From Ignavibacteriales bacterium (GTDB lineage Bacteria > Bacteroidota > Ignavibacteria > UBA10030): DNA of 64,000 nt. The stretch covers positions 62,001 through 126,000 of the forward strand of contig JAPLFQ010000022.1 in the NCBI GenBank assembly GCA_026390595.1. The letters run 5' to 3'. Every line of letters starts with the position of its first letter. Within the stretch, counting starts at the first letter, position 1. This document shows, in pieces, positions 1 through 64,000 of the stretch. A program made the position numbers and the translations under genes. The notes below the pieces were generated by a model that was not told where the DNA came from, did not search any database, and was given only the letters and a program-made list of their open reading frames with translations.

Positions 1-269
1 AGCAAATGCCTGCAATTCTAGGGGTTTATGGGGGTTCTTGCAGAGTCGCTGGCAGCATTCCGGCTTCTGTATCTAAGACGTTATGAAGTCCCTGAGGGTT
101 CCCCCCAAAAAGGACCGCTCGTCCCCGATTGAGGGCTGTTCACGTCAGCCTGAACACCATTGGAGGAAATGTCAGAACACGGAGAGAGTGAAGGCGTATC
201 CACTCCTGAACGCACCTGGTATCTTGACACTCGGGCCACCAAATTACAACCATCGTTACGGAGGATGCA

Positions 270-722
270 ATGAAGCGGAGCGGAAAGGTTTTCGGAGTGA
301 TTGCACTGGCTATCATTCTGGCCCTGCCAGCAACGGCAAGTGACGTGAAGAAAGAAATTGGTGAGGCAAAATATGATCTCGCCGTCCAGAATCTGCTCAA
401 GGGCGTGTCGAGCACAAACGACGGTTTGCGCCGAAGTTCGATTTATCAGCTGGGCGAACTGGAAGCTCAGGACGCAGTGATCCCCCTGATGAGAGTTCTG
501 CGGTCCTGTACCGATGTACGATGTCGGGTTGCTGCAGCATGGGCGCTGTGCAAAATCGGCGACGACCGTGGAGTCTATGCGGTGAAGCAGGCCGTGCGAT
601 TCGACGACAACCCGAAGGTCCAGCTCCACAGCGCGTGGTATTATAATCTGTATGTGTCGGAGGGAACATTTGCCTTCATTCCTTCTGTCAGCGCCCCAAC
701 ACAGATTGCAGAGAATCGCTAG
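270..722 (+). CDS. Exported small HEAT-repeat protein
   Basis: 150 residues. The first ~23 residues are a short basic start, a hydrophobic stretch and an ATA-S type cleavage region, which reads as a signal peptide. Residues ~45-110 fall into two or three HEAT-like helical pairs (RRSSIYQLGEL, RVAAAWALCKIGD), with a Cys pair in RSCTDVRCR. HEAT repeats are protein-binding scaffolds; the partner is not visible. The ATG follows a GGAGGA ribosome site. A hairpin terminator 40 bases downstream suggests a single-gene transcript. The family is clear; the function is unknown. Confidence 0.7.
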   Translation: MKRSGKVFGVIALAIILALPATASDVKKEIGEAKYDLAVQNLLKGVSSTNDGLRRSSIYQLGELEAQDAVIPLMRVLRSCTDVRCRVAAAWALCKIGDDRGVYAVKQAVRFDDNPKVQLHSAWYYNLYVSEGTFAFIPSVSAPTQIAENR

Positions 723-1099
723 GTTCTTCGTTCTATTGCATCCCGAGGTCATGAGTTCCGGCGGGTGAGCAACGCATGCTCACCCGCTTGTCTTGTACGT
801 CCAGCAGGCGACGTCGCAGACCCCCGCCACACCCATACCACCTGTCACACCCGAACCTGCGCACCTCCGACGCATCAATGTCTGCACACACATCAAGAGA
901 TCCTTCACCTGTTCGCGCCGGATGCAATAACAACAGGGCAAGGTTTTTCCAGAATTATTTGGTATACTCTCCTGTCCGAACGAGGGACTTGTTGTCTTCT
1001 TGCAGACTAGAAGAGAGACCTTCTCGTTGCGTAACTCGATGCACTTGTTCTCTCCACGCACATCCGAATTTCCTATTTGCAAAGTACACCGCACCTGTC
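723..1099. other. Intergenic region with one hairpin
   Basis: No gene recognised in this 377-base gap. It holds the hairpin at 761-793. A long reading frame runs through it into the deacetylase gene, but its translation here is low complexity (runs of Arg, Pro and Ser) and lacks family similarity, so the downstream gene is started at 1100. Confidence 0.5.
761..793 (+). terminator. Hairpin, probable terminator of the HEAT gene
   Basis: Perfect 11-bp stem: GCGGGTGAGCA at 761-771, loop ACGCA, TGCTCACCCGC at 777-787, then TTGTCTT. The T tract is weak. The GTGAGC...GCTCAC core resembles other palindromes in the window (30.7 kb), so it could also be a dispersed repeat. Confidence 0.5.
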
Positions 1100-1936
1100 A
1101 TGCATAGAAACTGGATTCACGGGGTCATTGCTCTTGCCACCGCCGCATCGTTCTTCATGCTGTCACTGCATGGAACAAAACAAAGGGTGGAAGTCACACT
1201 GCCCTTTCAGCCGGAGGGTCCTCCCGTCGATCGAGTGGCCAGCACTGACAGCCTCACGATTCCTCTTCTCGCAACCGCGAAACCATCCGGGACTATTCAA
1301 CCAATTGCTCCGGTCGTGATTCTCCACGGCCCCCGGGATCTCAAAGTGATTGCCCTGACGTTCGACGCTTGCTCCACCACGCTGCCGAGCCGCTACGATG
1401 AGCGAATCACAAACATCCTGATTGAAACGAAGACTCCAGCGACGCTTTTCCTTGGCGGCAAATGGATGGAAGAAGAACCGGAGCATACACGACAGCTCGC
1501 CTCCCATCCTCAGTTCGAGCTGGCCAATCACACCTATCAACATCCGCATCTGAATACGATGTCGGACGACAGCATCCGCCACGAGCTCCAGCGAACGCAG
1601 GACGTCATGGATTCGCTTACGGGCAAACGGCCCACGCTCTTTCGACCTCCGTATGGTGAATACAACGACAGGGTCGTGCGTGTTGCGGCGGAGCTCGGAC
1701 TCAAGACCATCCAGTTTGACCTCGCCTCGGGTGATCCGGATCCCGGCTTTACGAAAGAGAAGCTGATCAGCTACGTGACGTCGATGGCGAAGAACGGTTC
1801 CATCGTCGTCATGCATATCAACAGGCGGGGATGGCACACTGCCGAAGCGCTGCCGGAGATCATTGCCCGGCTTCGCGGGCGCGGATTCACGTTCGAGACT
1901 GTCTCCGAAATGATATCACAGACAAATCAAAGGTGA
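1100..1936 (+). CDS. Polysaccharide deacetylase (NodB domain), membrane-anchored
   Basis: 278 residues from the ATG at 1100. Residues 6-24 form an N-terminal membrane anchor or uncleaved signal. The NodB domain covers ~83-270: TFDAC (87-91), NHTYQHP (143-149, metal His pair), RPPYGEY (182-188) and VMHIN (237-241). The family removes N-acetyl groups from peptidoglycan or exported polysaccharide outside the cytoplasmic membrane. The usual TFDD is TFDA here, so the second Asp (normally a metal ligand) is missing; a variant subfamily has TFDAC followed by YD, as here at 99-100. The stop lies 8 bases before the next gene, so the two are probably cotranscribed. Confidence 0.85.
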   Translation: MHRNWIHGVIALATAASFFMLSLHGTKQRVEVTLPFQPEGPPVDRVASTDSLTIPLLATAKPSGTIQPIAPVVILHGPRDLKVIALTFDACSTTLPSRYDERITNILIETKTPATLFLGGKWMEEEPEHTRQLASHPQFELANHTYQHPHLNTMSDDSIRHELQRTQDVMDSLTGKRPTLFRPPYGEYNDRVVRVAAELGLKTIQFDLASGDPDPGFTKEKLISYVTSMAKNGSIVVMHINRRGWHTAEALPEIIARLRGRGFTFETVSEMISQTNQR

Positions 1937-1944
1937 ATGAACAC

Positions 1945-2313
1945 ATGACTGTCGCCTCCATCCTCATTACGCTCGCACTCGTCTTCTATTCCCTGGGGGT
2001 CTGGTCCGAACGTCTTGTACGCTACCTTAAACCATGGCACGTAGCCGCGTTTTGGACCGGATTCCTGTTCGACGTCTCCGGAACCTGGGCGATGCATCGA
2101 ATGGCCCAGGGGCCCTTCGATCTGACCGCCCCTCACACGTTGACCGGGCAGATCGCCCTTATACTTATGCTCTCGCACGCGTTGTGGGCTACATACGTCA
2201 GCTTGAAGGGAACCGAAAGCAGCAGATCAGGCTTTCATCGGTTCAGCATGATCGTCTGGCTGATATGGCTGATACCGTATTTCGGCGGGATGTACATGGG
2301 GATGCACAGGTAG
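1945..2313 (+). CDS. HsmA family membrane protein (TIGR03987 type)
   Basis: 122 residues, four predicted membrane helices. The pattern LALVFYSLGVWSER, LKPWHVAAFW and FDVSGTWAMHRM is that of the TIGR03987/HsmA family. Function is poorly defined. The start at 1945 was chosen because the family begins directly with the first helix; the longer frame would overlap the deacetylase. It lies 8 bases after that gene, in the same orientation. Confidence 0.8.
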   Translation: MTVASILITLALVFYSLGVWSERLVRYLKPWHVAAFWTGFLFDVSGTWAMHRMAQGPFDLTAPHTLTGQIALILMLSHALWATYVSLKGTESSRSGFHRFSMIVWLIWLIPYFGGMYMGMHR

Positions 2314-2363
2314 CATACTCATGAGAAGATTTGTTCTGCGAACGGGACCTTCTTTGTTCCGTC

Positions 2364-4295
2364 TTACTTCTTGCCTTCTTCGAATCGCTTGACGATGTTC
2401 TTGTTCTGATGATTGCAGAAGTCCTTTCCTTCAGGCGTCAACGCGTACTCGATACGGTTCTGATAGAACTCTGAAATACGCCCGCGCACAATCTTCATCG
2501 TACTGTTCATCAATCGGTTCTGCTCCGTAAATCCCTCACCAAGAACTGCGACCGCTGCAGGGAGCCATCGCTCAGGGAACATGCCGGCGCTTTTATTCCC
2601 TTCCCGGTACCGGTTGATCTCCGATTCCAGCAGCCGCAACGCAGCCGTCTGCCCTTCGTCGGTGTGGCAGGAAAGATGCTTGTGTTTCAAATAGCCGAGA
2701 ACCGCTTCTTTGTTCGGGACTATGAGCCCAACAGTGTACGACGATTGATTGTTGTACAGCATGACCTGTTCGATGAAGGGCGAATGGGCAACGATCGTTT
2801 CTTCGATTCCTTCCGGACTGTACTTCTCGCCGTCGTGGCCGATGAGAACACTCTTCTCACGCCCCAGGACAAAGAGGAATCCATCCGCATCCAGGTAGCC
2901 GATGTCGCCCGTGAAGAGCCATTCATCGCGGAGGGTTTCTCGCGTTGCGCGCTCGTTGTTCCAGTACCCCGCCATCACGTTTTCGCCCCGGACAACAATC
3001 TCCCCCTTCTGTCCAACAGGCAGAGCATTTCCCTGATCGTCACAGATCTTAACGTCGATACGCGGGAGCACCGTGCCGGAAGAACCGAATTTGTGCTTCG
3101 TCGGAGTGTCGCAGGAGACAACGGGTGCGGCCTCACTCAAGCCGTAGCCTTGATACATCGGGAGGCCGATAGCATTAAAGAACCGCTGCAGTTCGACGTC
3201 GAGGTGCGCCGCGCCACCAACGAAGTAATCCAGCCGGCCGCCAAAGCTCGCACGGATCTTTCTGAAGATGAGCGTTTCACAAAGAGTGTAGAGCGGATGT
3301 ATCGGCTTGCCGACATCCTTCCCGCCATTGTAGCCGTCACCGTAATGTGCGTACGCGATTTCCAATCCTTTCCGGTACAGATTCCAGACCAGCTTTCCCT
3401 TCTCGCTGATTCCTTTTTCTATGTTCTTTCTGAAGTTTTTGGCCAGAGCGGGTACACTCAGCAAGAATGTCGGCTTGATCTCTTTGATGTTCGTTGGGAT
3501 GTTCCTGAGTGTCTCCAGCGCAGTCTTCCCCGACTGTATCGAAGCCATACTTGCCCCGATACTCGTCAGCAGATAGATACCCGCGGTGTGACCAAACGAG
3601 TGGTCCCATGGGATGATGATAAGCGAACAATACCACTCTGGCTGCGGCAGGTGATCTGAACATTGTTTGACATTCGCCGTGTAGTTGCGGTGCGTCAGCG
3701 TGACCCCCTTCGGGTCTGCTGTCGTCCCCGATGTATAGCTGATCGTCGCCGGGTCATGTTCCTGAATAGACTGCCACCGTCGTTCAAGATCAGATCGATG
3801 CCGCTTCAGGTATTCCTTTCCACGACTGAGCAGTTCGGGAAACCCTATTTCATCCTCAGCAAGCTGTCCCTGCGGATCAAGCAGGATGATCTTTTCAAGA
3901 TCCGGCAGGTCGACCCTCATCTTCATGACCTTCTGGGCCTGGTTACCTGAGACGACGACCATTCTGCAACCCGAGTGGGCGAGGCGAAACTTCAAATCCG
4001 AGCGCTCCTCGAGCTTGACAGAAAGCGGGACGTTGATGGCCCCGGTGTAGAGGATCCCGAGCTCCGCGATGACCCAGTCGTTTCGCCCTTCGGAGATGAG
4101 TCCGAGGCGGTCCCCTTTTTCCAAACCCAGGCTTATCAATCCCGCAGCACATTGATGGACGGATTCCTGAATCTCACGATACGTCGACCCTTTGTACGCG
4201 TCTCCTCTTTTCTCCCACATCATTATTTTCTCGGAGAATTTCTGGACACTGTCTTCAAAGAGTCTTGGGATTGTGCGTGGATACGATGCGGACAT
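2364..4295 (-). CDS. Long-chain fatty acid--CoA ligase (AMP-forming)
   Basis: 643 residues from ATG at 4295. It activates fatty acids to acyl-CoA through an acyl-adenylate. The AMP-binding P-loop YTSGTTADPKGVTLTHRN sits near residue 190, followed by GYGLSEAAP, and the ATP/hinge region has LFTGDIGYLDADGF and GREKSVLIGHDGEKYSPE, as in FadD15-type enzymes of usual length. An in-frame TTG at 4313 would add six residues; neither start has a strong ribosome site. It is convergent with the HsmA gene and stands alone. The enzyme class is firm; the chain length of the substrate is inferred. Confidence 0.92.
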   Translation of the reverse strand: MSASYPRTIPRLFEDSVQKFSEKIMMWEKRGDAYKGSTYREIQESVHQCAAGLISLGLEKGDRLGLISEGRNDWVIAELGILYTGAINVPLSVKLEERSDLKFRLAHSGCRMVVVSGNQAQKVMKMRVDLPDLEKIILLDPQGQLAEDEIGFPELLSRGKEYLKRHRSDLERRWQSIQEHDPATISYTSGTTADPKGVTLTHRNYTANVKQCSDHLPQPEWYCSLIIIPWDHSFGHTAGIYLLTSIGASMASIQSGKTALETLRNIPTNIKEIKPTFLLSVPALAKNFRKNIEKGISEKGKLVWNLYRKGLEIAYAHYGDGYNGGKDVGKPIHPLYTLCETLIFRKIRASFGGRLDYFVGGAAHLDVELQRFFNAIGLPMYQGYGLSEAAPVVSCDTPTKHKFGSSGTVLPRIDVKICDDQGNALPVGQKGEIVVRGENVMAGYWNNERATRETLRDEWLFTGDIGYLDADGFLFVLGREKSVLIGHDGEKYSPEGIEETIVAHSPFIEQVMLYNNQSSYTVGLIVPNKEAVLGYLKHKHLSCHTDEGQTAALRLLESEINRYREGNKSAGMFPERWLPAAVAVLGEGFTEQNRLMNSTMKIVRGRISEFYQNRIEYALTPEGKDFCNHQNKNIVKRFEEGKK

Positions 4296-4525
4296 GACGT
4301 TCAGGCCTGTCAATGTTATTGGTGAGGGATGGTGTCGACGAATTCCTTTTCGGTGCGTGCGGAACCGGCGACTGCAATCTATGAAAGAAAATGAAGATGT
4401 GCTTGAAGATTGGAGATGGGATTGTCCGCTGTCTCAAGAATGAGAAACGCAACAAGGGTCAATGAATGCGGCAAAAGAAAACGGTCGGGACGAATGCTGT
4501 GGAATAATCCGGCGTGTGCGGGAAG

Positions 4526-6481
4526 TTATTGTTCGGTGCGGACTTTCTCGATTTCGGTCTGGATCGTCTCCCACTGATCGTACGCGTGGGCGAGGTGTTG
4601 TTCAATCTCCCTGCGTTCTGCAGATACTTTCTTGGTCTCCGTTCCGTTCTTGTAGAGCTCGGGGTCGAGCATGGCTTCTTCGATCTCTTTGTGCCGAGAC
4701 TCCAGCTGTGCAATTTCGCGTTCAAGCGTCTCCACACGCTGTTTCAGGGGACGGAGTTTCACTGAGAGCTGCTGTCGTTTCTCCGCTTCGCTCCGCTTTC
4801 GCTCCTTGTCGCTCAGTTCGCGTCCTGTCGAGAGTTTCAGCTCGTCCAGCGCAGGCGGTGCAACCGCTCTCTCCTTCTCCTGACGTTTCTTCGCAATGTA
4901 ATCCGAGATGGTTCCGATATATGTGCGCACCGTCCCGTTCCCCGCTTCGATCACTTTGTTGACAATGGGTTCGAGAAACGCTCGGTCGTGCGAAACAATC
5001 AGAAACGTCCCGTCATATCTCGAGAGCGCTTCCTGCAAAACCCTCTTCGATTTCATGTCCAGATGGTTCGTCGGTTCGTCGAGGATCAGAAAATTCGCCG
5101 GCTTGAGGAGCATTTTTGCAAGGGCGAGCCGGCTTTTTTCGCCGCCGGAAAGTACAGATACCTTTTTGAACACATCATCATCGTGGAACAAGAAGGAACC
5201 AAGGAGCGTGCGCAGCTTCTTCCGTATCTCCCCTTCGGCGATCTCATCCAGAGTATCGAACACGTCACGCGCGGGATCCAGTTCTTCCGCCTGATGCTGG
5301 GCGAAGTACGAGAGCGTGACGCTGTGCCCGGGTATCCTCTGGCCTCCATTGAACGATTCCGCGCCTGCAAGAATACGGGAGAGCGTCGATTTACCCGCAC
5401 CGTTCGGACCGACGACGGCGATTCTGTCCCCCCGTTCGATCTTGTAGTCCAGGCTTTCAAAAACCTCCAGCGCACCATAACTCTTCGAGAGATCTTTCAA
5501 TTCCATCACGATACGACCGCTCGCCGGGGGCTGCGGGAAATCAAATCGAATTCCGCTCTCCTCGGGCTCGATTTCAATTATTTCGGTCTTCTCCAGCTGC
5601 TTAATGCGGCTTTGCACCTGTCGGGCCTTTGTCGCCTTGTAGCGAAACCGGTCGATGAACTCCTGCGTTTCCTTGATCTTCTGCTGCTGGTTCCTGAGGG
5701 ACTGAACCTTGAGCTCCCTTCTCTTAATATGCTCTTGCTCATAGAAAGAGTAGTTCCCTGCATAGTGCTCCATTTTCCCGAGGCTAAGGGCAAGCGTACG
5801 GGAACAGAGGCTGTCGAGAAAAGCCCGGTCGTGCGACACGAGGACGACCGCCCCGTTGTAGTTTCTGAGATATTCTTCAAGCCATTGGAGCGTTTCGAGG
5901 TCGAGGTGATTGGTCGGTTCGTCCAGAAGCAGGATTGAAGGTTCGCGGAGAAGCAGTTTCGCGAGCTCAATGCGCATCTGCCAGCCGCCGCTGAATTCTT
6001 CCGTCATCCGGTCCAAATCTTTGACGGCAAATCCAAGCCCCATGAGCACTCGCTCCACTTTCGATTTCATACGGAACGCATCCAGGTCTTCGAGTTTGTG
6101 CTGCAACTCGCCGTAGATCTCGAGCGTTTCGGCGTATTCTTCAGATTCCGGATTCAGGCGCGTGAGGTTCACCTGAGCTTCTTCAAGCTCCCCCTGCACT
6201 TCGAGAACATCTTCAAATGCCGACTCGGCCTCCCTGTAGAGCGTGCGTCCGGAAACAGCGACCCCTTCCTGCGGCAAGTACCCTACGGTGACATAGTGTG
6301 CCTTGCTGATGACGCCCGAATCCGGCTGCACAAGCCCGGTGACAATTCTGAGGATTGTGGTCTTCCCAGCGCCATTCGAGCCCACCAAGCCTATGCGGTC
6401 GTGGGGACCGATCATGCACGACAGGTCATCAAACAGAACTCGTCCGCCGTACTGGAGCGATATGTGATCAAGTGTGAGGAT
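4526..6481 (-). CDS. ABC-F family ATP-binding protein (Uup/YdiF-like), start codon unresolved
   Basis: Two ABC ATPase domains: Walker A GLVGSNGAGKTT and VVGPNGAGKSTL, signatures SGGWQMRIELA and LSGGEKSRLALA, with an interdomain linker helix and a C-terminal coiled coil (last ~70 residues). ABC-F proteins are soluble and act at the ribosome; no membrane segment is seen. The first ATG (6415) gives 629 residues but starts inside the first beta strands. Upstream, 6416-6478 still encodes the conserved N-terminus (LTLDHISLQYGGRVLFDDL), yet no ATG, GTG or TTG precedes it before an in-frame stop. I extend to an ATC at 6481 as the best boundary. It may be a rare start, a sequence error or a shortened protein. 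Confidence 0.85.
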   Translation of the reverse strand: MLTLDHISLQYGGRVLFDDLSCMIGPHDRIGLVGSNGAGKTTILRIVTGLVQPDSGVISKAHYVTVGYLPQEGVAVSGRTLYREAESAFEDVLEVQGELEEAQVNLTRLNPESEEYAETLEIYGELQHKLEDLDAFRMKSKVERVLMGLGFAVKDLDRMTEEFSGGWQMRIELAKLLLREPSILLLDEPTNHLDLETLQWLEEYLRNYNGAVVLVSHDRAFLDSLCSRTLALSLGKMEHYAGNYSFYEQEHIKRRELKVQSLRNQQQKIKETQEFIDRFRYKATKARQVQSRIKQLEKTEIIEIEPEESGIRFDFPQPPASGRIVMELKDLSKSYGALEVFESLDYKIERGDRIAVVGPNGAGKSTLSRILAGAESFNGGQRIPGHSVTLSYFAQHQAEELDPARDVFDTLDEIAEGEIRKKLRTLLGSFLFHDDDVFKKVSVLSGGEKSRLALAKMLLKPANFLILDEPTNHLDMKSKRVLQEALSRYDGTFLIVSHDRAFLEPIVNKVIEAGNGTVRTYIGTISDYIAKKRQEKERAVAPPALDELKLSTGRELSDKERKRSEAEKRQQLSVKLRPLKQRVETLEREIAQLESRHKEIEEAMLDPELYKNGTETKKVSAERREIEQHLAHAYDQWETIQTEIEKVRTEQ

Positions 6482-6650
6482 GGGATTGTGTAAATATGAA
6501 AGTAGTGGAGTATTAAGTAGTGAGTATTAAGTGGTTGAGTAGATGAGTTGTGAAAGCAACGAATGCCGCTGCAATCGAATACTGTAATAATATGCAAAAA
6601 CCTGTGCCTAATATACGAAAATGAGTGATGAAGTTCAGATTGATCATGGT

Positions 6651-6681
6651 CTGAAAACAAAAAAGCCCCCTCGCGGGGGCT
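6651..6681 (-). terminator. Rho-independent terminator
   Basis: Read on the minus strand: stem AGCCCCC, loop GCGA, GGGGGCT, then TTTTTGTTTT. It lies just past the stop of the T9SS substrate gene at 6708. Confidence 0.85.
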
Positions 6682-6707
6682 CTGAGATCTCTGAGAGAGA
6701 CTTCTCG

Positions 6708-7676
6708 CTATTTCACGAGCTGCATTTTCTTTTCCTGAACAAAATCGCCTGCACGAATCCGGTAAAAATAGACTCCGCTGGAAAGATGTTGTCCATCGAA
6801 CGTGAAGCTGTGACTCCCCGCACCAAGTTCTGAATCGACCAGCGTGGCGACCTCCCGGCCGAGTGCATCATAAACGACGAGGGAAACGTGCTGTGCCTCC
6901 GGGATGGAAAAAGAAATCGTTGTCGAGGGGTTGAAAGGGTTCGGATAATTCGACTCGAGAGCATACCCTGCCGGAGCACCATCCGTTGCCTTGTCGGGAT
7001 TCAAATTCGCTTCATCGAAAAACTGGCCGATTTCAGGAAGGTCGTTTCCGTCCCACAGCATGAAACGGGCAGCAGCGAGCTTCGCTTTCAGCCCCGCATC
7101 CATGCCGGCAAACAGCTTCAGCTTCTCGATTCCCTTCGCGAACGCCTTCTTGTGGTCCGCCGAGAGATCGCCCATATGCTTGAGATACCATCCGGCGACG
7201 AGCTTCTTCACGTCCTCCTGCCAGACTTTTCCGGAAGGCTTCGCATCCTTGCCGATCTCCTCCAAAGTAGTCTTGTATTTCAACCCCAGTGGTTTGAGGT
7301 CTTTGAGGAGGTCATCGCGCCCGCTCTTGAGGTCTTTGATCTTCCCCACGTACAATTTGACATCAATGATGTTGTTGCTCTTCCAGGCTCTCTTGAGCAT
7401 CAGAGCATCCTTCTTCCCCTCGGCCTTCATCTGTGAGGCCTGGTCACGGAGCTTGTCAAGACTCTGAAGGTCTTCGGACGACATTGAGTTGTCCAGCCTG
7501 GTTTTCATCTCTTTCATCTTCGGGATAATGTTCGTCTGAGCATAATCCCGCAGCTGCTGGAACAGTTCCTTCAACGCGAGCAGCGACTTCTGATTGGCCG
7601 GATTCGGCGCTTGTGAGAATGCCGAGGTTGCAGTCATCAACCCGAGCACCAGCGTGACGATGAGAACTTTCTTCAT
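6708..7676 (-). CDS. Secreted protein with type IX secretion C-terminal sorting domain
   Basis: 322 residues. The ATG at 7676 is preceded by AAAGGAGGA, fixing the start; residues 1-21 are a signal peptide ending in SAFSQA. The middle (~25-220) is Lys/Leu-rich and helical, rich in DLK, LDK and KLR, with no family I recognise. The last ~80 residues are a type A sorting domain: YPNPFNPSTTISFSIPE, then GREVATLVD, SSGVYFYRI and a basic end (KKMQLVK). Such domains direct proteins across the outer membrane by type IX secretion and are removed on arrival. It has its own terminator at 6651-6681 and is divergent from the next gene. Confidence 0.85.
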   Translation of the reverse strand: MKKVLIVTLVLGLMTATSAFSQAPNPANQKSLLALKELFQQLRDYAQTNIIPKMKEMKTRLDNSMSSEDLQSLDKLRDQASQMKAEGKKDALMLKRAWKSNNIIDVKLYVGKIKDLKSGRDDLLKDLKPLGLKYKTTLEEIGKDAKPSGKVWQEDVKKLVAGWYLKHMGDLSADHKKAFAKGIEKLKLFAGMDAGLKAKLAAARFMLWDGNDLPEIGQFFDEANLNPDKATDGAPAGYALESNYPNPFNPSTTISFSIPEAQHVSLVVYDALGREVATLVDSELGAGSHSFTFDGQHLSSGVYFYRIRAGDFVQEKKMQLVK

Positions 7677-7936
7677 GAATCCTCCTTTGGACAGCCGAGG
7701 GGTCCGATTGTCTTCCTTCTGAAACACTTTCTTAGGGACATTCCGTTGAGCCAAGCCCGCAGTATGGACACACGCAGCAGCCGGTCGGTTTAAGACGAAC
7801 TCCCAACGCCACACAAAGTTGGGCATTTGGTAGCAAATCCGCAAGCGGTTCCACACTCTCTTAGCAATTGTGGCGCGAAAATGCTAAATTTTGCCTGCTT
7901 CGTGATCTTATTCAACAAGCTCAATGGCGGAAATGT

Positions 7937-8425
7937 ATGGGAATCAGGGTTTTTGTCACCGGCGGAACCTTCGACAAAGAATACAATGAGCTCGACGGGA
8001 CGCTCTTTTTCAAAGACACGCACCTCAAAGAGATGCTCGGCCTGGGAAGATGCAAACTCAGCGTTGATATCCGGACTCTCATGATGGTCGACAGTCTTGA
8101 GATGACAGACCAGGATCGGCACATCATCGTAGACCAATGTCTGAAGACAACAGAGGACAAGATTGTTATCACGCACGGGACTGATACGATGGAAGTGACT
8201 GCAAAGGTGCTCGGCGCGACGGTTCAACAAAAGACGATCGTCCTGACTGGAGCGATGATTCCGTACAAATTTGGAAGCTCAGACGGGCTGTTTAACCTTG
8301 GCAGCGCGCTCGCATTCGTCCAGACGCTTCCGCACGGTGTCTATATTGCGATGAACGGGAAATATTTCCAGTGGAACAATGTCCGGAAGAACAAGCAGAC
8401 CGGACAGTTTGAGGAATTGAAGTAG
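7937..8425 (+). CDS. Stand-alone asparaginase N-domain protein
   Basis: 162 residues. It carries the asparaginase/glutaminase N-terminal domain: VTGGTFDKEYNEL near residue 7 (nucleophile Thr in TGGT), THGTDTM near 80 and LTGAMIPYKFG near 105. Full asparaginases are ~320-340 residues with a C-terminal domain; that half is absent and the frame ends cleanly (...GQFEELK, stop). One-domain relatives exist in Bacteroidota, so this may be natural rather than truncated. The activity is uncertain. It ends 17 bases before the sigma factor gene in the same direction. Confidence 0.75.
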   Translation: MGIRVFVTGGTFDKEYNELDGTLFFKDTHLKEMLGLGRCKLSVDIRTLMMVDSLEMTDQDRHIIVDQCLKTTEDKIVITHGTDTMEVTAKVLGATVQQKTIVLTGAMIPYKFGSSDGLFNLGSALAFVQTLPHGVYIAMNGKYFQWNNVRKNKQTGQFEELK

Positions 8426-8442
8426 AGACTCTCCGGACCACT

Positions 8443-9048
8443 ATGATATCTCATCTCACAGACCATGAAGTTATCAAGCGCGCAAAGCAAGGGGACGATC
8501 GCGCCTTCACGGAGCTTGTGAAGCGGAATGAGACCCTCGTATACAGTTTCGCATACAAAGTATGCCGTGACAGCGACAAAGCAAGCGAGACGTGGCAGGA
8601 TACATTTGTCAACGTGTACCGCAAACTCCACCAGTTCGACGGACGGTCGAAGTTCACAACCTGGCTTTATAGCGTCGTGGTCAACAGCTGCCGGATGAAG
8701 CGAAGACAGCGGAAACTCGATAAGGCCTCGATTTCGATTGACTCCGCCGAGATGTCGCAAGACCATTCTGATGTCGGCCACGATGTGCAAACAGCTCAGA
8801 CAATCCCATCGTGGCGGGACACGCCGCTCGACAAGGTGATGGATAAGGAACTCCGATCCCTCCTGGATTCCGCAATTCAAAAACTGCCGTACGACTACCG
8901 TCTGGTGTTCTTGCTGCGCGACGTTGAAGGACTCTCAGCCGAGGAAGCGGGCAAGATATTGAAACTGAGCGTGCCGGCGGTGAAATCCCGGCTGCGTCGT
9001 GCCAGGGTCTTTCTCCGTGAGCAACTCAACTCCTACATGGCCATATGA
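8443..9048 (+). CDS. ECF RNA polymerase sigma factor
   Basis: 201 residues. Region 2 lies at ~20-90 (DRAFTELVKRNETLVYSFAYKV, WQDTFVNVYRKLHQFDGRSKFTTWLY) and region 4 at ~135-190 (LPYDYRLVFLLRDVEGLSAEEAGKIL, AVKSRLRRARVFL). The linker (~90-135) is longer than average and acidic. It directs RNA polymerase to a regulon, usually held off by a partner anti-sigma factor. The next gene starts inside its last codon (ATGA overlap, 9045), the classic arrangement for such a pair. Confidence 0.92.
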   Translation: MISHLTDHEVIKRAKQGDDRAFTELVKRNETLVYSFAYKVCRDSDKASETWQDTFVNVYRKLHQFDGRSKFTTWLYSVVVNSCRMKRRQRKLDKASISIDSAEMSQDHSDVGHDVQTAQTIPSWRDTPLDKVMDKELRSLLDSAIQKLPYDYRLVFLLRDVEGLSAEEAGKILKLSVPAVKSRLRRARVFLREQLNSYMAI

Positions 9049-9284
9049 AAACACGCACCATGCATTGCCCGGAAATTCTGGACCACATTTGTGAGGAACT
9101 CGACACGAAGATCTCCTCTGCGAAGTGCCGGGAAATCAAGCGCCACCTCGCCCAGTGCCCGAATTGCACGGCCTATCTTGACAGCCTGAAGAAGACCATC
9201 AGGCTCTACAAGACCTATCCGGACAAGAAAGTCCCTCAAAAAACCCACAAACAGCTTTTCGCCGTGCTCAAAATCAAAGACTAG
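9045..9284 (+). CDS. Anti-sigma factor with ZAS zinc finger
   Basis: 79 residues, soluble. The motif HLAQCPNC (H-x3-C-x2-C) with an upstream His/Cys region is the zinc-binding anti-sigma (ZAS, zf-HC2) fold. The 4-base overlap with the sigma gene implies translational coupling and points to that sigma factor as partner. No membrane helix follows, so it would be a cytoplasmic anti-sigma factor. A near copy lies at 9739-9996. Confidence 0.8.
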   Translation: MKTRTMHCPEILDHICEELDTKISSAKCREIKRHLAQCPNCTAYLDSLKKTIRLYKTYPDKKVPQKTHKQLFAVLKIKD

Positions 9285-9429
9285 AGGCGCTCGAAAGGAC
9301 TCACACGCAAACGCGCTCAGCCGTCAATGCCAGGGCTCTTCTCACCGCGAATCCTTTTTGAGATCCGCGCATCTTACATGGTGAAATCAATTTCACCTAT
9401 CCCATCACTCAATCTCCGTGGAGAGCAAA

Positions 9430-9636
9430 ATGAAAAAGAACATGGGCAATGCCGACCGCATTATCCGCGTGTTGGCCGCCGTAGTTGTTGCAGCTCTTTA
9501 TTTCACAGACCAGATTTCCGGAACACTCGCAGCGATCCTGGGGCTTTTTGCCGTGATCTTTGTGGTCACGAGCGCGATGAGTTTCTGCCCATTGTATCTC
9601 CCGTTCAAATTCTCAACAAAGAAATCGGACGCCTGA
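9430..9636 (+). CDS. DUF2892 (YgaP-like membrane domain) protein
   Basis: 68 residues with two hydrophobic helices: MGNADRIIRVLAAVVVAALYF and GTLAAILGLFAVIFVVTSAM, then FCPLYLPF. This is the DUF2892 pattern, found alone or attached to rhodanese domains. The ATG at 9430 follows GGAGAGC; an upstream GTG would add four residues. It lies between the two zinc-finger genes, which suggests one redox- or stress-linked transcript. Confidence 0.8.
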   Translation: MKKNMGNADRIIRVLAAVVVAALYFTDQISGTLAAILGLFAVIFVVTSAMSFCPLYLPFKFSTKKSDA

Positions 9637-9738
9637 ATCGAACGCCGATCGCAAAGGGGAAATCGGGTCATCGGCGATACGAGGCGGCGACATAGCGGAT
9701 CCGGCTCCCCTTTTCTATTCAATTCAAGAAGATCATTG

Positions 9739-9996
9739 ATGCAAAGAATCCATCGACATACGCCAGCGTGCAGGGAGGTTGCAGCACATCTGCAGGAGGA
9801 GCTTGACGCACGGCTTCACTCCCGCGCATGCGGTGAAATCCGCAAACATCTCGCCCGGTGTTCCAATTGCACTGCATACCTGGACAGTCTTCGGAAGACC
9901 GTCTTGCTCTACAGGCGTTTCCCCGATCCTCAGGCACCGAGAAGGATGCGGGAGAAGTTGATCGCGGTTCTCGAGCTCCACAGACCCCGGGGCTGA
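9739..9996 (+). CDS. Second ZAS-type anti-sigma-like protein
   Basis: 85 residues, clearly paralogous to 9045-9284: both share a CxEI(K/R)(K/R)HLA(Q/R)C(P/S)NC core, then TAYLDSL(K/R)KT and a basic tail ending in AVL(K/E). The zinc ligands H-x3-C-x2-C are kept. No sigma factor gene adjoins it, so it may bind the same sigma factor, another one elsewhere, or have a redox role. An in-frame TTG lies one codon upstream. Confidence 0.7.
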   Translation: MQRIHRHTPACREVAAHLQEELDARLHSRACGEIRKHLARCSNCTAYLDSLRKTVLLYRRFPDPQAPRRMREKLIAVLELHRPRG

Positions 9997-10043
9997 GTCT
10001 TCAAACCCCCATTGGTATTCCAGAACGAAAAGGAAGATTTGCT

Positions 10044-10469
10044 ATGACCAAAGAAATAGTGCTGAAACAGGTGGACGGGATTACGTTTGTGGCCAAAGGC
10101 AACTCAAGTCATTGGGTGGTGATGGACGGATCACCCGATTTCGGCGGAAGCCTCGGCGGTTCAACGCCAAAAGAGCTGCTTCTTATGGCCCTTGCCGGCT
10201 GCACATCATCTGATGTCATTCCGATTTTGAGAAAGAAACGCATTCCGCTGCAACGATACGAAGTCCACGTGAAGGGAATTGAGAGGGAAGAACATCCGAG
10301 AATCTTCACGGAGATCCACGTGGAATACGTATTCTACGGAAACGGCATCAGCCCGGCCGACGTTGAACGCGCCATAGAGCTTTCCGACACGAAGTATTGT
10401 TCCGTCAGCGCGATCCTCAAAGCAAGCGCACCGATCAAACATACGTATCGTATCGAGCCCGGAATCTGA
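10044..10469 (+). CDS. OsmC family peroxiredoxin-like protein
   Basis: 141 residues. It has the OsmC/Ohr layout with two active-site cysteines, C53 in LAGCTSSDV and C119 in TKYCSVSAIL, and the GGSTPKELLLMALAGC signature. The family reduces organic or lipid hydroperoxides. The ATG at 10044 follows AGGAAGA. It lies 47 bases after the second zinc-finger gene, consistent with a stress-response cluster. Confidence 0.88.
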   Translation: MTKEIVLKQVDGITFVAKGNSSHWVVMDGSPDFGGSLGGSTPKELLLMALAGCTSSDVIPILRKKRIPLQRYEVHVKGIEREEHPRIFTEIHVEYVFYGNGISPADVERAIELSDTKYCSVSAILKASAPIKHTYRIEPGI

Positions 10470-10549
10470 ACCACCGCGCGCCACGCCCCGCAGGCTTCCT
10501 AAAGTTGTAACACCTCTGATTATCACTTATATTCCGCCGTGCAAGAAAT

Positions 10550-10585
10550 GGCCGAGCGAGAACCCCCAAGGGTTCCCGCTCGGCC
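10550..10585. repeat. Long hairpin downstream of osmC-like gene
   Basis: The arms GGCCGAGCGAGAACCC and GGGTTCCCGCTCGGCC pair over 16 bp with one mismatch and a four-base loop. No T tract follows, so a rho-independent terminator is not clear; it may be a dispersed palindrome or an mRNA-end structure. Confidence 0.6.
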
Positions 10586-10626
10586 GTGGCGATCGGGTCC
10601 ACTTACTTCTCGCCTGCTGAGGTCAC

Positions 10627-11538
10627 ATGTACAAGCTCGAACGCGTGCTTTGTCCGACAGATTTCTCTCCTGCCTCGATCGAAGCGATCCGCTTTGCCTC
10701 GTTCCTCGCTCAGAACGCTGCATGTCAACTCACGTTGATCCACGTCGACGAACAGGAAAAGAACCCCCTCGGCTTTTTCGAGAAGGACGAACAAACCATC
10801 AGCCATCACCACGAGGAGGTTTCAGCATTTGCGCAAGGCAAGTTCGCCGAGATCGTGAAACAGGAAGGTCTCGCGCCTGAACGAACATCGTTGCTCGTAC
10901 GCTTTGGGACGGCGTATCACGAAATCGTTGAAGTGGCAGAGGTCAACCGCTTCTCGCTCGTTGTCATCGCCACCGAAGGACTTGGACGATCATCGCCGCA
11001 CCTGATCGGTAGAACCGTAGAGCGAGTGGTGCGACTTTGCCGCACACCCGTCATAACGGTGAAGCCGAGACAGGAAAAGCCGACCAAGAAGATCGAGACG
11101 ATCCTCTGCCCGACCGATTTTTCTGAATACAGCAATTTTGCCATCCCCTACGCCGTTTCGATTGCGCGCACCTATGCAGCGAGAATCATCCTCGTGCATG
11201 TCACAGACCTTACCGTTCAGCACCCCGAAGCACTTCTGCAAAAATTTCCAGACCCGCGATTCTACCACGACGAGGCTGATAAGATCCAGATCGAGAAAAT
11301 CGTTGGAAGGGACGTCGAGCCGGAAAACACGATCGTTCGGCTTGCTGAGGAATACCAGGTCGATCTCATCGTCATCGGTACGCACGGAGCGCGCGGCATG
11401 CGACGGGTCCAGATCGGCAATACCGTGGAAGAGGTCGTGCGCCGCACAGCATCACCGGTTCTGACGATCACCCACCCGATTCACAAAGCCGTCTTTCCCC
11501 GCAGATTCAAGGAAGACTATGCCGGAGATCAAAACTAG
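10627..11538 (+). CDS. Tandem-domain universal stress protein
   Basis: 303 residues made of two UspA domains: LERVLCPTDFSPASIEA (residues ~4-20) and IETILCPTDFSEYSNFA (~157-173). Both keep a Gly-rich nucleotide loop: ATEGLGRSSPHLIGRTVE and GTHGARGMRRVQIGNTVE. Usp proteins bind ATP and are induced by stress or growth arrest. It fits with the OsmC and sigma/anti-sigma genes upstream. The ATG at 10627 comes after a long hairpin, so it may have its own promoter. Confidence 0.9.
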   Translation: MYKLERVLCPTDFSPASIEAIRFASFLAQNAACQLTLIHVDEQEKNPLGFFEKDEQTISHHHEEVSAFAQGKFAEIVKQEGLAPERTSLLVRFGTAYHEIVEVAEVNRFSLVVIATEGLGRSSPHLIGRTVERVVRLCRTPVITVKPRQEKPTKKIETILCPTDFSEYSNFAIPYAVSIARTYAARIILVHVTDLTVQHPEALLQKFPDPRFYHDEADKIQIEKIVGRDVEPENTIVRLAEEYQVDLIVIGTHGARGMRRVQIGNTVEEVVRRTASPVLTITHPIHKAVFPRRFKEDYAGDQN

Positions 11539-11637
11539 GGGGGCGTGCAAAAAAGGGGGTCACAGAGGCTCAAAGATCTCCAGGACGACTACGAATGTGC
11601 ACTTCCGTCCCAGGTTCGGGAAATCTCTCTTTGTTCT

Positions 11638-11669
11638 TTTGAATTTGCGCCAATCCTTCTCTATCTTCG
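11638..11669 (+). promoter_or_regulatory. Candidate Bacteroidota-type promoter before transketolase
   Basis: TTTG at 11638-11641 and TATCTTCG at 11662-11669 are spaced by 20 bases, close to the -33 TTTG / -7 TAnnTTTG pattern of Bacteroidota. Transcription would begin about 50 bases before the transketolase start. Found by eye only. Confidence 0.3.
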
Positions 11670-11728
11670 ACGCACACCGGAATTTCTATTTTCGACTGTG
11701 ACCACAACACAATTCAGGAGATACTCCT

Positions 11729-13732
11729 CTGAGCACGACAGCAAACGACCAACTGTGCATCAACACTCTTCGCACATTGTCCATGGATGGTGTCCAAAAA
11801 GCAAATTCGGGCCACCCCGGCATGCCGATGGGTGCTGCCCCCATGGCCTATGTGCTTTGGACCCGCCATCTCAAGCATAGTCCAAGCAATCCACATTGGT
11901 ATAATCGGGATCGTTTCGTCCTTTCTGCCGGTCACGGCTCAATGCTCCTCTACAGCCTTCTTCACCTCGCCGGCTACGATCTGACTCTGGACGATCTAAA
12001 AAACTTCCGGCAGTACAAGGGCAAGACTCCCGGCCATCCGGAATATCACCTGACCCCCGGTGTTGAGACGACCACCGGACCTCTCGGGCAGGGTTTTGCC
12101 AACGGCGTCGGGATGGCGATCGGCGAAAAATACCTCGCTGCCCGTTACAACCGGCCGAATTTTGAAGTCGTGAAGTACCGGGTCTACGGAATCGTCGGCG
12201 ACGGCGATCTGATGGAAGGCGTCTCGTCGGAGGCAGCCTCGCTCGCGGGACACTTGCGGCTGGGAAACCTCATCTACCTGTACGACGACAACCACATCAG
12301 CATCGACGGGAGCACGAAGCTTGCCTTCACCGAAGACGTGGCAAAGCGATTCGAAGCGTACGGATGGCACGTTCAGATCCTGGAGGATGGAAACGACGTC
12401 GACGCGATCCAGAACGCGATCAAAGTCGCAGAGGAAGAAACGAACCGCCCGTCGCTCATCAAGATCCGGACCCACATCGGATTTGGAAGTCCAAACAAGC
12501 AGGATACGTCGGAAGCGCACGGTTCCCCGCTGGGCGAAGATGAAATCCGGCTGACGAAGAGGAAACTCGGATGGGATCCGGACAAACAGTTCTTCATACC
12601 GCCCGAGGCGCTGCAGCATTTCCGCCGTGCCGTGGAGCAGGGGAAGAAATGGGAATCGCTATGGAAAACGATGTTCGACAACTACCGACGCGCCCACCAG
12701 GACCTGGCGAGCGAGTTGGAACACGTCCGGGAGCGCAACTACGGAGACGCTTGGAAGAACGCTCTTCCCTCCTTCAGCATCGAAGCAAAAGCAATGGCGA
12801 CGCGTGACGCGTCGGGCAAAGTGCTGAATGCCATCGCTGCTCACCTTCCGACGCTCCTTGGCGGCTCCGCTGATCTTGCGCCGTCGAACAACACGATGCT
12901 CAAAGACATTCCTGAATTCCAGGCAGGCGTTTACACGGGACGTAATTTCCACTTCGGCGTCCGCGAGCACGCCATGGGTTCGATTCTGAACGGCCTCGCG
13001 CTCACCGACGGTATGATCCCGTACGGCGGGACGTTCCTTGTGTTCTCTGATTACATGCGCCCACCGATCCGGATGGCGGCCCTTATGGGCATCCGGCCGA
13101 TTTATGTTTTCACGCACGACAGCATAGGCCTCGGCGAAGACGGACCGACACACCAGCCCGTCGAACAGTTCGCAGCCTTGCGTGCGATCCCGAATATCAC
13201 GTTCATCAGACCCGCCGATGCAAACGAAACGACTGCCGCCTGGAGAGTCGCAATCGAGCACACAACGGGACCCGTTGCACTCGCATTGACAAGACAGAAA
13301 GTCCCAATCATCGACCAAGCCAGGTACGCCTCTGCAGACAATTTGTCCAAGGGCGCCTACATTCTGGCTGAGAACTCCAAGACGCCGAAGATCATTCTTA
13401 TTGGCACCGGCTCCGAAGTCCAGTATGTGATGGGAGCCTACGAACAGCTGGTGAAGGACCAGGTGCCGGCGCGGGTGGTCAGCATGCCGTCGTGGGAGCT
13501 CTTCGAGAAGCAATCGAAAGAATACCGCGAATCGGTCATCACGCCGTCGGTCAAGAAGCGGCTGGTAATCGAAGCCTCGATCGCGATGGGGTGGCACAAG
13601 TACGCCGGCGATGAAGGCGTCATTATCGGGATGACCGGCTTTGGGGCTTCTGCTCCATACGAATTGCTCTACAAGGAATACGGCTTCACGGTCGACAACG
13701 TGCTGGCGAAAGCACACGAGCTTCTCGGCTGA
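11729..13732 (+). CDS. tkt: Transketolase, probable CTG start
   Basis: 667 residues from a CTG at 11729; the TTG at 11777 gives 651. It moves two-carbon units between sugar phosphates with thiamine diphosphate. Seen: [12 protein letters not shown], the ThDP motif [16 protein letters not shown], catalytic [10 protein letters not shown], and a C-terminal domain ending KAHELLG. The 16 residues between CTG and TTG ([16 protein letters not shown]) match the usual transketolase N-terminal helix, and AGGAG sits 8 bases before the CTG, so I prefer CTG. It is followed by an OPA-type transporter in the same direction. Confidence 0.93.
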
Positions 13733-13765
13733 TCCCCCATCCACAATGCCATAACTCGATCCACT

Positions 13766-15076
13766 ATGCCGAACACTGCCTCAGAACGCCCCGTCCACAG
13801 TGCCGCGTTCAAGCGCCGCAGGGCAATCAACTGGTTGACCCTTGGCGTCACGTACGCTGCGATGTACATGGGTCGATACAATCTTTCGTTCGCTAACAAG
13901 GCCCTCTCCGATACCTACGGGTGGGATAAGACACAGATTGGCTCGATCATATCGATCGCCCTGACGATCTACGGCGTGTCGGCGTTGTTCAACGGTCCGG
14001 TTGCCGATCGGATCGGGGGAAGGAAGGCGATGCTCATTGGCGTCTTCGGAGCCGTTGTTTTCAATATCGCCTTCGGCCTGGGAGCGTACATCGGGTTTCT
14101 GGGAACGGGCACCGTCCTGATCGGGTATTTTGCCACAGCCTGGGCGCTGAACATGTATTTTCAGTCCTACAGCGCGCTGTCGCTCATCAAAGTCAACTCA
14201 AGCTGGTTCCACGTTCGCGAGCGGGGAGTCTTCTCCGCCATCTTCGGCTCAATGATCCAGAGCGGCCGAGCATTGATCTTCGTGATCGGTGGCTTTGCGG
14301 TCACCGTGCTCCCCTGGCAGTGGGTGTTCTTCATTCCCGCGGTGATCATGTTCACCATGGGAATCTTTACTTACAAATTCGTCCGTGATACGCCCGAGGA
14401 AGCCGGCCATCCACCGTTTGATACGGCAGATGCATCGAGCGGCGACACGGACAAAGTCGACTTCAAGTATCTTGCGAAGAAGGTCTTTACGAATCCGGTT
14501 ACGCTCACCATTGCAGCGGCCGAGTTCTGCACCGGGTTTGTTCGGCACGGGTTCGAGCAGTGGTTCCCCCGCTATATGATCGAGGCCCAGCACCTGACGC
14601 TGGAATCGAGGATCTTCCAGGGAGGCGCGCTTGTTGTCGTTCTCGCCGGCATTCTTGGGGCATTCGCTGCAGGCACGATCTCGGACTGGGTTTTCAAGTC
14701 GCGCAGGCCGCCCGTGGCCTTCATCGGGTACTTCCTTCAGATCATCTGCCTGGCGATCATCTGGAGGTCACCGGGACTTGAATGGATTATCGGAGCGTTC
14801 GTCGTCAACTCCTTCGCGATCAGCATGGTTCATTCGATGCTTTCCGGAACGGCCTCCATGGACTTCGGCGGGAGGAAGGCAGCAGCAAGCGCCACGGGGA
14901 TGTTCGACGGCATGCAGTACATCGGCGGCGCTGCGGTCGGGTCTGGCATGGGCTGGATGCTCGAGCGTTTCGGGTGGGGTGCGTGGGGACCAAGCATGAT
15001 CGGCTTCTCGCTCATCGGTGCGATTCTGATGATCAAGCTCTGGAAGGTTGTGCCGAAAGGGAGCGGGGGGCACTAA
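13766..15076 (+). CDS. MFS transporter, organophosphate:phosphate antiporter (GlpT/UhpT) type
   Basis: 436 residues with 12 predicted helices and a cytoplasmic loop at ~205-235. The N-terminus RAINWLTLGVTYAAMYMGRYNLSFA resembles the GlpT/UhpT start, where an Arg in the first helix binds phosphate; GPVADRIGGRKAMLIG is the MFS loop 2-3 signature. The family exchanges phosphorylated sugars or glycerol phosphate for phosphate. Its place 33 bases after transketolase suggests a sugar-phosphate substrate, but the substrate cannot be read from sequence. Confidence 0.82.
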   Translation: MPNTASERPVHSAAFKRRRAINWLTLGVTYAAMYMGRYNLSFANKALSDTYGWDKTQIGSIISIALTIYGVSALFNGPVADRIGGRKAMLIGVFGAVVFNIAFGLGAYIGFLGTGTVLIGYFATAWALNMYFQSYSALSLIKVNSSWFHVRERGVFSAIFGSMIQSGRALIFVIGGFAVTVLPWQWVFFIPAVIMFTMGIFTYKFVRDTPEEAGHPPFDTADASSGDTDKVDFKYLAKKVFTNPVTLTIAAAEFCTGFVRHGFEQWFPRYMIEAQHLTLESRIFQGGALVVVLAGILGAFAAGTISDWVFKSRRPPVAFIGYFLQIICLAIIWRSPGLEWIIGAFVVNSFAISMVHSMLSGTASMDFGGRKAAASATGMFDGMQYIGGAAVGSGMGWMLERFGWGAWGPSMIGFSLIGAILMIKLWKVVPKGSGGH

Positions 15077-15120
15077 GAAGACCGCGGCTGGCAGTCAGCC
15101 ATCAGCGTTCAATCAACGAA

Positions 15121-15153
15121 AAGGCGAGAGCAGAAGCTCTCGCCTTTTTTTCT
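15121..15153 (+). terminator. Rho-independent terminator
   Basis: 11-bp perfect stem (AAGGCGAGAGC / GCTCTCGCCTT) with a four-base loop and a run of T. It lies between the convergent MFS transporter and P-loop genes and may serve both strands. Confidence 0.92.
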
Positions 15154-15201
15154 TCCTGAGAAAGAGGTCAATCCCGACTGCCGATTGCTGAACGCTGACA
15201 G

Positions 15202-15909
15202 CTATTTCTTCACCCCCCACAGCTTCTTCGTTACTCTTTCCAACTCCTCCCCGATCAGTTTCGGATCCAGCGTTTTCTCCGGCATGTTCTCAAAAACACC
15301 GTACGGGATCTTGAAACCTTTCACCTCGATGAAGTTCGGGTCTTTCGCTTCCAGCTTGTCCCAATCATTGGTTTTGTAGTAGAAGTCCATTTTCTCGTCG
15401 GGAAGAGAATGGAACAGGATCGAATCCTCCTGCCCTTTGCGGGCGCGGCGATGGTTCTTGCGGACGGACTCTTCGTACGAAACCTTGATATACATGAGGT
15501 GTACACGCCGGAGAATGTCTTCATGCAAATAACTCAACGCCTCGTGAATACCATTATCGCCGCCGCGGGCAAATTCGACAAGCGTTGTCTTCTTGTCGTG
15601 ATAATTGGGATCGCGGGCGAGTTTCTTTCTGTACTCGAGATTGATCCGCTCCATGTAGAGGTTCCAGATAAAATGGTCTTTGAACCAGTATTTCTCATCC
15701 GTCCAGATCCGCGGCTTGCCGTGCTTGGTGAGCATGTCGTCGATCTCGAACGTCTCCCAGACGTAGACGAAATCATCCAACTCTTCGAAATCCGCGATAT
15801 GAAATCTCTCCAGCCGCTCCTTCGGATCCGCCTTCCTGAGGAAGTCAATGACTTCAGACTTACCGGCCGCAGGTCGGCCCGTGATGATCAGAATGGGAAA
15901 ATTGTTCAT
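15202..15909 (-). CDS. P-loop NTPase of kinase type, function unknown
   Basis: 235 residues. The N-terminus holds a Walker A loop, LIITGRPAAGKSEVIDFL (residues 7-24), as in small nucleoside or sugar kinases. The rest is highly charged, with no transmembrane part; a basic stretch (RKNHRRARKGQEDS, ~150) could be a lid. The ATG is preceded by GGAGAG. It follows the 5'-nucleotidase gene by 17 bases on the same strand, so a nucleotide-linked substrate is possible. No closer family recognised. Confidence 0.7.
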   Translation of the reverse strand: MNNFPILIITGRPAAGKSEVIDFLRKADPKERLERFHIADFEELDDFVYVWETFEIDDMLTKHGKPRIWTDEKYWFKDHFIWNLYMERINLEYRKKLARDPNYHDKKTTLVEFARGGDNGIHEALSYLHEDILRRVHLMYIKVSYEESVRKNHRRARKGQEDSILFHSLPDEKMDFYYKTNDWDKLEAKDPNFIEVKGFKIPYGVFENMPEKTLDPKLIGEELERVTKKLWGVKK

Positions 15910-15926
15910 GCTCTCTCCATGATTGA

Positions 15927-17438
15927 CTACTTGATTTCTTTGAAAGGTCTCTCTGCTTTTGCTTCAACAGTTTTCATTTCGCGGACTCTCTTCTCCACCG
16001 CGTTAAACACCGTCTCGTTCATATAGGTAAGCTGAGGGGCGTCAATCCCGAGATATCGCTTCGCTTCACCCATCAGATAATCGCTTGCGGCCCCGGTGTA
16101 GGTCGCATTCAGGTCCACCGGCTTTCCGTTGATGAGGAGTTTCAGAATCTCAACGTCACCGGACGCGCTTTTCTTCCATTCGCACGAGAGGCCAGCAATG
16201 ATGATGCCGGGACGGCCGTTGAGATAATGCAGCACCATGGTCTGGACCTGTTTTCCGGTGAGATCGAACTTCATCAGCAGATTCCTGAATGGGAGAACCT
16301 CGAACAGATCCTGTTTGGTGATGGGCCCGGGCGAAAGCTTTTTCCGGACGCCGCCGTTGTTCATGAACCCGAGATCCGCGTGCGCCGCATCGCGCTGCGC
16401 GGCGGCGAGAAATGCGCCGAGGCCGGCTTCGGGCTGGTCGCTGGTCGGGTCAGCCACCCATGTACCGATAACCTGACTGTACTCCCGCTTGATCTCCGTA
16501 TTGAAGGAATCCACGAGTGCCGTCACGACAGTTCTCCGGTCCGAATGATACCAGAGTTGATTCAGATTACCGTCCCATCGTGTCACTGTTTTGTTCTCGA
16601 TCGTCAGGTCGAGCACGCCGAGGTTCTCGGCGTTGGACCCCGCCTGGGCGATGATGACACCGTTGACATACTTTGGTTTCTTCAGCCGCGTGTGCGAGTG
16701 TCCGCCGATGATCACATCCAGTCCCTTGACGTTCGCGGCGAGAACCGAATCGTCATCGACGCCTGTGTGCGTAAGCGCAATCACCAGGTCGGTCTGTGGA
16801 CGGAGGAAGTCGATCATCCTCTTTGCCTCGGCGAGATACGGAAGCAGCTTCACTCCCTTCGCGCTGTTCACGCTGACGAGACTGTAATACTCCTGCGACA
16901 TCACTCCAAAGACCCCTATCTTCAGCCCGTTCTTCTCAACGATGACGTATTCCTTCCGTGTGATGGGGAGACCGGACTTCTCATCGACGAGGTTTGCCGT
17001 GAACACAGGAAACTTCGCGATCGAAGCGAGTTGCAGGAAGTTTGCGTACGATATGTCGAAATCATGATTCCCCGGTTCCCAACCCTCGTATCCCATCAGG
17101 TTCAGCATTTCAACGAGGGCACCCCCTTCCGCCCCCTTGTAGACGCGGTCGGTAATCGGGTTTCCGGTCATGAGGTCGCCTGCATCGAGCAGAAGCGTCG
17201 CGGATTTGGTCTTCCGCACGCTGTCGATTGTAAACGCAAGTTCATTGAATCCGCCGACGAGGGGTTTCGGAGTCGTCCGTACCCAATACGCTTCGTGCGG
17301 AAGGAAGCTGGCGTGCATGTCGTTTGTGTGCAGAATCGTAATCTGTTTCGGCTGCGTAAGAACCGGCAGCGAAACGAGGATGAGGGTTGTAAGGATGAAG
17401 GTGAACAACCTTGCGGTACGGGATCGTGTGGAGATCAT
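15927..17438 (-). CDS. Exported 5'-nucleotidase / UshA-like metallophosphatase
   Basis: 503 residues. The signal peptide is ~1-29. The calcineurin-type domain has ILHTNDMHASF (~34), DAGDLMTGNP, GNHDFD and GGHSHTRLKKPK; the C-terminal 5'-nucleotidase domain (~330-470) has FMNNGGVRKKL and LPFRNLLMKFDLTG. It hydrolyses nucleotides or related phosphate esters outside the cytoplasmic membrane. It is divergent from the PafA-like phosphatase (131 bases between starts), which suggests shared control, perhaps by phosphate. Confidence 0.9.
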   Translation of the reverse strand: MISTRSRTARLFTFILTTLILVSLPVLTQPKQITILHTNDMHASFLPHEAYWVRTTPKPLVGGFNELAFTIDSVRKTKSATLLLDAGDLMTGNPITDRVYKGAEGGALVEMLNLMGYEGWEPGNHDFDISYANFLQLASIAKFPVFTANLVDEKSGLPITRKEYVIVEKNGLKIGVFGVMSQEYYSLVSVNSAKGVKLLPYLAEAKRMIDFLRPQTDLVIALTHTGVDDDSVLAANVKGLDVIIGGHSHTRLKKPKYVNGVIIAQAGSNAENLGVLDLTIENKTVTRWDGNLNQLWYHSDRRTVVTALVDSFNTEIKREYSQVIGTWVADPTSDQPEAGLGAFLAAAQRDAAHADLGFMNNGGVRKKLSPGPITKQDLFEVLPFRNLLMKFDLTGKQVQTMVLHYLNGRPGIIIAGLSCEWKKSASGDVEILKLLINGKPVDLNATYTGAASDYLMGEAKRYLGIDAPQLTYMNETVFNAVEKRVREMKTVEAKAERPFKEIK

Positions 17439-17569
17439 AGATGTGATGGACCGGGAATCGTGTGGAAACAGTTAGTTTGGGAACGCAAGATACTGAGAAA
17501 TTTGTTATGTTGGAACAGATGCATACCCGCAAAAACATGCACCCATTCCTAGCCGAGGGATTGTACCCT

Positions 17570-19177
17570 GTGAAACGTGCCGTGTTGTTCCTGAGTATCC
17601 TGATTGCCAGCGCCGTCATTGCGGCGGAGGCATCCGAACGCCCAAAACTCGTCATCTACATTTCCATCGACCAGATGAAGGCTGAATACCTTGATTGGTA
17701 CAAGGCCGAATTCATTGGCGGATTCAAACGGTTTCTGAAAGACGGAACCGTCTTCACAAACGCCGACTTGAACTTTGCTCCAAGTGAAACCGGCCCGGGC
17801 CACGCTGCGCTTGGAACCGGAGCATATCCTGCGCACAGCGGGATTCTCTCGAACGAGTGGCTTGATCCCAAGTCCGGCAGTCAGGACTACTGTGTCCAGG
17901 ACTCGTCAGCTGGAAAAGTCGATGGAGAAGGGGGCGGAGTCTCGCCGCGTATGCTCATGGTCACGGGGCTGGGGGACTGGTGGAAACAGGCCATTCCTCA
18001 CTCCAAAGTGGTATCGGCATCGATCAAGGACAGGGCAGCAATCCTCATGAGCGGCCAGCATCCCGACTACGCCTTTTGGTACGACAGGAAATCGGGGCAT
18101 ATGGTGACATCCGACTACTATGTGCGCCACCTGCCGGAGTGGGTGAAGACATTCAATGAAGAAGATTGGGTCCAGCACAACTTGCCCGATGCATGGACGA
18201 AGCTTCTGCCTGACTCAATGTACACCAAGTACGGCCCGGATGAATTGCCGGGCGAGCAGCAAACAGACGGCTCGACATCGTTCCCGCATGCCTATCCGCG
18301 CGAGAAAAAGAAATCGCTGCTTCCGTCGGGCCCGTTTGGCGACGCTATGGTGCTCGATTTTGCGCGCGCGGCCGTGCGGTCGGAACAACTCGGCCAGCGC
18401 GGCGTCAGCGATCTGCTCACGATCAGCCTCTCGTGCGCAGACTACGTGGGCCATGCATATGGAGGCAACAGCCACGAGTTGATCGATCTGATCATCCGGC
18501 TCGACCGGGCGCTCGGTGAGTTCTTCGCGGACATGGAGAACATCGTCGGCGCCGGAAATGTTCTTTTTGTGTTGAGCGGTGACCATGCCGCGATGCCGCT
18601 GCCCGAGTATCTATCATCCGTCAAGCACACAACGGGCCGGCGGGTTCTCGTTCGGAAAGAAGTCTATCCGAAGATCGAAGCCCTTGATCAGAAACTTCAG
18701 AGGGAGCTGGGGACGAGGGACCACATTATCAAGTCGAACGCTTTCCTGAACTATGCGGCGGCCTCAATGGCAGGTGTCGATTCTGTTGCGCTGGAGCGAC
18801 GGGTGAAAGAGGGACTGCTGCGCATCGACGGAATCGCCGGAGTCTATTTCCGCCGCGAGATCCTGCACCCGGCGAGCAGAAACAAACCGTTCGTCGGGTA
18901 TTATCAGAAAGGGTACTATCCGCCCCGAGGCAGGGATTTCTTGATCCTCCCGCGCAAGAACTACCTTTTCACGACATCAACGACAGGAACCACCCACGGC
19001 ACCCCCTATTCGTACGACACACATGTGCCGATGCTCTTCCTGGGCAAGGGAATGAAACCAGCCAGAATCACAAACCCGGCCCAGACGGTTGACATTGCGC
19101 CGACAATCGCCCGTCTCATGGGCATCCCGTTTCCGAAGACTGTCGATGGCATTCCTCGAAAAGAGCTTGTGAGGTAG
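17570..19177 (+). CDS. PafA-like alkaline phosphatase family protein
   Basis: 535 residues from a GTG at 17570, chosen because a signal peptide starts there (VKRAVLFLSILIASAVIAAEA) with GAGGGA upstream; in-frame GTG and ATG codons further up would bury it. It belongs to the type I phosphodiesterase/PafA group: VIYISIDQMKAEYLDWY (metal Asp), NFAPSETGPGHAALGTGAYP (Thr nucleophile region), SCADYVGHAYG, LSGDHAAMPLPEY and HGTPYSYDTHVPMLFLG (metal His and Asp). It releases phosphate from monoesters in the periplasm. Confidence 0.85.
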   Translation: MKRAVLFLSILIASAVIAAEASERPKLVIYISIDQMKAEYLDWYKAEFIGGFKRFLKDGTVFTNADLNFAPSETGPGHAALGTGAYPAHSGILSNEWLDPKSGSQDYCVQDSSAGKVDGEGGGVSPRMLMVTGLGDWWKQAIPHSKVVSASIKDRAAILMSGQHPDYAFWYDRKSGHMVTSDYYVRHLPEWVKTFNEEDWVQHNLPDAWTKLLPDSMYTKYGPDELPGEQQTDGSTSFPHAYPREKKKSLLPSGPFGDAMVLDFARAAVRSEQLGQRGVSDLLTISLSCADYVGHAYGGNSHELIDLIIRLDRALGEFFADMENIVGAGNVLFVLSGDHAAMPLPEYLSSVKHTTGRRVLVRKEVYPKIEALDQKLQRELGTRDHIIKSNAFLNYAAASMAGVDSVALERRVKEGLLRIDGIAGVYFRREILHPASRNKPFVGYYQKGYYPPRGRDFLILPRKNYLFTTSTTGTTHGTPYSYDTHVPMLFLGKGMKPARITNPAQTVDIAPTIARLMGIPFPKTVDGIPRKELVR

Positions 19178-19476
19178 GGATTACCAGGAGAATGTGCCAG
19201 CCTTCGCTGATCCGCCCTCTCAGGATCGAGGGCCCGGGAGGATACTTCCTGGCAGAGAGCGTGAATTGACGATCTTGTCCGGTCATCAATGATGATTTCC
19301 CTCTTTCCTTTTTGAGCGGTGTTTTCTACATTCCACTGAGACCCCGCACCGCATTTGAAATCACCTCCTCTCGCTCGTTATGGATCATATCGCACCACGG
19401 CCCATGAACGATACACCGCAATCACACTTCGCGCTCCAAGAGAAACGATGCACACCAACCATCAGGAGGAAGCACC
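19178..19476. other. Intergenic, nothing recognised
   Basis: 299 bases between the phosphatase and the next small gene. No coding frame with family similarity, hairpin with T tract or repeat seen, apart from the AGGAGGA ribosome site at the end. Confidence 0.5.
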
Positions 19477-19797
19477 ATGGCTCATACCTATGAAGAGCTT
19501 CACAAGATGACGGCTATTCAACTTCGTGTCATTGCCGACGGCATCGACGATGAATCACTGAAGGGGCACAGCGTGATGCACAAGGAGCAGCTGCTGCCGA
19601 TCCTGTGCAAAGCGCTCGGCGTCACGGTCCCGCATCATCACACGGTCGTACAGAATAAAGGCGAGATCAAGGCAAAGATCCATGCGTTGAAGAAAGATCG
19701 GGGAGCAGCAATCGAAAAGAAGGACTACAAGAAACTTGAGGCAATACGGGACGAAGTACACAAACTGAAGAGAAAGTTGAGAAAAGCGATGGTGTAG
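19477..19797 (+). CDS. Small Rho-N/SAP-like domain protein
   Basis: 106 residues. The first ~50 (TYEELHKMTAIQLRVIADGI, then LPILCKALGV) form a helix-extended loop-helix like the Rho N-terminal or SAP fold, which binds nucleic acid or stabilises it. A His cluster (VPHHHT) follows, then a long Lys-rich helix (KIHALKKDR through RKLRKAMV). The strong AGGAGGA site and a strong terminator make this a well-defined single-gene unit. A DNA/RNA-binding role is inferred. Confidence 0.65.
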   Translation: MAHTYEELHKMTAIQLRVIADGIDDESLKGHSVMHKEQLLPILCKALGVTVPHHHTVVQNKGEIKAKIHALKKDRGAAIEKKDYKKLEAIRDEVHKLKRKLRKAMV

Positions 19798-19853
19798 GGG
19801 GGGGGAGCAGTGTCCGATCCGCGACCGGACTGACAATAGATCGCTCAATGTGC

Positions 19854-19890
19854 AAAGGGGCGCTGGCTTGCTCTTCCAGCGCCCCTTTTT
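19854..19890 (+). terminator. Rho-independent terminator
   Basis: 13-bp stem AAAGGGGCGCTGG / CCAGCGCCCCTTT with a nine-base loop and T tract, 57 bases after the small Rho-N-like gene. Confidence 0.9.
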
Positions 19891-19970
19891 GTATTTTGCG
19901 AAGCAGTTCTTCCAGAGTCAATGAGCGGAGTAGAATTCCGCCATGGGTCTTCTTCGACAGTCCAACCTGC

Positions 19971-20108
19971 CCGAACCATGCTTTTTGGGGCAGGCGGGCT
20001 GACGAAAAACAATCCTAGCCTGAACTCGACTCGTCTACCAACGCCGCCCTCTCCTGTTGTCCGACAGTTGTACTGTCGGACTGACCTCATGCGAGAGTTC
20101 CACTCTCG
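19971..20108. repeat. Direct repeat 1, left copy
   Basis: 138 bases identical by eye to 21364-21501. Contains the right part of a long A palindrome plus B and C. Confidence 0.9.
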
Positions 20109-20112
20109 CTCC

Positions 20113-20248
20113 TTGCCGAATAGTCGCCAGGGCGTTGACACTGTTTCCCTGGAGTGAAACTCCAGCATGGGCCTTCTTCGACAGTGTAACTGTCGAAGAA
20201 CAACAGGCCGTTCACTCCAGCGCCGCTTCTGCCGTCGCAACAACGTTT
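20113..20248. repeat. Direct repeat 2, left copy, including a duplicated URO-D gene tail
   Basis: 136 bases matching 21596-21731 with two differences. Contains palindromes D and A and then 20212-20248, a copy of the last 37 bases of the URO-D-like gene (stop codon and 11 codons). That gene itself is at 21695-22708, so this copy is a displaced fragment. Confidence 0.88.
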
Positions 20249-20787
20249 ATCCTCGACTCACACGAGAGTTCTACTCTCTAGCCCTTCCCAAAGCGTCAAT
20301 CGTTTCAAGTAGCACGCTATCACCAGAACCTCTATCTTGATGATAAACCCATTCGTGCCGTTGATCTCCCGGAGCACAACTCCGGCATGGATCCTTTTCG
20401 ATAGTGCAACCTGCCCACCGGATCCTTCATCTTGGGCAGGGGCTGTCGAAGAACGACAGACTCTTGGTGTCAGCCCAATCTTCTGTTGTCCGACTGTTGT
20501 ACTGTCGGACTCGACTCAAGCGAGAGTTCCACTCTCGGTCCTTGCCAAACAACCGCCAGGTCGTTGAAATCGTTTCCCTGGAGTAAAACTCCAGCATGCG
20601 CCTTCTTCGACAGTCTAACCTGCCCGCCAAACCATGCTTTTTGGGGCAGGCGGGCTGTCGAAGAACAGCAGGTTGTTGCCACGACGCTTCCCCCAAGTCG
20701 CAAACGTTGTCCGACAGTTGTACTGTCGGACTAACCTCATGCGAGAGTTCCACTCTCGCTCCTTGCCCCACACCCTGTGAGTCCGGC

Positions 20788-21327
20788 ATGAAAAAGCCAT
20801 GGACATTCGATGATTCGAATTCCCTTTTCTTCTGCACTGACGTCATTGTCGGATGGCAGTACGTTTTCACATCAACCGAGTTCTTCGAGACGATCATCGA
20901 TTCGCTCAAATATTGCCAGGAGAACAAAAGCCTCAGATTGTTTGGATATGTTGTCATGCCAAACCATGTACATTCCATAGTCTCTGCCGCACAAGGTAAC
21001 CTGGCATCAATCATACGAGATTACAAACGGCACACGTCCTGGAGGATCTCAGAACTTCTCGGAGAGGCAAGAAACAGGCGTTTGCTAAAGTACTTTCATA
21101 CGGTTGCAAGACGGGAGGATAGGGGAAACGAACACAAGATCTGGCAAAGCGGAAGTCACCCCGTATTGATCGAGAGCAGCCATTTTTTCGAACAGAAGCT
21201 GGAGTACATACACAACAATCCGGTCACCAAGGGTTATGTTGAAAGGCCTGAAGATTGGAAGTTCTCAAGCGCGAGGAACTATGCTCTAGGGGATAACTCC
21301 ATCATCAAGGTCGATTTCTTGGAGTGA
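20788..21327 (+). CDS. REP-associated tyrosine transposase (RAYT, Y1/IS200-like)
   Basis: 179 residues. It has the HUH motif HVH (60-62, in VVMPNHVHSI) and the catalytic Tyr (Y140, in KLEYIHNNPV) of the Y1 transposase family, in the arrangement of RAYTs, which process palindromic REP elements and are often single-copy domesticated genes. Its ATG lies in a half D palindrome and its TGA stop lies inside another (21319-21335), so the coding frame exactly fills the space between palindrome units. No recognisable ribosome site. It appears intact. Confidence 0.9.
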   Translation: MKKPWTFDDSNSLFFCTDVIVGWQYVFTSTEFFETIIDSLKYCQENKSLRLFGYVVMPNHVHSIVSAAQGNLASIIRDYKRHTSWRISELLGEARNRRLLKYFHTVARREDRGNEHKIWQSGSHPVLIESSHFFEQKLEYIHNNPVTKGYVERPEDWKFSSARNYALGDNSIIKVDFLE

Positions 21328-21683
21328 AACTCCGGCTTGGGCCTTCTTCGACAGTGTAGCCTGCCGAACCATGCTTTTTGGGGCAGGCGGGCTGACGAAA
21401 AACAATCCTAGCCTGAACTCGACTCGTCTACCAACGCCGCCCTCTCCTGTTGTCCGACAGTTGTACTGTCGGACTGACCTCATGCGAGAGTTCCACTCTC
21501 GGACAGCGGGAAGTGAATTGCTCGTGAGGTTGCTCATCCTGGAGTATAACTCCAGCATGAGCCTTCTTCGACAGTGCAACTGTCGAAGAACAACATTGCC
21601 GAATAATCGCCAGGGCGTTGACACTGTTTCCCTGGAGTGAAACTCCAGCATGGGCCTTCTTCGACAGTGTAACTGTCGAAGAA
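21319..21683. repeat. REP-like palindrome array, right of RAYT
   Basis: Continuation of the array: D at 21319-21335, 21539-21555 and 21632-21648; A at 21344-21402 (long), 21564-21590 and 21657-21683 (short); B at 21452-21474; C at 21484-21501. The last A palindrome ends 11 bases before the stop codon of the minus-strand URO-D-like gene. Confidence 0.9.
21364..21501. repeat. Direct repeat 1, right copy
   Basis: Identical by eye to 19971-20108 (offset 1,393 bases). Confidence 0.9.
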
Positions 21684-21731
21684 CAACAGGCCGTTCACTC
21701 CAGCGCCGCTTCTGCCATCGCAACAACGTTT
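21596..21731. repeat. Direct repeat 2, right copy (original URO-D end)
   Basis: Matches 20113-20248 (offset 1,483 bases) with two differences; its last 37 bases are the genuine 3' end of the URO-D-like gene. Confidence 0.88.
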
Positions 21732-22708
21732 TCCGGCGGCACGTTGGGAAGCAGCGCCTCGTGGCTCGGGCTCACAATCAGCCGCGGCCCCAGTAAGTTC
21801 TTGATTCGCCGGACCTCCGCCCTCACTCCCTCCGGCCCGGAATTCACCAGCACATCCTGCGTGTCAATACCGCCAAGGAATGCAATACGTCCGCCGAACT
21901 CACTGGCAAGCGTCTGCGCATCCATATTCGCCGCCCGCGCCTGCAGCGGATGGAGACAATTGACGCCGGCATCGATGAGCCGGCCTATGACGCGGTGGAC
22001 CGATCCGCACGAATGCAGGATGACCTGGTAACCGTGCCGGTGTGCCTGATCGGTAAACTTCCGAAACCAGGGAAGAACGAATTCATCGAACACCTCCGGC
22101 GCAAGGATCAGGTCCCGCTGCGTTCCGAAATCATTGCCGAAGAAAAACCCGTCCATCGAATCCCCCGCCTGCGTGAACAGCTGCCCGTTTGCCGCGTGGT
22201 AGAACCCGCAGACCCGATCGGTCACGGCGTGCACAATCTCCGGATGCGTGTACATCTTCGTCAGATAATTCTCGGCGCCGAAGATATCCATCACATTATG
22301 GAAGAAAGGCGTCCAGAATCCACCAGCCCGGTAGAATTCACCCGCGTTGTTCATGGTCTGGAGGCATTCGGTGAGGTCGAGGTACTTGATGTCCGGCCAG
22401 TCGTACGACTCCACTTCGTCCAGACTCTCACACTCCGCAAGCGGACCGGGTTCCCCAAGGTATTTCTTGTATTTCCACAGGTCGAAGATCCCCTTCCCGT
22501 CGGGATGCTGATAGCTCGATTCGATGAAGAGCGGCGTGATCCAACGGAAATCATCGCCGACTGCGCGTTGGAGCCCCTCAAGCGTGGAGGTGCCAAAGTA
22601 CTTGTGATAGATAGGCAGTGTGTCGGGATGCGGATTTCCCAGCCAGAACCCGCAGCGGTCTGCCGGCTTTCCATCGATAATATTGCGTATGCGTTCGCGG
22701 CTTGTCAT
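21695..22708 (-). CDS. Uroporphyrinogen decarboxylase (URO-D) family protein
   Basis: 337 residues from the ATG at 22708 (AGGA five bases upstream; a TTG at 22723 is an alternative). It has the URO-D TIM-barrel pattern: TSRERIRNIIDGKPADRCGFW at the start, VILHSCGSVHRVIGRLIDAGVNCLHPLQ (metal Cys/His region) and GGIDTQDVL. It lacks features of true HemE, and such relatives act as methyltransferases or in catabolic pathways. It is divergent from a sodium:solute symporter. Its last 37 bases are duplicated at 20212-20248. Confidence 0.82.
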   Translation of the reverse strand: MTSRERIRNIIDGKPADRCGFWLGNPHPDTLPIYHKYFGTSTLEGLQRAVGDDFRWITPLFIESSYQHPDGKGIFDLWKYKKYLGEPGPLAECESLDEVESYDWPDIKYLDLTECLQTMNNAGEFYRAGGFWTPFFHNVMDIFGAENYLTKMYTHPEIVHAVTDRVCGFYHAANGQLFTQAGDSMDGFFFGNDFGTQRDLILAPEVFDEFVLPWFRKFTDQAHRHGYQVILHSCGSVHRVIGRLIDAGVNCLHPLQARAANMDAQTLASEFGGRIAFLGGIDTQDVLVNSGPEGVRAEVRRIKNLLGPRLIVSPSHEALLPNVPPENVVAMAEAALE

Positions 22709-22800
22709 ATGGTCCTGATGCAAGGAAAGTAATCATTCAAAATCTCTCCCGCAACCAGCGACGTAAGCTGGCATCGGCCCACATTGACACTAGTTTTCAA

Positions 22801-22881
22801 CGCGGAGGCGCTGAGTTCGCAGAGAAACGCGGAGATCTTCCTCTATTTTCAACCCTCTGCGATCATCCGCGTGCTCCGCGG
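22801..22881. repeat. Imperfect inverted repeat between URO-D and symporter genes
   Basis: Arms at 22801-22824 (CGCGGAG...TTCGCAGAG) and 22855-22881 (CTCTGCGA...CTCCGCGG) can pair with several interruptions. The 295-base gap holds nothing else recognised. Confidence 0.5.
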
Positions 22882-23003
22882 CTCTGCGATGAAAGATCAG
22901 GGCTGAAGATACACCCCGCGAATTTCTTGAATATCGCCCGACAAGTATCTACATTGGCCTCACACGTCACAGTGCCTCCCCTCCTCACAACCGGCACCCA
23001 ACA

Positions 23004-24764
23004 ATGAACTTCCATCCGATAGACCTCACCATCATTGCAGTCTATATGTTGATTACTCTCTCACTTGGATTTCTTGTCCGGCGCAGAGCAGTGAAGAGGC
23101 TTGAATCGTACTTCCTGGCCGACCGGAGCATCCGATGGTGGATGCTTGGGCTCTCCGGGTGCTCAAGCTACATCGATATCGGCGGAACGATGGTGATCAT
23201 CGGCATGATGTTCTATGTCGGCCTGAAGTCCGTCTGGGTGACCCACGTCTTCTGGGGCTTCTTCATGATGGCGTTCTATATGGCCTTTCAGGCGAAATAT
23301 ATCCGCCGCTCCGGTGTGATGACACTCGCCGAATGGAATGAAACCCGCTTCGGCCAGACACGAGAGGCGGAATACGTGAGACTCGCTACCGCGACGTTCC
23401 TGCTCTTTCTCATGGTGTTTAATTTGATCTACCTGGCAGTCGGCACGGGCAAATTCGCCGAGGAGTTTCTCCCGTTCTCACGCGGGACATCGACATTTCT
23501 CGTCTTCGCTGTTGTCGGCGTTTACGTGACCGTTGGCGGCTTCTTCGGCGTCGTGCTCACAGATATTTTCCAGACCATGCTCATCGCCATCGGCACGATC
23601 GTTTTGACGGTGATGGTGTTTCAAATACCGGAGACAGCGAATCTCCTCGCTATGAAAGATCCGGCCTGGAGCACCCTGGCCCCTTCCTGGACGCTCTGGA
23701 CTTCCTACGCTTCTCAAACCCCCGAGAGTCACCTACACTATTATCATTTCGGACCGATCATGCTTGCCGGACTAAGCTGGCTCGTGTTCAAAATTCTCGC
23801 GGGACCGGTGGTGTGGGATTTCACGTTCTTCCTGACTACAAAGAACCCGCGTGAAGCATCGCTCGCAGCCGGAATGTGGACAGTCGGACACACGCTTCGA
23901 TGGTTCCTCGCAGGCTCATTTCTCTTCCTGGGCATCTTCTATCTTGGGTCCAGCGCCGATTTTGATGCCGAAAAGATCATGCCGCTTGTTCTCAAAAAAC
24001 TTCCTGTCGGGCTTTCGGGCCTCTTCATGGCTGTCCTCCTTGCAGCCCTGATGTCGACGATCAGCGCCATGGTAAATGTCACAAGCTCGGTGATCCTCAA
24101 CGACTTCCTGAAGCGTTACTTCGCGAAGAACATGCCCGAGAAGCAGCTCATCCGTCTCGGCATGGCGGCATCCATCATTACCGTCACGCTCGCGTTTTCG
24201 TTCAGCTTTCTGTATGACAAGATCATCTCCATCTGGGAGCTTATGATCTTCGTGATCCTGACCATGATCCTGCTCCCGGGGACGATGCGTTGGCATTGGT
24301 GGCGCTTCGGCTCACGAGCCTTCGTCTGGAGCATGGCGGGGACAGGATGCATCGCTCTCGCTCAGAAGCTCATGTTTCCCGGCTGGCCCACGCACACAGC
24401 CATCGCAGTCAATGTCATCGCATCATTCGTGCTGACGGTAATCGCCACGTTTCTCACCAAGCCGGCGGACACAGAACTGCTTGTGAAGTTCTATGCGAAG
24501 GTTCGCCCGTTCGGATTCTGGAAACCGATCCGGCTAGAAGCCGAACGCCGGGGCCTCGTACCGGTGAACGACAAGATGCCATCCATCGACCTGATGAACG
24601 GCTTCATCGCATCGCTCTTTCAGCTCACGCTCGGAATCATTCCGTTTTACATGTTCCTGAGGAAATGGGATCAGGTCTTGCTCTGGTCCGGGATTTGCAT
24701 CGTCGTGACGATTGTTCTCTATTTCACGTGGTATAAGAACCTGCCGTCGCCTGATGAAATCTAG
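23004..24764 (+). CDS. Sodium:solute symporter (SSS family)
   Basis: 586 residues with ~13-14 predicted helices. It opens with IDLTIIAVYMLITLSLGFLVRRR and YFLADRSIRWWMLGLS, typical of the SSS family (cf. FxxGGRxxpWW); the core AALMSTISAMVNVTSSVILNDFLKRYF matches the conserved helix-8 sodium-site region. It imports a sugar, amino or carboxylic acid with sodium. Substrate unknown; the divergent URO-D-like gene may act on it. Confidence 0.88.
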   Translation: MNFHPIDLTIIAVYMLITLSLGFLVRRRAVKRLESYFLADRSIRWWMLGLSGCSSYIDIGGTMVIIGMMFYVGLKSVWVTHVFWGFFMMAFYMAFQAKYIRRSGVMTLAEWNETRFGQTREAEYVRLATATFLLFLMVFNLIYLAVGTGKFAEEFLPFSRGTSTFLVFAVVGVYVTVGGFFGVVLTDIFQTMLIAIGTIVLTVMVFQIPETANLLAMKDPAWSTLAPSWTLWTSYASQTPESHLHYYHFGPIMLAGLSWLVFKILAGPVVWDFTFFLTTKNPREASLAAGMWTVGHTLRWFLAGSFLFLGIFYLGSSADFDAEKIMPLVLKKLPVGLSGLFMAVLLAALMSTISAMVNVTSSVILNDFLKRYFAKNMPEKQLIRLGMAASIITVTLAFSFSFLYDKIISIWELMIFVILTMILLPGTMRWHWWRFGSRAFVWSMAGTGCIALAQKLMFPGWPTHTAIAVNVIASFVLTVIATFLTKPADTELLVKFYAKVRPFGFWKPIRLEAERRGLVPVNDKMPSIDLMNGFIASLFQLTLGIIPFYMFLRKWDQVLLWSGICIVVTIVLYFTWYKNLPSPDEI

Positions 24765-25129
24765 AACACTCTCAAGTCCTGACGGCTCAATACGACATCA
24801 AAGCCGCCACCCACGGCCTGACCGAAACAACTCAATGAACGAGACGTCCCCTCTGGAGCTGGGGGAAGCGGGAGGTGAGAGGGGAGCAGAGGGGTGTGTG
24901 TTTCTGACCTGCGCCTCGAACAACTAAGGCACACACCGCTTCCGCCCAACATGACGGCGGACGAGTCCATCCCCTCTCCCCTTCTCACGAGCGACCGCAC
25001 AGAGGGGACTGTTTGAACCGAGCGAGACATTTCATGGGGACCAAATGCGCTGCACTGACTCATAAGTGCGGTTCGTGTGTTCGGATATTTGAGAATCTTG
25101 GATCTTTTCATACTAGATCGGAAAATCTA
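24765..25129. other. Intergenic region with a nested inverted repeat
   Basis: 365 bases without a gene. Arms GTGAGAGGGGAGCAGAGGGG (24875-24894) and CCCCTCTCCCCTTCTCAC (24971-24988) pair imperfectly, and inside them GGTGTGTG (24893-24900) faces CACACACC (24930-24937). Possibly a decayed repeat element. Confidence 0.5.
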
Positions 25130-26680
25130 ATGATCAAACGAACCAACCCAACCCGAATCGCGTTGCTGTTCATCATGCTCTGCATTGGCATCCTCGATGT
25201 TCACGCCCAACGCCTCCCTCTCAAGGGATTCGACGCGTACGTTCAGAAGGCCCTTCAGGACTGGGGATGTCCGGGGCTTGCCATAGCCATAGTAAAGAAC
25301 GACAGCGTTGTCTTTGCCAAGGGATATGGCGTGCGTCAGATCGGAGGCACCGCCGCGGTCGATGAGAAAACAATTTTCGGCATCGCTTCCTGCTCGAAAG
25401 CGTTCACCTCGGCATCCGTTGCGATCCTCGCCGATGAAAAGAAAATCCGGTGGGACGATCCGGTGACGAAGTATCTCGACGGATTTCAATTGTACGATCC
25501 GTACGTGACCAGAGAGATCACCGTCCGGGATCTCCTCTCGCACCGGAGCGGCCTCCCTGCATTCGGCGGGGATCTGATCTGGTGGGGATCGACCCACAGC
25601 CGGGAGGAGACTCTCAAGCGCATCCGTTCTGTGAAGCCAGCAACGAGTTTTCGGAGCCGATACGCGTATCAGAATATCATGTTCATCGCCGCCGGACAGG
25701 TTGTGTCGGCCGTGGCCGGAAAGCCGTGGGAGGAATTCGTGAGGGATCGTTTTTTTGTCCCACTGGGAATGCACTCGTCAAGCACCAGCGTGAAAGCACT
25801 GGAGGGAATCGGGGATATCGCCACACCTCACATGCGAGTCGGAGGAAAAACCCGAGCGATCGCATGGCGGAACCTGGACAATGGCGCTCCGGCAGCCGGC
25901 ATCAATTCGAACGTACTCGACATGGCTCGCTGGATCCGCCTGCAGCTGGGTCACGGCACGTTCGAGCGAAAGCAGATTTTCAGTTCGGCAGTCAGCGAGG
26001 AAATGTGGTCACCTCAAACCATCATTGCATCTTCCACGCCTGAGCCTCCGCTTCCATCATTCCTCAAGGGACGTTTCAATGCATACGGCCTCGGCTGGAG
26101 CCTCGGCGAATACCGCAGCCGATTCTTCGTGCGCCATTATGGCGAAGATGACGGGATGTCTTCTGTTGTTGGCTTGCTCCCCGAAGAGAAACTCGGCGTT
26201 GTGATCCTCACGAATTTGCACGTTACGTCCCTGCACACCGCGCTTCTCTACCGCATCTTCGATGCATTCCTGAAAGCCAGGCCGGAAGATTGGAGCGCGT
26301 TGTACCTCAAAGTGCGGACAGATGCGGAAGCGAAGGCCGCGGCGGAGGACACTGTCGCAGAAAAGGCGCGGGCACGCCATTCCCAGCCATCTATCCCCCT
26401 GAGCCGGTATGCGGGGAAATATTCAAACACGACGTACGGTGACGCAACGGTGAACGAGGAAGGTGGAAAGCTCGTTGTGCGATTGAGCGCCTCACCGACG
26501 TACATCGGGGACCTCGAGCACTGGCAGTACGATACGTTTCTTTCCCGATGGCGCGATCCGGTGGCCGAGAAGACCTTGGTGTCATTCACATTGAATGCCG
26601 ACGGAGACGTCGATGAGATGAAACTGAAAATCGCCGATTTCATTGATTTCGGAGAATATCTGTTCAAACGCTCAAAGTAG
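25130..26680 (+). CDS. Secreted serine hydrolase, beta-lactamase class C fold, with DUF3471 tail
   Basis: 516 residues from ATG 25130, where a signal peptide starts (RIALLFIMLCIGILDVHAQ). Catalytic SxxK is S87-C-S-K90 (FGIASCSKAFT) and YxN is Y180-Q-N182 (RYAYQNIMF); HYGEDDGMSS (~340) fits the third motif region. The last ~100 residues resemble DUF3471 (LSRYAGKYSNTTYGDATV). Family members are esterases, D-aminopeptidases or penicillin-binding enzymes, so resistance to beta-lactams should not be assumed. An upstream in-frame ATG (25025) would hide the signal peptide. Confidence 0.87.
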   Translation: MIKRTNPTRIALLFIMLCIGILDVHAQRLPLKGFDAYVQKALQDWGCPGLAIAIVKNDSVVFAKGYGVRQIGGTAAVDEKTIFGIASCSKAFTSASVAILADEKKIRWDDPVTKYLDGFQLYDPYVTREITVRDLLSHRSGLPAFGGDLIWWGSTHSREETLKRIRSVKPATSFRSRYAYQNIMFIAAGQVVSAVAGKPWEEFVRDRFFVPLGMHSSSTSVKALEGIGDIATPHMRVGGKTRAIAWRNLDNGAPAAGINSNVLDMARWIRLQLGHGTFERKQIFSSAVSEEMWSPQTIIASSTPEPPLPSFLKGRFNAYGLGWSLGEYRSRFFVRHYGEDDGMSSVVGLLPEEKLGVVILTNLHVTSLHTALLYRIFDAFLKARPEDWSALYLKVRTDAEAKAAAEDTVAEKARARHSQPSIPLSRYAGKYSNTTYGDATVNEEGGKLVVRLSASPTYIGDLEHWQYDTFLSRWRDPVAEKTLVSFTLNADGDVDEMKLKIADFIDFGEYLFKRSK

Positions 26681-26708
26681 TTTTGTTAGGATTTTTCTCG
26701 TATCTTGA
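26681..26708 (+). promoter_or_regulatory. Candidate promoter before aldolase
   Basis: TTTTG at 26681-26685 and TATCTTGA at 26701-26708, spacing 15 bases, slightly short for the Bacteroidota pattern. Weak evidence. Confidence 0.25.
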
Positions 26709-26717
26709 TGAGGGGAA

Positions 26718-26740
26718 GTCGGAGTTCATGCTCCGGCGAC
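26718..26740. repeat. Palindrome with GAGTT...CTC apex
   Basis: GTCGGAG-TTCAT-GCTCCGGCGAC, one-bulge hairpin in the leader of the aldolase gene. The apex GGAGTT(n)CTCC matches palindrome type D of the RAYT array read on the other strand. Confidence 0.55.
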
Positions 26741-26795
26741 TCTCAGGAACGAGTTGTGAATCCGACACGCATGAACAACTGAAAGTGGGAAGGCA

Positions 26796-27788
26796 ATGAC
26801 TCATTATAAAGAACTTGGTCTTACTAATTCCAAAGAGCTGTTTCAAAAAGCCGTGAAGGGGGGCTATGCGATACCCGCCTTTAACTTCAACAACCTCGAG
26901 CAGTTGCAGGCAATCATCGGGGCGTGCGTAGAGACGAAGTCGCCCGTGATTCTCCAGGTCTCGAGTGGAGCCCGTAAGTACGCTAATCAGACGCTCCTGA
27001 AGTATCTGGCGAAGGGGGCTGTCGATTACGCAAAAGAACTTGGCTATGCAATTCCCATCGTGCTGCATCTGGATCACGGGGATACGCTTGAACTCTGCAA
27101 GTCGTGCGTGGAATCCGGCTTTTCGTCGGTTATGATCGACGGCTCGCATCATCCATACGACAAGAATGTCGAAGTGACGAGGCAGGTTGTTGAGTATGCA
27201 CACAAGCACGACGTGAGCGTGGAAGGCGAACTCGGTGTGCTGGCCGGCATCGAGGACGAAGTCTCAAGCGCCGTTACGCACTATACCAAACCGGAAGAAG
27301 TTGAAGATTTTGTGAAGAAGACAGGGGTCGATTCGCTGGCGATTTCCATCGGCACGTCGCACGGCGCGAACAAGTTCAAGCCGGAACAATGCACGCGGAC
27401 ACCTGAAGGCATTCTGGTTCCTCCCCCGCTGCGATTCGACATCCTGGAAGAAGTCGAAAAGAGAATTCCCGGCTTCCCCATCGTACTTCACGGCGCATCA
27501 TCCGTTCCGCCCGAGCTGGTAAAAAGTATCAACGCAAACGGCGGGAAGCTGAAAGACGCAGTGGGAATTCCTGAGGAGCAATTGCGGCGGGCAGCTGCTT
27601 CGGCGGTGTGCAAAATCAACATTGATTCTGACGGCAGACTGGCGATGACAGCAGCGATTCGGAAGACGTTCGTGGACAACCCGGCGGAATTCGATCCGCG
27701 CAAATATCTCGGTCCGGCACGCGATCAACTCAAAGAGCTGTACAAACACAAGATCGTCAACGTCCTGGGAAGCGCGAACCGGGCGTAA
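26796..27788 (+). CDS. fba: Fructose-bisphosphate aldolase, class II
   Basis: 330 residues. Zinc ligands in HLDHGD (91-96), then YDKNVEVTRQVVEYAH, VEGELGVLAGIEDEV, ISIGTSHGANKFK and VLHGASSVP, the class IIB signatures. It cleaves fructose 1,6-bisphosphate to the two triose phosphates in glycolysis and gluconeogenesis. The gene stands alone with a 115-base leader that holds a palindrome. The C-terminus (DQLKELYKHKIVNVLGSANRA) is typical in length. Confidence 0.95.
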   Translation: MTHYKELGLTNSKELFQKAVKGGYAIPAFNFNNLEQLQAIIGACVETKSPVILQVSSGARKYANQTLLKYLAKGAVDYAKELGYAIPIVLHLDHGDTLELCKSCVESGFSSVMIDGSHHPYDKNVEVTRQVVEYAHKHDVSVEGELGVLAGIEDEVSSAVTHYTKPEEVEDFVKKTGVDSLAISIGTSHGANKFKPEQCTRTPEGILVPPPLRFDILEEVEKRIPGFPIVLHGASSVPPELVKSINANGGKLKDAVGIPEEQLRRAAASAVCKINIDSDGRLAMTAAIRKTFVDNPAEFDPRKYLGPARDQLKELYKHKIVNVLGSANRA

Positions 27789-27871
27789 CATCACCACCGT
27801 GAGCCACTTGAAGGTGACCTTCTCCGTTGCGCAAGCAAGGATGAAGGTCATCTTCGCGTAAAGCCGTATTC

Positions 27872-28735
27872 TCAGAAGAGCGTGTAGCTCAACCCCAGTG
27901 CCAAGACCTCTTTCGCCTGCAATCTCGACGATGCCTTCGAGTCATTGATGAGCTGAATATTGAGAATGACAACAACATACTTGCTGACGTTTGCCGTGAG
28001 CGTGTTGTCCATCCTCATTGTGACCTGCTGAAAGTCCTTAATGGGAGCGAAGAGTTCCAGTTTTGATCGAAGCAGGAGATTGTCATCAAGCTTCAGCTCA
28101 AGATCAGTCACAGATTCAACGCCGCCATCGATCTTCGTTTTAACACGCTGGTTTTCCGGCGTTGACGCGTCGTTTGCGTAGACTGTGTACGCCGATGTTA
28201 CAATCTCTCGTAGAGCCGCTCCAAATCGCGTTCTGATTATCGACGACGGTCTGTACCCGAACCCTGCGCTTTGTGTCAGGTATGCCGGATCGAAGAACTT
28301 CGAAACAGGGGTCGTTTTTCCCAATCCATCGATCATAACACCTTCGGCAAATTGCGTCTTCAATGTCGCACCAAGATAAGGATTGACCTCGGTTCCCAAT
28401 TTGTATGTGAACACTGATTCAAACTCCAGCCTGTCCTCCGTCTTGCGCGTGGTTTCGCTTCCAAGCTTCGCCTGGCCGTATGACATTTTATATGTATTCC
28501 CCCAGACGTACACCGTGTCTTCAAGCTTCGAGAGCCCGTCGACTCGGATCGTCCAAGCCAGAGCGTCCTCGCCCCCTTGTGCCCAGTCCTTAAATGAGAC
28601 CTGGGTCAGCGTGAGGCCGGAAACCACCGAGTGTTTCCACCCCCACTTGCTGGAATCGGGCTTCTGTGGTGCCGGCGTCTGAGACAAAGCGCGTCCCGCA
28701 AGAACAAACAACAACGCCATGATGATCCTTTTCAT
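27872..28735 (-). CDS. DUF3078 family outer-membrane-type protein
   Basis: 287 residues with a signal peptide (MALLFVLAGRALSQ). It carries the DUF3078 pattern LTLTQVSFKDWAQGGEDALAWTI and then alternating short strands with aromatic ends, closing with an outer-membrane-like LGLSYTLF. The family is common in Bacteroidota and its function is unknown; a beta-barrel in the outer membrane is likely. It is 49 bases after mscL on the same strand. Confidence 0.82.
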   Translation of the reverse strand: MKRIIMALLFVLAGRALSQTPAPQKPDSSKWGWKHSVVSGLTLTQVSFKDWAQGGEDALAWTIRVDGLSKLEDTVYVWGNTYKMSYGQAKLGSETTRKTEDRLEFESVFTYKLGTEVNPYLGATLKTQFAEGVMIDGLGKTTPVSKFFDPAYLTQSAGFGYRPSSIIRTRFGAALREIVTSAYTVYANDASTPENQRVKTKIDGGVESVTDLELKLDDNLLLRSKLELFAPIKDFQQVTMRMDNTLTANVSKYVVVILNIQLINDSKASSRLQAKEVLALGLSYTLF

Positions 28736-28784
28736 CTTGCATTTCCTTCCAGTTCTTGTTCCGTGAAACTCGACAGGTTCGTGG

Positions 28785-29201
28785 CTACAGTTTCGTTGTG
28801 CAGTGGCCGCATCGTTTCGCTTCCAGGGGGATATCCATCAGGCATTGAGGACATTTTTTCGTCGTTGGAGCGACAGCCGGAGCGGGCTTCTGCTGCATCC
28901 GGTTCACGGCCTTGACGACCAGAAAAACAGCGAACGCGACGATCGTAAAGTCGATGATATGGTTCAGGAACACACCATACTTCAGGACAGCCGCCGGGTT
29001 CTTGTCGACCGCCTCTTTCAGAGTGAGGCCGAACGAGCTGAAATCGACGCCGCCAATAAGGACGCCAATGGGGGGCATCAGCACATCGTTGACCATCGAA
29101 CTGACCACTTTGCCAAAAGCCGCCCCGATGATGATACCGATGGCGAGGTCCAGCACATTTCCCCTCATCGCAAATTCTTTGAATTCCTTGACCATAGACA
29201 T
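28785..29201 (-). CDS. mscL: Large-conductance mechanosensitive channel MscL with C-terminal zinc ribbon
   Basis: 138 residues, ATG with AAGGAGGG upstream. MscL core: FKEFAMRGNVLDLAIGIIIGAAFG (first helix), a periplasmic loop, then FLNHIIDFTIVAFAVFLVVKAVN (second helix). The channel opens under membrane tension to release solutes. In place of the usual C-terminal helix bundle, the tail has KKCPQCLMDIPLEAKRCGHCTTKL, a CxxC...CxxC zinc ribbon at ~115-135. Confidence 0.93.
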   Translation of the reverse strand: MSMVKEFKEFAMRGNVLDLAIGIIIGAAFGKVVSSMVNDVLMPPIGVLIGGVDFSSFGLTLKEAVDKNPAAVLKYGVFLNHIIDFTIVAFAVFLVVKAVNRMQQKPAPAVAPTTKKCPQCLMDIPLEAKRCGHCTTKL

Positions 29202-29514
29202 TGGAAAACCCTCCTTGGTTGTTCGTTAGTTCTGAGAATGGATCCGGTCGACCACAGCGATCAGCTGCCAGTAAGCTTCGCAAGGTCAGACGCATCCACC
29301 GGAGAATAGGGCGGACTCCTCAGCGCGTGAACAAGAAGGTAATCACCGATTGTCAGAATGGCAAAGGGGACGGCAGGCTGTCGATCAAGCCGACGGACCT
29401 GAACGACACGTGATCAGTCGCTCGACAGGGCTGTTGATCGGAGCGGCGCATCGACCAACGTCTTCCCTCATTCCCGGAAAAACCGTATCTTTCTGCCAAC
29501 CACAGGGAGAGAGC
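29202..29514. other. Intergenic, nothing recognised
   Basis: 313 bases between divergent mscL and the next membrane protein gene. No family-like coding frame, strong hairpin or repeat seen; promoters for both directions must lie here. Confidence 0.5.
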
Positions 29515-30084
29515 ATGACAGCCAACCAAGAACCTCTCAAAGCCCCCATTCCAGAAAGCGTCGTCGTTGAGCATGGCCCGAATGGACTCGTATGTACGTA
29601 CAACTGGTTCTCATGGAAGTTCATCGCGCTCGCGGTCTTCGCGCTCTTCTGGGACGGGTTCCTCGTGTTCTGGTACAGCATCGCCTTTTCCCAGGACGCT
29701 CCTTGGATCATGTTTGCGTTTCCGCTGATCCATGTGAGCGTCGGTGCAGGCCTTACCTATTACGCGCTTGCCGGATTCTACAACAAGACCATCGTCACGG
29801 TCGGAATGGGAAGGCTCTCGATTCGTCACACGCCATTTCCCTGGCCCGGCAGCCAAACCGTGCAGGCGTCGGACCTTCTTCAGCTCTACTCCGAAGAACA
29901 GTTGACACGCTCGAACAATGGCACGCGCATAACGTATCAACTCAGCGCAATTTCAAACCAGAACAGGAAGATCAGGCTGCTTCGCGGACTGAACTCTCCC
30001 GACGAAGTCCGCTTTTTTGAGCGCCAGATCGAAGAGCAGCTGGGAATCCAAGACAGACCGGTCGACGGGGAGATGCGTCGATAG
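29515..30084 (+). CDS. Membrane protein with two helices and a cytoplasmic PH-like part
   Basis: 189 residues from ATG at 29515 (GGGAGAGAGC upstream). Two helices at ~37-57 (FIALAVFALFWDGFLVFWYSI) and ~65-90, then a beta-rich domain with KTIVTVGMGRLSIRHTPFPWPG and LSAISNQNRKIRLLRGL. The layout resembles small bacterial PH-like membrane proteins, but I do not recognise the family. It is 37 bases before the redoxin gene. Confidence 0.6.
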   Translation: MTANQEPLKAPIPESVVVEHGPNGLVCTYNWFSWKFIALAVFALFWDGFLVFWYSIAFSQDAPWIMFAFPLIHVSVGAGLTYYALAGFYNKTIVTVGMGRLSIRHTPFPWPGSQTVQASDLLQLYSEEQLTRSNNGTRITYQLSAISNQNRKIRLLRGLNSPDEVRFFERQIEEQLGIQDRPVDGEMRR

Positions 30085-30121
30085 GCACACTCAATCAATC
30101 CATTCTTCTACAGGACCACTT

Positions 30122-30661
30122 ATGGCTACCGACAAATTGAATATCGGATCAACTGCGCCGGGCTTCGACAACCTCGTGGGTGCAGACGGGAAGAAGTACT
30201 CCATGAAAGATTTCGGAGACAGGAAGGGGCTTGTTGTCGTCTTTGCGTGCAATCACTGTCCAACCGTTCAGACATACGAAGACAGGATGATCGCGTTCCA
30301 GAACGAATACGGCCCGAAAGGATTTCAACTCCTCGCAATCAACTCCAACGAAACGAACAACTACCCGGAGGACAACTACGAGGAGATGGTGAAGCGCGCA
30401 CGAAAGCTCGGGTTCAATTTTCTCTACCTCCGTGACGACGATCAGTCCACAGCGCGGGCCTACGGCGCCACGCACACGCCGGAGTTTTTCGTGTTGGATG
30501 GCACGCGGACGCTGCGCTATCATGGGAAGATGGACGACAACAAGGTGCATTCGGCCTCGAGAGTAAACTACGTTCGCGACGCTGCCGATGCGATCCTCGC
30601 AGGGGAAGAAGTGAAAGAAACTGAGACATACTCGATCGGCTGCACGATCAAGTGGAAGTGA
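30122..30661 (+). CDS. Thioredoxin-fold redoxin (AhpC/TSA-like)
   Basis: 179 residues. IGSTAPGFDNLVGADGKKYSM opens an AhpC/TSA-type domain; active-site cysteines C43 and C46 lie in FACNHCPTVQ (CxxC), with THTPEFFVLDGTRTLRYHGKMDD as the cis-Pro region. The N-terminus has no signal peptide, so it is cytoplasmic. It may be a peroxiredoxin-like reductase or thioredoxin-related protein. Possibly cotranscribed with the membrane protein upstream. Confidence 0.85.
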   Translation: MATDKLNIGSTAPGFDNLVGADGKKYSMKDFGDRKGLVVVFACNHCPTVQTYEDRMIAFQNEYGPKGFQLLAINSNETNNYPEDNYEEMVKRARKLGFNFLYLRDDDQSTARAYGATHTPEFFVLDGTRTLRYHGKMDDNKVHSASRVNYVRDAADAILAGEEVKETETYSIGCTIKWK

Positions 30662-30672
30662 CATCGCCTGCT

Positions 30673-30799
30673 GATCGTGAGCTCCGCTCACAATCTTTCT
30701 TGCGCTTCACAGTATCGGGTTACACCAAACAACCATTGCTGGTCGTGAGCTCTGCTCACGACCATTCAGCGTTATATCATCGGGAGCGAACTCCCGATG
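30673..30799. repeat. Cluster of three palindromes
   Basis: Three hairpins between genes: 30673-30695 (GTGAGC-TCC-GCTCAC core with outer mispairs), 30740-30764 (TGGTCGTGAGC-TCT-GCTCACGACCA, perfect) and 30778-30799 (CATCGGGAG-CGAA-CTCCCGATG, perfect). They share a GAG(C/T)...CTC apex with variable outer arms, as in palindromes C and D near the RAYT at 20.8 kb. Perhaps mobile REP-like copies. Confidence 0.75.
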
Positions 30800-30824
30800 A
30801 GCCTGGGATTGAGGAAACGGCACA

Positions 30825-31583
30825 ATGAAAGGTCAAGATCCATATCCCGAATTCATAGCACGCTTCTACGACGTCATCTACGCTCATCTTCGTACAGTCG
30901 ATCGCGACTACTTTCTCAATGAGATCCTTGCGGTGAGGGGGCCGATCCTTGAGGTCGGTGTTGGAACGGGCCGGTTCTTTCTGGACGCTCTGGGCCGGGG
31001 AGCAGACATCTACGGCATCGACGTCAGCGAGACGATGCTTGATGAGCTGAAGAAGAAACTGGATCCAACACATCACCGGCGTGTCTTTGTTCAGGATACA
31101 CGGTCATTGAATCTGGACAGGACATTCGACCTCGTCGTGGCGCCGTTTCGTGTCTTCTCACACCTCATCAGCGTCGAAGACCAACTGAACGCGCTGAACA
31201 GCATCTATGATCACCTGAATCCGGGAGGGAGATTCATTTTCGATCTCTATGTCCCCGACCTGAAGATCCTTCAGAACGGAATCAACGCGGAGACGGATTT
31301 CGACGGTGAATATGCGCCCGGAAAGAGACTGAAACGAGTCGTATCGGCTAAAGCAGACCTCATCAACCAGGTCAACAACGTGACGATGACCCTGACCTGG
31401 GATGAAGGGGGCGGGCAGAGGACTTCATCGTGGCAGCTGCTGATGCGGTTCTTTTTCCGGCATGAACTTGAACACCTCGTCGCCCGATCGAAGTTGAAAC
31501 TCGACCGTATCGACGGTGACTATGAAGGGCACGCATTGACGAGCGAGTCGAAAGATTTCATCGTCGTGTGCAGGCGCTCATAG
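30825..31583 (+). CDS. Class I SAM-dependent methyltransferase
   Basis: 252 residues. SAM motif I ILEVGVGTGRFFLDALGRG (~43-61), acidic strand-2 residue in IYGIDVSETML, motif IV region FDLVVAPFRVFSHL and LNPGGRFIFDLYVPD. The DVSETML start and C-terminal beta sheet are typical of small-molecule or lipid methyltransferases. Substrate unknown. Single gene, ribosome site GAGG. Confidence 0.85.
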   Translation: MKGQDPYPEFIARFYDVIYAHLRTVDRDYFLNEILAVRGPILEVGVGTGRFFLDALGRGADIYGIDVSETMLDELKKKLDPTHHRRVFVQDTRSLNLDRTFDLVVAPFRVFSHLISVEDQLNALNSIYDHLNPGGRFIFDLYVPDLKILQNGINAETDFDGEYAPGKRLKRVVSAKADLINQVNNVTMTLTWDEGGGQRTSSWQLLMRFFFRHELEHLVARSKLKLDRIDGDYEGHALTSESKDFIVVCRRS

Positions 31584-31723
31584 GTACGATGAGCCTCCAC
31601 AATACGCCGGCTTCACGCGAAGGGCTTGGAGCAGCTTTCGGAAGGAATCGAAGAGAGAAACGGGCTTTCGTCATGGTTTCACTGGTAACACGCGGATAAC
31701 TCGTAATCAATAAGGCAGACCTC

Positions 31724-32500
31724 ATGCGTCGAAGTATACTTGCTTTCGTGCTGCTTCCGATGTTGTGCTTTCCATGTCTTCGTGCGCAGAATTCGCTCAG
31801 CTTCAAGCAGTTTGGGGACGAGACAGCCGATTTTATCAAACAACCAGCACGTTGGGATGGCAATGATTGGCTGAAGCTCGGACTGACAGGGGCGGGGACA
31901 TTCCTGGTTATGCAGCTCGATCAACCTATCCGGGATGCCGTGATGAAGGACAGAAGCTACTACAACAGTGCACCGATCAGGTTCGGAAAGTTCTGGGGGG
32001 AAACATACTCCACAGCCGTGTTCGCGGGCGCGTTCGGTTTGCACGGAGTGCTCACAAACAACAACGCGACGAAGAAGGTTGGATTTGAGATCGCGCAGGC
32101 GGCTCTTTACTCAGGAGGAATCACTACCATCCTGAAACTCGCGCTTGGCCGGGCGAGACCCTACACCGATGAGGGTGCAACGAAGTATCTGCCTTTCACA
32201 ATCATGGACGACGGATTCCACTCACTCCCCTCGGGACACTGCACACTTGCGTTTGCCCTTTCGACGGTGCTCTCGAGAAACGTGGAGTCCAGGGCGCTGA
32301 AAGTGCTTGTGTTTGTTCCGGCAGCTCTCACTGCGTTGTCACGGGTTTACCAGGACTATCACTGGGCATCCGATTGCGTTTTGGGGGCCGTCATCGGCTA
32401 CGTCGTGGCCACGTGGGTGGTGGACCTTCACGACAGCAAGGATTCGCCGGTCCACATCTCCGGAATATATCCCCTCACGATCAGGATCAACCTCAACTGA
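31724..32500 (+). CDS. PAP2 family phosphatase, exported or membrane-anchored
   Basis: 258 residues with a signal peptide (LAFVLLPMLCFPCLRAQ). The three PAP2 motifs are KLALGRARPYTD (~141), SLPSGHCTLAF (~172) and SRVYQDYHWASDCVLG (~205), with catalytic His residues present. The family dephosphorylates phosphatidic acid, undecaprenyl pyrophosphate or related lipids at the outer side of the membrane. Not adjacent to related genes. Confidence 0.88.
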   Translation: MRRSILAFVLLPMLCFPCLRAQNSLSFKQFGDETADFIKQPARWDGNDWLKLGLTGAGTFLVMQLDQPIRDAVMKDRSYYNSAPIRFGKFWGETYSTAVFAGAFGLHGVLTNNNATKKVGFEIAQAALYSGGITTILKLALGRARPYTDEGATKYLPFTIMDDGFHSLPSGHCTLAFALSTVLSRNVESRALKVLVFVPAALTALSRVYQDYHWASDCVLGAVIGYVVATWVVDLHDSKDSPVHISGIYPLTIRINLN

Positions 32501-32675
32501 ACAGTTCAACACACTTTGAGATTCGGAGATCGATTACTCGATATTCGTTATTCAAACGGTGTTACGTCAGTGGAGTGACTATCGAACGCCGAGCAAGGGA
32601 TACGGACTGTTGAAGTTGGTTGAGGTGATCATCTCTCCCCCTCACAATGAGCGTGGATCAGTTCCGACCTCAGCC

Positions 32676-34250
32676 TCACTTCCGCAGAAGAAGAACGTAG
32701 TTTTCATCCTCGAACACCACATCATAGTATCGCAGAAACAGCTCCTTCCGATCTATCCAATAGTTAACCGTCTCCCGCGAATCGGGCAGCCTGACCTTCC
32801 CCAGAACGACATACCGGTCGCCTGACCGGACTGCTGCCTGAATATCCTGACCCCCGGGAAATTTGACAAGGTGGAAGTTTTTCAACGGGATGCCGCTTGA
32901 AATCATGATTCTTTCACCAAGACCCGTTCCCGTGAACAGAATAATCGACCCTCCTTTGTACGTTGCTCCGAGCTTCTCGCCAAAGGCAGTCGCGTATTTC
33001 GTCAGTCCGCTGAAGATCTTTGCAGCATCCTCATAGGTTGCCACGCTGACCGACGGCACTGTCAATTGAATGATGGGCATGGCTAGAAGTGCAGCGACTA
33101 CGACTCCGCGCACAATACGTGAACGCACGTTCTTGAAGAGCTCTGACAGAGCGATCCCGACCGCGACAGAAGCGAATAACCCGAAGACAATCACAAACCG
33201 CCAGTTCCACCACCATTGGTCGATGAGAACATTGTCGGTCAGAATACCGCCAAAAATGAAGAGGGAAGGAAGGACCAGAAACACAAAGAGAAGATACTGT
33301 TTTGGTTCCCGGATCACCCTGCGCAAAACCCCGATGCCGCCCAGGCAGGCGAGGAGCACAACCGGACCAAATATGTTCAGGAGGGCTCTGACGAGCGTCA
33401 GTGAAACGGCCTCCTGCCGGTACCACATCGGGTTATTCGCTGCCGAAGGAGGCGGGCGGTATTTCCATGGAGCGAATTGGAGAAAATCGCCGTACACCAA
33501 CTTGTTCCAGAACAGCCAAATCACGATTCCGCTGAGGCTCAGCACTGCGACCCAGAGCATGGCGTGAATTCTGCTATGCTCCTTCCGCTTCCAGGAGAGC
33601 ACGGCTTCCGTCGTTGCAACCAGAGCAACACTTGGAGCAAGGACCCATGCTTCGTACCGGGTGAGGGTCGCGAGCATGACAGCGGAGGAACAGAGGAGCA
33701 GCCAGCGATCATCCCGTCCATATAGCCATCGCTGGATCGCGTACCCGCCAAGCGTGATGAAGAAGAAGAAGGTGAGCTCGCTCATCGGAGTGAGGGCGAG
33801 ATACACGACGTTGGGATTGAGTCCAAAAATAGAAGCGCTCAGCAATGCAATCGGGCGGGAGCCCGTGAGCCGCCGGACCATTGCGAACAGCAACAACGAC
33901 GTCCCGATCAGGAGGGGAATTCCGACAACGGGCCCTGCGGCACCTGACGAGAAGAGCGAGTCGATCACACTGAACGGGAGCAGCACAACATGAGGAATCG
34001 GGAGCCAGACCGTTCCGAAGTTCTCTATCCCCGGTTGCCAGGAATCAATGAGCTGGCGCGCTTTGACGAGATGCGATGCAGCATCCCCGTACAGGATGAA
34101 AGAGTATTTGTCGGCTGAGTACAGCCTTACTGCAGCTGCAAATGCTGCAAGGAGCAGGGCGATGCCAAGCAGGAATTCTTCGCGTCTCTTCAGGACCGCC
34201 GGCTGGTCTTGTCCTGAAGGCGGGCTCTCGCTTTGTAGTGGTCGTGGCAT
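32676..34250 (-). CDS. Multispanning membrane glycosyltransferase (GT39/ArnT-like)
   Basis: 524 residues from ATG 34250 (a longer frame upstream has no family likeness). About 10-11 helices, with a large first extracytoplasmic loop containing ILYGDAASHLVKARQLID, the acidic site region of lipid-linked sugar glycosyltransferases, and a C-terminal soluble part (~430-524). Such enzymes move sugars from polyprenyl phosphate carriers to lipids, proteins or polymers. Donor and acceptor unknown. It is convergent with the PAP2 gene. Confidence 0.7.
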   Translation of the reverse strand: MPRPLQSESPPSGQDQPAVLKRREEFLLGIALLLAAFAAAVRLYSADKYSFILYGDAASHLVKARQLIDSWQPGIENFGTVWLPIPHVVLLPFSVIDSLFSSGAAGPVVGIPLLIGTSLLLFAMVRRLTGSRPIALLSASIFGLNPNVVYLALTPMSELTFFFFITLGGYAIQRWLYGRDDRWLLLCSSAVMLATLTRYEAWVLAPSVALVATTEAVLSWKRKEHSRIHAMLWVAVLSLSGIVIWLFWNKLVYGDFLQFAPWKYRPPPSAANNPMWYRQEAVSLTLVRALLNIFGPVVLLACLGGIGVLRRVIREPKQYLLFVFLVLPSLFIFGGILTDNVLIDQWWWNWRFVIVFGLFASVAVGIALSELFKNVRSRIVRGVVVAALLAMPIIQLTVPSVSVATYEDAAKIFSGLTKYATAFGEKLGATYKGGSIILFTGTGLGERIMISSGIPLKNFHLVKFPGGQDIQAAVRSGDRYVVLGKVRLPDSRETVNYWIDRKELFLRYYDVVFEDENYVLLLRK

Positions 34251-34310
34251 GTTGTTATTAAGCACAAAAATCCTGCCGATGGCAAGTGGTTTGTGGGACC
34301 CGAAAAGCCC

Positions 34311-34340
34311 TTGATTTCGTCGGACACATTTTGCTATTTG
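34311..34340 (+). promoter_or_regulatory. Candidate promoter before the HEAT-like gene
   Basis: TTG at 34311-34313 and TATTTG at 34335-34340, spacing 21 bases, similar to the Bacteroidota pattern. Found by eye; weak. Confidence 0.25.
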
Positions 34341-34365
34341 TGTTCGCCAAGCGGAGAATACCTCA

Positions 34366-34926
34366 ATGGACCTGGAATCGGAAGTACTCAGAGAGCATTC
34401 GAAGCTCAACACAGTCAGAATCGCCCGCTGGATCGGATCGGACCGCCTAAGGTTTGAGCATCTCATGGAGTTGTTTCTTCACGGTGACTATCGCGTCACA
34501 CAGCGATCGGCATGGATCGTTGGCGAATGCTACGAACAAAACCCCGGGCTCATCGTTCCCTGGCTTCCCGCAATGCTGAAGAAAATGCAGGAGCCCGGTG
34601 TTCACGTTGCCGTGAAGCGAAACGTTGTCAGGATACTTCAGTGTGTCGACATTCCCAAAGCTCTCCTCGGAACCGTAGTCTCCCTCTGCTTCGACTATGT
34701 CAATTCCTATGACACGCCGATCGCAGTCAAGGTATACTCTATGACTGTCCTGGTCAATGCTGCTGAGCGCATGCCCACCCTCCAACGCGAACTCAAAGCC
34801 ACTATCGAACTCCAGCTCCAATCGCCGATCCCTGCAGTGATGTCTCGTGCCCGTAGAATGATGAGAACACTCCGGAAGATGGAAAAGCACGCTCTGGTTT
34901 CAACTCGCCGAAAACAAGTCGGCTGA
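34366..34926 (+). CDS. HEAT/ARM-like helical protein
   Basis: 186 residues, all-helical, cytoplasmic. Repeated units such as YRVTQRSAWIVGECYEQNPGLI, VKRNVVRILQCVDIPKALLGTV and IAVKVYSMTVLVNAAERMPTL suggest about four HEAT-type repeats over ~30-170. A basic tail follows (RARRMMRTLRKMEKHALVSTRRKQ). Probably a protein-binding scaffold; partner unknown. Confidence 0.65.
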   Translation: MDLESEVLREHSKLNTVRIARWIGSDRLRFEHLMELFLHGDYRVTQRSAWIVGECYEQNPGLIVPWLPAMLKKMQEPGVHVAVKRNVVRILQCVDIPKALLGTVVSLCFDYVNSYDTPIAVKVYSMTVLVNAAERMPTLQRELKATIELQLQSPIPAVMSRARRMMRTLRKMEKHALVSTRRKQVG

Positions 34927-35101
34927 GTTCATCTTCCTCCCGGCATGTCGTCCTGTGGCTCGCAGTGAAGCTTCCCGAATTCCGTCGGGTGCTCCTCGAC
35001 GAAGGAGGTGGAAGTTTTTGACTGGATTTCGCTATATTCCAAAACCGCTCTGTGTGGTCAAGCCAGGCGGGGACACCTGCAATTCTCTTTCTATTGACAC
35101 T

Positions 35102-36043
35102 ATGATCACTGCATTCTTACGGCAAGCTACAGGCGCAGTTCTGCTGCTGACCGGGTTTGTCTGCGGCGCGATATCCGGCCTGGAGGCTCAGCAATCACTG
35201 CGAGCAGCTCAGGACACAACCATTGTTGTCATGCTCGGCACTGGAATGCCCCGGCCGAACCCAGGGGCTTCCGGCCCGTCGGCTGCCGTCGTACTCGGTG
35301 ATAAGGTCTTTCTCTTTGATGCGGGGCCGGGAGTTGAAAGACAGCTTAGCGCTTCGGGGCTCCCCATCAACGGCGTCACAGCGTTGTTCATCACGCACCT
35401 CCACAGTGATCATACTCTCGGGTATCCCGATTTGATTTTCACATCGTGGGTCATGGGTCGGAAGAAATCTCTCCAGGCTTACGGCCCCCCGGGACTGCAA
35501 AAAATGACAGACCACCTCATCGCCGCATACTCCGAAGATATCGCCATCCGCATCGAAGGCCTGGAGCACCAGACTCCACAAGGTTATGCGGTGTCTGTCC
35601 ACGAAATCGATACAGGCGTGGTCTATGATTCTGTCGGAGTGCGAGTGACCGCGATGAAGGTCCCCCACGGGAACTGGCAGGTCTCGTATGCGTATAGGAT
35701 TGATACGCCTGACAGACATGTTGTGATGTCGGGAGACACGCGGTACAACGAAGACCTTGTCGGTTTCTCCGAAGGCGCTGACGTCCTTGTTCATGAAGTG
35801 TACTCATCGGCGCATCTCAAGCCCGAGTCCAGGCCCGGTGGAGAGGACTGGCCGAAGTACATGCAGCAGTTTCACACTTCCGACATTGAGCTCGGGGCTC
35901 TGGCCATGCGCATTCAGCCAAAGCTGCTCGTTCTCACGCACATTATCCGCATGGGAGCCAGCGACGAAGAACTCCTTGCGGGAATCCGGAACGGTGGATT
36001 CACCGGACGGGTGGTTGTTGGACACGATCTCGACAGATACTGA
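35102..36043 (+). CDS. Exported MBL-fold hydrolase (RNase Z/AtsA-like)
   Basis: 313 residues from ATG 35102, start of a signal peptide (AVLLLTGFVCGAISGLEAQ). The metallo-beta-lactamase motif THLHSDHTLGYPD (~98-110), VMSGDTRYNEDLV and a C-terminal VLTHI complete the metal site, in the layout of RNase Z or AtsA-type arylsulfatases. Since it is exported, an esterase or sulfatase role is likelier than tRNA processing. It stops 10 bases before the XdhC gene. Confidence 0.84.
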   Translation: MITAFLRQATGAVLLLTGFVCGAISGLEAQQSLRAAQDTTIVVMLGTGMPRPNPGASGPSAAVVLGDKVFLFDAGPGVERQLSASGLPINGVTALFITHLHSDHTLGYPDLIFTSWVMGRKKSLQAYGPPGLQKMTDHLIAAYSEDIAIRIEGLEHQTPQGYAVSVHEIDTGVVYDSVGVRVTAMKVPHGNWQVSYAYRIDTPDRHVVMSGDTRYNEDLVGFSEGADVLVHEVYSSAHLKPESRPGGEDWPKYMQQFHTSDIELGALAMRIQPKLLVLTHIIRMGASDEELLAGIRNGGFTGRVVVGHDLDRY

Positions 36044-36053
36044 GCAAGAGACT

Positions 36054-37175
36054 ATGAAAGAACTCCGGGATATCCTGCGCGGGTACGAAGCCGCCAAACT
36101 CGCCGAAGAGAAAGCGATGCTCGCCACGATTGTCGACGTGAGAGGATCAACCTACCGGCGTCCCGGCGCACGGATGCTCATTCGTCAGGACGGGACAACG
36201 ATTGGTGCAATCAGCAGCGGCTGCCTCGAGGCTGACGTCGCGGAGCGGGCAAAGAAAGTCATGAACTCCCACGATGCGATCACTGTTCTCTATGACCTCA
36301 CGGGTCCTGAAAACGATGTCTGGGGACTTAACCTCGGCTGCAACGGCGTCATCCAGATATTGCTGGAGCCCCTCCCGCTGAGCATGCGATCATTCCATCT
36401 CAAATCAATCGCAGACTGCCTGAATTCGGGTAGAGTTGGAGTGCTCGCCAGCGTATTCCGCGTAGAAGGTGAATTCAGGGCAACGATCGGATCGCATCTC
36501 TTCCTTCTTGAAGACGGTTCCGTCTCAGAAGACATCAAGAACCCCGCTCTGACAGCAGCGATCACGGAAGATTGCCTCACAGTTTTGCGAACGAAAAATT
36601 CAGCTGTCAAAGAATATCGGTTCATGGAAGGCACCGTCGAGGCCCTCATCGAGGTCATCCGCCCTCCCCTTCCGCTGGTTATCATCGGCGCAGGGGCCGA
36701 CTCTGTACCGCTTGCACGAATGGCCAAAGAACTGGGCTGGACCGTCACAGTAATCGATCATCGTCCCACGTCTATCACACAAGAACGATTTCCAGATGCG
36801 GACTCTCTCATACTTTCCCGCCCGGAGGAAATCTCGGAGAAAGTCAGAATCAAAGGAAATACTGTCCTTGTGATCATGACCCACAACTTCTCCCACGACC
36901 TCCAGCTTCTCCGGACACTTCTCCCTTCCCCGGCCCCTTATATCGGAATTCTCGGCCCGTCGAAGAGAACAGAGCAATTGCTTGAAAAAGTTCGCGAGTC
37001 GGGTTTCACCCCCACGGGGAAACAGCTCGACCGTCTACACGGACCGGTCGGTCTCAACATAGGGGCAGAATCACCGGAGGAAATCGCTCTGTCAATTCTC
37101 TCCGAGATTCTGGCATTTGTGAACGGCAGGCGAGGCGGTTTTCTGCGTGAGCATGGCGGGCCGATCCATGCATAG
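36054..37175 (+). CDS. XdhC/CoxI family molybdoenzyme maturation protein
   Basis: 373 residues. The N-terminal XdhC domain has MLATIVDVRGSTYRRPGARMLI and GAISSGCLEADVAE; the C-terminal Rossmann domain has LVIIGAGADSVPLARMAKELGW and VLVIMTHNFSHDLQLLRTLL. XdhC proteins hold and sulfurate molybdenum cofactor and insert it into xanthine dehydrogenase-type enzymes. No such enzyme is in the window, but a MocA-like cofactor transferase lies at 40225. The first ATG upstream would overlap the previous gene; 36054 fits the domain. Confidence 0.9.
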   Translation: MKELRDILRGYEAAKLAEEKAMLATIVDVRGSTYRRPGARMLIRQDGTTIGAISSGCLEADVAERAKKVMNSHDAITVLYDLTGPENDVWGLNLGCNGVIQILLEPLPLSMRSFHLKSIADCLNSGRVGVLASVFRVEGEFRATIGSHLFLLEDGSVSEDIKNPALTAAITEDCLTVLRTKNSAVKEYRFMEGTVEALIEVIRPPLPLVIIGAGADSVPLARMAKELGWTVTVIDHRPTSITQERFPDADSLILSRPEEISEKVRIKGNTVLVIMTHNFSHDLQLLRTLLPSPAPYIGILGPSKRTEQLLEKVRESGFTPTGKQLDRLHGPVGLNIGAESPEEIALSILSEILAFVNGRRGGFLREHGGPIHA

Positions 37176-37196
37176 AGGACACCAGGAGATCTTACC

Positions 37197-37462
37197 ATCG
37201 GGTCATCTGACCATCCGAAGATCTGACATTGTAGTGATCTGTTCATCGCATCATTGAACCATCGAAGAGGCTGACGAAACGGTTTTTTGGCTGGAACTAC
37301 TCATTGAAGCCGATGTAGTGGAAAAAAGAAGAGTCGAAGCCTTGCTCTCCGAAGCCAATGAACTCCTCGCAATATTCGCCGCTTCTCAACGCACAGCCAA
37401 AGAAAACAGGAATTGACACTATCGAGCTAATTCCTGATGAGCAGATCACCCGATGACCCGAT
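37197..37462. repeat. Inverted terminal repeats around gene remnant
   Basis: ATCGGGTCAT at 37197-37206 and ATGACCCGAT at 37453-37462 are exact inverted copies bracketing the four-helix-bundle remnant. Short ATC/GATC-rich tracts adjoin both. Confidence 0.55.
37258..37416 (+). pseudogene. Remnant of a four-helix-bundle (S23/IVP-like) protein gene
   Basis: The frame from an in-frame stop at 37255 to TGA at 37416 encodes EADETVFWLELL, then VEALLSEANELLAIFAAS and QRTAKENRN, a very close match to the C-terminal third of the four-helix-bundle family of 23S rRNA intervening-sequence-type proteins. The rest (about 70-80 residues, with the start) is absent. It lies in a 449-base gap between XdhC and oligoendopeptidase genes. 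Confidence 0.75.
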
Positions 37463-37624
37463 TTCTTCTCCCCACATCCTCCTTGCCGTTTCTTTCAGCA
37501 ACGCGTACATTCAGGGAGTTCCTGATCGGCCGTCACCATTCCAGTATGTTCTTTGCCAAGACTATCGATGAAATCATTTCACTCACATTTCAGCCCTCAA
37601 TGCGCGCCTCAGAAAGGTGATCCA

Positions 37625-39511
37625 ATGCATCCGTTCACAGCCATTGCCGTGTCGTTTCTGACCCTCTCGCTCTCAGTTCCCGATATGTCGTATTCACAAG
37701 AGCGCGACCGATCCAAGATCCCCGACAAGTATAAATGGGATCTCACTCATGTATACCCCAGCGATGATGCCTGGAAGCAGGCAAAGCAGCTCTTAGCAGG
37801 AGAGGTTCCTTCCATCGAGAAGTTCAAAGGAACGTTGAGTAAGTCGCCGTCGCAGCTTCTCGGGTGCCTCGAACAGGTCAGTCACATCGCCAAAGAACTG
37901 ACGCGGCTGGGCAGTTACGCGAGCATGAACTCAGATCAGGACACCAGGGACTCGAAGTACCTCGCGATGCAGCAGGAAGTGAGACAGGTTTCGTCGGACT
38001 TCGCGGCAAAGGCGGCGTATATCGAGCCTGAGATTCTTGGGCTCGACAAGAAGACCGTCGACGGATTCATTCAGCAGGAGAAAAAGCTGGCGGTCTACAG
38101 ACATTATCTGGATGATATCCTCCGCAGAAAAACCCACACCGGCACTGCCGGCGAGGAGAAGATCATTGCCGATGCCAGCCTCATGTCCGACGCCGCATCG
38201 AGCATCTATGGCGTTTTCTCCGACGCTGATTTTCCATACCCGGAACTGAAGCTGAGCAGCGGCGAAACCGTCAAACTCTCCAAGTCTGCCTTCTCGCTGT
38301 ACCGCACGGTTCCCAATCAGGAGGACAGGAAAAAGGTGTTCGCGGCCTTTTTTGGCAGGCTGTATGAATTCCGCAGAACATTCGGGACTCAGACAAATGC
38401 CGAGGTGAAAAAGAACATGTTCTATGCCCGCGCACGCAACTACGGCTCCAGCCTCGAGAGCGCGCTCGACGCCAACAATATCCCCGTCAAAGTCTACCAC
38501 AGCCTTGTGGACGGCGTCAACAACAACCTGACGACATTTCACCGCTATCTGAATCTCAGAAAGCGGATCCTCGGACTCAAGGAATTGCACTACTACGACC
38601 TCTATGCACCGCTGCTGAGCAGCGTGGACCTCAAATACTCGATCGAAGAGTCGGAGAAGAACGTCGTGGCATCACTTGCTCCGCTCGGCAAGGAGTACGT
38701 GTCTGTCATCGAACAAGCGTTCAAGGGCCGGTGGATCGACTTCTATCCGACGGAAGGCAAGCGGTCAGGGGCATATTCAAACGGATCGGTGTACGACGTG
38801 CATCCCTACATGCTGCTGAACTACAACAACAAGTACGACGACATGAGCACGTTAACCCACGAACTGGGTCACACGATGCAGAGTTACCTTTCAAACAAGA
38901 CGCAGCCGTACCCCACAGCCGATTATCCGATTTTTGTTGCAGAGGTCGCCTCCACATTCAACGAGGCGCTGTTGATCGATTATATGCTGAAGTCGATTAC
39001 CGACGACAAGGCGCGCCTGTCGCTCCTTGGAAACTACCTGGAAGGGATCAAGGGGACCGTGTTCCGTCAAACACAGTTCGCGGAGTTCGAGCTCCGGATG
39101 CACGAAATGTCAGAGAAAGGCGAATCGATCACCGGCGACGCGCTCAACGACCTGTACATGCAGATAACGAAGAAGTACTACGGCCACGACAAGGGGGTCT
39201 GCATCGTCGATGATGAGATCAAATCAGAATGGTCCTTCATACCTCACTTCTACTACAACTTCTATGTGTATCAGTATGCGACGGCCTTCACGGCGTCTGC
39301 TGCGCTTTCAGAGCAGGTCCTTGGCGGCGACAAAGCTGCGACCAAGCGGTATCTTGAATTTCTCTCGGCAGGAGGATCGGACTACGCTATTGACCTTTTA
39401 AAAAAGGCAGGTGTCGACATGACAACACCGGCGCCGTTGGAATTGACGATGAAGAAGATGAACCGGGTGATGGATGAGATGGAGAAAATCCTCGACAAGA
39501 TCAAACAGTAG
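37625..39511 (+). CDS. pepF: Oligoendopeptidase F (M3 family), exported
   Basis: 628 residues from ATG 37625, preceded by AAAGGTGA; signal peptide ~1-27 ends around SYSQ. Zinc-peptidase motif HELGH at 412-416 followed by an Glu in FNEALL, plus PYMLLNYNNKYDDMSTL, the M3B signatures. It hydrolyses short peptides. Relatives in firmicutes are usually cytoplasmic, while this copy carries a leader, so it likely acts in the periplasm. Confidence 0.92.
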   Translation: MHPFTAIAVSFLTLSLSVPDMSYSQERDRSKIPDKYKWDLTHVYPSDDAWKQAKQLLAGEVPSIEKFKGTLSKSPSQLLGCLEQVSHIAKELTRLGSYASMNSDQDTRDSKYLAMQQEVRQVSSDFAAKAAYIEPEILGLDKKTVDGFIQQEKKLAVYRHYLDDILRRKTHTGTAGEEKIIADASLMSDAASSIYGVFSDADFPYPELKLSSGETVKLSKSAFSLYRTVPNQEDRKKVFAAFFGRLYEFRRTFGTQTNAEVKKNMFYARARNYGSSLESALDANNIPVKVYHSLVDGVNNNLTTFHRYLNLRKRILGLKELHYYDLYAPLLSSVDLKYSIEESEKNVVASLAPLGKEYVSVIEQAFKGRWIDFYPTEGKRSGAYSNGSVYDVHPYMLLNYNNKYDDMSTLTHELGHTMQSYLSNKTQPYPTADYPIFVAEVASTFNEALLIDYMLKSITDDKARLSLLGNYLEGIKGTVFRQTQFAEFELRMHEMSEKGESITGDALNDLYMQITKKYYGHDKGVCIVDDEIKSEWSFIPHFYYNFYVYQYATAFTASAALSEQVLGGDKAATKRYLEFLSAGGSDYAIDLLKKAGVDMTTPAPLELTMKKMNRVMDEMEKILDKIKQ

Positions 39512-39554
39512 CTCCCACTCGTGCTCGTTCGTCCGTCACCGATAAGGAGGAGTT

Positions 39555-40055
39555 ATGCACAGAACCATAGATGATTTCGTGCTCGACTGGGAGTACGAGA
39601 GCGGCGCAACCTTGAAAATCCTTCGCACTCTCACGGATGATTCGCTCAAACAGAGAGTCACTCCTGAAGGACGCTCACTGGGATTCCTTGCGTGGCACCT
39701 GGTGCTCACGCTGAGCGAGATGGGATCGAAGATGGGCTTACAGGTCACCGCTCCCGCCGAAGATTCCGAAATGCCGACGGTTGCTGCCGAGATCGCGTCG
39801 ACGTACGACATCAGCTCTAAATCCGTTTTGGAGGCCGTGCGGCGCTCCTGGACTGATGCTTCTCTCAACGACGAGATACCGATGTACGGCGAGATGTGGA
39901 AACGCGGCGGGGCTCTCACCTCGCTGCTTCTGCACCAGACACACCATCGCGCCCAAATGACAGTCCTCATGCGCCAGGCGGGCCTGAAGGTGCCGGGTGT
40001 CTACGGTCCTTCCAGGGAGGAATGGGCGCAGATGGGAATGCAAACGCAGGAATAG
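39555..40055 (+). CDS. DinB family protein
   Basis: 166 residues. DinB/YfiT four-helix fold: LDWEYESGATLKILRTL, LAWHLVLTLSEM and LLHQTHHRAQMTVLMRQAG give the three metal His residues. The family binds divalent metals and includes thiol transferases; role unknown here. Ribosome site AAGGAGG six bases before the ATG. Confidence 0.86.
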   Translation: MHRTIDDFVLDWEYESGATLKILRTLTDDSLKQRVTPEGRSLGFLAWHLVLTLSEMGSKMGLQVTAPAEDSEMPTVAAEIASTYDISSKSVLEAVRRSWTDASLNDEIPMYGEMWKRGGALTSLLLHQTHHRAQMTVLMRQAGLKVPGVYGPSREEWAQMGMQTQE

Positions 40056-40144
40056 ATTTATGTCCGAGTCGGAGGAGAATTCCCAATGCAGCGGAACGAC
40101 GCTGGCCATCCTGCGACTCCGTCCCGACAGAAGACGTCGGAACT

Positions 40145-40181
40145 GCCCGCCCGAACGACTGCGTCGTTCAGTCGGGCGGGC
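40145..40181. repeat. GC-rich palindrome
   Basis: GCCCGCCCGA at 40145-40154 pairs with TCGGGCGGGC at 40172-40181; inner AACGAC/GTCGTT pairs at 40155-40168 with a three-base bulge. Intergenic, no T tract. Confidence 0.65.
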
Positions 40182-40224
40182 GCCCAGGATGACGATCGTT
40201 CATGTTTTGATTTGCCTGTAGCCA

Positions 40225-40815
40225 ATGAATCCTTCCTCTACTGCTATCATCATACTCGCGGCGGGGAATTCTTCGCGCCTGGGATTGCCCAAGCAACTTT
40301 TGCAGTATCATGGAATGAGCCTCCTGCGCCACGCCGCCGAGACGGCGCTTGCGACGCATCCCGCAGAGATCGTTGCAGTCGTTGGCTTTGAATCCGACCG
40401 GATGAGACACGAGCTCGACGACCTCCCCGTTCACATCGTAGTAAATTCCACCTGGCAGGAAGGGATCTCCTCATCAATCAGAGAAGGAATTGAATCGCTG
40501 CCGCCAGCTTCTGACGCCGGTCTTCTCATGCTCTGTGATCAGCCGTTCGTGACCACCGAGCTGCTCATCCGGCTTATCACCGGTTGCACAGATTCGAGAC
40601 CCATCGCGGCCACAGGATACGAGCAGACCTCCGGAGTCCCGGCCTGCTTCAAACGATCTCTCTTCCCGGAATTGATGGATCTTACTGGTGACCGTGGGGC
40701 AAAACGGGTTATCGACAAGAATCCAAGCCGGGTAGCGACAATTCTCTTCGACGCTGCGAATATCGACATTGACACACTGGAAGACTACCAAAAATACATC
40801 AATTCCACACACTAG
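40225..40815 (+). CDS. MocA-like molybdenum cofactor nucleotidyltransferase
   Basis: 196 residues. Nucleotidyltransferase start IIILAAGNSSRLGLPKQLLQYHG (LxAGxSxRxGxxK), then MLCDQPFVTTELL and the C-terminal GDRGAKRVIDKNP. It matches MocA/MobA-like enzymes that add CMP or GMP to molybdenum cofactor, typically paired with xdhC-type genes (here 36054-37175, 3 kb away). Substrate nucleotide not decidable. Confidence 0.85.
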   Translation: MNPSSTAIIILAAGNSSRLGLPKQLLQYHGMSLLRHAAETALATHPAEIVAVVGFESDRMRHELDDLPVHIVVNSTWQEGISSSIREGIESLPPASDAGLLMLCDQPFVTTELLIRLITGCTDSRPIAATGYEQTSGVPACFKRSLFPELMDLTGDRGAKRVIDKNPSRVATILFDAANIDIDTLEDYQKYINSTH

Positions 40816-40930
40816 CCCTCCGTATTCTCCACCGTTCGCCGATGCAGAACCTCCGTTGACCGAATAGGCCGAAACTATCCGCTCCAGCTGAAGTATCTTT
40901 GAAATGAACACACAGATCAAGGAGACTTCG

Positions 40931-41296
40931 ATGGATTACACTTCATCCCCTCAGTACCGGGGATCACTTATCGCAGGAATTCTTCTGCTTGCTGTCGGCG
41001 TTGCTTTTCTTCTCGATAATTTTCATGTCATCTATATCGGCGAGCCAGTCTCGCATTTTTGGCCCCTCATCATCGTCGCTCTAGGACTCGTCAGAATCTT
41101 CCAGGGCGAGAATTCGTCAGAACGGCGGAAGGGCTTCGGCTGGATGTTTTTCGGACTCTGGCTTTTAGTCTCGGTTCTTCATATGTTCGGATTGACCTTT
41201 CACAACTCCTGGCCACTTCTCCTGATCGGCTTCGGCATCAATGCCATCTGGAAAGCGGTGACACCGCATGCCGAGTGGCGCATATCAAAGGGATAA
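40931..41296 (+). CDS. LiaI-like membrane protein (DUF5668-type)
   Basis: 121 residues with four hydrophobic helices. SLIAGILLLAVGVAFLLDNFHVI, then HFWPLIIVALGLVRIFQG, is the LiaI-LiaF-like membrane module (tandem helices around a WP motif). Start at 40931 has AAGGAGA in front; an ATG at 40904 would add nine residues. It stops 4 bases before the LiaF-like gene, with which it shares the fold. Confidence 0.8.
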   Translation: MDYTSSPQYRGSLIAGILLLAVGVAFLLDNFHVIYIGEPVSHFWPLIIVALGLVRIFQGENSSERRKGFGWMFFGLWLLVSVLHMFGLTFHNSWPLLLIGFGINAIWKAVTPHAEWRISKG

Positions 41297-41300
41297 GACC

Positions 41301-42002
41301 ATGGCAACAAACAATTTCAAGATGAGCTTTCAACTCATGCTCGGCGTTTTCATCATCCTTCTGGGTGTCCTGTACACCCTGGAGAACCTTGGAATTCTGT
41401 ACGCCCACAACATTCTGCGATACTGGCCGATCCTGATTGCCTTCTATGGTGCTTCGCGGGTTGCGCAAAGCCAGACCGTTGCGCAGAAGGCATGGGGTGT
41501 TTTCTGGATCATCGTGGGGTCATTCTGGTTCCTCGATCGGCTCGACATTCTCTACTTCAACATCTGGGATCTCTGGCCGTTGATCCTCGTCGCACTTGGC
41601 GCCAGCCTGATCTGGAGACCGACACGGAGCCGCCATGGGTTCCCCGGAATGAGCACTGTCGGTGACAGCAGCTCAACGATCAACGCGTTTGCGCTGATGG
41701 GCGGGTTCAAGCGTTCGAACGATTCGCAGGATTTTCGCGGCGGCGAAGCAACGGCGATCATGGGGGGATGTGAACTCGACTTGCGGAGAGCCTCCATTCA
41801 GGAAGGTGAGGCGGAATTACACGTGATCGCGATCATGGGCGGCATTGAAATCTGGGTGCCCGAAAATTGGATCGTCGTCATGCAGGGGGTTCCCCTGCTG
41901 GGCGGTTTCGAGGACAAGACTCATCCTTCTCAGGCAGACACAAACAAACGCTTGATTGTGAAAGGGTATTCTGTGATGGGCGGCGTGGAGATCAAGAACT
42001 GA
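41301..42002 (+). CDS. LiaF-like membrane protein with C-terminal cell-wall-stress domain
   Basis: 233 residues. Two paired-helix LiaI-LiaF modules (~10-45 and ~60-100, including YWPILIAFYGASRVAQSQ and LWPLILVALGASLIWRP), then a soluble beta-rich region with FALMGGFKR, IMGGCELDLRRASI and VPLLGGFE, the LiaF-type tail. LiaF inhibits the sensor kinase of the LiaRS pathway. The next gene, a LytS-type kinase, starts 4 bases downstream, so it probably controls that kinase. Confidence 0.84.
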   Translation: MATNNFKMSFQLMLGVFIILLGVLYTLENLGILYAHNILRYWPILIAFYGASRVAQSQTVAQKAWGVFWIIVGSFWFLDRLDILYFNIWDLWPLILVALGASLIWRPTRSRHGFPGMSTVGDSSSTINAFALMGGFKRSNDSQDFRGGEATAIMGGCELDLRRASIQEGEAELHVIAIMGGIEIWVPENWIVVMQGVPLLGGFEDKTHPSQADTNKRLIVKGYSVMGGVEIKN

Positions 42003-42005
42003 TCC

Positions 42006-43118
42006 ATGCACCCCATCCTCGCACATCAGGAACGTATCAGCATCTACCTGCTCGGCTGGCTGGTGTTCGGCATCATGCTGGCAGCGGTGCTTGCGTTGCC
42101 TCACGACGATTTCACATGGACTGAAGCGCTCGGCGTCGCGATCCCACTCACCATGGTGTACGGCGCTATCTGCCTGTCATCATGGTATGTATGCAGAGTG
42201 TACCCGCTGCAGAAAACGCCGTTTGCACGCGTGCTGCTCGTGCAGGCGCTGGCCGGGATCCTGACAATTCTGATCTGGGTGGCGGTCGCGGCCGCCTGGG
42301 TCGTGTTCCTCCAGAACGCTTTTTCTCTGCCGACGCTGCGACCTCATGTGCTCGCCAAAGCTCCCCTCTTCATCGGCGTTGGATTCATCATGTACAGTCT
42401 GACCGTGGCTATTCACTATCTCATCGTTACGTTTGAGGCCTCGAAGGATTCGGAGCAACGAGAGCTTCAGTCGAGGATCTTCGCCCAGGAAGCAGAGCTC
42501 AAAGCGCTCCGTGCACAGATCAATCCGCACTTCCTTTTCAACAGCCTGAATTCCATCAGCGCTCTTGCGACACAAAACCCTGCAGCTGTTCGGGCGATGA
42601 CGCTCCGCCTCGCTGATTTTCTCCGGAAAAGTCTGCGGCTCGGCGCTCAGGAGTCCATTCGGTTGGAGGAAGAAGTGTCGATGTCCCTCAGCTTCCTCGA
42701 AATCGAACAGATCCGCTACGGTTCCAGGCTCCAGATCGTCCAGAAAATCGAAGAGGTTTGCAGGGATTGTGTTGTCCCGCCGCTGATCCTCCAACCGTTG
42801 ATCGAAAATGCCGTTCATCATGGAATCGCACATATGCTCGACGGTGGTACGATCACGCTTGAGGCTGAATGGCGGGGAAGCGTTCTCCACGTGAGAATCG
42901 AAAACCCGATAGATCCCGATCGCCCGAGGAAAAGCAAGGGGGGGCTCGGGTTGGAGAATGTCAGCAAGAGGCTCCGGGCAATTTACAAAGACGATGCGCA
43001 GCTGCAAACGTCCGAGAGTGATGGTATGTTTCATTCGGACCTGTGGCTGCCGGCTCAGACGAGCCCCGGGTTCCGCCGAACTGCTCCGGTCACTGCACCA
43101 TCTACTGTCCAGCTATAG
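42006..43118 (+). CDS. LytS/YehU-type sensor histidine kinase
   Basis: 370 residues. Four or five N-terminal helices (~14-150), then the His-kinase signature AEIKALRAQ-like AELKALRAQINPHFLFNSL (~165-185) and ATPase motifs LILQPLIENAVHHGI and GGLGLENVSKRL. No extracytoplasmic sensor domain, so it probably senses through its membrane segments or LiaF. Pairs with the LytTR regulator downstream. Confidence 0.9.
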   Translation: MHPILAHQERISIYLLGWLVFGIMLAAVLALPHDDFTWTEALGVAIPLTMVYGAICLSSWYVCRVYPLQKTPFARVLLVQALAGILTILIWVAVAAAWVVFLQNAFSLPTLRPHVLAKAPLFIGVGFIMYSLTVAIHYLIVTFEASKDSEQRELQSRIFAQEAELKALRAQINPHFLFNSLNSISALATQNPAAVRAMTLRLADFLRKSLRLGAQESIRLEEEVSMSLSFLEIEQIRYGSRLQIVQKIEEVCRDCVVPPLILQPLIENAVHHGIAHMLDGGTITLEAEWRGSVLHVRIENPIDPDRPRKSKGGLGLENVSKRLRAIYKDDAQLQTSESDGMFHSDLWLPAQTSPGFRRTAPVTAPSTVQL

Positions 43119-43222
43119 CCATCCTCCTTCTTTCCGCAGGCAGAATTCCCAGATGTGCAATCGGAATTGACTGAAAGAGATGCCGGAAATCGATCTCTTT
43201 TGCTATCTTTACTACTAGACCT

Positions 43223-43963
43223 ATGGACACGACACGAGCTATAATCGTTGATGACGAGGAACTGGCACGCAGTATCATTCGCGAGTACCTCGCCGAGCAC
43301 GTAGAAATTGAGATTGTGGCTGAGTGTTCGAACGGATTTGAAGCCGTCAAGGCGGTCACGGAGCTGAAACCTGATCTTCTCTTTCTTGACGTTCAGATGC
43401 CGAAGCTGAACGGGTTCGAAGTCCTTGAGCTCGTCGAGTCCGATATCGTCGTCATCTTCATCACGGCCTACGAGCAGTATGCGGTCAGGGCGTTCGAGGT
43501 TCACGCCGTCGACTATTTGCTCAAACCTTTCAGCAGGGAGCGATTTGATGAGGCGCTGGAACGCGCCAAGGAAAAGCTCGACCTGCGCCAGTTTCCTCCC
43601 CAGCAGGAGATCATCAGCTCGGCACGACCAAAGGGAGAGACTGTTGAGCGGGTTCTCATCCGCGACGGCTCGCGCGTCTTCGTCATCCCCGCAGAGAAGA
43701 TCGACTATGTTGAAGCTCAGGATGATTACATCGCGATCAAGTCAGAAGGCAAGACCCATCTCAAGAAGCAGCGGTTGTCCGATCTTCAGGCGCTGCTCGA
43801 TCCGGCGCGTTTCGTACGCGTCCACCGGTCGTACATCCTCAACATCGATCGCCTGGTGCGTCTCGAGCTCTACGCAAAAGACAGTCGGATGGCTATTCTG
43901 AAAGACGGGACGCAACTCCAGGTTAGCAGATCGGGTTATGACAAGTTGAAGGAGATGCTGTAG
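43223..43963 (+). CDS. LytTR-family response regulator
   Basis: 246 residues. Receiver domain (1-120): DDEELARSIIREYL, phospho-Asp in LLFLDVQMPKLNGFE and Lys in VDYLLKPFS. LytTR DNA-binding domain (~150-246): IPAEKIDYVEAQDDYIAIKS, RFVRVHRSYILNIDRL. It follows the kinase by 104 bases and is its likely partner. The gene ends 6 bases before the palindrome upstream of the second RAYT. Confidence 0.92.
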   Translation: MDTTRAIIVDDEELARSIIREYLAEHVEIEIVAECSNGFEAVKAVTELKPDLLFLDVQMPKLNGFEVLELVESDIVVIFITAYEQYAVRAFEVHAVDYLLKPFSRERFDEALERAKEKLDLRQFPPQQEIISSARPKGETVERVLIRDGSRVFVIPAEKIDYVEAQDDYIAIKSEGKTHLKKQRLSDLQALLDPARFVRVHRSYILNIDRLVRLELYAKDSRMAILKDGTQLQVSRSGYDKLKEML

Positions 43964-43968
43964 AGTCG

Positions 43969-43997
43969 ATCTGACAGGTCTCACAGACCTGTCAGAT
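43969..43997. repeat. Palindrome left of second RAYT
   Basis: ATCTGACAGGT and ACCTGTCAGAT pair over 11 bp with a seven-base loop and are followed by TTTT, so it may also end transcription of the LytTR gene. It matches the palindrome at 44633-44665. Confidence 0.85.
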
Positions 43998-44018
43998 TTT
44001 ACAAGGACGGAGATACCA

Positions 44019-44633
44019 TTGCAGAAGATCGTCAAACTCGAGTCGGGTAAGTTCTATCATATCTATAACCGGGGCAACAACAAAGGATACATCTTCTTCG
44101 AGGAGCGAAACTATGCTTACTTCTTGGATCGCTACAAGGAGTACATAGGTGGAATTGCTGACACCTTTGCATATTGCTTGTTGCGGAATCATTTCCACTT
44201 CCTCGTTCGTTTCAAAGACACTTGCGACTCTTCGCAGAGTATTGCTCCGCTGCAAGTTCCCGTGAACCTCTCCAAGCCATTCTCTGACTTCTTCAACTGC
44301 TACACAAAGGCCATCAACAAGGCATGCTTTCGGACAGGAGGCTTGTTTGAAGGACCGTTTCGCAGGATTGAGGTTGCCACTGAGGCGTACCTGATACAAC
44401 TACTTCTCTATATCCATCTGAATCCTCAGCGACATGGAGTTGATAAGAACTTTGAGGAATACCCTCACTCTTCATACAGATTGCTGATCTCAGATGAAAG
44501 CACCACCCTAAAAAGACGTGAGGTGCTCAGCTGGTTCGGATCGAAGCAGTCCTATATCGAAGCTCATCGGTCTTATCGCGATGAAACGGTTCTCAAACGA
44601 CTAGTTGGAGATGATGACGAGGGAGGCTGGTGA
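44019..44633 (+). CDS. RAYT-type transposase, second type
   Basis: 204 residues from a TTG (44019) with AGGACGGA upstream. N-terminal FYHIYNRGNNKGYIFFEERNYAYFL is the RAYT start; HUH motif HFH (58-60, in LLRNHFHFLV) and Tyr Y131 (LLLYIHLNPQRHG) give a complete Y1 active site. It differs strongly from the RAYT at 20788. It is bracketed by palindromes within 22 bases before and overlapping the stop behind. Probably an intact element. Confidence 0.9.
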   Translation: MQKIVKLESGKFYHIYNRGNNKGYIFFEERNYAYFLDRYKEYIGGIADTFAYCLLRNHFHFLVRFKDTCDSSQSIAPLQVPVNLSKPFSDFFNCYTKAINKACFRTGGLFEGPFRRIEVATEAYLIQLLLYIHLNPQRHGVDKNFEEYPHSSYRLLISDESTTLKRREVLSWFGSKQSYIEAHRSYRDETVLKRLVGDDDEGGW

Positions 44634-44665
44634 GATCTGACAGGTCTCAAAGACCTGTCAGATCT
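44633..44665. repeat. Palindrome right of second RAYT
   Basis: Perfect 15-bp stem: AGATCTGACAGGTCT at 44633-44647, loop CAA, AGACCTGTCAGATCT at 44651-44665. The first base is the last base of the RAYT stop codon. Confidence 0.9.
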
Positions 44666-44733
44666 ACCATGCAGCCAACGGTGTGTTCCATTGTTTCAGG
44701 TTTCGACTCTCAGTTCCCAAAATTCCTAACGAT

Positions 44734-45438
44734 ATGCCCGCCGGAAATCCAGCTACCAGCAATCCCTCCATAGTGCAGACGGCTCAACGCGGTGACCCCG
44801 CCGAGAGAGCGAAGGCCATCGAGCACATTGTCGTTGCCCATTGGAAACCGTTATACAAGTATGTCCGCGCCCAGTACCGACTGTCGCATACGGAGGCATG
44901 GACGATCACGCTGAATTTTCTCAAGCTCCTTGACGAGGGGATATTTTTCGCCAAGTTCGACGGCAGTAAGACGTCGTTGCGGGAATTCATCAGGGGAAGA
45001 CTTGATGTGTTCATGCCGACTCCGGCTGCGAGAAAAGTCATCGCCCCCCCGACAACCATTGACATCGTAGGCGCTGAGGAGGAGTTTCTGGCGGATCAGA
45101 CAGCCCCGAATCAATCCGCAATCGAATACTATAACAACGAATGGGTGCGAAACCTCCTCACGCTGGCAGTCGAAGAGCTGCATAACAAGCTGGCCTCAGA
45201 AGGGAAGAGCCGGGATGCCGAGCTGTTCATGAAGCTCGATCTCCAGGACAGGTCTGGAGATCAGCGCGTCACTCTCGAAGCCGTCGCCAACGAACTCTCG
45301 ATGCCGTTGGGCGACGCCTGGAACTCTCTCGCAAAAACACGCCAGCGGTTTCAGAACATCCTCATCGACCTCATCCGGTCGTTCATATCTTCAGATGCGG
45401 AATTCCGCCGGGAAATCCAGACATTCATGCACTCATGA
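44734..45438 (+). CDS. ECF-like sigma factor of unusual type
   Basis: 234 residues from ATG 44734. The order of blocks resembles sigma-70 regions: RAKAIEHIVVAHWKPLYKYVRAQY with TEAWTITLNFLKLLDEGIFFAKFD (region 2-like, ~30-85), then LEAVANELSMPLGDAWNSLAKTRQRFQNIL (region 4-like, ~185-220). The region between is long. It resembles divergent ECF groups seen in Planctomycetota and Myxococcota; the promoter-binding residues are weakly conserved. No anti-sigma gene adjoins it. Confidence 0.6.
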   Translation: MPAGNPATSNPSIVQTAQRGDPAERAKAIEHIVVAHWKPLYKYVRAQYRLSHTEAWTITLNFLKLLDEGIFFAKFDGSKTSLREFIRGRLDVFMPTPAARKVIAPPTTIDIVGAEEEFLADQTAPNQSAIEYYNNEWVRNLLTLAVEELHNKLASEGKSRDAELFMKLDLQDRSGDQRVTLEAVANELSMPLGDAWNSLAKTRQRFQNILIDLIRSFISSDAEFRREIQTFMHS

Positions 45439-45488
45439 TTTTCTCCCAGCCCTCATTGAGACCTTAGCGCATTGAAAGGAAGCATCCT

Positions 45489-47558
45489 ATGAAGCTCCGA
45501 TTCTCTTTGTGCCTTCTCGCCCTGCTTCTCCCCATCCCGGGAGCCGGACAGGGAAACCCTGCCTTCACCGGGAAGTGGACATTCGTGCAGCAGATGAGTG
45601 ACGACATCGGCCTGTATGCCAGCCTCTCGATTGAGCTCAGGCAGGAGGCTTCTCACCTTGTCATCCTGCAGAAGTGGGGAACCGGCCGGTCGTTTCTTGA
45701 CTCCCTCTCTCTCGAGGTTGGCGGCAAACTCAACACCGTGCCGATCAACAACCGCGTGTGGCCTACCAATGTCTTCATGGGTCTTTCAATGCCGGTCGGC
45801 GGAACGAGACACATCAAAGCCACGTGGGAGAATTCAAACAAGGTGCTGAAACTCGAGGAATCGTATTCGATCAGGGGATCCCAGGGCATGAGTTCCATCT
45901 CCGCCGTTCACACCTATGAACTCTCGAGCGATGGAGAACTGCTGACGTACGTCGTCTCCCGATCAACCCGCACATCGGGTCCCCCCGTCAAATATGTTCT
46001 CAAGAGAGCAGGATTGAAGGAATCGTACTTCATGAAGCTCGAGAACAACTGGGAAATCCAGGGGAAACTCCCAACGCAGGCCTTCCTCATCAGCCTCCAG
46101 GGGCTGGCAAATGCCGATGCCCCGCGCCTGTACTTCATCTATCCTCCCGGCTGGGATTTCACCTATACAGAGGACGTGTTCAGTTTCTTCAAGAACAAGC
46201 GGAACTTCACATTCACAGAGCTGCGGAATGAACAGGCGGCGCTCCAGACGTTCAAGAAGTATGTCAAGGGTTACGTCGTCTGGGACAAGTCCGTGAGGAC
46301 ATCGCTCATCGTCGCCTTCACGGTTGCGGGACTGGAGCGATCTGTGGTCGTCAGCGAAGAACAGATTCCGATGGTGGAAAAAGCTGGATTGAAAATGACG
46401 GCCGATCTCCGCGGCAGGTTCACGGGGCAGAAGGACGCTCAGATTTACGCATGGGCGTATGAGCAATACGGAAGCCGTTGCAGCAAGGACTACATCGTGT
46501 GGCTCGGAGGCGAGCACGGGGGCATCATGAGGCCGGGCATCGTCGACTTCGGCGTCAACAAGCAGGCGTTTTTCAACGACCTCTCATGCCGACACACGGA
46601 TACGGCGGAATACCAGCTCGCACGCAGAATTCTCAGCGAGATGAAACCCATGTCGATGGTCATGGGCTGGCACTCGTATGCGAAAGATCTCGAAAGGGAA
46701 TTCGTGACGCTTACATCGAATTTCGGACTGCGTGTTGAGGGGCTGCACACGCTTCCCAACCTGAGCTTCACCAGCCAAGTGCCTGTCTCTCAGGGTTTCA
46801 AGTTCATCAACAACAACAAACTCGTCGCCGGAAGAACATACAAACCGGAGAACAAGATTTATGTCTCCTGTGTGCAGACAGACGGCATCGGTCTTGGCGC
46901 ATGGCTGGAACCAGGCCGCGGTGAAATACCGATGGCGTGGGAAGTGCTGATGAATTACGTCTGGATGGCTCCTTCGATGGCGGAGTACTTTTATACGGTG
47001 GCGACGCCGAACGACTATTTCATCGGATGCCTCTCCGGGCCGGGTTACCTCTATCCGAAAGCCGTACCGCCAAAACTCCTTCCCGGATTGATTGCAAAAG
47101 CGAACGAGGACATGACAGTCCTTGATCTCTCGGTGTTCGAAACCATGGACTATTCCGAAGGAGCGACGGTGGAGGGGAACACCGAACTCACGAAAGATGT
47201 TGTCGACGCGTACTATAAGGGTATGCCGAACGCGATCGGATTTATCAATGGCTATGCTCCTTCCTATACGTTCACGGTGAGGGACGGCAAGCCGTTTATT
47301 TCCTTCGACTACTACCTCTCCCCCGAGCGGCCTGAGGCAGAGGCGGCAGCAGATTTGGAAGAACTTGCGAAGATCAACGCGAAGCGTCCCTACTTCCTTC
47401 TCATCCACGTACGCGAATACAGCAACGTGAAGCGTGTGAAAGGGATCCTCGACAGGCTCAGTCCGCAATTTGAAGTTGTGCCGCTGGATGTCTTCCTGAC
47501 ACTGGCGGGCAAGGCCCCGACGTATCAGGAGCGATTTCTCGAGCCGAAAAAGAAGTGA
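45489..47558 (+). CDS. Secreted GxGYxYP-motif protein
   Basis: 689 residues with a signal peptide (LCLLALLLPIPGAGQ). An N-terminal beta-rich region (~25-175) precedes a putative glycoside-hydrolase-like core, which carries GPGYLYPKAVPPKLL (~515), the motif that names the GxGYxYP family. Such proteins occur beside polysaccharide genes in Bacteroidota, but no activity is proven. It lies ~100 bases before a creatininase-family gene, same direction. Confidence 0.82.
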   Translation: MKLRFSLCLLALLLPIPGAGQGNPAFTGKWTFVQQMSDDIGLYASLSIELRQEASHLVILQKWGTGRSFLDSLSLEVGGKLNTVPINNRVWPTNVFMGLSMPVGGTRHIKATWENSNKVLKLEESYSIRGSQGMSSISAVHTYELSSDGELLTYVVSRSTRTSGPPVKYVLKRAGLKESYFMKLENNWEIQGKLPTQAFLISLQGLANADAPRLYFIYPPGWDFTYTEDVFSFFKNKRNFTFTELRNEQAALQTFKKYVKGYVVWDKSVRTSLIVAFTVAGLERSVVVSEEQIPMVEKAGLKMTADLRGRFTGQKDAQIYAWAYEQYGSRCSKDYIVWLGGEHGGIMRPGIVDFGVNKQAFFNDLSCRHTDTAEYQLARRILSEMKPMSMVMGWHSYAKDLEREFVTLTSNFGLRVEGLHTLPNLSFTSQVPVSQGFKFINNNKLVAGRTYKPENKIYVSCVQTDGIGLGAWLEPGRGEIPMAWEVLMNYVWMAPSMAEYFYTVATPNDYFIGCLSGPGYLYPKAVPPKLLPGLIAKANEDMTVLDLSVFETMDYSEGATVEGNTELTKDVVDAYYKGMPNAIGFINGYAPSYTFTVRDGKPFISFDYYLSPERPEAEAAADLEELAKINAKRPYFLLIHVREYSNVKRVKGILDRLSPQFEVVPLDVFLTLAGKAPTYQERFLEPKKK

Positions 47559-47657
47559 TCCCATCGCGGCGCGCGGACGATTTCGTTTTGCACGACATTT
47601 GGCTACATTGCAGGCAGCCATCTCAAGAGCCGTCTCCACATTCAACAATACACAACC

Positions 47658-50101
<2,444 letters not shown>

Positions 50102-50182
50102 GTGCAGTGCGGGTTTTCTGATGAATCAGACCAGCTCTTCTTTTTTGAATCGTTCATCAACTCACGTCCCGGAGATTTGACC

Positions 50183-50674
50183 ATGCGCAAAACGCTCACG
50201 AGGATCGCCATCGGACTTGTCGTTCTGTTCCTGGCAGCTCAAGTCTACCAGCCAGAGCGGTCCAATCCCCCCGTCGATGAATCGAAGACGATCTTCACAT
50301 CTCTGAACGTTCCTCCCGATATAAAAGCGGTACTCGATCGCTCATGTACCGACTGCCACACGAACAATACCACATGGCCTTGGTACAGCCATGTCGCTCC
50401 CATGTCGTGGCTCGTCGCACGCGATGTGAAAGACGGCCGATCGAGCATGAACTTCTCCGTTTGGGGAACCTACAAGAGAACCAGGCAGTCAGGAAAGCTC
50501 GACGATATTTCCGAGCAGCTCTCCACTGACCAGATGCCACTTAAGCCCTATCGCATCATGCATCCGAACTCAACCCTTTCAAAAGAAGAAATTGATCTTG
50601 TCGCACGATGGGCTGAGAAGGAGCGCGACCGGCTGTCGGAGCCTGACACGACTGACGGACCTGCGAAGAAATAG
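50183..50674 (+). CDS. Haem-binding domain protein (cytochrome c-like, PF14376 type)
   Basis: 163 residues from ATG 50183. A signal or anchor helix (RIAIGLVVLFLAAQVYQPE) is followed by CTDCH, a CxxCH covalent haem site, in DRSCTDCHTNNTTWPWYSHVAPMSW, and later LSTDQMPLKPYRIMHPNSTLS with the Met ligand. Expected in the periplasm or inner membrane. The first in-frame start upstream (50102) abuts pgi but lacks a leader. Confidence 0.85.
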   Translation: MRKTLTRIAIGLVVLFLAAQVYQPERSNPPVDESKTIFTSLNVPPDIKAVLDRSCTDCHTNNTTWPWYSHVAPMSWLVARDVKDGRSSMNFSVWGTYKRTRQSGKLDDISEQLSTDQMPLKPYRIMHPNSTLSKEEIDLVARWAEKERDRLSEPDTTDGPAKK

Positions 50675-50992
50675 GCCGGGTTCCTGACGTTCCAAAGCAC
50701 CGGACTAGCGGATCATCTTCGTGCTCTGGGGTTCTCTGTGTGTGCACATAGGGAGCCTCATGGCTCCATACGCGCACGTAAACACAGTCATTTCTGATTA
50801 TTCCTAGGCTCAGAAACGCGATCGACGAATCCCCCCTCTATGCGTGTGGTTTTTCTCCGATTTCTTCCTTAACCTTGCCACATCGTTTCACTGCTGACCA
50901 GACTGCTCAGGCATCAATATTGATGGTATAGCCTGCGATGCGCGCACCGGCATCCTTCCAACGCATGTGAACATCTTCGAGGAACTATTCCA
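50675..50992. other. Intergenic region with one hairpin
   Basis: 318 bases. A hairpin spans ~50742-50776: GGAGCC-TCAT-GGCTCC with imperfect outer arms (GTGCACATA / TACGCGCAC). Its GAG...CTC apex resembles the other palindromes in the window. Nothing else recognised. Confidence 0.5.
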
Positions 50993-53560
50993 ATGACTCG
51001 TCCGATCTACACGTACACCGTAGCTCCCTCCCTGCCGAAAGAACTCGAATCACTCCACGAGCTCGCGTATAACCTCCTCTGGGTTTGGGATCACGATCTC
51101 ATGGAACTCCTCATTCGCCTTGACCCCGACCTGTGGGAGAAAACGAATCACAACCCGGTGTTGATGCTTGGCATGATCAGCCAGGAGCGGCTGAATTCGG
51201 CTTCACGCGACGACGCATTGCTCGCCCAGCTTGAACGCGGATTTGAACGGTACAAAAAGTACCTCGACACGAGCTCCACGTGGTTTCGCAAGGCCTACTT
51301 TCAAATTCCTCCGAATCAGATCGCTTACTTCTCGGCTGAGTTCGGACTTACGGAGTGCCTGCAGAACTATTCAGGAGGGCTGGGAGTCCTTTCGGGGGAT
51401 CACCTCAAGTCCGCGAGCGATCTCGGATTGCCTCTTGTCGGTATTGGCTTGCTGTACCAACAAGGATATTTCCGCCAGTACCTGAATGCGGATGGCTGGC
51501 AGCAGGAACGAAATCCCGAGAACGATTTCTTCACGCTTCCAATTATCCTCGAGCGTGACAAAGAGGGCAAGCCGCTGATTATTTCCGTCGATCTGGACAA
51601 CCGGCCGGTCTACGCGCAGATATGGCGCGTGCAGGTAGGCCGCGTTCCGCTGTACCTCCTGGACACGAACTTCTCAATGAATTCCCGGACAGAGGATCAG
51701 GACATCACGGATCAACTCTATGGCGGGGATCGTGAACTGAGGATCAAACAGGAGATTCTTCTGGGCATCGGAGGATACCGGGCACTGAAGGCGCTCGGAC
51801 TTTCCCCTGCCGTTTTTCACATGAACGAAGGACATTCTGCATTCCTCAGCCTCGAACGATGCCGGGATCTAATGGAGACTCACAAACTCTCTTTCGCAGA
51901 GGCACGCGAAGCATCGACTGCCGGGCTCGCGTTCACCACACACACACCCGTCCCTGCCGGCAATGACTACTTCACGCCCGAGCTTATCGAGCAGTACCTC
52001 GGACGCTATTATCGGGACCTCGGACTGGCCCCCAAGGAATTTCATGGTCTTGGCAGGCAGGACCCGAACAACGATCAGGAAGCGTTCTGCATGACGGTGC
52101 TGGCGCTCAAGATGGCAGGGAGCAGCAACGGAGTTGCAAAGCTGCACGGAACCGTCTCCCGCAAGATGTGGCAAAACGTGTGGCCTGGATTGCCGGTGAA
52201 CGAGATCCCGATTCATTCGATTACCAACGGTGTTCATGCTCCTTCATGGATCAGTCGTGAATTAGCGGGACTGTACGACCGCTATCTTGGTCCCCGGTGG
52301 CGGGAGGATGCCGGCGAATACGGTCTCTGGAGCAGAGTGCACCACATACCGGATGAGGAATTGTGGCGCACGCACGAGCGCAGGCGCGAACGCCTTGTTG
52401 CATTCGCTAGGGCGCGTTTACGTGCCCAGCTTGAGGCGCGCGGCGCGCCGCCGTCCGATGTTGCCCAATCGGAAGAGGTCCTGAATTCTCAGGCCCTGAC
52501 GATCGGTTTCGCCCGCCGGTTCGCGACGTACAAACGATCTACGCTCATCCTCAAAGACGCTGAGCGGCTCATCAAGATTCTTACGGACAAAGACCGTCCG
52601 GTTCAGATTATTTTCGCAGGAAAAGCACATCCCCACGATAATCCAGGAAAAGATCTGATTCGCCAAATCGTTCATTTTGAGCGCCGACCAGGCGCGCGGC
52701 GGCGCATGGTATTTCTCGAAGACTACGACATGGTTGTCGCCCGGTACATGCTGCAGGGAGTGGATATCTGGCTCAATACACCGCGCCGGCCTCTCGAAGC
52801 GAGCGGAACGAGCGGCATGAAGGCGACCTTCAATGGCGGCATCAATCTCAGCGTTCTCGACGGCTGGTGGGATGAAGCCTACAATGTTCACACCGGCTGG
52901 GCGATCGGGCGGGGAGAGGAATACGCTGACGAAGACATGCAGGATGAGATCGAATCGAACGCGCTCTACGATCTTCTGGAAAAGGAGATTGTGCCCCTGT
53001 TCTATTCACGCGGCGCTGACGACTTGCCGCGTCAATGGATCACGAAAATGAAAGGGGCAATGAGGGCGATCGGACCCGAATTCAACACGAATCGCATGGT
53101 GAGGGAATACACGGAAAAAATGTACCTGCCAGCCCTCGATCGCGAGAACGAACTCAAATCGAACAACTTTGCCAGAGCCAAAGAGATCTCTGTTTGGAAG
53201 GAACGCCTGCGGGAGCATTGGCACGGATTGAAAATCCTTGACGTGCTCGTTGATAACCACAAGACTCTCAAGGTTGGTGAGTCTGTTACCGTGCGTGCTC
53301 ATGTCGACGTCGGACAACTCAAGCACGAAGACGTCTCCGTCGAGCTTTTCTATGGTGTCCTGAACGCACAGGGAGAAATCGAGAATCCGAAAGTGGCGCT
53401 GATGAAGCCGTCGGATAAGCCGAAGGGGACCGTATTCGAATTCGTAGCCATCAATAAGCTCATCATGAGCGGACGTTTGGGTCATACCGTTCGGGTGCTG
53501 CCGCGGCATCAGGACCTGGAGAATCCACTGAAGTTGGGATTGGTCCTCTGGGCGAAATAA
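50993..53560 (+). CDS. glgP: Alpha-glucan (glycogen) phosphorylase with N-terminal DUF3417
   Basis: 855 residues. N-terminal DUF3417 (LPKELESLHELAYNLLWVWDHD, ~15-36), then the phosphorylase core: YFSAEFGLTECLQNYSGGLGVL, ITNGVHAPSWIS, RRFATYKRSTLIL and the pyridoxal phosphate lysine region EASGTSGMKATFNGG. It splits glycogen or maltodextrin to glucose 1-phosphate. Start preceded by GAGGA. Confidence 0.95.
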   Translation: MTRPIYTYTVAPSLPKELESLHELAYNLLWVWDHDLMELLIRLDPDLWEKTNHNPVLMLGMISQERLNSASRDDALLAQLERGFERYKKYLDTSSTWFRKAYFQIPPNQIAYFSAEFGLTECLQNYSGGLGVLSGDHLKSASDLGLPLVGIGLLYQQGYFRQYLNADGWQQERNPENDFFTLPIILERDKEGKPLIISVDLDNRPVYAQIWRVQVGRVPLYLLDTNFSMNSRTEDQDITDQLYGGDRELRIKQEILLGIGGYRALKALGLSPAVFHMNEGHSAFLSLERCRDLMETHKLSFAEAREASTAGLAFTTHTPVPAGNDYFTPELIEQYLGRYYRDLGLAPKEFHGLGRQDPNNDQEAFCMTVLALKMAGSSNGVAKLHGTVSRKMWQNVWPGLPVNEIPIHSITNGVHAPSWISRELAGLYDRYLGPRWREDAGEYGLWSRVHHIPDEELWRTHERRRERLVAFARARLRAQLEARGAPPSDVAQSEEVLNSQALTIGFARRFATYKRSTLILKDAERLIKILTDKDRPVQIIFAGKAHPHDNPGKDLIRQIVHFERRPGARRRMVFLEDYDMVVARYMLQGVDIWLNTPRRPLEASGTSGMKATFNGGINLSVLDGWWDEAYNVHTGWAIGRGEEYADEDMQDEIESNALYDLLEKEIVPLFYSRGADDLPRQWITKMKGAMRAIGPEFNTNRMVREYTEKMYLPALDRENELKSNNFARAKEISVWKERLREHWHGLKILDVLVDNHKTLKVGESVTVRAHVDVGQLKHEDVSVELFYGVLNAQGEIENPKVALMKPSDKPKGTVFEFVAINKLIMSGRLGHTVRVLPRHQDLENPLKLGLVLWAK

Positions 53561-53623
53561 TGGTCAATCGTCAATAACTAATTGACAATTGTCAATTCAC
53601 CATTCACAGTTCACAATTAAACA

Positions 53624-53656
53624 CAAAGCCCACCCCGCGTTACGAGGTGGGCTTTG
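53624..53656. terminator. Hairpin between convergent glgP and dipeptidase genes
   Basis: AAAGCCCACC pairs with GGTGGGCTTT over 10 bp, 11-base loop. Sits between two converging genes, so it may end both transcripts; the T tracts are weak. Confidence 0.6.
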
Positions 53657-53720
53657 GTTACATAGCAAATGTTGATTAACGAACTACGAATGTAGAAGTT
53701 GGGGCGTGGATAGGAGGCGC

Positions 53721-55376
53721 CTAGAACCCCCCCGAGAACATGCCCCAGAACTGGTCCCCCAGCTCCCACCAGCGGACCATAGCGGCCCGGGCGGTCGTGT
53801 TGGTGTACGTAGTCAGAAATTCCCGCACCTTCTGGTGTCCCGCTTCCGAACCATCGCTTTTCAGCATCTCCTGAACGCGTTGTTCCAGCATCGGCAAATC
53901 CGACAGACCTTTCTGCTCAATCTCTGCTGCGGCTTTTTCCATGATGGGTCGTGTCCTCCCCCACATGATTGTCGCCAGCCGGTTCGCGCGACGGAACCAC
54001 CACGTCGCTGCATCTTCGCGATATCTCTGCTGGCCGCATACCTCGAAGCTTTTTGGAAGCTCAAGGGCACCCGCGAAGATCGGGAACCGGGGACTTTGAG
54101 CCGGATTATCAAATGAGAACCACGCCACACCGCCGATTTCATTTGGCAGCCACCCGCGAAGCTGAACAACCTGTGAATAGGAGCATCGCGCGATTGCAAT
54201 CGTCCGGGTCGGAGTCACCGCACCAGGCTTTAAGGTGTTCAGGAGCGTCATCAGTTCCCGACTCATCCAGGGGTTTCCCACAGGACTCTTGACCATCTCG
54301 GGCGCCTTTCCTGCGATGCTGTCCTTTACGAATTCCTCCCGCGAGCGCTGAAAGCGCGGGACCATGAAATTCTTGAGCATGTCGTTCTCAGTCCCCTCGT
54401 ACGTCTCGTCATACATCTTCAAAACATCCTGCAATGATACCTTCTTCTCCGGCTTGATGCTGAACGGAAGCTCTTCCGATTCCATCGAAATATTCAACGA
54501 TGGGGCAAAGCTCTTGAAAACATACAGCTCACGGGTTGAAAACGGCTTCCTGCCGCTGTACGCCTTCCAGAACTTGAACGTTTCTTTGCCGTCCCACCAT
54601 TTCATCTCTTTTGCGAGGGAGAATACGTTTTCGGAGGCGAGGCAGTTGTCCGGGTCGTTGATGTTGATGTCACTGATGCGCGGGATGTTCGCGGAAACTC
54701 CGATGTGACCATCGGGAATCCTGACCGCAGCCCATACCGCCCCTTTCTCTGCCGGACCGCCGCCGAAGATTTCAAACTGCCAGACTTCCTTCGTGTCAGC
54801 AACGGTCAGACACTCTCCCCAATCTCCGTAACCGTATTTCGTGGCCAGGCTTCCCATCAGCTTGATGGCATCGCGGGCCGTCGTGCAGCGTTCGAGAGCG
54901 ATCGCCTGCAACTCTTCGATCAGGAACCACCCTTCATCATTCCGCAGCTCATCGCGGCCGTTGATGGTAGTTTCACCGAACCCCAATTGCTTCTCGTTGA
55001 GGGACGGATACGCGACATTCACGTATGAGTACGTCTCTTCGACGTCGGGCACCTCGCCCTTGAGGATCTTACCGCGCATATCGGTCACAAATTCAGTGTG
55101 CAGGTTGCCCCAGTAGATCTTCTTCATCGCGCCCTTGTCGTGTTTCTTGTGTGGCACGATGTTGAGCCACGTCCGGTAGTTGCCGTCGCATGTGTGTCCT
55201 ACCATGACGGACCCGTCCGTGGAAGCAAGCCGGCTCACCATGATGCTCGTGCATCCTTCATCGGTTTCAATTTGCTTTTTCTGCTGCGCGAGAGTCTGCG
55301 AGCAGATCGCCACAAACAGCAGCGAGAACAGAAGCACCAGGAGTTTCCGATGCCTTGGGTGCGTGAGGAGTTTCAT
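53721..55376 (-). CDS. C69-family dipeptidase
   Basis: 551 residues, signal peptide ~1-30 (LLVLLFSLLFVAICSQTLAQ). The catalytic Cys is C42 (DEGCTSIMV), exposed only after processing, as in C69/Ntn hydrolases; GECLTVADTKEVWQFEIFGGG also fits. It cleaves dipeptides, often in the periplasm. Last gene of the PGA-type operon, 51 bases after the aspartoacylase-like gene; it could digest glutamyl peptides. Confidence 0.88.
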   Translation of the reverse strand: MKLLTHPRHRKLLVLLFSLLFVAICSQTLAQQKKQIETDEGCTSIMVSRLASTDGSVMVGHTCDGNYRTWLNIVPHKKHDKGAMKKIYWGNLHTEFVTDMRGKILKGEVPDVEETYSYVNVAYPSLNEKQLGFGETTINGRDELRNDEGWFLIEELQAIALERCTTARDAIKLMGSLATKYGYGDWGECLTVADTKEVWQFEIFGGGPAEKGAVWAAVRIPDGHIGVSANIPRISDININDPDNCLASENVFSLAKEMKWWDGKETFKFWKAYSGRKPFSTRELYVFKSFAPSLNISMESEELPFSIKPEKKVSLQDVLKMYDETYEGTENDMLKNFMVPRFQRSREEFVKDSIAGKAPEMVKSPVGNPWMSRELMTLLNTLKPGAVTPTRTIAIARCSYSQVVQLRGWLPNEIGGVAWFSFDNPAQSPRFPIFAGALELPKSFEVCGQQRYREDAATWWFRRANRLATIMWGRTRPIMEKAAAEIEQKGLSDLPMLEQRVQEMLKSDGSEAGHQKVREFLTTYTNTTARAAMVRWWELGDQFWGMFSGGF

Positions 55377-55427
55377 TATTGTTTCCTTTCGGTGTTATCG
55401 AGTTGAGTCCCGAGTTGAACTATCTTC

Positions 55428-56588
55428 TCATTCAAACATCAGACGATCCGGTTTGGCCAGCGCCGGGTTATGGAGGAACGCGCCGATTCCCTTTTCGATT
55501 ACTTCGGCGTAGCGCGGCACTTCGCCGCATACCATGGGCTTCTCCGGATGGGCTTCCGTCCAGCTGGCCATCGTCTGCAGAACGGCTGATGTGTGCCTTC
55601 CCACCCGAACATCGATTGGCCAGCCATTCTCATCGATCTTCTCGAACAGGAGTCCATGCTTGCCGGCCTTCACAACAAAGTCATCTTTTCCGGTCAACAA
55701 TTGTTCCGTTGTCGTCTTACCCCTCGTGGCGTCGAGAAACGGCTCGGGGGCTTCGAACAGCAGCGAAATGGCGTCTGAGTGATCCCCGATCTCGCGGTGT
55801 GAAAGACCATGGAGGTTCTTTGGAGAAAACTCCATCCCCATCTTGAATCCTTCCATGTCCGTCAGGGTCATCGAGACAATGGTGGCAAGTTCCTGGCCTT
55901 TTTCATGTGCCACAATCGTGCTGATCACCGGGTATTGCAGCTCCGCTTCGTGCAAGTCGATGACAATGTCGACTTTCTCCTGCCTGATCATCTCGAGAAA
56001 AGCATAGGTGGTTTTCTCAGTCAGCGTTCCGTTCGGCCGGCCCGGCCAGCAGCGGTTCAGATTGCGACCGTCCATATAGGCAAGATATTGCCCGCTGGGA
56101 TAATGAATATACACTTCGGGATCGGGCCATTGGTCGAGCGGATTTGACCACCGGTCGCCCATACGAAACGTCTGACCGCCCCACGGGGCCGGAATAGTGA
56201 ACACAGGCGGATACGCGCCTCCGACGCGGGTGACCGTGGTTGCGCTGCGGTTGGCGCTCAGAACGACGATGAGCCGCCCCTTTTGCATCACAGCGTTTTC
56301 GGCGAAGAGCCAAGCGGCAAGCCGCCCCGCCGGTTCCTCAGCATGTGTCCCGCCGAGGATGCAGAGCGTCGCGCCCGGTTCCTTTCCTTCGAGCACATAG
56401 ATGTTGCAGTCATTCGCTGTCCCCTCGATCGCAGGGAAATAGCTGCTCAGCTTCTGCACCCTCGTCACGCCGTTTCCGATGACGACCGGCTCCTTGAGGC
56501 GTCTGCTCTGATAGAAATCCATGCCCGAAAGAACGAGCAGGACTATTCCCGCAGAACACACAATGATCTTTCGAATCGAAGCGTTCAT
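55428..56588 (-). CDS. Succinylglutamate desuccinylase/aspartoacylase-like (M14-fold) protein
   Basis: 386 residues with an N-terminal membrane helix (IIVCSAGIVLLVLSGMDFY). Zinc ligands: ILGGTHAEEPAG (HxxE) and VIDLHEAELQYPV. The family hydrolyses N-acyl amino acids or amide bonds of Glu/Asp. In this operon it may act on gamma-glutamyl polymer or its pieces. Seven bases after the small membrane protein gene. Confidence 0.8.
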   Translation of the reverse strand: MNASIRKIIVCSAGIVLLVLSGMDFYQSRRLKEPVVIGNGVTRVQKLSSYFPAIEGTANDCNIYVLEGKEPGATLCILGGTHAEEPAGRLAAWLFAENAVMQKGRLIVVLSANRSATTVTRVGGAYPPVFTIPAPWGGQTFRMGDRWSNPLDQWPDPEVYIHYPSGQYLAYMDGRNLNRCWPGRPNGTLTEKTTYAFLEMIRQEKVDIVIDLHEAELQYPVISTIVAHEKGQELATIVSMTLTDMEGFKMGMEFSPKNLHGLSHREIGDHSDAISLLFEAPEPFLDATRGKTTTEQLLTGKDDFVVKAGKHGLLFEKIDENGWPIDVRVGRHTSAVLQTMASWTEAHPEKPMVCGEVPRYAEVIEKGIGAFLHNPALAKPDRLMFE

Positions 56589-56595
56589 GCGAGGC

Positions 56596-56751
56596 TCACT
56601 TCACCATGAAAAGTCGGAGGAGGAAAGGAATCAGGACGATGACGTAGAGGATCTCCTTCTGCCATTCCTTTGTGTTGATCAGATTGTAGATCATCAAGGC
56701 GCTCACAAAGCCAACGAGTGCGTAGTAAATGACTGATACAATAAGTTCCAT
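56596..56751 (-). CDS. 51-residue membrane protein
   Basis: Two short helices (IVSVIYYALVGFVSALMIYNL and EILYVIVLIPFLLRLFM) joined by INTKEWQK. AGGA precedes the ATG at 56751. It lies between the DctM-like permease and the aspartoacylase-like gene. No family recognised; a small helper subunit of the permease is possible, in the position a DctQ would take. Confidence 0.6.
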   Translation of the reverse strand: MELIVSVIYYALVGFVSALMIYNLINTKEWQKEILYVIVLIPFLLRLFMVK

Positions 56752-56788
56752 AAGAATTCCTGCGGCTATGACAAATCTGAATCTAGAC

Positions 56789-58081
56789 CTAGAGACCCGT
56801 AAGGAAACCAAGCTGCTTACTGTAAACGACCATCAGTGTGCCGATCACCATCATGATTATCGCCGGAACGAGACACGCTTTGAGGAACTGACTGTACGGA
56901 CCGTCGTACCCGGTGACGTCAATTGTCAGTCTTCCGATGATTGCTGTGGGCGGCAGTGCATCACCGAGCGGCCAAATGATGCTCATTCCTGCAAGGGCGA
57001 CGATGGGGTTCAGGCCCATCGTATTAAAGAGCAGAACAAGCGGAACGCCGATCACCGGCGCGGCGCCCCACATCAACACTGCCTCGGACACCGGAAGCAC
57101 GATGAAGAGTGACGCATAGACGACTGCGATCGGCAACGTCACCGTGGTCACTGCAAGCAAGCCCCGGACACCGGTGAGTGTCATGATCTGAACAAGAATC
57201 CCAACACACGTCAATGTGCCGAGAAGCGGCAGCAGCTGTTCGATCGTCCGGCGGGAAATCTGCAGGAAGTGGATCTTCTGCGGCGAGAGGATGTAGGACG
57301 TCAGCGCCGCACAGAGAAACATCAGCGGAAGGCCTGTGACAACCGTGGAATGAGGCCACGTCCTGCCTATGAAAATCAGGCCGAGAAATACAACGAAGGG
57401 CAGTATAATCTTCAACCAGTTCATCCCGGCAGGCGGCATCGGCAGTTCATCCAGCGCTTTGTCGAGATCGGCGGGAGCTCCTTTCCATCCGAGGTAGAAG
57501 ATCGATATCAAACCAGCAATGAGACAGGGGAGCATCAACGGCCAGAAGAACCCGACATACGGCATGTTCACGCCCGCTGCCGTCATCATGGCCCAAAGGC
57601 TTATCGGAGGGGCCGCGGCGCTCAGTCCGGCAAGAATAAAGACAATCGCGGCAGTCTTCACCTTCGGCACTCCGAGCCCGAGCAATACGGTGGATACCAT
57701 GCCGCCGGTAATGAGAACGGTGACGCTTCCGGCTCCGGTCAGCGCTCCCGGGATCAGGAGCAAGATCGTTAAAAGGACAAGGAGGATTGCGCGCTGATGA
57801 CGGAACCGCCTGAACATCGCCCGGACCACAAAGGCAACGCCGCCCGACTCTTTCAGAATATTCATGAACAGCGTGGCGGTGATGAAAATCAGGTTGATGT
57901 CGAGATACGTCATCGCCCCTTCGGCGATGTGCCGGGGAGAGATCCCAAATCCTCCCGCGACGCACCCCGCAACGGCGGCGATGAACATCGAGATTTCGGT
58001 CGAGAGCTTCAAGAGTTTGGCGACGGCGTACGCCAGCACCATGACGCCGAGAATGATCAGGGCATATGTTGTGAGATCCAT
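56789..58081 (-). CDS. DctM-like TRAP-type large permease
   Basis: 430 residues, ~12 helices. Features: LLIPGALTGAGSVTVLITGGMVS and LNPIVALAGMSIIWPLGDALPPTAIIGR, as in TRAP large permeases and related dicarboxylate carriers. It lacks an adjacent DctP binding protein or DctQ subunit. In the PGA-type operon it may carry polymer, oligomer or glutamate across the membrane. Three bases separate it from the DUF6305-like gene. Confidence 0.78.
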   Translation of the reverse strand: MDLTTYALIILGVMVLAYAVAKLLKLSTEISMFIAAVAGCVAGGFGISPRHIAEGAMTYLDINLIFITATLFMNILKESGGVAFVVRAMFRRFRHQRAILLVLLTILLLIPGALTGAGSVTVLITGGMVSTVLLGLGVPKVKTAAIVFILAGLSAAAPPISLWAMMTAAGVNMPYVGFFWPLMLPCLIAGLISIFYLGWKGAPADLDKALDELPMPPAGMNWLKIILPFVVFLGLIFIGRTWPHSTVVTGLPLMFLCAALTSYILSPQKIHFLQISRRTIEQLLPLLGTLTCVGILVQIMTLTGVRGLLAVTTVTLPIAVVYASLFIVLPVSEAVLMWGAAPVIGVPLVLLFNTMGLNPIVALAGMSIIWPLGDALPPTAIIGRLTIDVTGYDGPYSQFLKACLVPAIIMMVIGTLMVVYSKQLGFLTGL

Positions 58082-58084
58082 ACG

Positions 58085-58687
58085 CTACTTCTGGTAGAGG
58101 TTTTTCAGGACGTCAGAGAGTTCCATGTTTTTCTCGAACGTCACGAGAGGGATCTTTTTTCCTGTGGAGATAGCGGTGAACCGTTTGTCTTCATCCCCGT
58201 CTTTTCGAACGAGGAGAAGATCCGACTGCGGACAGACTGCATCGATGGAGAGTTCATCAGAGTTGTCGCCGGGCGAAGCTCCCTGCGACCGACGCTCCAT
58301 CCCTTCGACGTGGGCGCCCACGATCTTGATCCCCTGCTTCTTCGCTTCTGCGATCAGCTTCTTGATCCGATCGATCTCATCTTCCATGGATACTTTGGCT
58401 GCCCCCATTCCCTTCAGGCTCGCCCCTGTGACAATGATGAGGGACTTGAAGGGCTTTCCTTCTTTCTTTTTCGCTGCGAGATCGTTCACAGACGCAACCG
58501 TGTTGTACACATAGTCCATATTCAATCGGCCGAAGAATACCTTGATCTTCAGGGGACCGGGACTCTGACCGCACGACGTGAGAAGCACCGGCTGATCAAG
58601 CCTGACCGTCTGTTTTTGTGCCTGGGCCGGTGACATCACCAACCCTGCCAGGATCATACACAGAATGACACAGGAGAGACATTTCAT
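58085..58687 (-). CDS. Exported DUF6305-like protein
   Basis: 200 residues with signal peptide (VILCMILAGLVMSPAQAQ). Features: RLDQPVLLTSCGQSPGPLKIKVFF, a Rossmann-like core (KSLIIVTGASLKGMGAA) and VCPQSDLLLVRKDGDEDKRF. The opening matches my recollection of DUF6305. Start at 58687 has AGGATA upstream. Sits between PgsW and the permease, so it may bind the permease substrate. Confidence 0.65.
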   Translation of the reverse strand: MKCLSCVILCMILAGLVMSPAQAQKQTVRLDQPVLLTSCGQSPGPLKIKVFFGRLNMDYVYNTVASVNDLAAKKKEGKPFKSLIIVTGASLKGMGAAKVSMEDEIDRIKKLIAEAKKQGIKIVGAHVEGMERRSQGASPGDNSDELSIDAVCPQSDLLLVRKDGDEDKRFTAISTGKKIPLVTFEKNMELSDVLKNLYQK

Positions 58688-58698
58688 GGCAGTATCCT

Positions 58699-59823
58699 TC
58701 AGGAATATTTTCGAAAAAAGGCTTTTCTGTAGTAAGCAACAATCAGAGTAACCGAAATGAAGTACGCCACCGCGAGTATCCATTCAGATCGGGAGGCAAC
58801 GGAATGCACCAGGAAAATCCCGCCTCCCGAGACGGGCGGCAGAGGAATTGGATCCCACGGGAGACCGTATGCAAGAGCCAGCCCCTTGATATGCAGGAGG
58901 TGGACTACTGGAATATGGTGCTTGGACATCGCAAAAACAACTCCATGCGTCCTTTCATCCGAAGGAACTGTCATATGCGTATTCACCCCCGGCTCGAGAT
59001 TAAGAATCAGAGGATTCGTTCCCATGTCCGCATAACTGCCTCCGATGTTCACGAACGCGGCAATTCTTCTTTTCGAGGACGGTCCGAAATATATGCGCAT
59101 ACGCTCGTCGACATTCTTCGAAAGGTCGGGTTCGTTCAGAAACGGGATACCTGACATTTGGATCTTCTCGATCAATTTGTTCCTGATTTCAGGCTCAAAG
59201 TCCGAACCGGAATCGTTCGCACCCCCGAGCGACACCGCCGCAGCAGGGAAATTGAGGTCAGTGCGGCGTCTGACCAGCTCGTAGATGTCAAGGAGCGTCT
59301 GGTCGACTCTTGTAGCTCCAAACGATGACGCCCCAATCGAAAGGATCACAACGGGATAGACACCCATGGCCTTCGCCGCCGACAACGTGGCCACAGCGAG
59401 AGCCGGAAACGAACCCGAGCACCCCACAGCGATTGTGTCGCCTGCACTGACGCCCGCTTCCCTTAGCAGTTGGACGAGCAGCGCGGCAGTATTCGGATTT
59501 GTCGTGGTTCGCTTCGCCTCGAGGCTGCCAAGCGTCGAGGTGAGTCCTGTATATTCTTCACCGATCAGGGAGGTATGATTCGGATCGATGGCATCGTCGA
59601 ATCGGCCGCCGCATGAAACAAACTCTTCGCGGACTACAGAAATTGCCCGCTCCATCGTTGCGGCCGCAGTTCCTCCTGCTCCGGCCCCTCCCAAGACTCG
59701 CTCCGTGGAAAAGAGTTTTGCGAGCGCGAACGCGGCGAGACTCACCAGCGTCAGGAGTAGCAGCGCGCGATGATTTGGAGCAAGTGAAAAACTGCGGGGC
59801 CGTGTGCCTGGCGATTCAGTCAC
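58699..59823 (-). CDS. pgsW: PgsW-type poly-gamma-glutamate system protein
   Basis: 374 residues: one N-terminal helix (ALLLLTLVSLAAFALAKLF), a large soluble domain (~55-335) and a C-terminal helix (WILAVAYFISVTLIVAYYRKAF). It resembles the poly-gamma-glutamate system protein PgsW: SLIGEEYTGLTSTLGSLEAKRT, VAVGCSGSFPALAVATLSAAKAM-type loop and SLGGANDSGSDF. Gene ends are 3 bases from pgsC and 11 from the DUF6305-like gene. It is found in loci that lack PgsA. Confidence 0.75.
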   Translation of the reverse strand: MTESPGTRPRSFSLAPNHRALLLLTLVSLAAFALAKLFSTERVLGGAGAGGTAAATMERAISVVREEFVSCGGRFDDAIDPNHTSLIGEEYTGLTSTLGSLEAKRTTTNPNTAALLVQLLREAGVSAGDTIAVGCSGSFPALAVATLSAAKAMGVYPVVILSIGASSFGATRVDQTLLDIYELVRRRTDLNFPAAAVSLGGANDSGSDFEPEIRNKLIEKIQMSGIPFLNEPDLSKNVDERMRIYFGPSSKRRIAAFVNIGGSYADMGTNPLILNLEPGVNTHMTVPSDERTHGVVFAMSKHHIPVVHLLHIKGLALAYGLPWDPIPLPPVSGGGIFLVHSVASRSEWILAVAYFISVTLIVAYYRKAFFRKYS

Positions 59824-59826
59824 GAT

Positions 59827-60264
59827 TCAGCCGACCATCCCAAAAATCCTGCCGATCAGGTAAACAGCCACGGTGACGGTCACAATACCCGCCGAGGTCG
59901 GAAGGATCCCCTGGCGCTGGAAATTATTCGCGATCAGTCCGGGCACGACCCAGCCAATGACTCTGAATTGAAGCGCGGCAGGATACAGCAACGGAAAGAA
60001 TTGAATCCAGCAGAACGTCCAGACTGCTCCGGTCAGCACCATGAAGACGAACATTCTTTTTCCGAAAATGATGAGGTATCGCGACGCGATCTTGTAACAG
60101 GCATAGGTGAGCAGTGCAGCGGCGATTGTTCCAAGTAATCGGGTTGGCTGATTGATGAACAAGACGAGATAGCTCGGGACGATGATTCCCCCCGGATAAA
60201 ATCCCGTGATTCCGGCAAAAAGAAGGGACGCCAGAAGTGCGACAAAGATCAGCTCAGTGTCCAT
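59827..60264 (-). CDS. pgsC: Poly-gamma-glutamate synthase subunit PgsC
   Basis: 145 residues, ~5 helices. TGFYPGGIIVPSYLVLFINQPTRLLGTIAAALLTY is the PgsC/CapC signature. PgsC forms the membrane complex with PgsB. The ATG at 60264 follows AGGTGAAG and lies 11 bases inside the end of pgsB, implying translational coupling; a GTG at 60273 is an alternative. Confidence 0.9.
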   Translation of the reverse strand: MDTELIFVALLASLLFAGITGFYPGGIIVPSYLVLFINQPTRLLGTIAAALLTYACYKIASRYLIIFGKRMFVFMVLTGAVWTFCWIQFFPLLYPAALQFRVIGWVVPGLIANNFQRQGILPTSAGIVTVTVAVYLIGRIFGMVG

Positions 60265-61399
60265 ATTCTTCACCTACGTGCTGCCAGTGATCAACCAATG
60301 CATGTCCCATCCCACCGATGTTTCCGAACCCGAAAAGGACTCCCCCTTCCTCCATTGTTTCAGTCACGGCGTCGGTGAGTTTCTTCGCATCGGAATGCGG
60401 GAGCACGGTTACCGAATGTATGTTTCTTCTGAGAACGTTGGCATGACCGTCAATCGCATAGATCCTCTTGAAACGTGATGCCGCACCTTCGTGCAGCGAT
60501 TCGATCCATTGTATCGTCCTGTCGGCCCGGTCATGCCGGAGATTGAGAAGCCCGGAAAACGATGACGGCGCGGCCGACAGGGCCCGAGCAACTTGATCAT
60601 AGATTATCATCGTCGAATCAGGGTCATTCGCAGCGAAAGCATTCACGAGAAAAACGGTCTTGCCGCTGACCTTGTGTTTCCAGATTCTCAGCTTTCCGAT
60701 GTCGTAGGGGACATTCTCCATGCCTCGCGCCAGTACTTCATCCGCCACGCCGAGATCTTTCGAAACTGCCGTCACAAGATCCATGTTCTCGGCGAACTCA
60801 GTTGCACCCAGTCGGGTGTTTTCCTTTGCGACTGGCAGGACACGTACCACGATCGGGCCTTCCTGCGAGGAAAGAAAAAGAGGCGCATACTCTTCCGGAA
60901 CATAGACCGAGGAGCCGCGGGGAAGCGCCTTCGTAAACACGCTTGCGATCTCCGGCCCGGTTTCGCCCATTGCCTCGACATGGTCCCGCCGGACGTTTGT
61001 CACCACAACGATATCGGGTTTGAGAATTTGCTGCGCTTCGACGAGATGGTTTTCGGGGCGGATGCTCATGATTTCCACGACGACGTAGTCCACGTTCAGA
61101 TCTGCCGCTTTCTTCAGGATTTTTTTCTGCTCGAGAATCGAGACGACCCCGCGCCGCGGGATATCCTGTATCGATCCATCCGGAAGCACAAGCTGGGCCT
61201 GCGAACCTGTCGTTTTCGCAAGCACGCGGCGGCCATCTTCGCGCAATACTGAGGCAAGCATGCGGACCACGCTGGATTTGCCACGGGTCCCGGTTACTGC
61301 AATCACCAACGGAATCGAGCGGCGCAACTTATTCAAGACTACGCGTTCGTAGACAAGGTAGAGCAGGAACAAGACCAGGAAAATCAGAGGAATTGTCAC
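60254..61399 (-). CDS. pgsB: Poly-gamma-glutamate synthase subunit PgsB
   Basis: 381 residues with one N-terminal helix (IFLVLFLLYLVYERVVL). ATP-binding loop VIAVTGTRGKSSVVRML (~34-50), of Mur-ligase type, VVVEIMSIRPENH, VVTNVRRDHVEAMG and FAANDPDSTMI. PgsB is the ATP-dependent amide ligase that makes gamma-linked glutamate chains. First gene of the operon; the restriction endonuclease gene upstream is on the same strand. Confidence 0.93.
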   Translation of the reverse strand: MTIPLIFLVLFLLYLVYERVVLNKLRRSIPLVIAVTGTRGKSSVVRMLASVLREDGRRVLAKTTGSQAQLVLPDGSIQDIPRRGVVSILEQKKILKKAADLNVDYVVVEIMSIRPENHLVEAQQILKPDIVVVTNVRRDHVEAMGETGPEIASVFTKALPRGSSVYVPEEYAPLFLSSQEGPIVVRVLPVAKENTRLGATEFAENMDLVTAVSKDLGVADEVLARGMENVPYDIGKLRIWKHKVSGKTVFLVNAFAANDPDSTMIIYDQVARALSAAPSSFSGLLNLRHDRADRTIQWIESLHEGAASRFKRIYAIDGHANVLRRNIHSVTVLPHSDAKKLTDAVTETMEEGGVLFGFGNIGGMGHALVDHWQHVGEEYGH

Positions 61400-61466
61400 G
61401 ATGATTCTGGGGAATACTGGGTGGGAGAATTCGAGAGGCGAAAGAACTGCACGTTGTTACGGAACC

Positions 61467-62588
61467 TCAAGATTGTAGAAGCAGACTTGCCCAAGCTTTT
61501 CTGTGGGGGATTGGAGAAGACGCCCAATCAAGTTCCCTCCCAACTTCGTGAAGATACTCCACCCTTCCGGTTTCACCAAGAAGGATAAGTATGCTTTTCG
61601 CGAACGCAACGATATCTGTAACATAGACGTTCTGACCGCTCCCAAATTCGTGCGCAATTCGCTGTTCGACCGCATTGACTTCTGAGATCTCAATCCCACC
61701 CTGGGCCAAGAACATTAGTTCATTGATTTTCTTTGATCGCGCCGTCGCTAATTTAGTATCCAACTGCACCAACGTCAATGTCCTGTCTTTGACCTCAACG
61801 ATGAGAACTATCTTTCCTTGCCTGCAACATTCGATGTCACCCGCCATCCCTGATGAAACGTCTGCTACGTTCACCGTTTGACGGCGGACTTCATCGTACA
61901 AGTTGAAAGCCTTACCCATCACGCGAAAGAGAGCTGTCACGAGGGCTTCCAATCTATCCCCGCCTGATCTTGCGGTTAGGAATTCTGCCATCACATTCAG
62001 TGTGCTCGAGAGGCTTATCCTGTTGGGCACCGGATAAGTCACCTTCACGTCGTCAAGCATACTGTAAATGATGAACAGAATCTGATCAAAAATCACTTTG
62101 GTAAACTTTGAGTCGTCCTTTTCCTGAACCGTTCCCAACACTCCCACAAGTCTGTCCCAATCCACTTTGTTCTTCTGATTGGACCTGTTCTTGTCGGTGA
62201 TTGAGTCGCAGCGCAATGGGTTGTTCACATATGGCTCAGTAGAGCCACCGAGGACTTTATGATTCCTGACGTCAAATGGAACGATCACTTCGTGCGCTAT
62301 GCTTCTAGCATCAAAAGAGCCAGGCGAGTCAAACGATTTTTGGATTGAACGACAGTCAAGATTGGGATCCACACACTTGCAGAGGACCTGGGTTGGCAAA
62401 ACGTATCGGTACGTTTTCGTGGAGCTTCTTAGACAAGCACTTATGTCTTCCTTCAGCTTCTGGTGTTCGCTTATTAACGGCTCTACTATACCTCCCTCGG
62501 TCCGGAGAGCTTCCATTTCGGTCCACCGGAGATTCAAGAAGTCAACACACTCTTGTGAGAAAGATACGTATTCTACTTTTTTGGCCAT
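61467..62588 (-). CDS. Type II restriction endonuclease, SacI-like
   Basis: 373 residues from ATG 62588. It has SFDARSIAHEVIVPFD, LGGSTEPYVNNPLR and ISLSSTLNVMAEFLTARSGGDRLEALVTALF, which match my memory of the SacI restriction endonuclease family (target GAGCTC). The PD-(D/E)xK site is D251, E265, K267 in GDIECCRQGKIVLIVEVKD. The start overlaps the last 16 bases of the methylase, so expression is coupled. A TTG at 62603 is an alternative start. Confidence 0.68.
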   Translation of the reverse strand: MAKKVEYVSFSQECVDFLNLRWTEMEALRTEGGIVEPLISEHQKLKEDISACLRSSTKTYRYVLPTQVLCKCVDPNLDCRSIQKSFDSPGSFDARSIAHEVIVPFDVRNHKVLGGSTEPYVNNPLRCDSITDKNRSNQKNKVDWDRLVGVLGTVQEKDDSKFTKVIFDQILFIIYSMLDDVKVTYPVPNRISLSSTLNVMAEFLTARSGGDRLEALVTALFRVMGKAFNLYDEVRRQTVNVADVSSGMAGDIECCRQGKIVLIVEVKDRTLTLVQLDTKLATARSKKINELMFLAQGGIEISEVNAVEQRIAHEFGSGQNVYVTDIVAFAKSILILLGETGRVEYLHEVGRELDWASSPIPHRKAWASLLLQS

Positions 62589-63436
62589 CTGTAGTTTGTC
62601 CACAACACTTCAGTTCGGTCAGCCTTAATAGACAGTGCCTTCTTCGTTCTAGCTGTATGAACATGCCAACCCTTGTATAGTCGATCCATCAATTCACACT
62701 TGTATCCAGAGACCGCCACCTTTCCCTTGACCGTTTTCAGAAGAGCCGCTAGCCTTTCGTGGTCCCCATCTTTCATTTCGAAACCATAAGCCTTGGAATC
62801 TCCCCTTGATTCGTGAGGATACGGGGGATCACAATAGAATAATGTCTCTTTGCTGTCGTATCGCCGAATGACATCGAGCGCATGATCGTTTTCAATCTGA
62901 ACTCGGAGAAGCCTTGATGCGATATACTCCAAAGCTTCAACGCTGCCCAACCATCTGGACACTGCACCAGCCATCCCGGCCCGAGAAGTTGCGAGGCAAT
63001 TCGCCCATCTTCCAACGGACGCAGTCTGAGCAAGTCCAGTTCTGACTTGTCGGGCTCGTACGAAGAACCTCCTTGCTCTCTCGATCTCGGAGAGATCTCT
63101 CCCGTTGCCATTAGACTCTATCGCGATTTGAAACTCCTCGCGAGAAAACGGAGTCATTCCAATTGAATAAATAAGTTTCTCTTTTTCCTTCCGTAGGACC
63201 TTAAAGAAATTAACTACTTCTCCGTCAACGTCATTGTATGTTTCGACCGGTGAAGGCCTTTTATTAAGGAGAACAGCTGCCGACCCTCCAAATGGTTCAC
63301 AGTAGTGAACGGATTCGGGGAGAAGTGGCAGAAGCCAATCTAAGTGGCTGAATTTTCCTCCATACCAGCCAAATGCGATCAGTTTCTTTTGCCTACTTTG
63401 AATCGGCCTATCGCTTCTCAATACCAGTTGGGACAT
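62573..63436 (-). CDS. D12-class DNA adenine methyltransferase
   Basis: 287 residues. FGWYGGKFSHLDWLL (SAM motif I, F22-K28), YCEPFGGSAAVLLNKRP, NDVDGEVVNFF and catalytic DPPY (203-206) are the Dam/D12 family marks. It methylates adenine in a specific sequence, here presumably the target of the linked endonuclease. Ribosome site GGAGAA before the ATG. Expressed upstream of the endonuclease, as expected for host protection. Confidence 0.9.
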   Translation of the reverse strand: MSQLVLRSDRPIQSRQKKLIAFGWYGGKFSHLDWLLPLLPESVHYCEPFGGSAAVLLNKRPSPVETYNDVDGEVVNFFKVLRKEKEKLIYSIGMTPFSREEFQIAIESNGNGRDLSEIERARRFFVRARQVRTGLAQTASVGRWANCLATSRAGMAGAVSRWLGSVEALEYIASRLLRVQIENDHALDVIRRYDSKETLFYCDPPYPHESRGDSKAYGFEMKDGDHERLAALLKTVKGKVAVSGYKCELMDRLYKGWHVHTARTKKALSIKADRTEVLWTNYRWPKK

Positions 63437-63751
63437 TGATTTCTCCTTCTGAATCCAATATATCGCATCTTCGCAAAGGTATCAAGAAGAGAGATAGAAT
63501 TCGCTTGGCAAACTCGGTTCTCAGTCCTTGGATCCTACACCTTGTTGTCCGCCCATCGTTTCTTGACTCTGGCTGATCTTTGGTGAACTGAGGATTATTC
63601 AAGCGAGGTTGGGAGATCTCCCGACGAGCATGGGGGCCTCGCTTCCTCCCTCACCATTCATTCCCGTTCATGAGCCCCGCCCAACCGTGTTGTTTGAACA
63701 GGGTGGTCTACTTATGAAGATTCACAAGCGGTATCGAAGCGTGTATGCGGA
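63437..63751. other. Intergenic, nothing recognised
   Basis: 315 bases between the methylase and the oxidoreductase remnant at the window edge. No gene, clear hairpin or repeat seen; it must hold the promoter of the restriction-modification pair. Confidence 0.5.
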
Positions 63752-64000
63752 CTACAAGAGGAGTTTTTCAACATACCTCGCTATCGCAGCGGAAGCAGTC
63801 AGCGCAGGAGATTCCATACCGATCAGGTTAATGAAGCCCTCCAACCCCCTCTCCTTTTCATGCACGATGACCCAATCTTTCTCCGGCTCCCCTTTTCGCT
63901 GCAGCTTGGGTCTGATGCCGCTCATGTCGGGTACAATGTCCTCATCCGTAATGGAAGGAAGGATTTTTCGCACGGACTCTGCGAACACCGCTCGTTTCGA
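63752..64000 (-). CDS. C-terminal part of an FAD-dependent oxidoreductase (LhgO-like), cut by window
   Basis: The frame runs off the window end with no stop upstream. The sequence SGIRPKLQRKG, then GFINLIGMESPALTASAAIARYVEKLL, is the C-terminal FAD-binding end of L-2-hydroxyglutarate oxidase/glycine oxidase-type enzymes. About 82 residues are visible; the start, active site and most of the enzyme lie beyond the window, so this is only a family assignment. Confidence 0.6.
   Translation of the reverse strand, partial: SKRAVFAESVRKILPSITDEDIVPDMSGIRPKLQRKGEPEKDWVIVHEKERGLEGFINLIGMESPALTASAAIARYVEKLLL

Follow-up and report, generated by a model that had tools for sequence, protein, structure and literature searches.

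The RAYT gene and its palindromes

The window, by which we mean the whole 64-kb stretch of DNA analyzed here (G000:C22:62001-126000), lies in a genome of 4.77 Mb (G000) and contains an intact RAYT gene surrounded by an array of palindromes that spans 19925 to 21683 (Table 1). The encoded protein scores 106.4 bits with the NCBIfam profile REP_Tyr_transpos (cutoff 80), and Y1_Tnp is the sole Pfam domain found in it. PDB entry 4er8, which is TnpAREP with a REP hairpin, matches the protein by sequence and is also its best PDB match by fold (E 8.6e-9); the AlphaFold model has a mean pLDDT of 91.3. H60, H62, and Y140 are invariant across 26 aligned RAYT sequences, the window's included, in agreement with an earlier note on this DNA that had described a complete RAYT with HVH and Y140. 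The protein carries the motifs NHVH, WQ, and YIHNNP, with about 80 residues between HuH and Y and with SS downstream, and its closest named kin are encoded on JACVXU010000194.1 (Bacteroidetes bacterium B4_bin.17, 84%) and QYQB01000219.1 (PowLak16_MAG13, 80%). Judged by its motifs, length, and Bacteroidetes kin, this RAYT carries the features of subclass 2.6 (group 5).

There is one close copy of the RAYT in G000, together with two distant matches (31% identity over 64 and 54 residues). In two relatives, G028 and G027, the RAYT also sits inside an array of these hairpin doublets, near contig ends that leave a single flank for comparison, and on that flank it is adjoined by the same URO-D-like gene (83-85% identical). 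This shared neighbor in three species shows that the RAYT has been kept in place. In all three, a D palindrome overlies the RAYT stop codon (TGA, 21325-21327 in the window). G028 and G027 additionally encode a second RAYT (L061 and L062), 49% identical to that of the window, with its own hairpins, whose core is AGC-N3-GCT rather than AGT-N3-ACT.

Table 1. The RAYT gene and the REP hairpins around it, in window coordinates. Palindrome starts are from the pattern scan.
Feature	Position	Strand	Palindrome starts	Basis or detail
REP doublet D-A (inverted REP); A with G+C-rich loop insert	19925..20009	-	D 19925, A 19950	pattern scan
REP doublet B-C	20059..20109	+	B 20059, C 20091	pattern and perfect-hairpin scans
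REP doublet D-A (inverted)	20149..20200	-	D 20149, A 20174	pattern and perfect-hairpin scans
C single, without B; 88 nt to next D	20262..20280	+	C 20262	pattern and hairpin-order scans
REP doublet D-A (inverted); A with loop insert	20369..20453	-	D 20369, A 20394	pattern scan
REP doublet B-C	20488..20538	+	B 20488, C 20520	pattern scan
REP doublet D-A (inverted); A with loop insert	20578..20665	-	D 20578, A 20603	pattern scan
REP doublet B-C, left end of RAYT-bearing unit (B-9-C-559-D)	20709..20759	+	B 20709, C 20741	pattern and hairpin-order scans
RAYT (Y1 HUH transposase)	20788..21327	+		179 aa; HVH at 60-62, Y140; intact
REP doublet D-A, right end of RAYT-bearing unit; D overlaps RAYT stop codon; A with loop insert	21319..21402	-	D 21319, A 21344	pattern scan; A end from sequence
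REP doublet B-C	21452..21502	+	B 21452, C 21484	pattern scan
REP doublet D-A (inverted)	21539..21590	-	D 21539, A 21564	pattern scan
REP doublet D-A (inverted), last of the array	21632..21683	-	D 21632, A 21657	pattern scan

The array contains seven D, seven A, four B, and five C palindromes, the numbers that had been reported for it. Loose pattern limits also gave spurious near-matches, and the true palindromes were chosen by their central AGT/ACT; the end of the fifth A was read from the sequence. The A palindromes, correctly numbered before, had been treated as one kind, although four of the seven (19950-20009, 20394-20453, 20603-20665, and 21344-21402) have a G+C-rich second hairpin instead of a three-base loop. 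Beyond 19800-21800, the 64-kb window holds no further A, B, C, or D palindrome (mismatch limits of 4 for A and B, 3 for C, and 2 for D) and no loop-insert form of A or B. Perfect AGT-N3..5-ACT hairpins with a stem of at least 5 bp number 17 in the window, 16 of them within the array, and the same scan of 20 sequences simulated with the window's dinucleotide composition yielded 0 to 6 each.

The loop insert is itself a palindrome (CCCGCC...GGCGGGCAGG or its complement) that takes the place of the three-base loop in A and B hairpins, so that one repeat is nested in the hairpin loop of another. We also observed it at L227, L231, L232, L237, L242, L244, L016, L019, L145, and L181. In the listed copies, its position is about the same, between CAG(T) and ACTG.

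Near-exact internal copies (19971-20108 and 21364-21501, identical over 138 nt; 20113-20248 and 21596-21731, 99% over 136 nt) indicate that part of the array grew by duplication.

Four palindromes, one two-hairpin REP in two orientations

All four palindromes share the core AGT-N3-ACT. B-C (21448-21503) and D-A (21537-21592) are 73% complementary over 56 nt, and D-A is therefore an inverted B-C: the four palindromes represent two inverted copies of one two-hairpin REP. The outer hairpin of this REP is B or A, with a stem in ...CGACAGT; the inner, shorter hairpin is C or D, with a stem in ...GAGT. Read in reverse, D-A consists of outer A, linker, and inner D, paralleling the outer B, linker, and inner C of the other copy. 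The linker between outer and inner hairpin is mostly 8-9 nt, and CATG spans it in 20 of the 30 doublets checked. These REPs differ from the canonical GTAG REP, a single hairpin with GT[AG]G at its 5' foot: each has two hairpins, and GT[AG]G was found within 2 nt of a hairpin foot in none of 259 hairpin strands.

This anatomy does not agree with the "ordered set of four different hairpins" that had been proposed for the locus; the arrangement is that of a BIME or REPIN. The array by itself fits both readings, since four of its stretches can be read D-A-B-C and four can also be read B-C-x-D-A. The frame of the unit is thus settled only by copies elsewhere, which favor B-C-D-A.

Dispersed copies share a B-C-spacer-D-A unit

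We scanned the loci that had been fetched for holding A or B, or C-spacer-D, and found 17 outside RAYT arrays that hold all four hairpins. Sixteen of these have the order B-C-D-A (three in G000, ten in G028, and three in G027). The gap between C and D is 89 nt in 13 of the 16 and 87, 88, and 95 nt in one each, and the C-D spacers are homologous when aligned. The B-C linker is 8-9 nt, unless a loop insert confuses the count, and the D-A linker 7-10 nt, giving a B-C-89-D-A unit of about 190 bp. Truncated forms (C-D-A, A-D, and A-D-C) are dispersed as well. The single exception among the 17 (G000 C25:336302-336492) reads C-D-A-B-C.

That exception and the four D-A-B-C stretches of the array are what could be cited for one undescribed element of four different hairpins. 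Given 16 of 17 dispersed loci with the order B-C-D-A and a C-D spacer of 87-95 nt, and given that D-A is the inverse of B-C, we consider such an element very improbable and reject D-A-B-C as the unit. The order noticed earlier does recur within the array; the unit that disperses is B-C-spacer-D-A.

In one such unit, the RAYT lies within the spacer between C and D (B-9-C-559-D). RAYT-bearing and small units have sequence in common at both hairpin ends, and BLAST of the usual 89-nt spacer against the RAYT unit gave no clear RAYT homology past those ends. A relic of the RAYT 3' end lies beside D in one non-coding copy, where 16 of 18 nt agree with window positions 21301-21318; none of 19,000 window positions reaches 14. 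Three more D-adjacent spacers match the RAYT 3' end at 14, 13, and 12 of 18 nt, and as the best of 19,000 window positions is 13, only the first exceeds it. We considered whether simple deletion within the RAYT gene could have produced the 89-nt spacers and rejected this, because BLAST homology is essentially restricted to the hairpin ends and one copy alone has a clear coding relic.

Upstream of B, several G028 copies (L154-L157, L165, L166, and L169) have up to about 190 nt in common, and some also share 175 nt downstream of A. The common sequence includes a TCCCGCGAAGCGGGA palindrome, as if the copies lay within a larger repeat, so the mobile segment in G028 may exceed 190 bp.

The C-spacer-D core was found only in genomes that carry the RAYT

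With up to two mismatches, and with the array included, A occurs in 14 places and B in 18 places in G000. The palindromes are therefore not absent elsewhere in the genome, and the earlier description of a REPtron, with the RAYT set among palindromes of its own, is supported, as they both flank the gene and recur at a distance from it. An exact pattern for the C-spacer-D core, which misses diverged units, matched three of the 98 genomes of the order, namely G000 (3 matches), G027 (3), and G028 (13). One of these matches in G000, which joins neighboring units, and two in G028 lie inside RAYT arrays. The same three genomes are the only ones among 32 family genomes searched to encode a RAYT 80-100% identical to that of the window. 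As the three carriers are congeners, the association of C-spacer-D with the RAYT may reflect one event.

The single hairpins are more widespread. B was found at up to two mismatches in 9 of the 32 family genomes and A in 8, so that neither is restricted to carriers of the window-type RAYT. A second class of doublet, A-7-B with outer A and inner B, occurs in G000, G028, and G027 and once in G026, and similar A-B doublets with linkers of 6-8 nt are found in G011. No RAYT was matched in G011 at E 0.001, and the best RAYT match in G026 is 31% identical. As these doublets lack a close RAYT, related hairpins may be, or may have been, mobilized by other enzymes. As to whether the arrangement is common in genomes lacking this RAYT, C-spacer-D is limited to carriers, but A or B alone and the A-B doublets of G011 and G026 are not.

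Two further loci show other arrangements. L206 (G031:C45:1500-4500), from another genus of the family, repeats B'-40-D-8-A three times in tandem, once every 223 bp. The second is an A-B doublet on G000:C1 (L001, match at 1501), flanked on each side by a 96-nt direct copy of a CACGGATTACACGGAA-type sequence, the two copies being near-identical.

Filled and empty sites show insertion

Three unit insertions have an empty orthologous site in a relative. For the unit on G000 C25, the G028 site is empty, with flanks that are 91% identical, the left one covering only 128 nt to the contig end; G025, G029, and G026 have 525, 600, and 120 bp of other sequence between the aligned blocks. The unit on G000 C19 is missing from G025 and G029 (flanks 70-76%). 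That on G028 C149, which lies between what we take to be two cell-wall genes, is missing from G000 and G026 (flanks 69-81%), and in the relative nearest to G028, G027, the site is taken up by 102 bp of different or decayed sequence. At a further site (L156), aligned blocks 65-72% identical are 186 bp apart in G026 versus 754 in G028; it was left out of the count. Several units occupy shared orthologous sites in different species (e.g., G028 C277 with G027 C12), which indicates that some are old.

The filled and empty sites show real insertion, accompanied by direct repeats in two of the three cases. G000:C25:227302-227569 (L199) is flanked by direct repeats of 24 nt, identical at 22 positions, and G000:C19:130280-130515 (L201) by repeats of 19 nt, identical at 18. 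In the alignments, the repeat sequence of both is single-copy at the empty sites of relatives, and these repeats look like target duplications. The insertion at L159 is flanked by 27-nt direct repeats with 3 mismatches; no direct repeats of the C25 or C19 strength were found at the G028 C149 insertion. Among 44 units tested with 250-nt flanks, 6 score at least 15. With 100/130-nt flanks, 4 of 44 units do so; the same score is reached by 2 of 1,892 pairs of mixed flanks and, among 1,100 random gaps, by 3 (highest 49). Since the top-scoring unit (L001, 96 nt) may be flanked by another dispersed repeat, we rely only on the two repeat-flanked insertions that also have an empty orthologous site. 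IS200/IS605 (Y1) transposition is not known to leave target duplications, and 19-24-nt direct repeats at two of three filled and empty sites are thus a real loose end.

One alternative is that the hairpins act as RNA, as terminators or mRNA stabilizers, rather than as mobile DNA. The D palindrome over the stop codon in the window and in two relatives would suit this, and one unit folds strongly, although as single-stranded DNA (z -6.3 versus shuffles). A role in RNA does not account for dispersed copies with conserved spacers or for empty orthologous sites, and we regard it as most improbable as the whole explanation. The D hairpin over the stop codon may nevertheless add regulation.

Another alternative is that the repeats are old, that recombination, gene conversion, or another transposase has spread them and kept them similar, and that the RAYT is a bystander. 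The perfect 138-nt duplicate in the array, the old insertions common to species, the A-B doublets of G011 and G026, and the long direct repeats beside some copies are all in keeping with this. It is harder to reconcile with empty sites that have recognizable flanks, with a C-spacer-D unit confined to RAYT carriers, and with small units that have both hairpin ends of the RAYT-bearing copy, one of them with a RAYT relic. We therefore think a bystander role unlikely.

Hairpin doublets recur beside other RAYTs

To assess generality, we used 61 RAYT loci: the window, 45 of 57 from a homologue search that yielded named records, and 15 of 29 from the search of family genomes, the remainder being dropped as partial, duplicate, or weak. 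Strict same-core doublets occur within 300 nt of the RAYT in 10 of 39 rough clusters (15 of 75 sides); the same test gave one hit in 1,500 shuffled flanks and none in 285 control windows. In a strand-corrected test that allowed one stem mismatch, doublets were found in 8 of 36 clusters (12 of 70 sides), with none in 1,400 shuffles or 273 controls. On 8 of these 12 sides, the inner hairpin is shorter than the outer one. Examples are GGTCGGGATT-tgc followed by CGGATT-tgc at L072, from a Bacteroidetes MAG, and CTCCCAAGC-tct followed by TGGAAGC-tct at L047; L076 and L097 have similar doublets. Most of the 36 clusters have no doublet in the same-core test. A two-hairpin REP is recurrent beside such RAYTs, though not shown to be universal.

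A candidate non-autonomous unit moved by the RAYT

Building on the anatomy, the near-fixed spacing, the dispersal, the three filled and empty sites, and the association with the RAYT, we consider it likely that the locus is the REPtron of a subclass 2.6-like RAYT and that B-C-89-D-A is a non-autonomous, REPIN-like mobile unit moved by this RAYT. The RAYT would bind folded hairpins on single-stranded DNA through their shared core, use Y140 to cut close to the REP feet, and move the B-C-x-D-A unit, while the RAYT copy itself would stay put. The strong single-stranded DNA fold of one unit and the structural match of the enzyme to TnpAREP are in keeping with this model. By analogy with GTAG, a candidate for the guide is CATG, which lies at the foot of the inner hairpin. 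We infer the part of the RAYT as cutter, the single-strand route, and the role of CATG from the comparisons above.

A bolder proposal is that subclass 2.6 RAYTs of Bacteroidota have a mobile unit of their own, made of inverted REPs whose long and short hairpins share one loop-closing core, and also their own way of inserting, in which staggered or copied ends would leave target duplications of variable length (about 19-27 nt), unlike IS200/IS605. We think this rather unlikely.

Comparison with known systems

Like IS200/IS605 elements, this system has a Y1 HUH enzyme fold and hairpin ends. It differs in having YIHNNP rather than Y---Q, non-autonomous units, long direct repeats flanking some sites, and one close gene copy, kept in place beside the same one-side neighbor in three species, rather than a mobile multi-copy gene.

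TIRtrons are RAYT-like genes with inverted repeats of two palindromes (e.g., P. putida 607 and P. fluorescens 4255), and the relevant passages of PMC3733652 describe the repeats as a degenerated GTAG REP with an unrelated stem-loop or as repeats unrelated to REPs. The RAYT here is likewise flanked by inverted repeats of two palindromes, but both of its hairpins share one core, unlike those described for TIRtrons (PMC3733652). Of the 26 TIRYTs of PMC3733652, 20 are placed in subclass 2.1, which has a C-terminal HTH domain, in the part of PMC6006769 that treats them. The 179-aa protein of the window has Y1_Tnp only and no C-terminal HTH. A scan of 19900-21750 gave one match to the TIR motif GGGGWSAS, which lies in RAYT coding sequence, and a scan of three dispersed units gave none.

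The system also resembles REPINs and BIMEs, as the relevant text of PMC3116915 presents them: REPs form inverted pairs with a conserved spacer, dispersed through the genome and clustered beside the RAYT. As in a REPtron, the RAYT is flanked by copies of its own dispersed REP family, with one full RAYT per REP type. The differences from those REPINs (PMC3116915) are two unequal hairpins per REP, no GTAG foot, and a unit of about 190 bp, as well as copy number, with 3, 10, and 3 complete units in three genomes here versus hundreds of copies there.

Close counterparts are the RAYTs of subclass 2.6, or group 5, for which PMC6006769 gives, in its account of the group, the motifs NH[LIV]H, WQ, and YIH[QN]NP, a length of about 179 aa, and, in Bacteroidetes, flanking "atypical secondary structures" without GT[AG]G that have copies elsewhere in the genome. 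The window's RAYT shares these motifs and this length, with the HuH-Y distance, the downstream SS, and Bacteroidetes MAG kin, and its flanking structures also lack GT[AG]G and have dispersed copies (PMC6006769). The earlier suggestion of an undescribed REPtron-type element thus holds for the anatomy, of which we found no prior description in the open-licence literature, and not for the subclass, whose atypical flanking structures were already on record (PMC6006769). The system is REPIN/BIME-like, has a RAYT with the features of a known subclass, and has an anatomy that we have not found described.

That account leaves the flanking DNA of the Bacteroidetes subclass, which has no GT[AG]G guide, as "atypical" only (PMC6006769), whereas here the structures resolve into two-hairpin REPs with one core, in inverted pairs at near-fixed spacing. 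This two-hairpin anatomy may explain the atypical structures of subclass 2.6. It defines a candidate substrate, a unit of about 190 bp whose REPs each pair two hairpins of one core across a linker that mostly contains CATG, for which assays of binding, cleavage, and excision can be designed, and it thereby bears on whether subclass 2.6 moves DNA as IS200/IS605 elements do.
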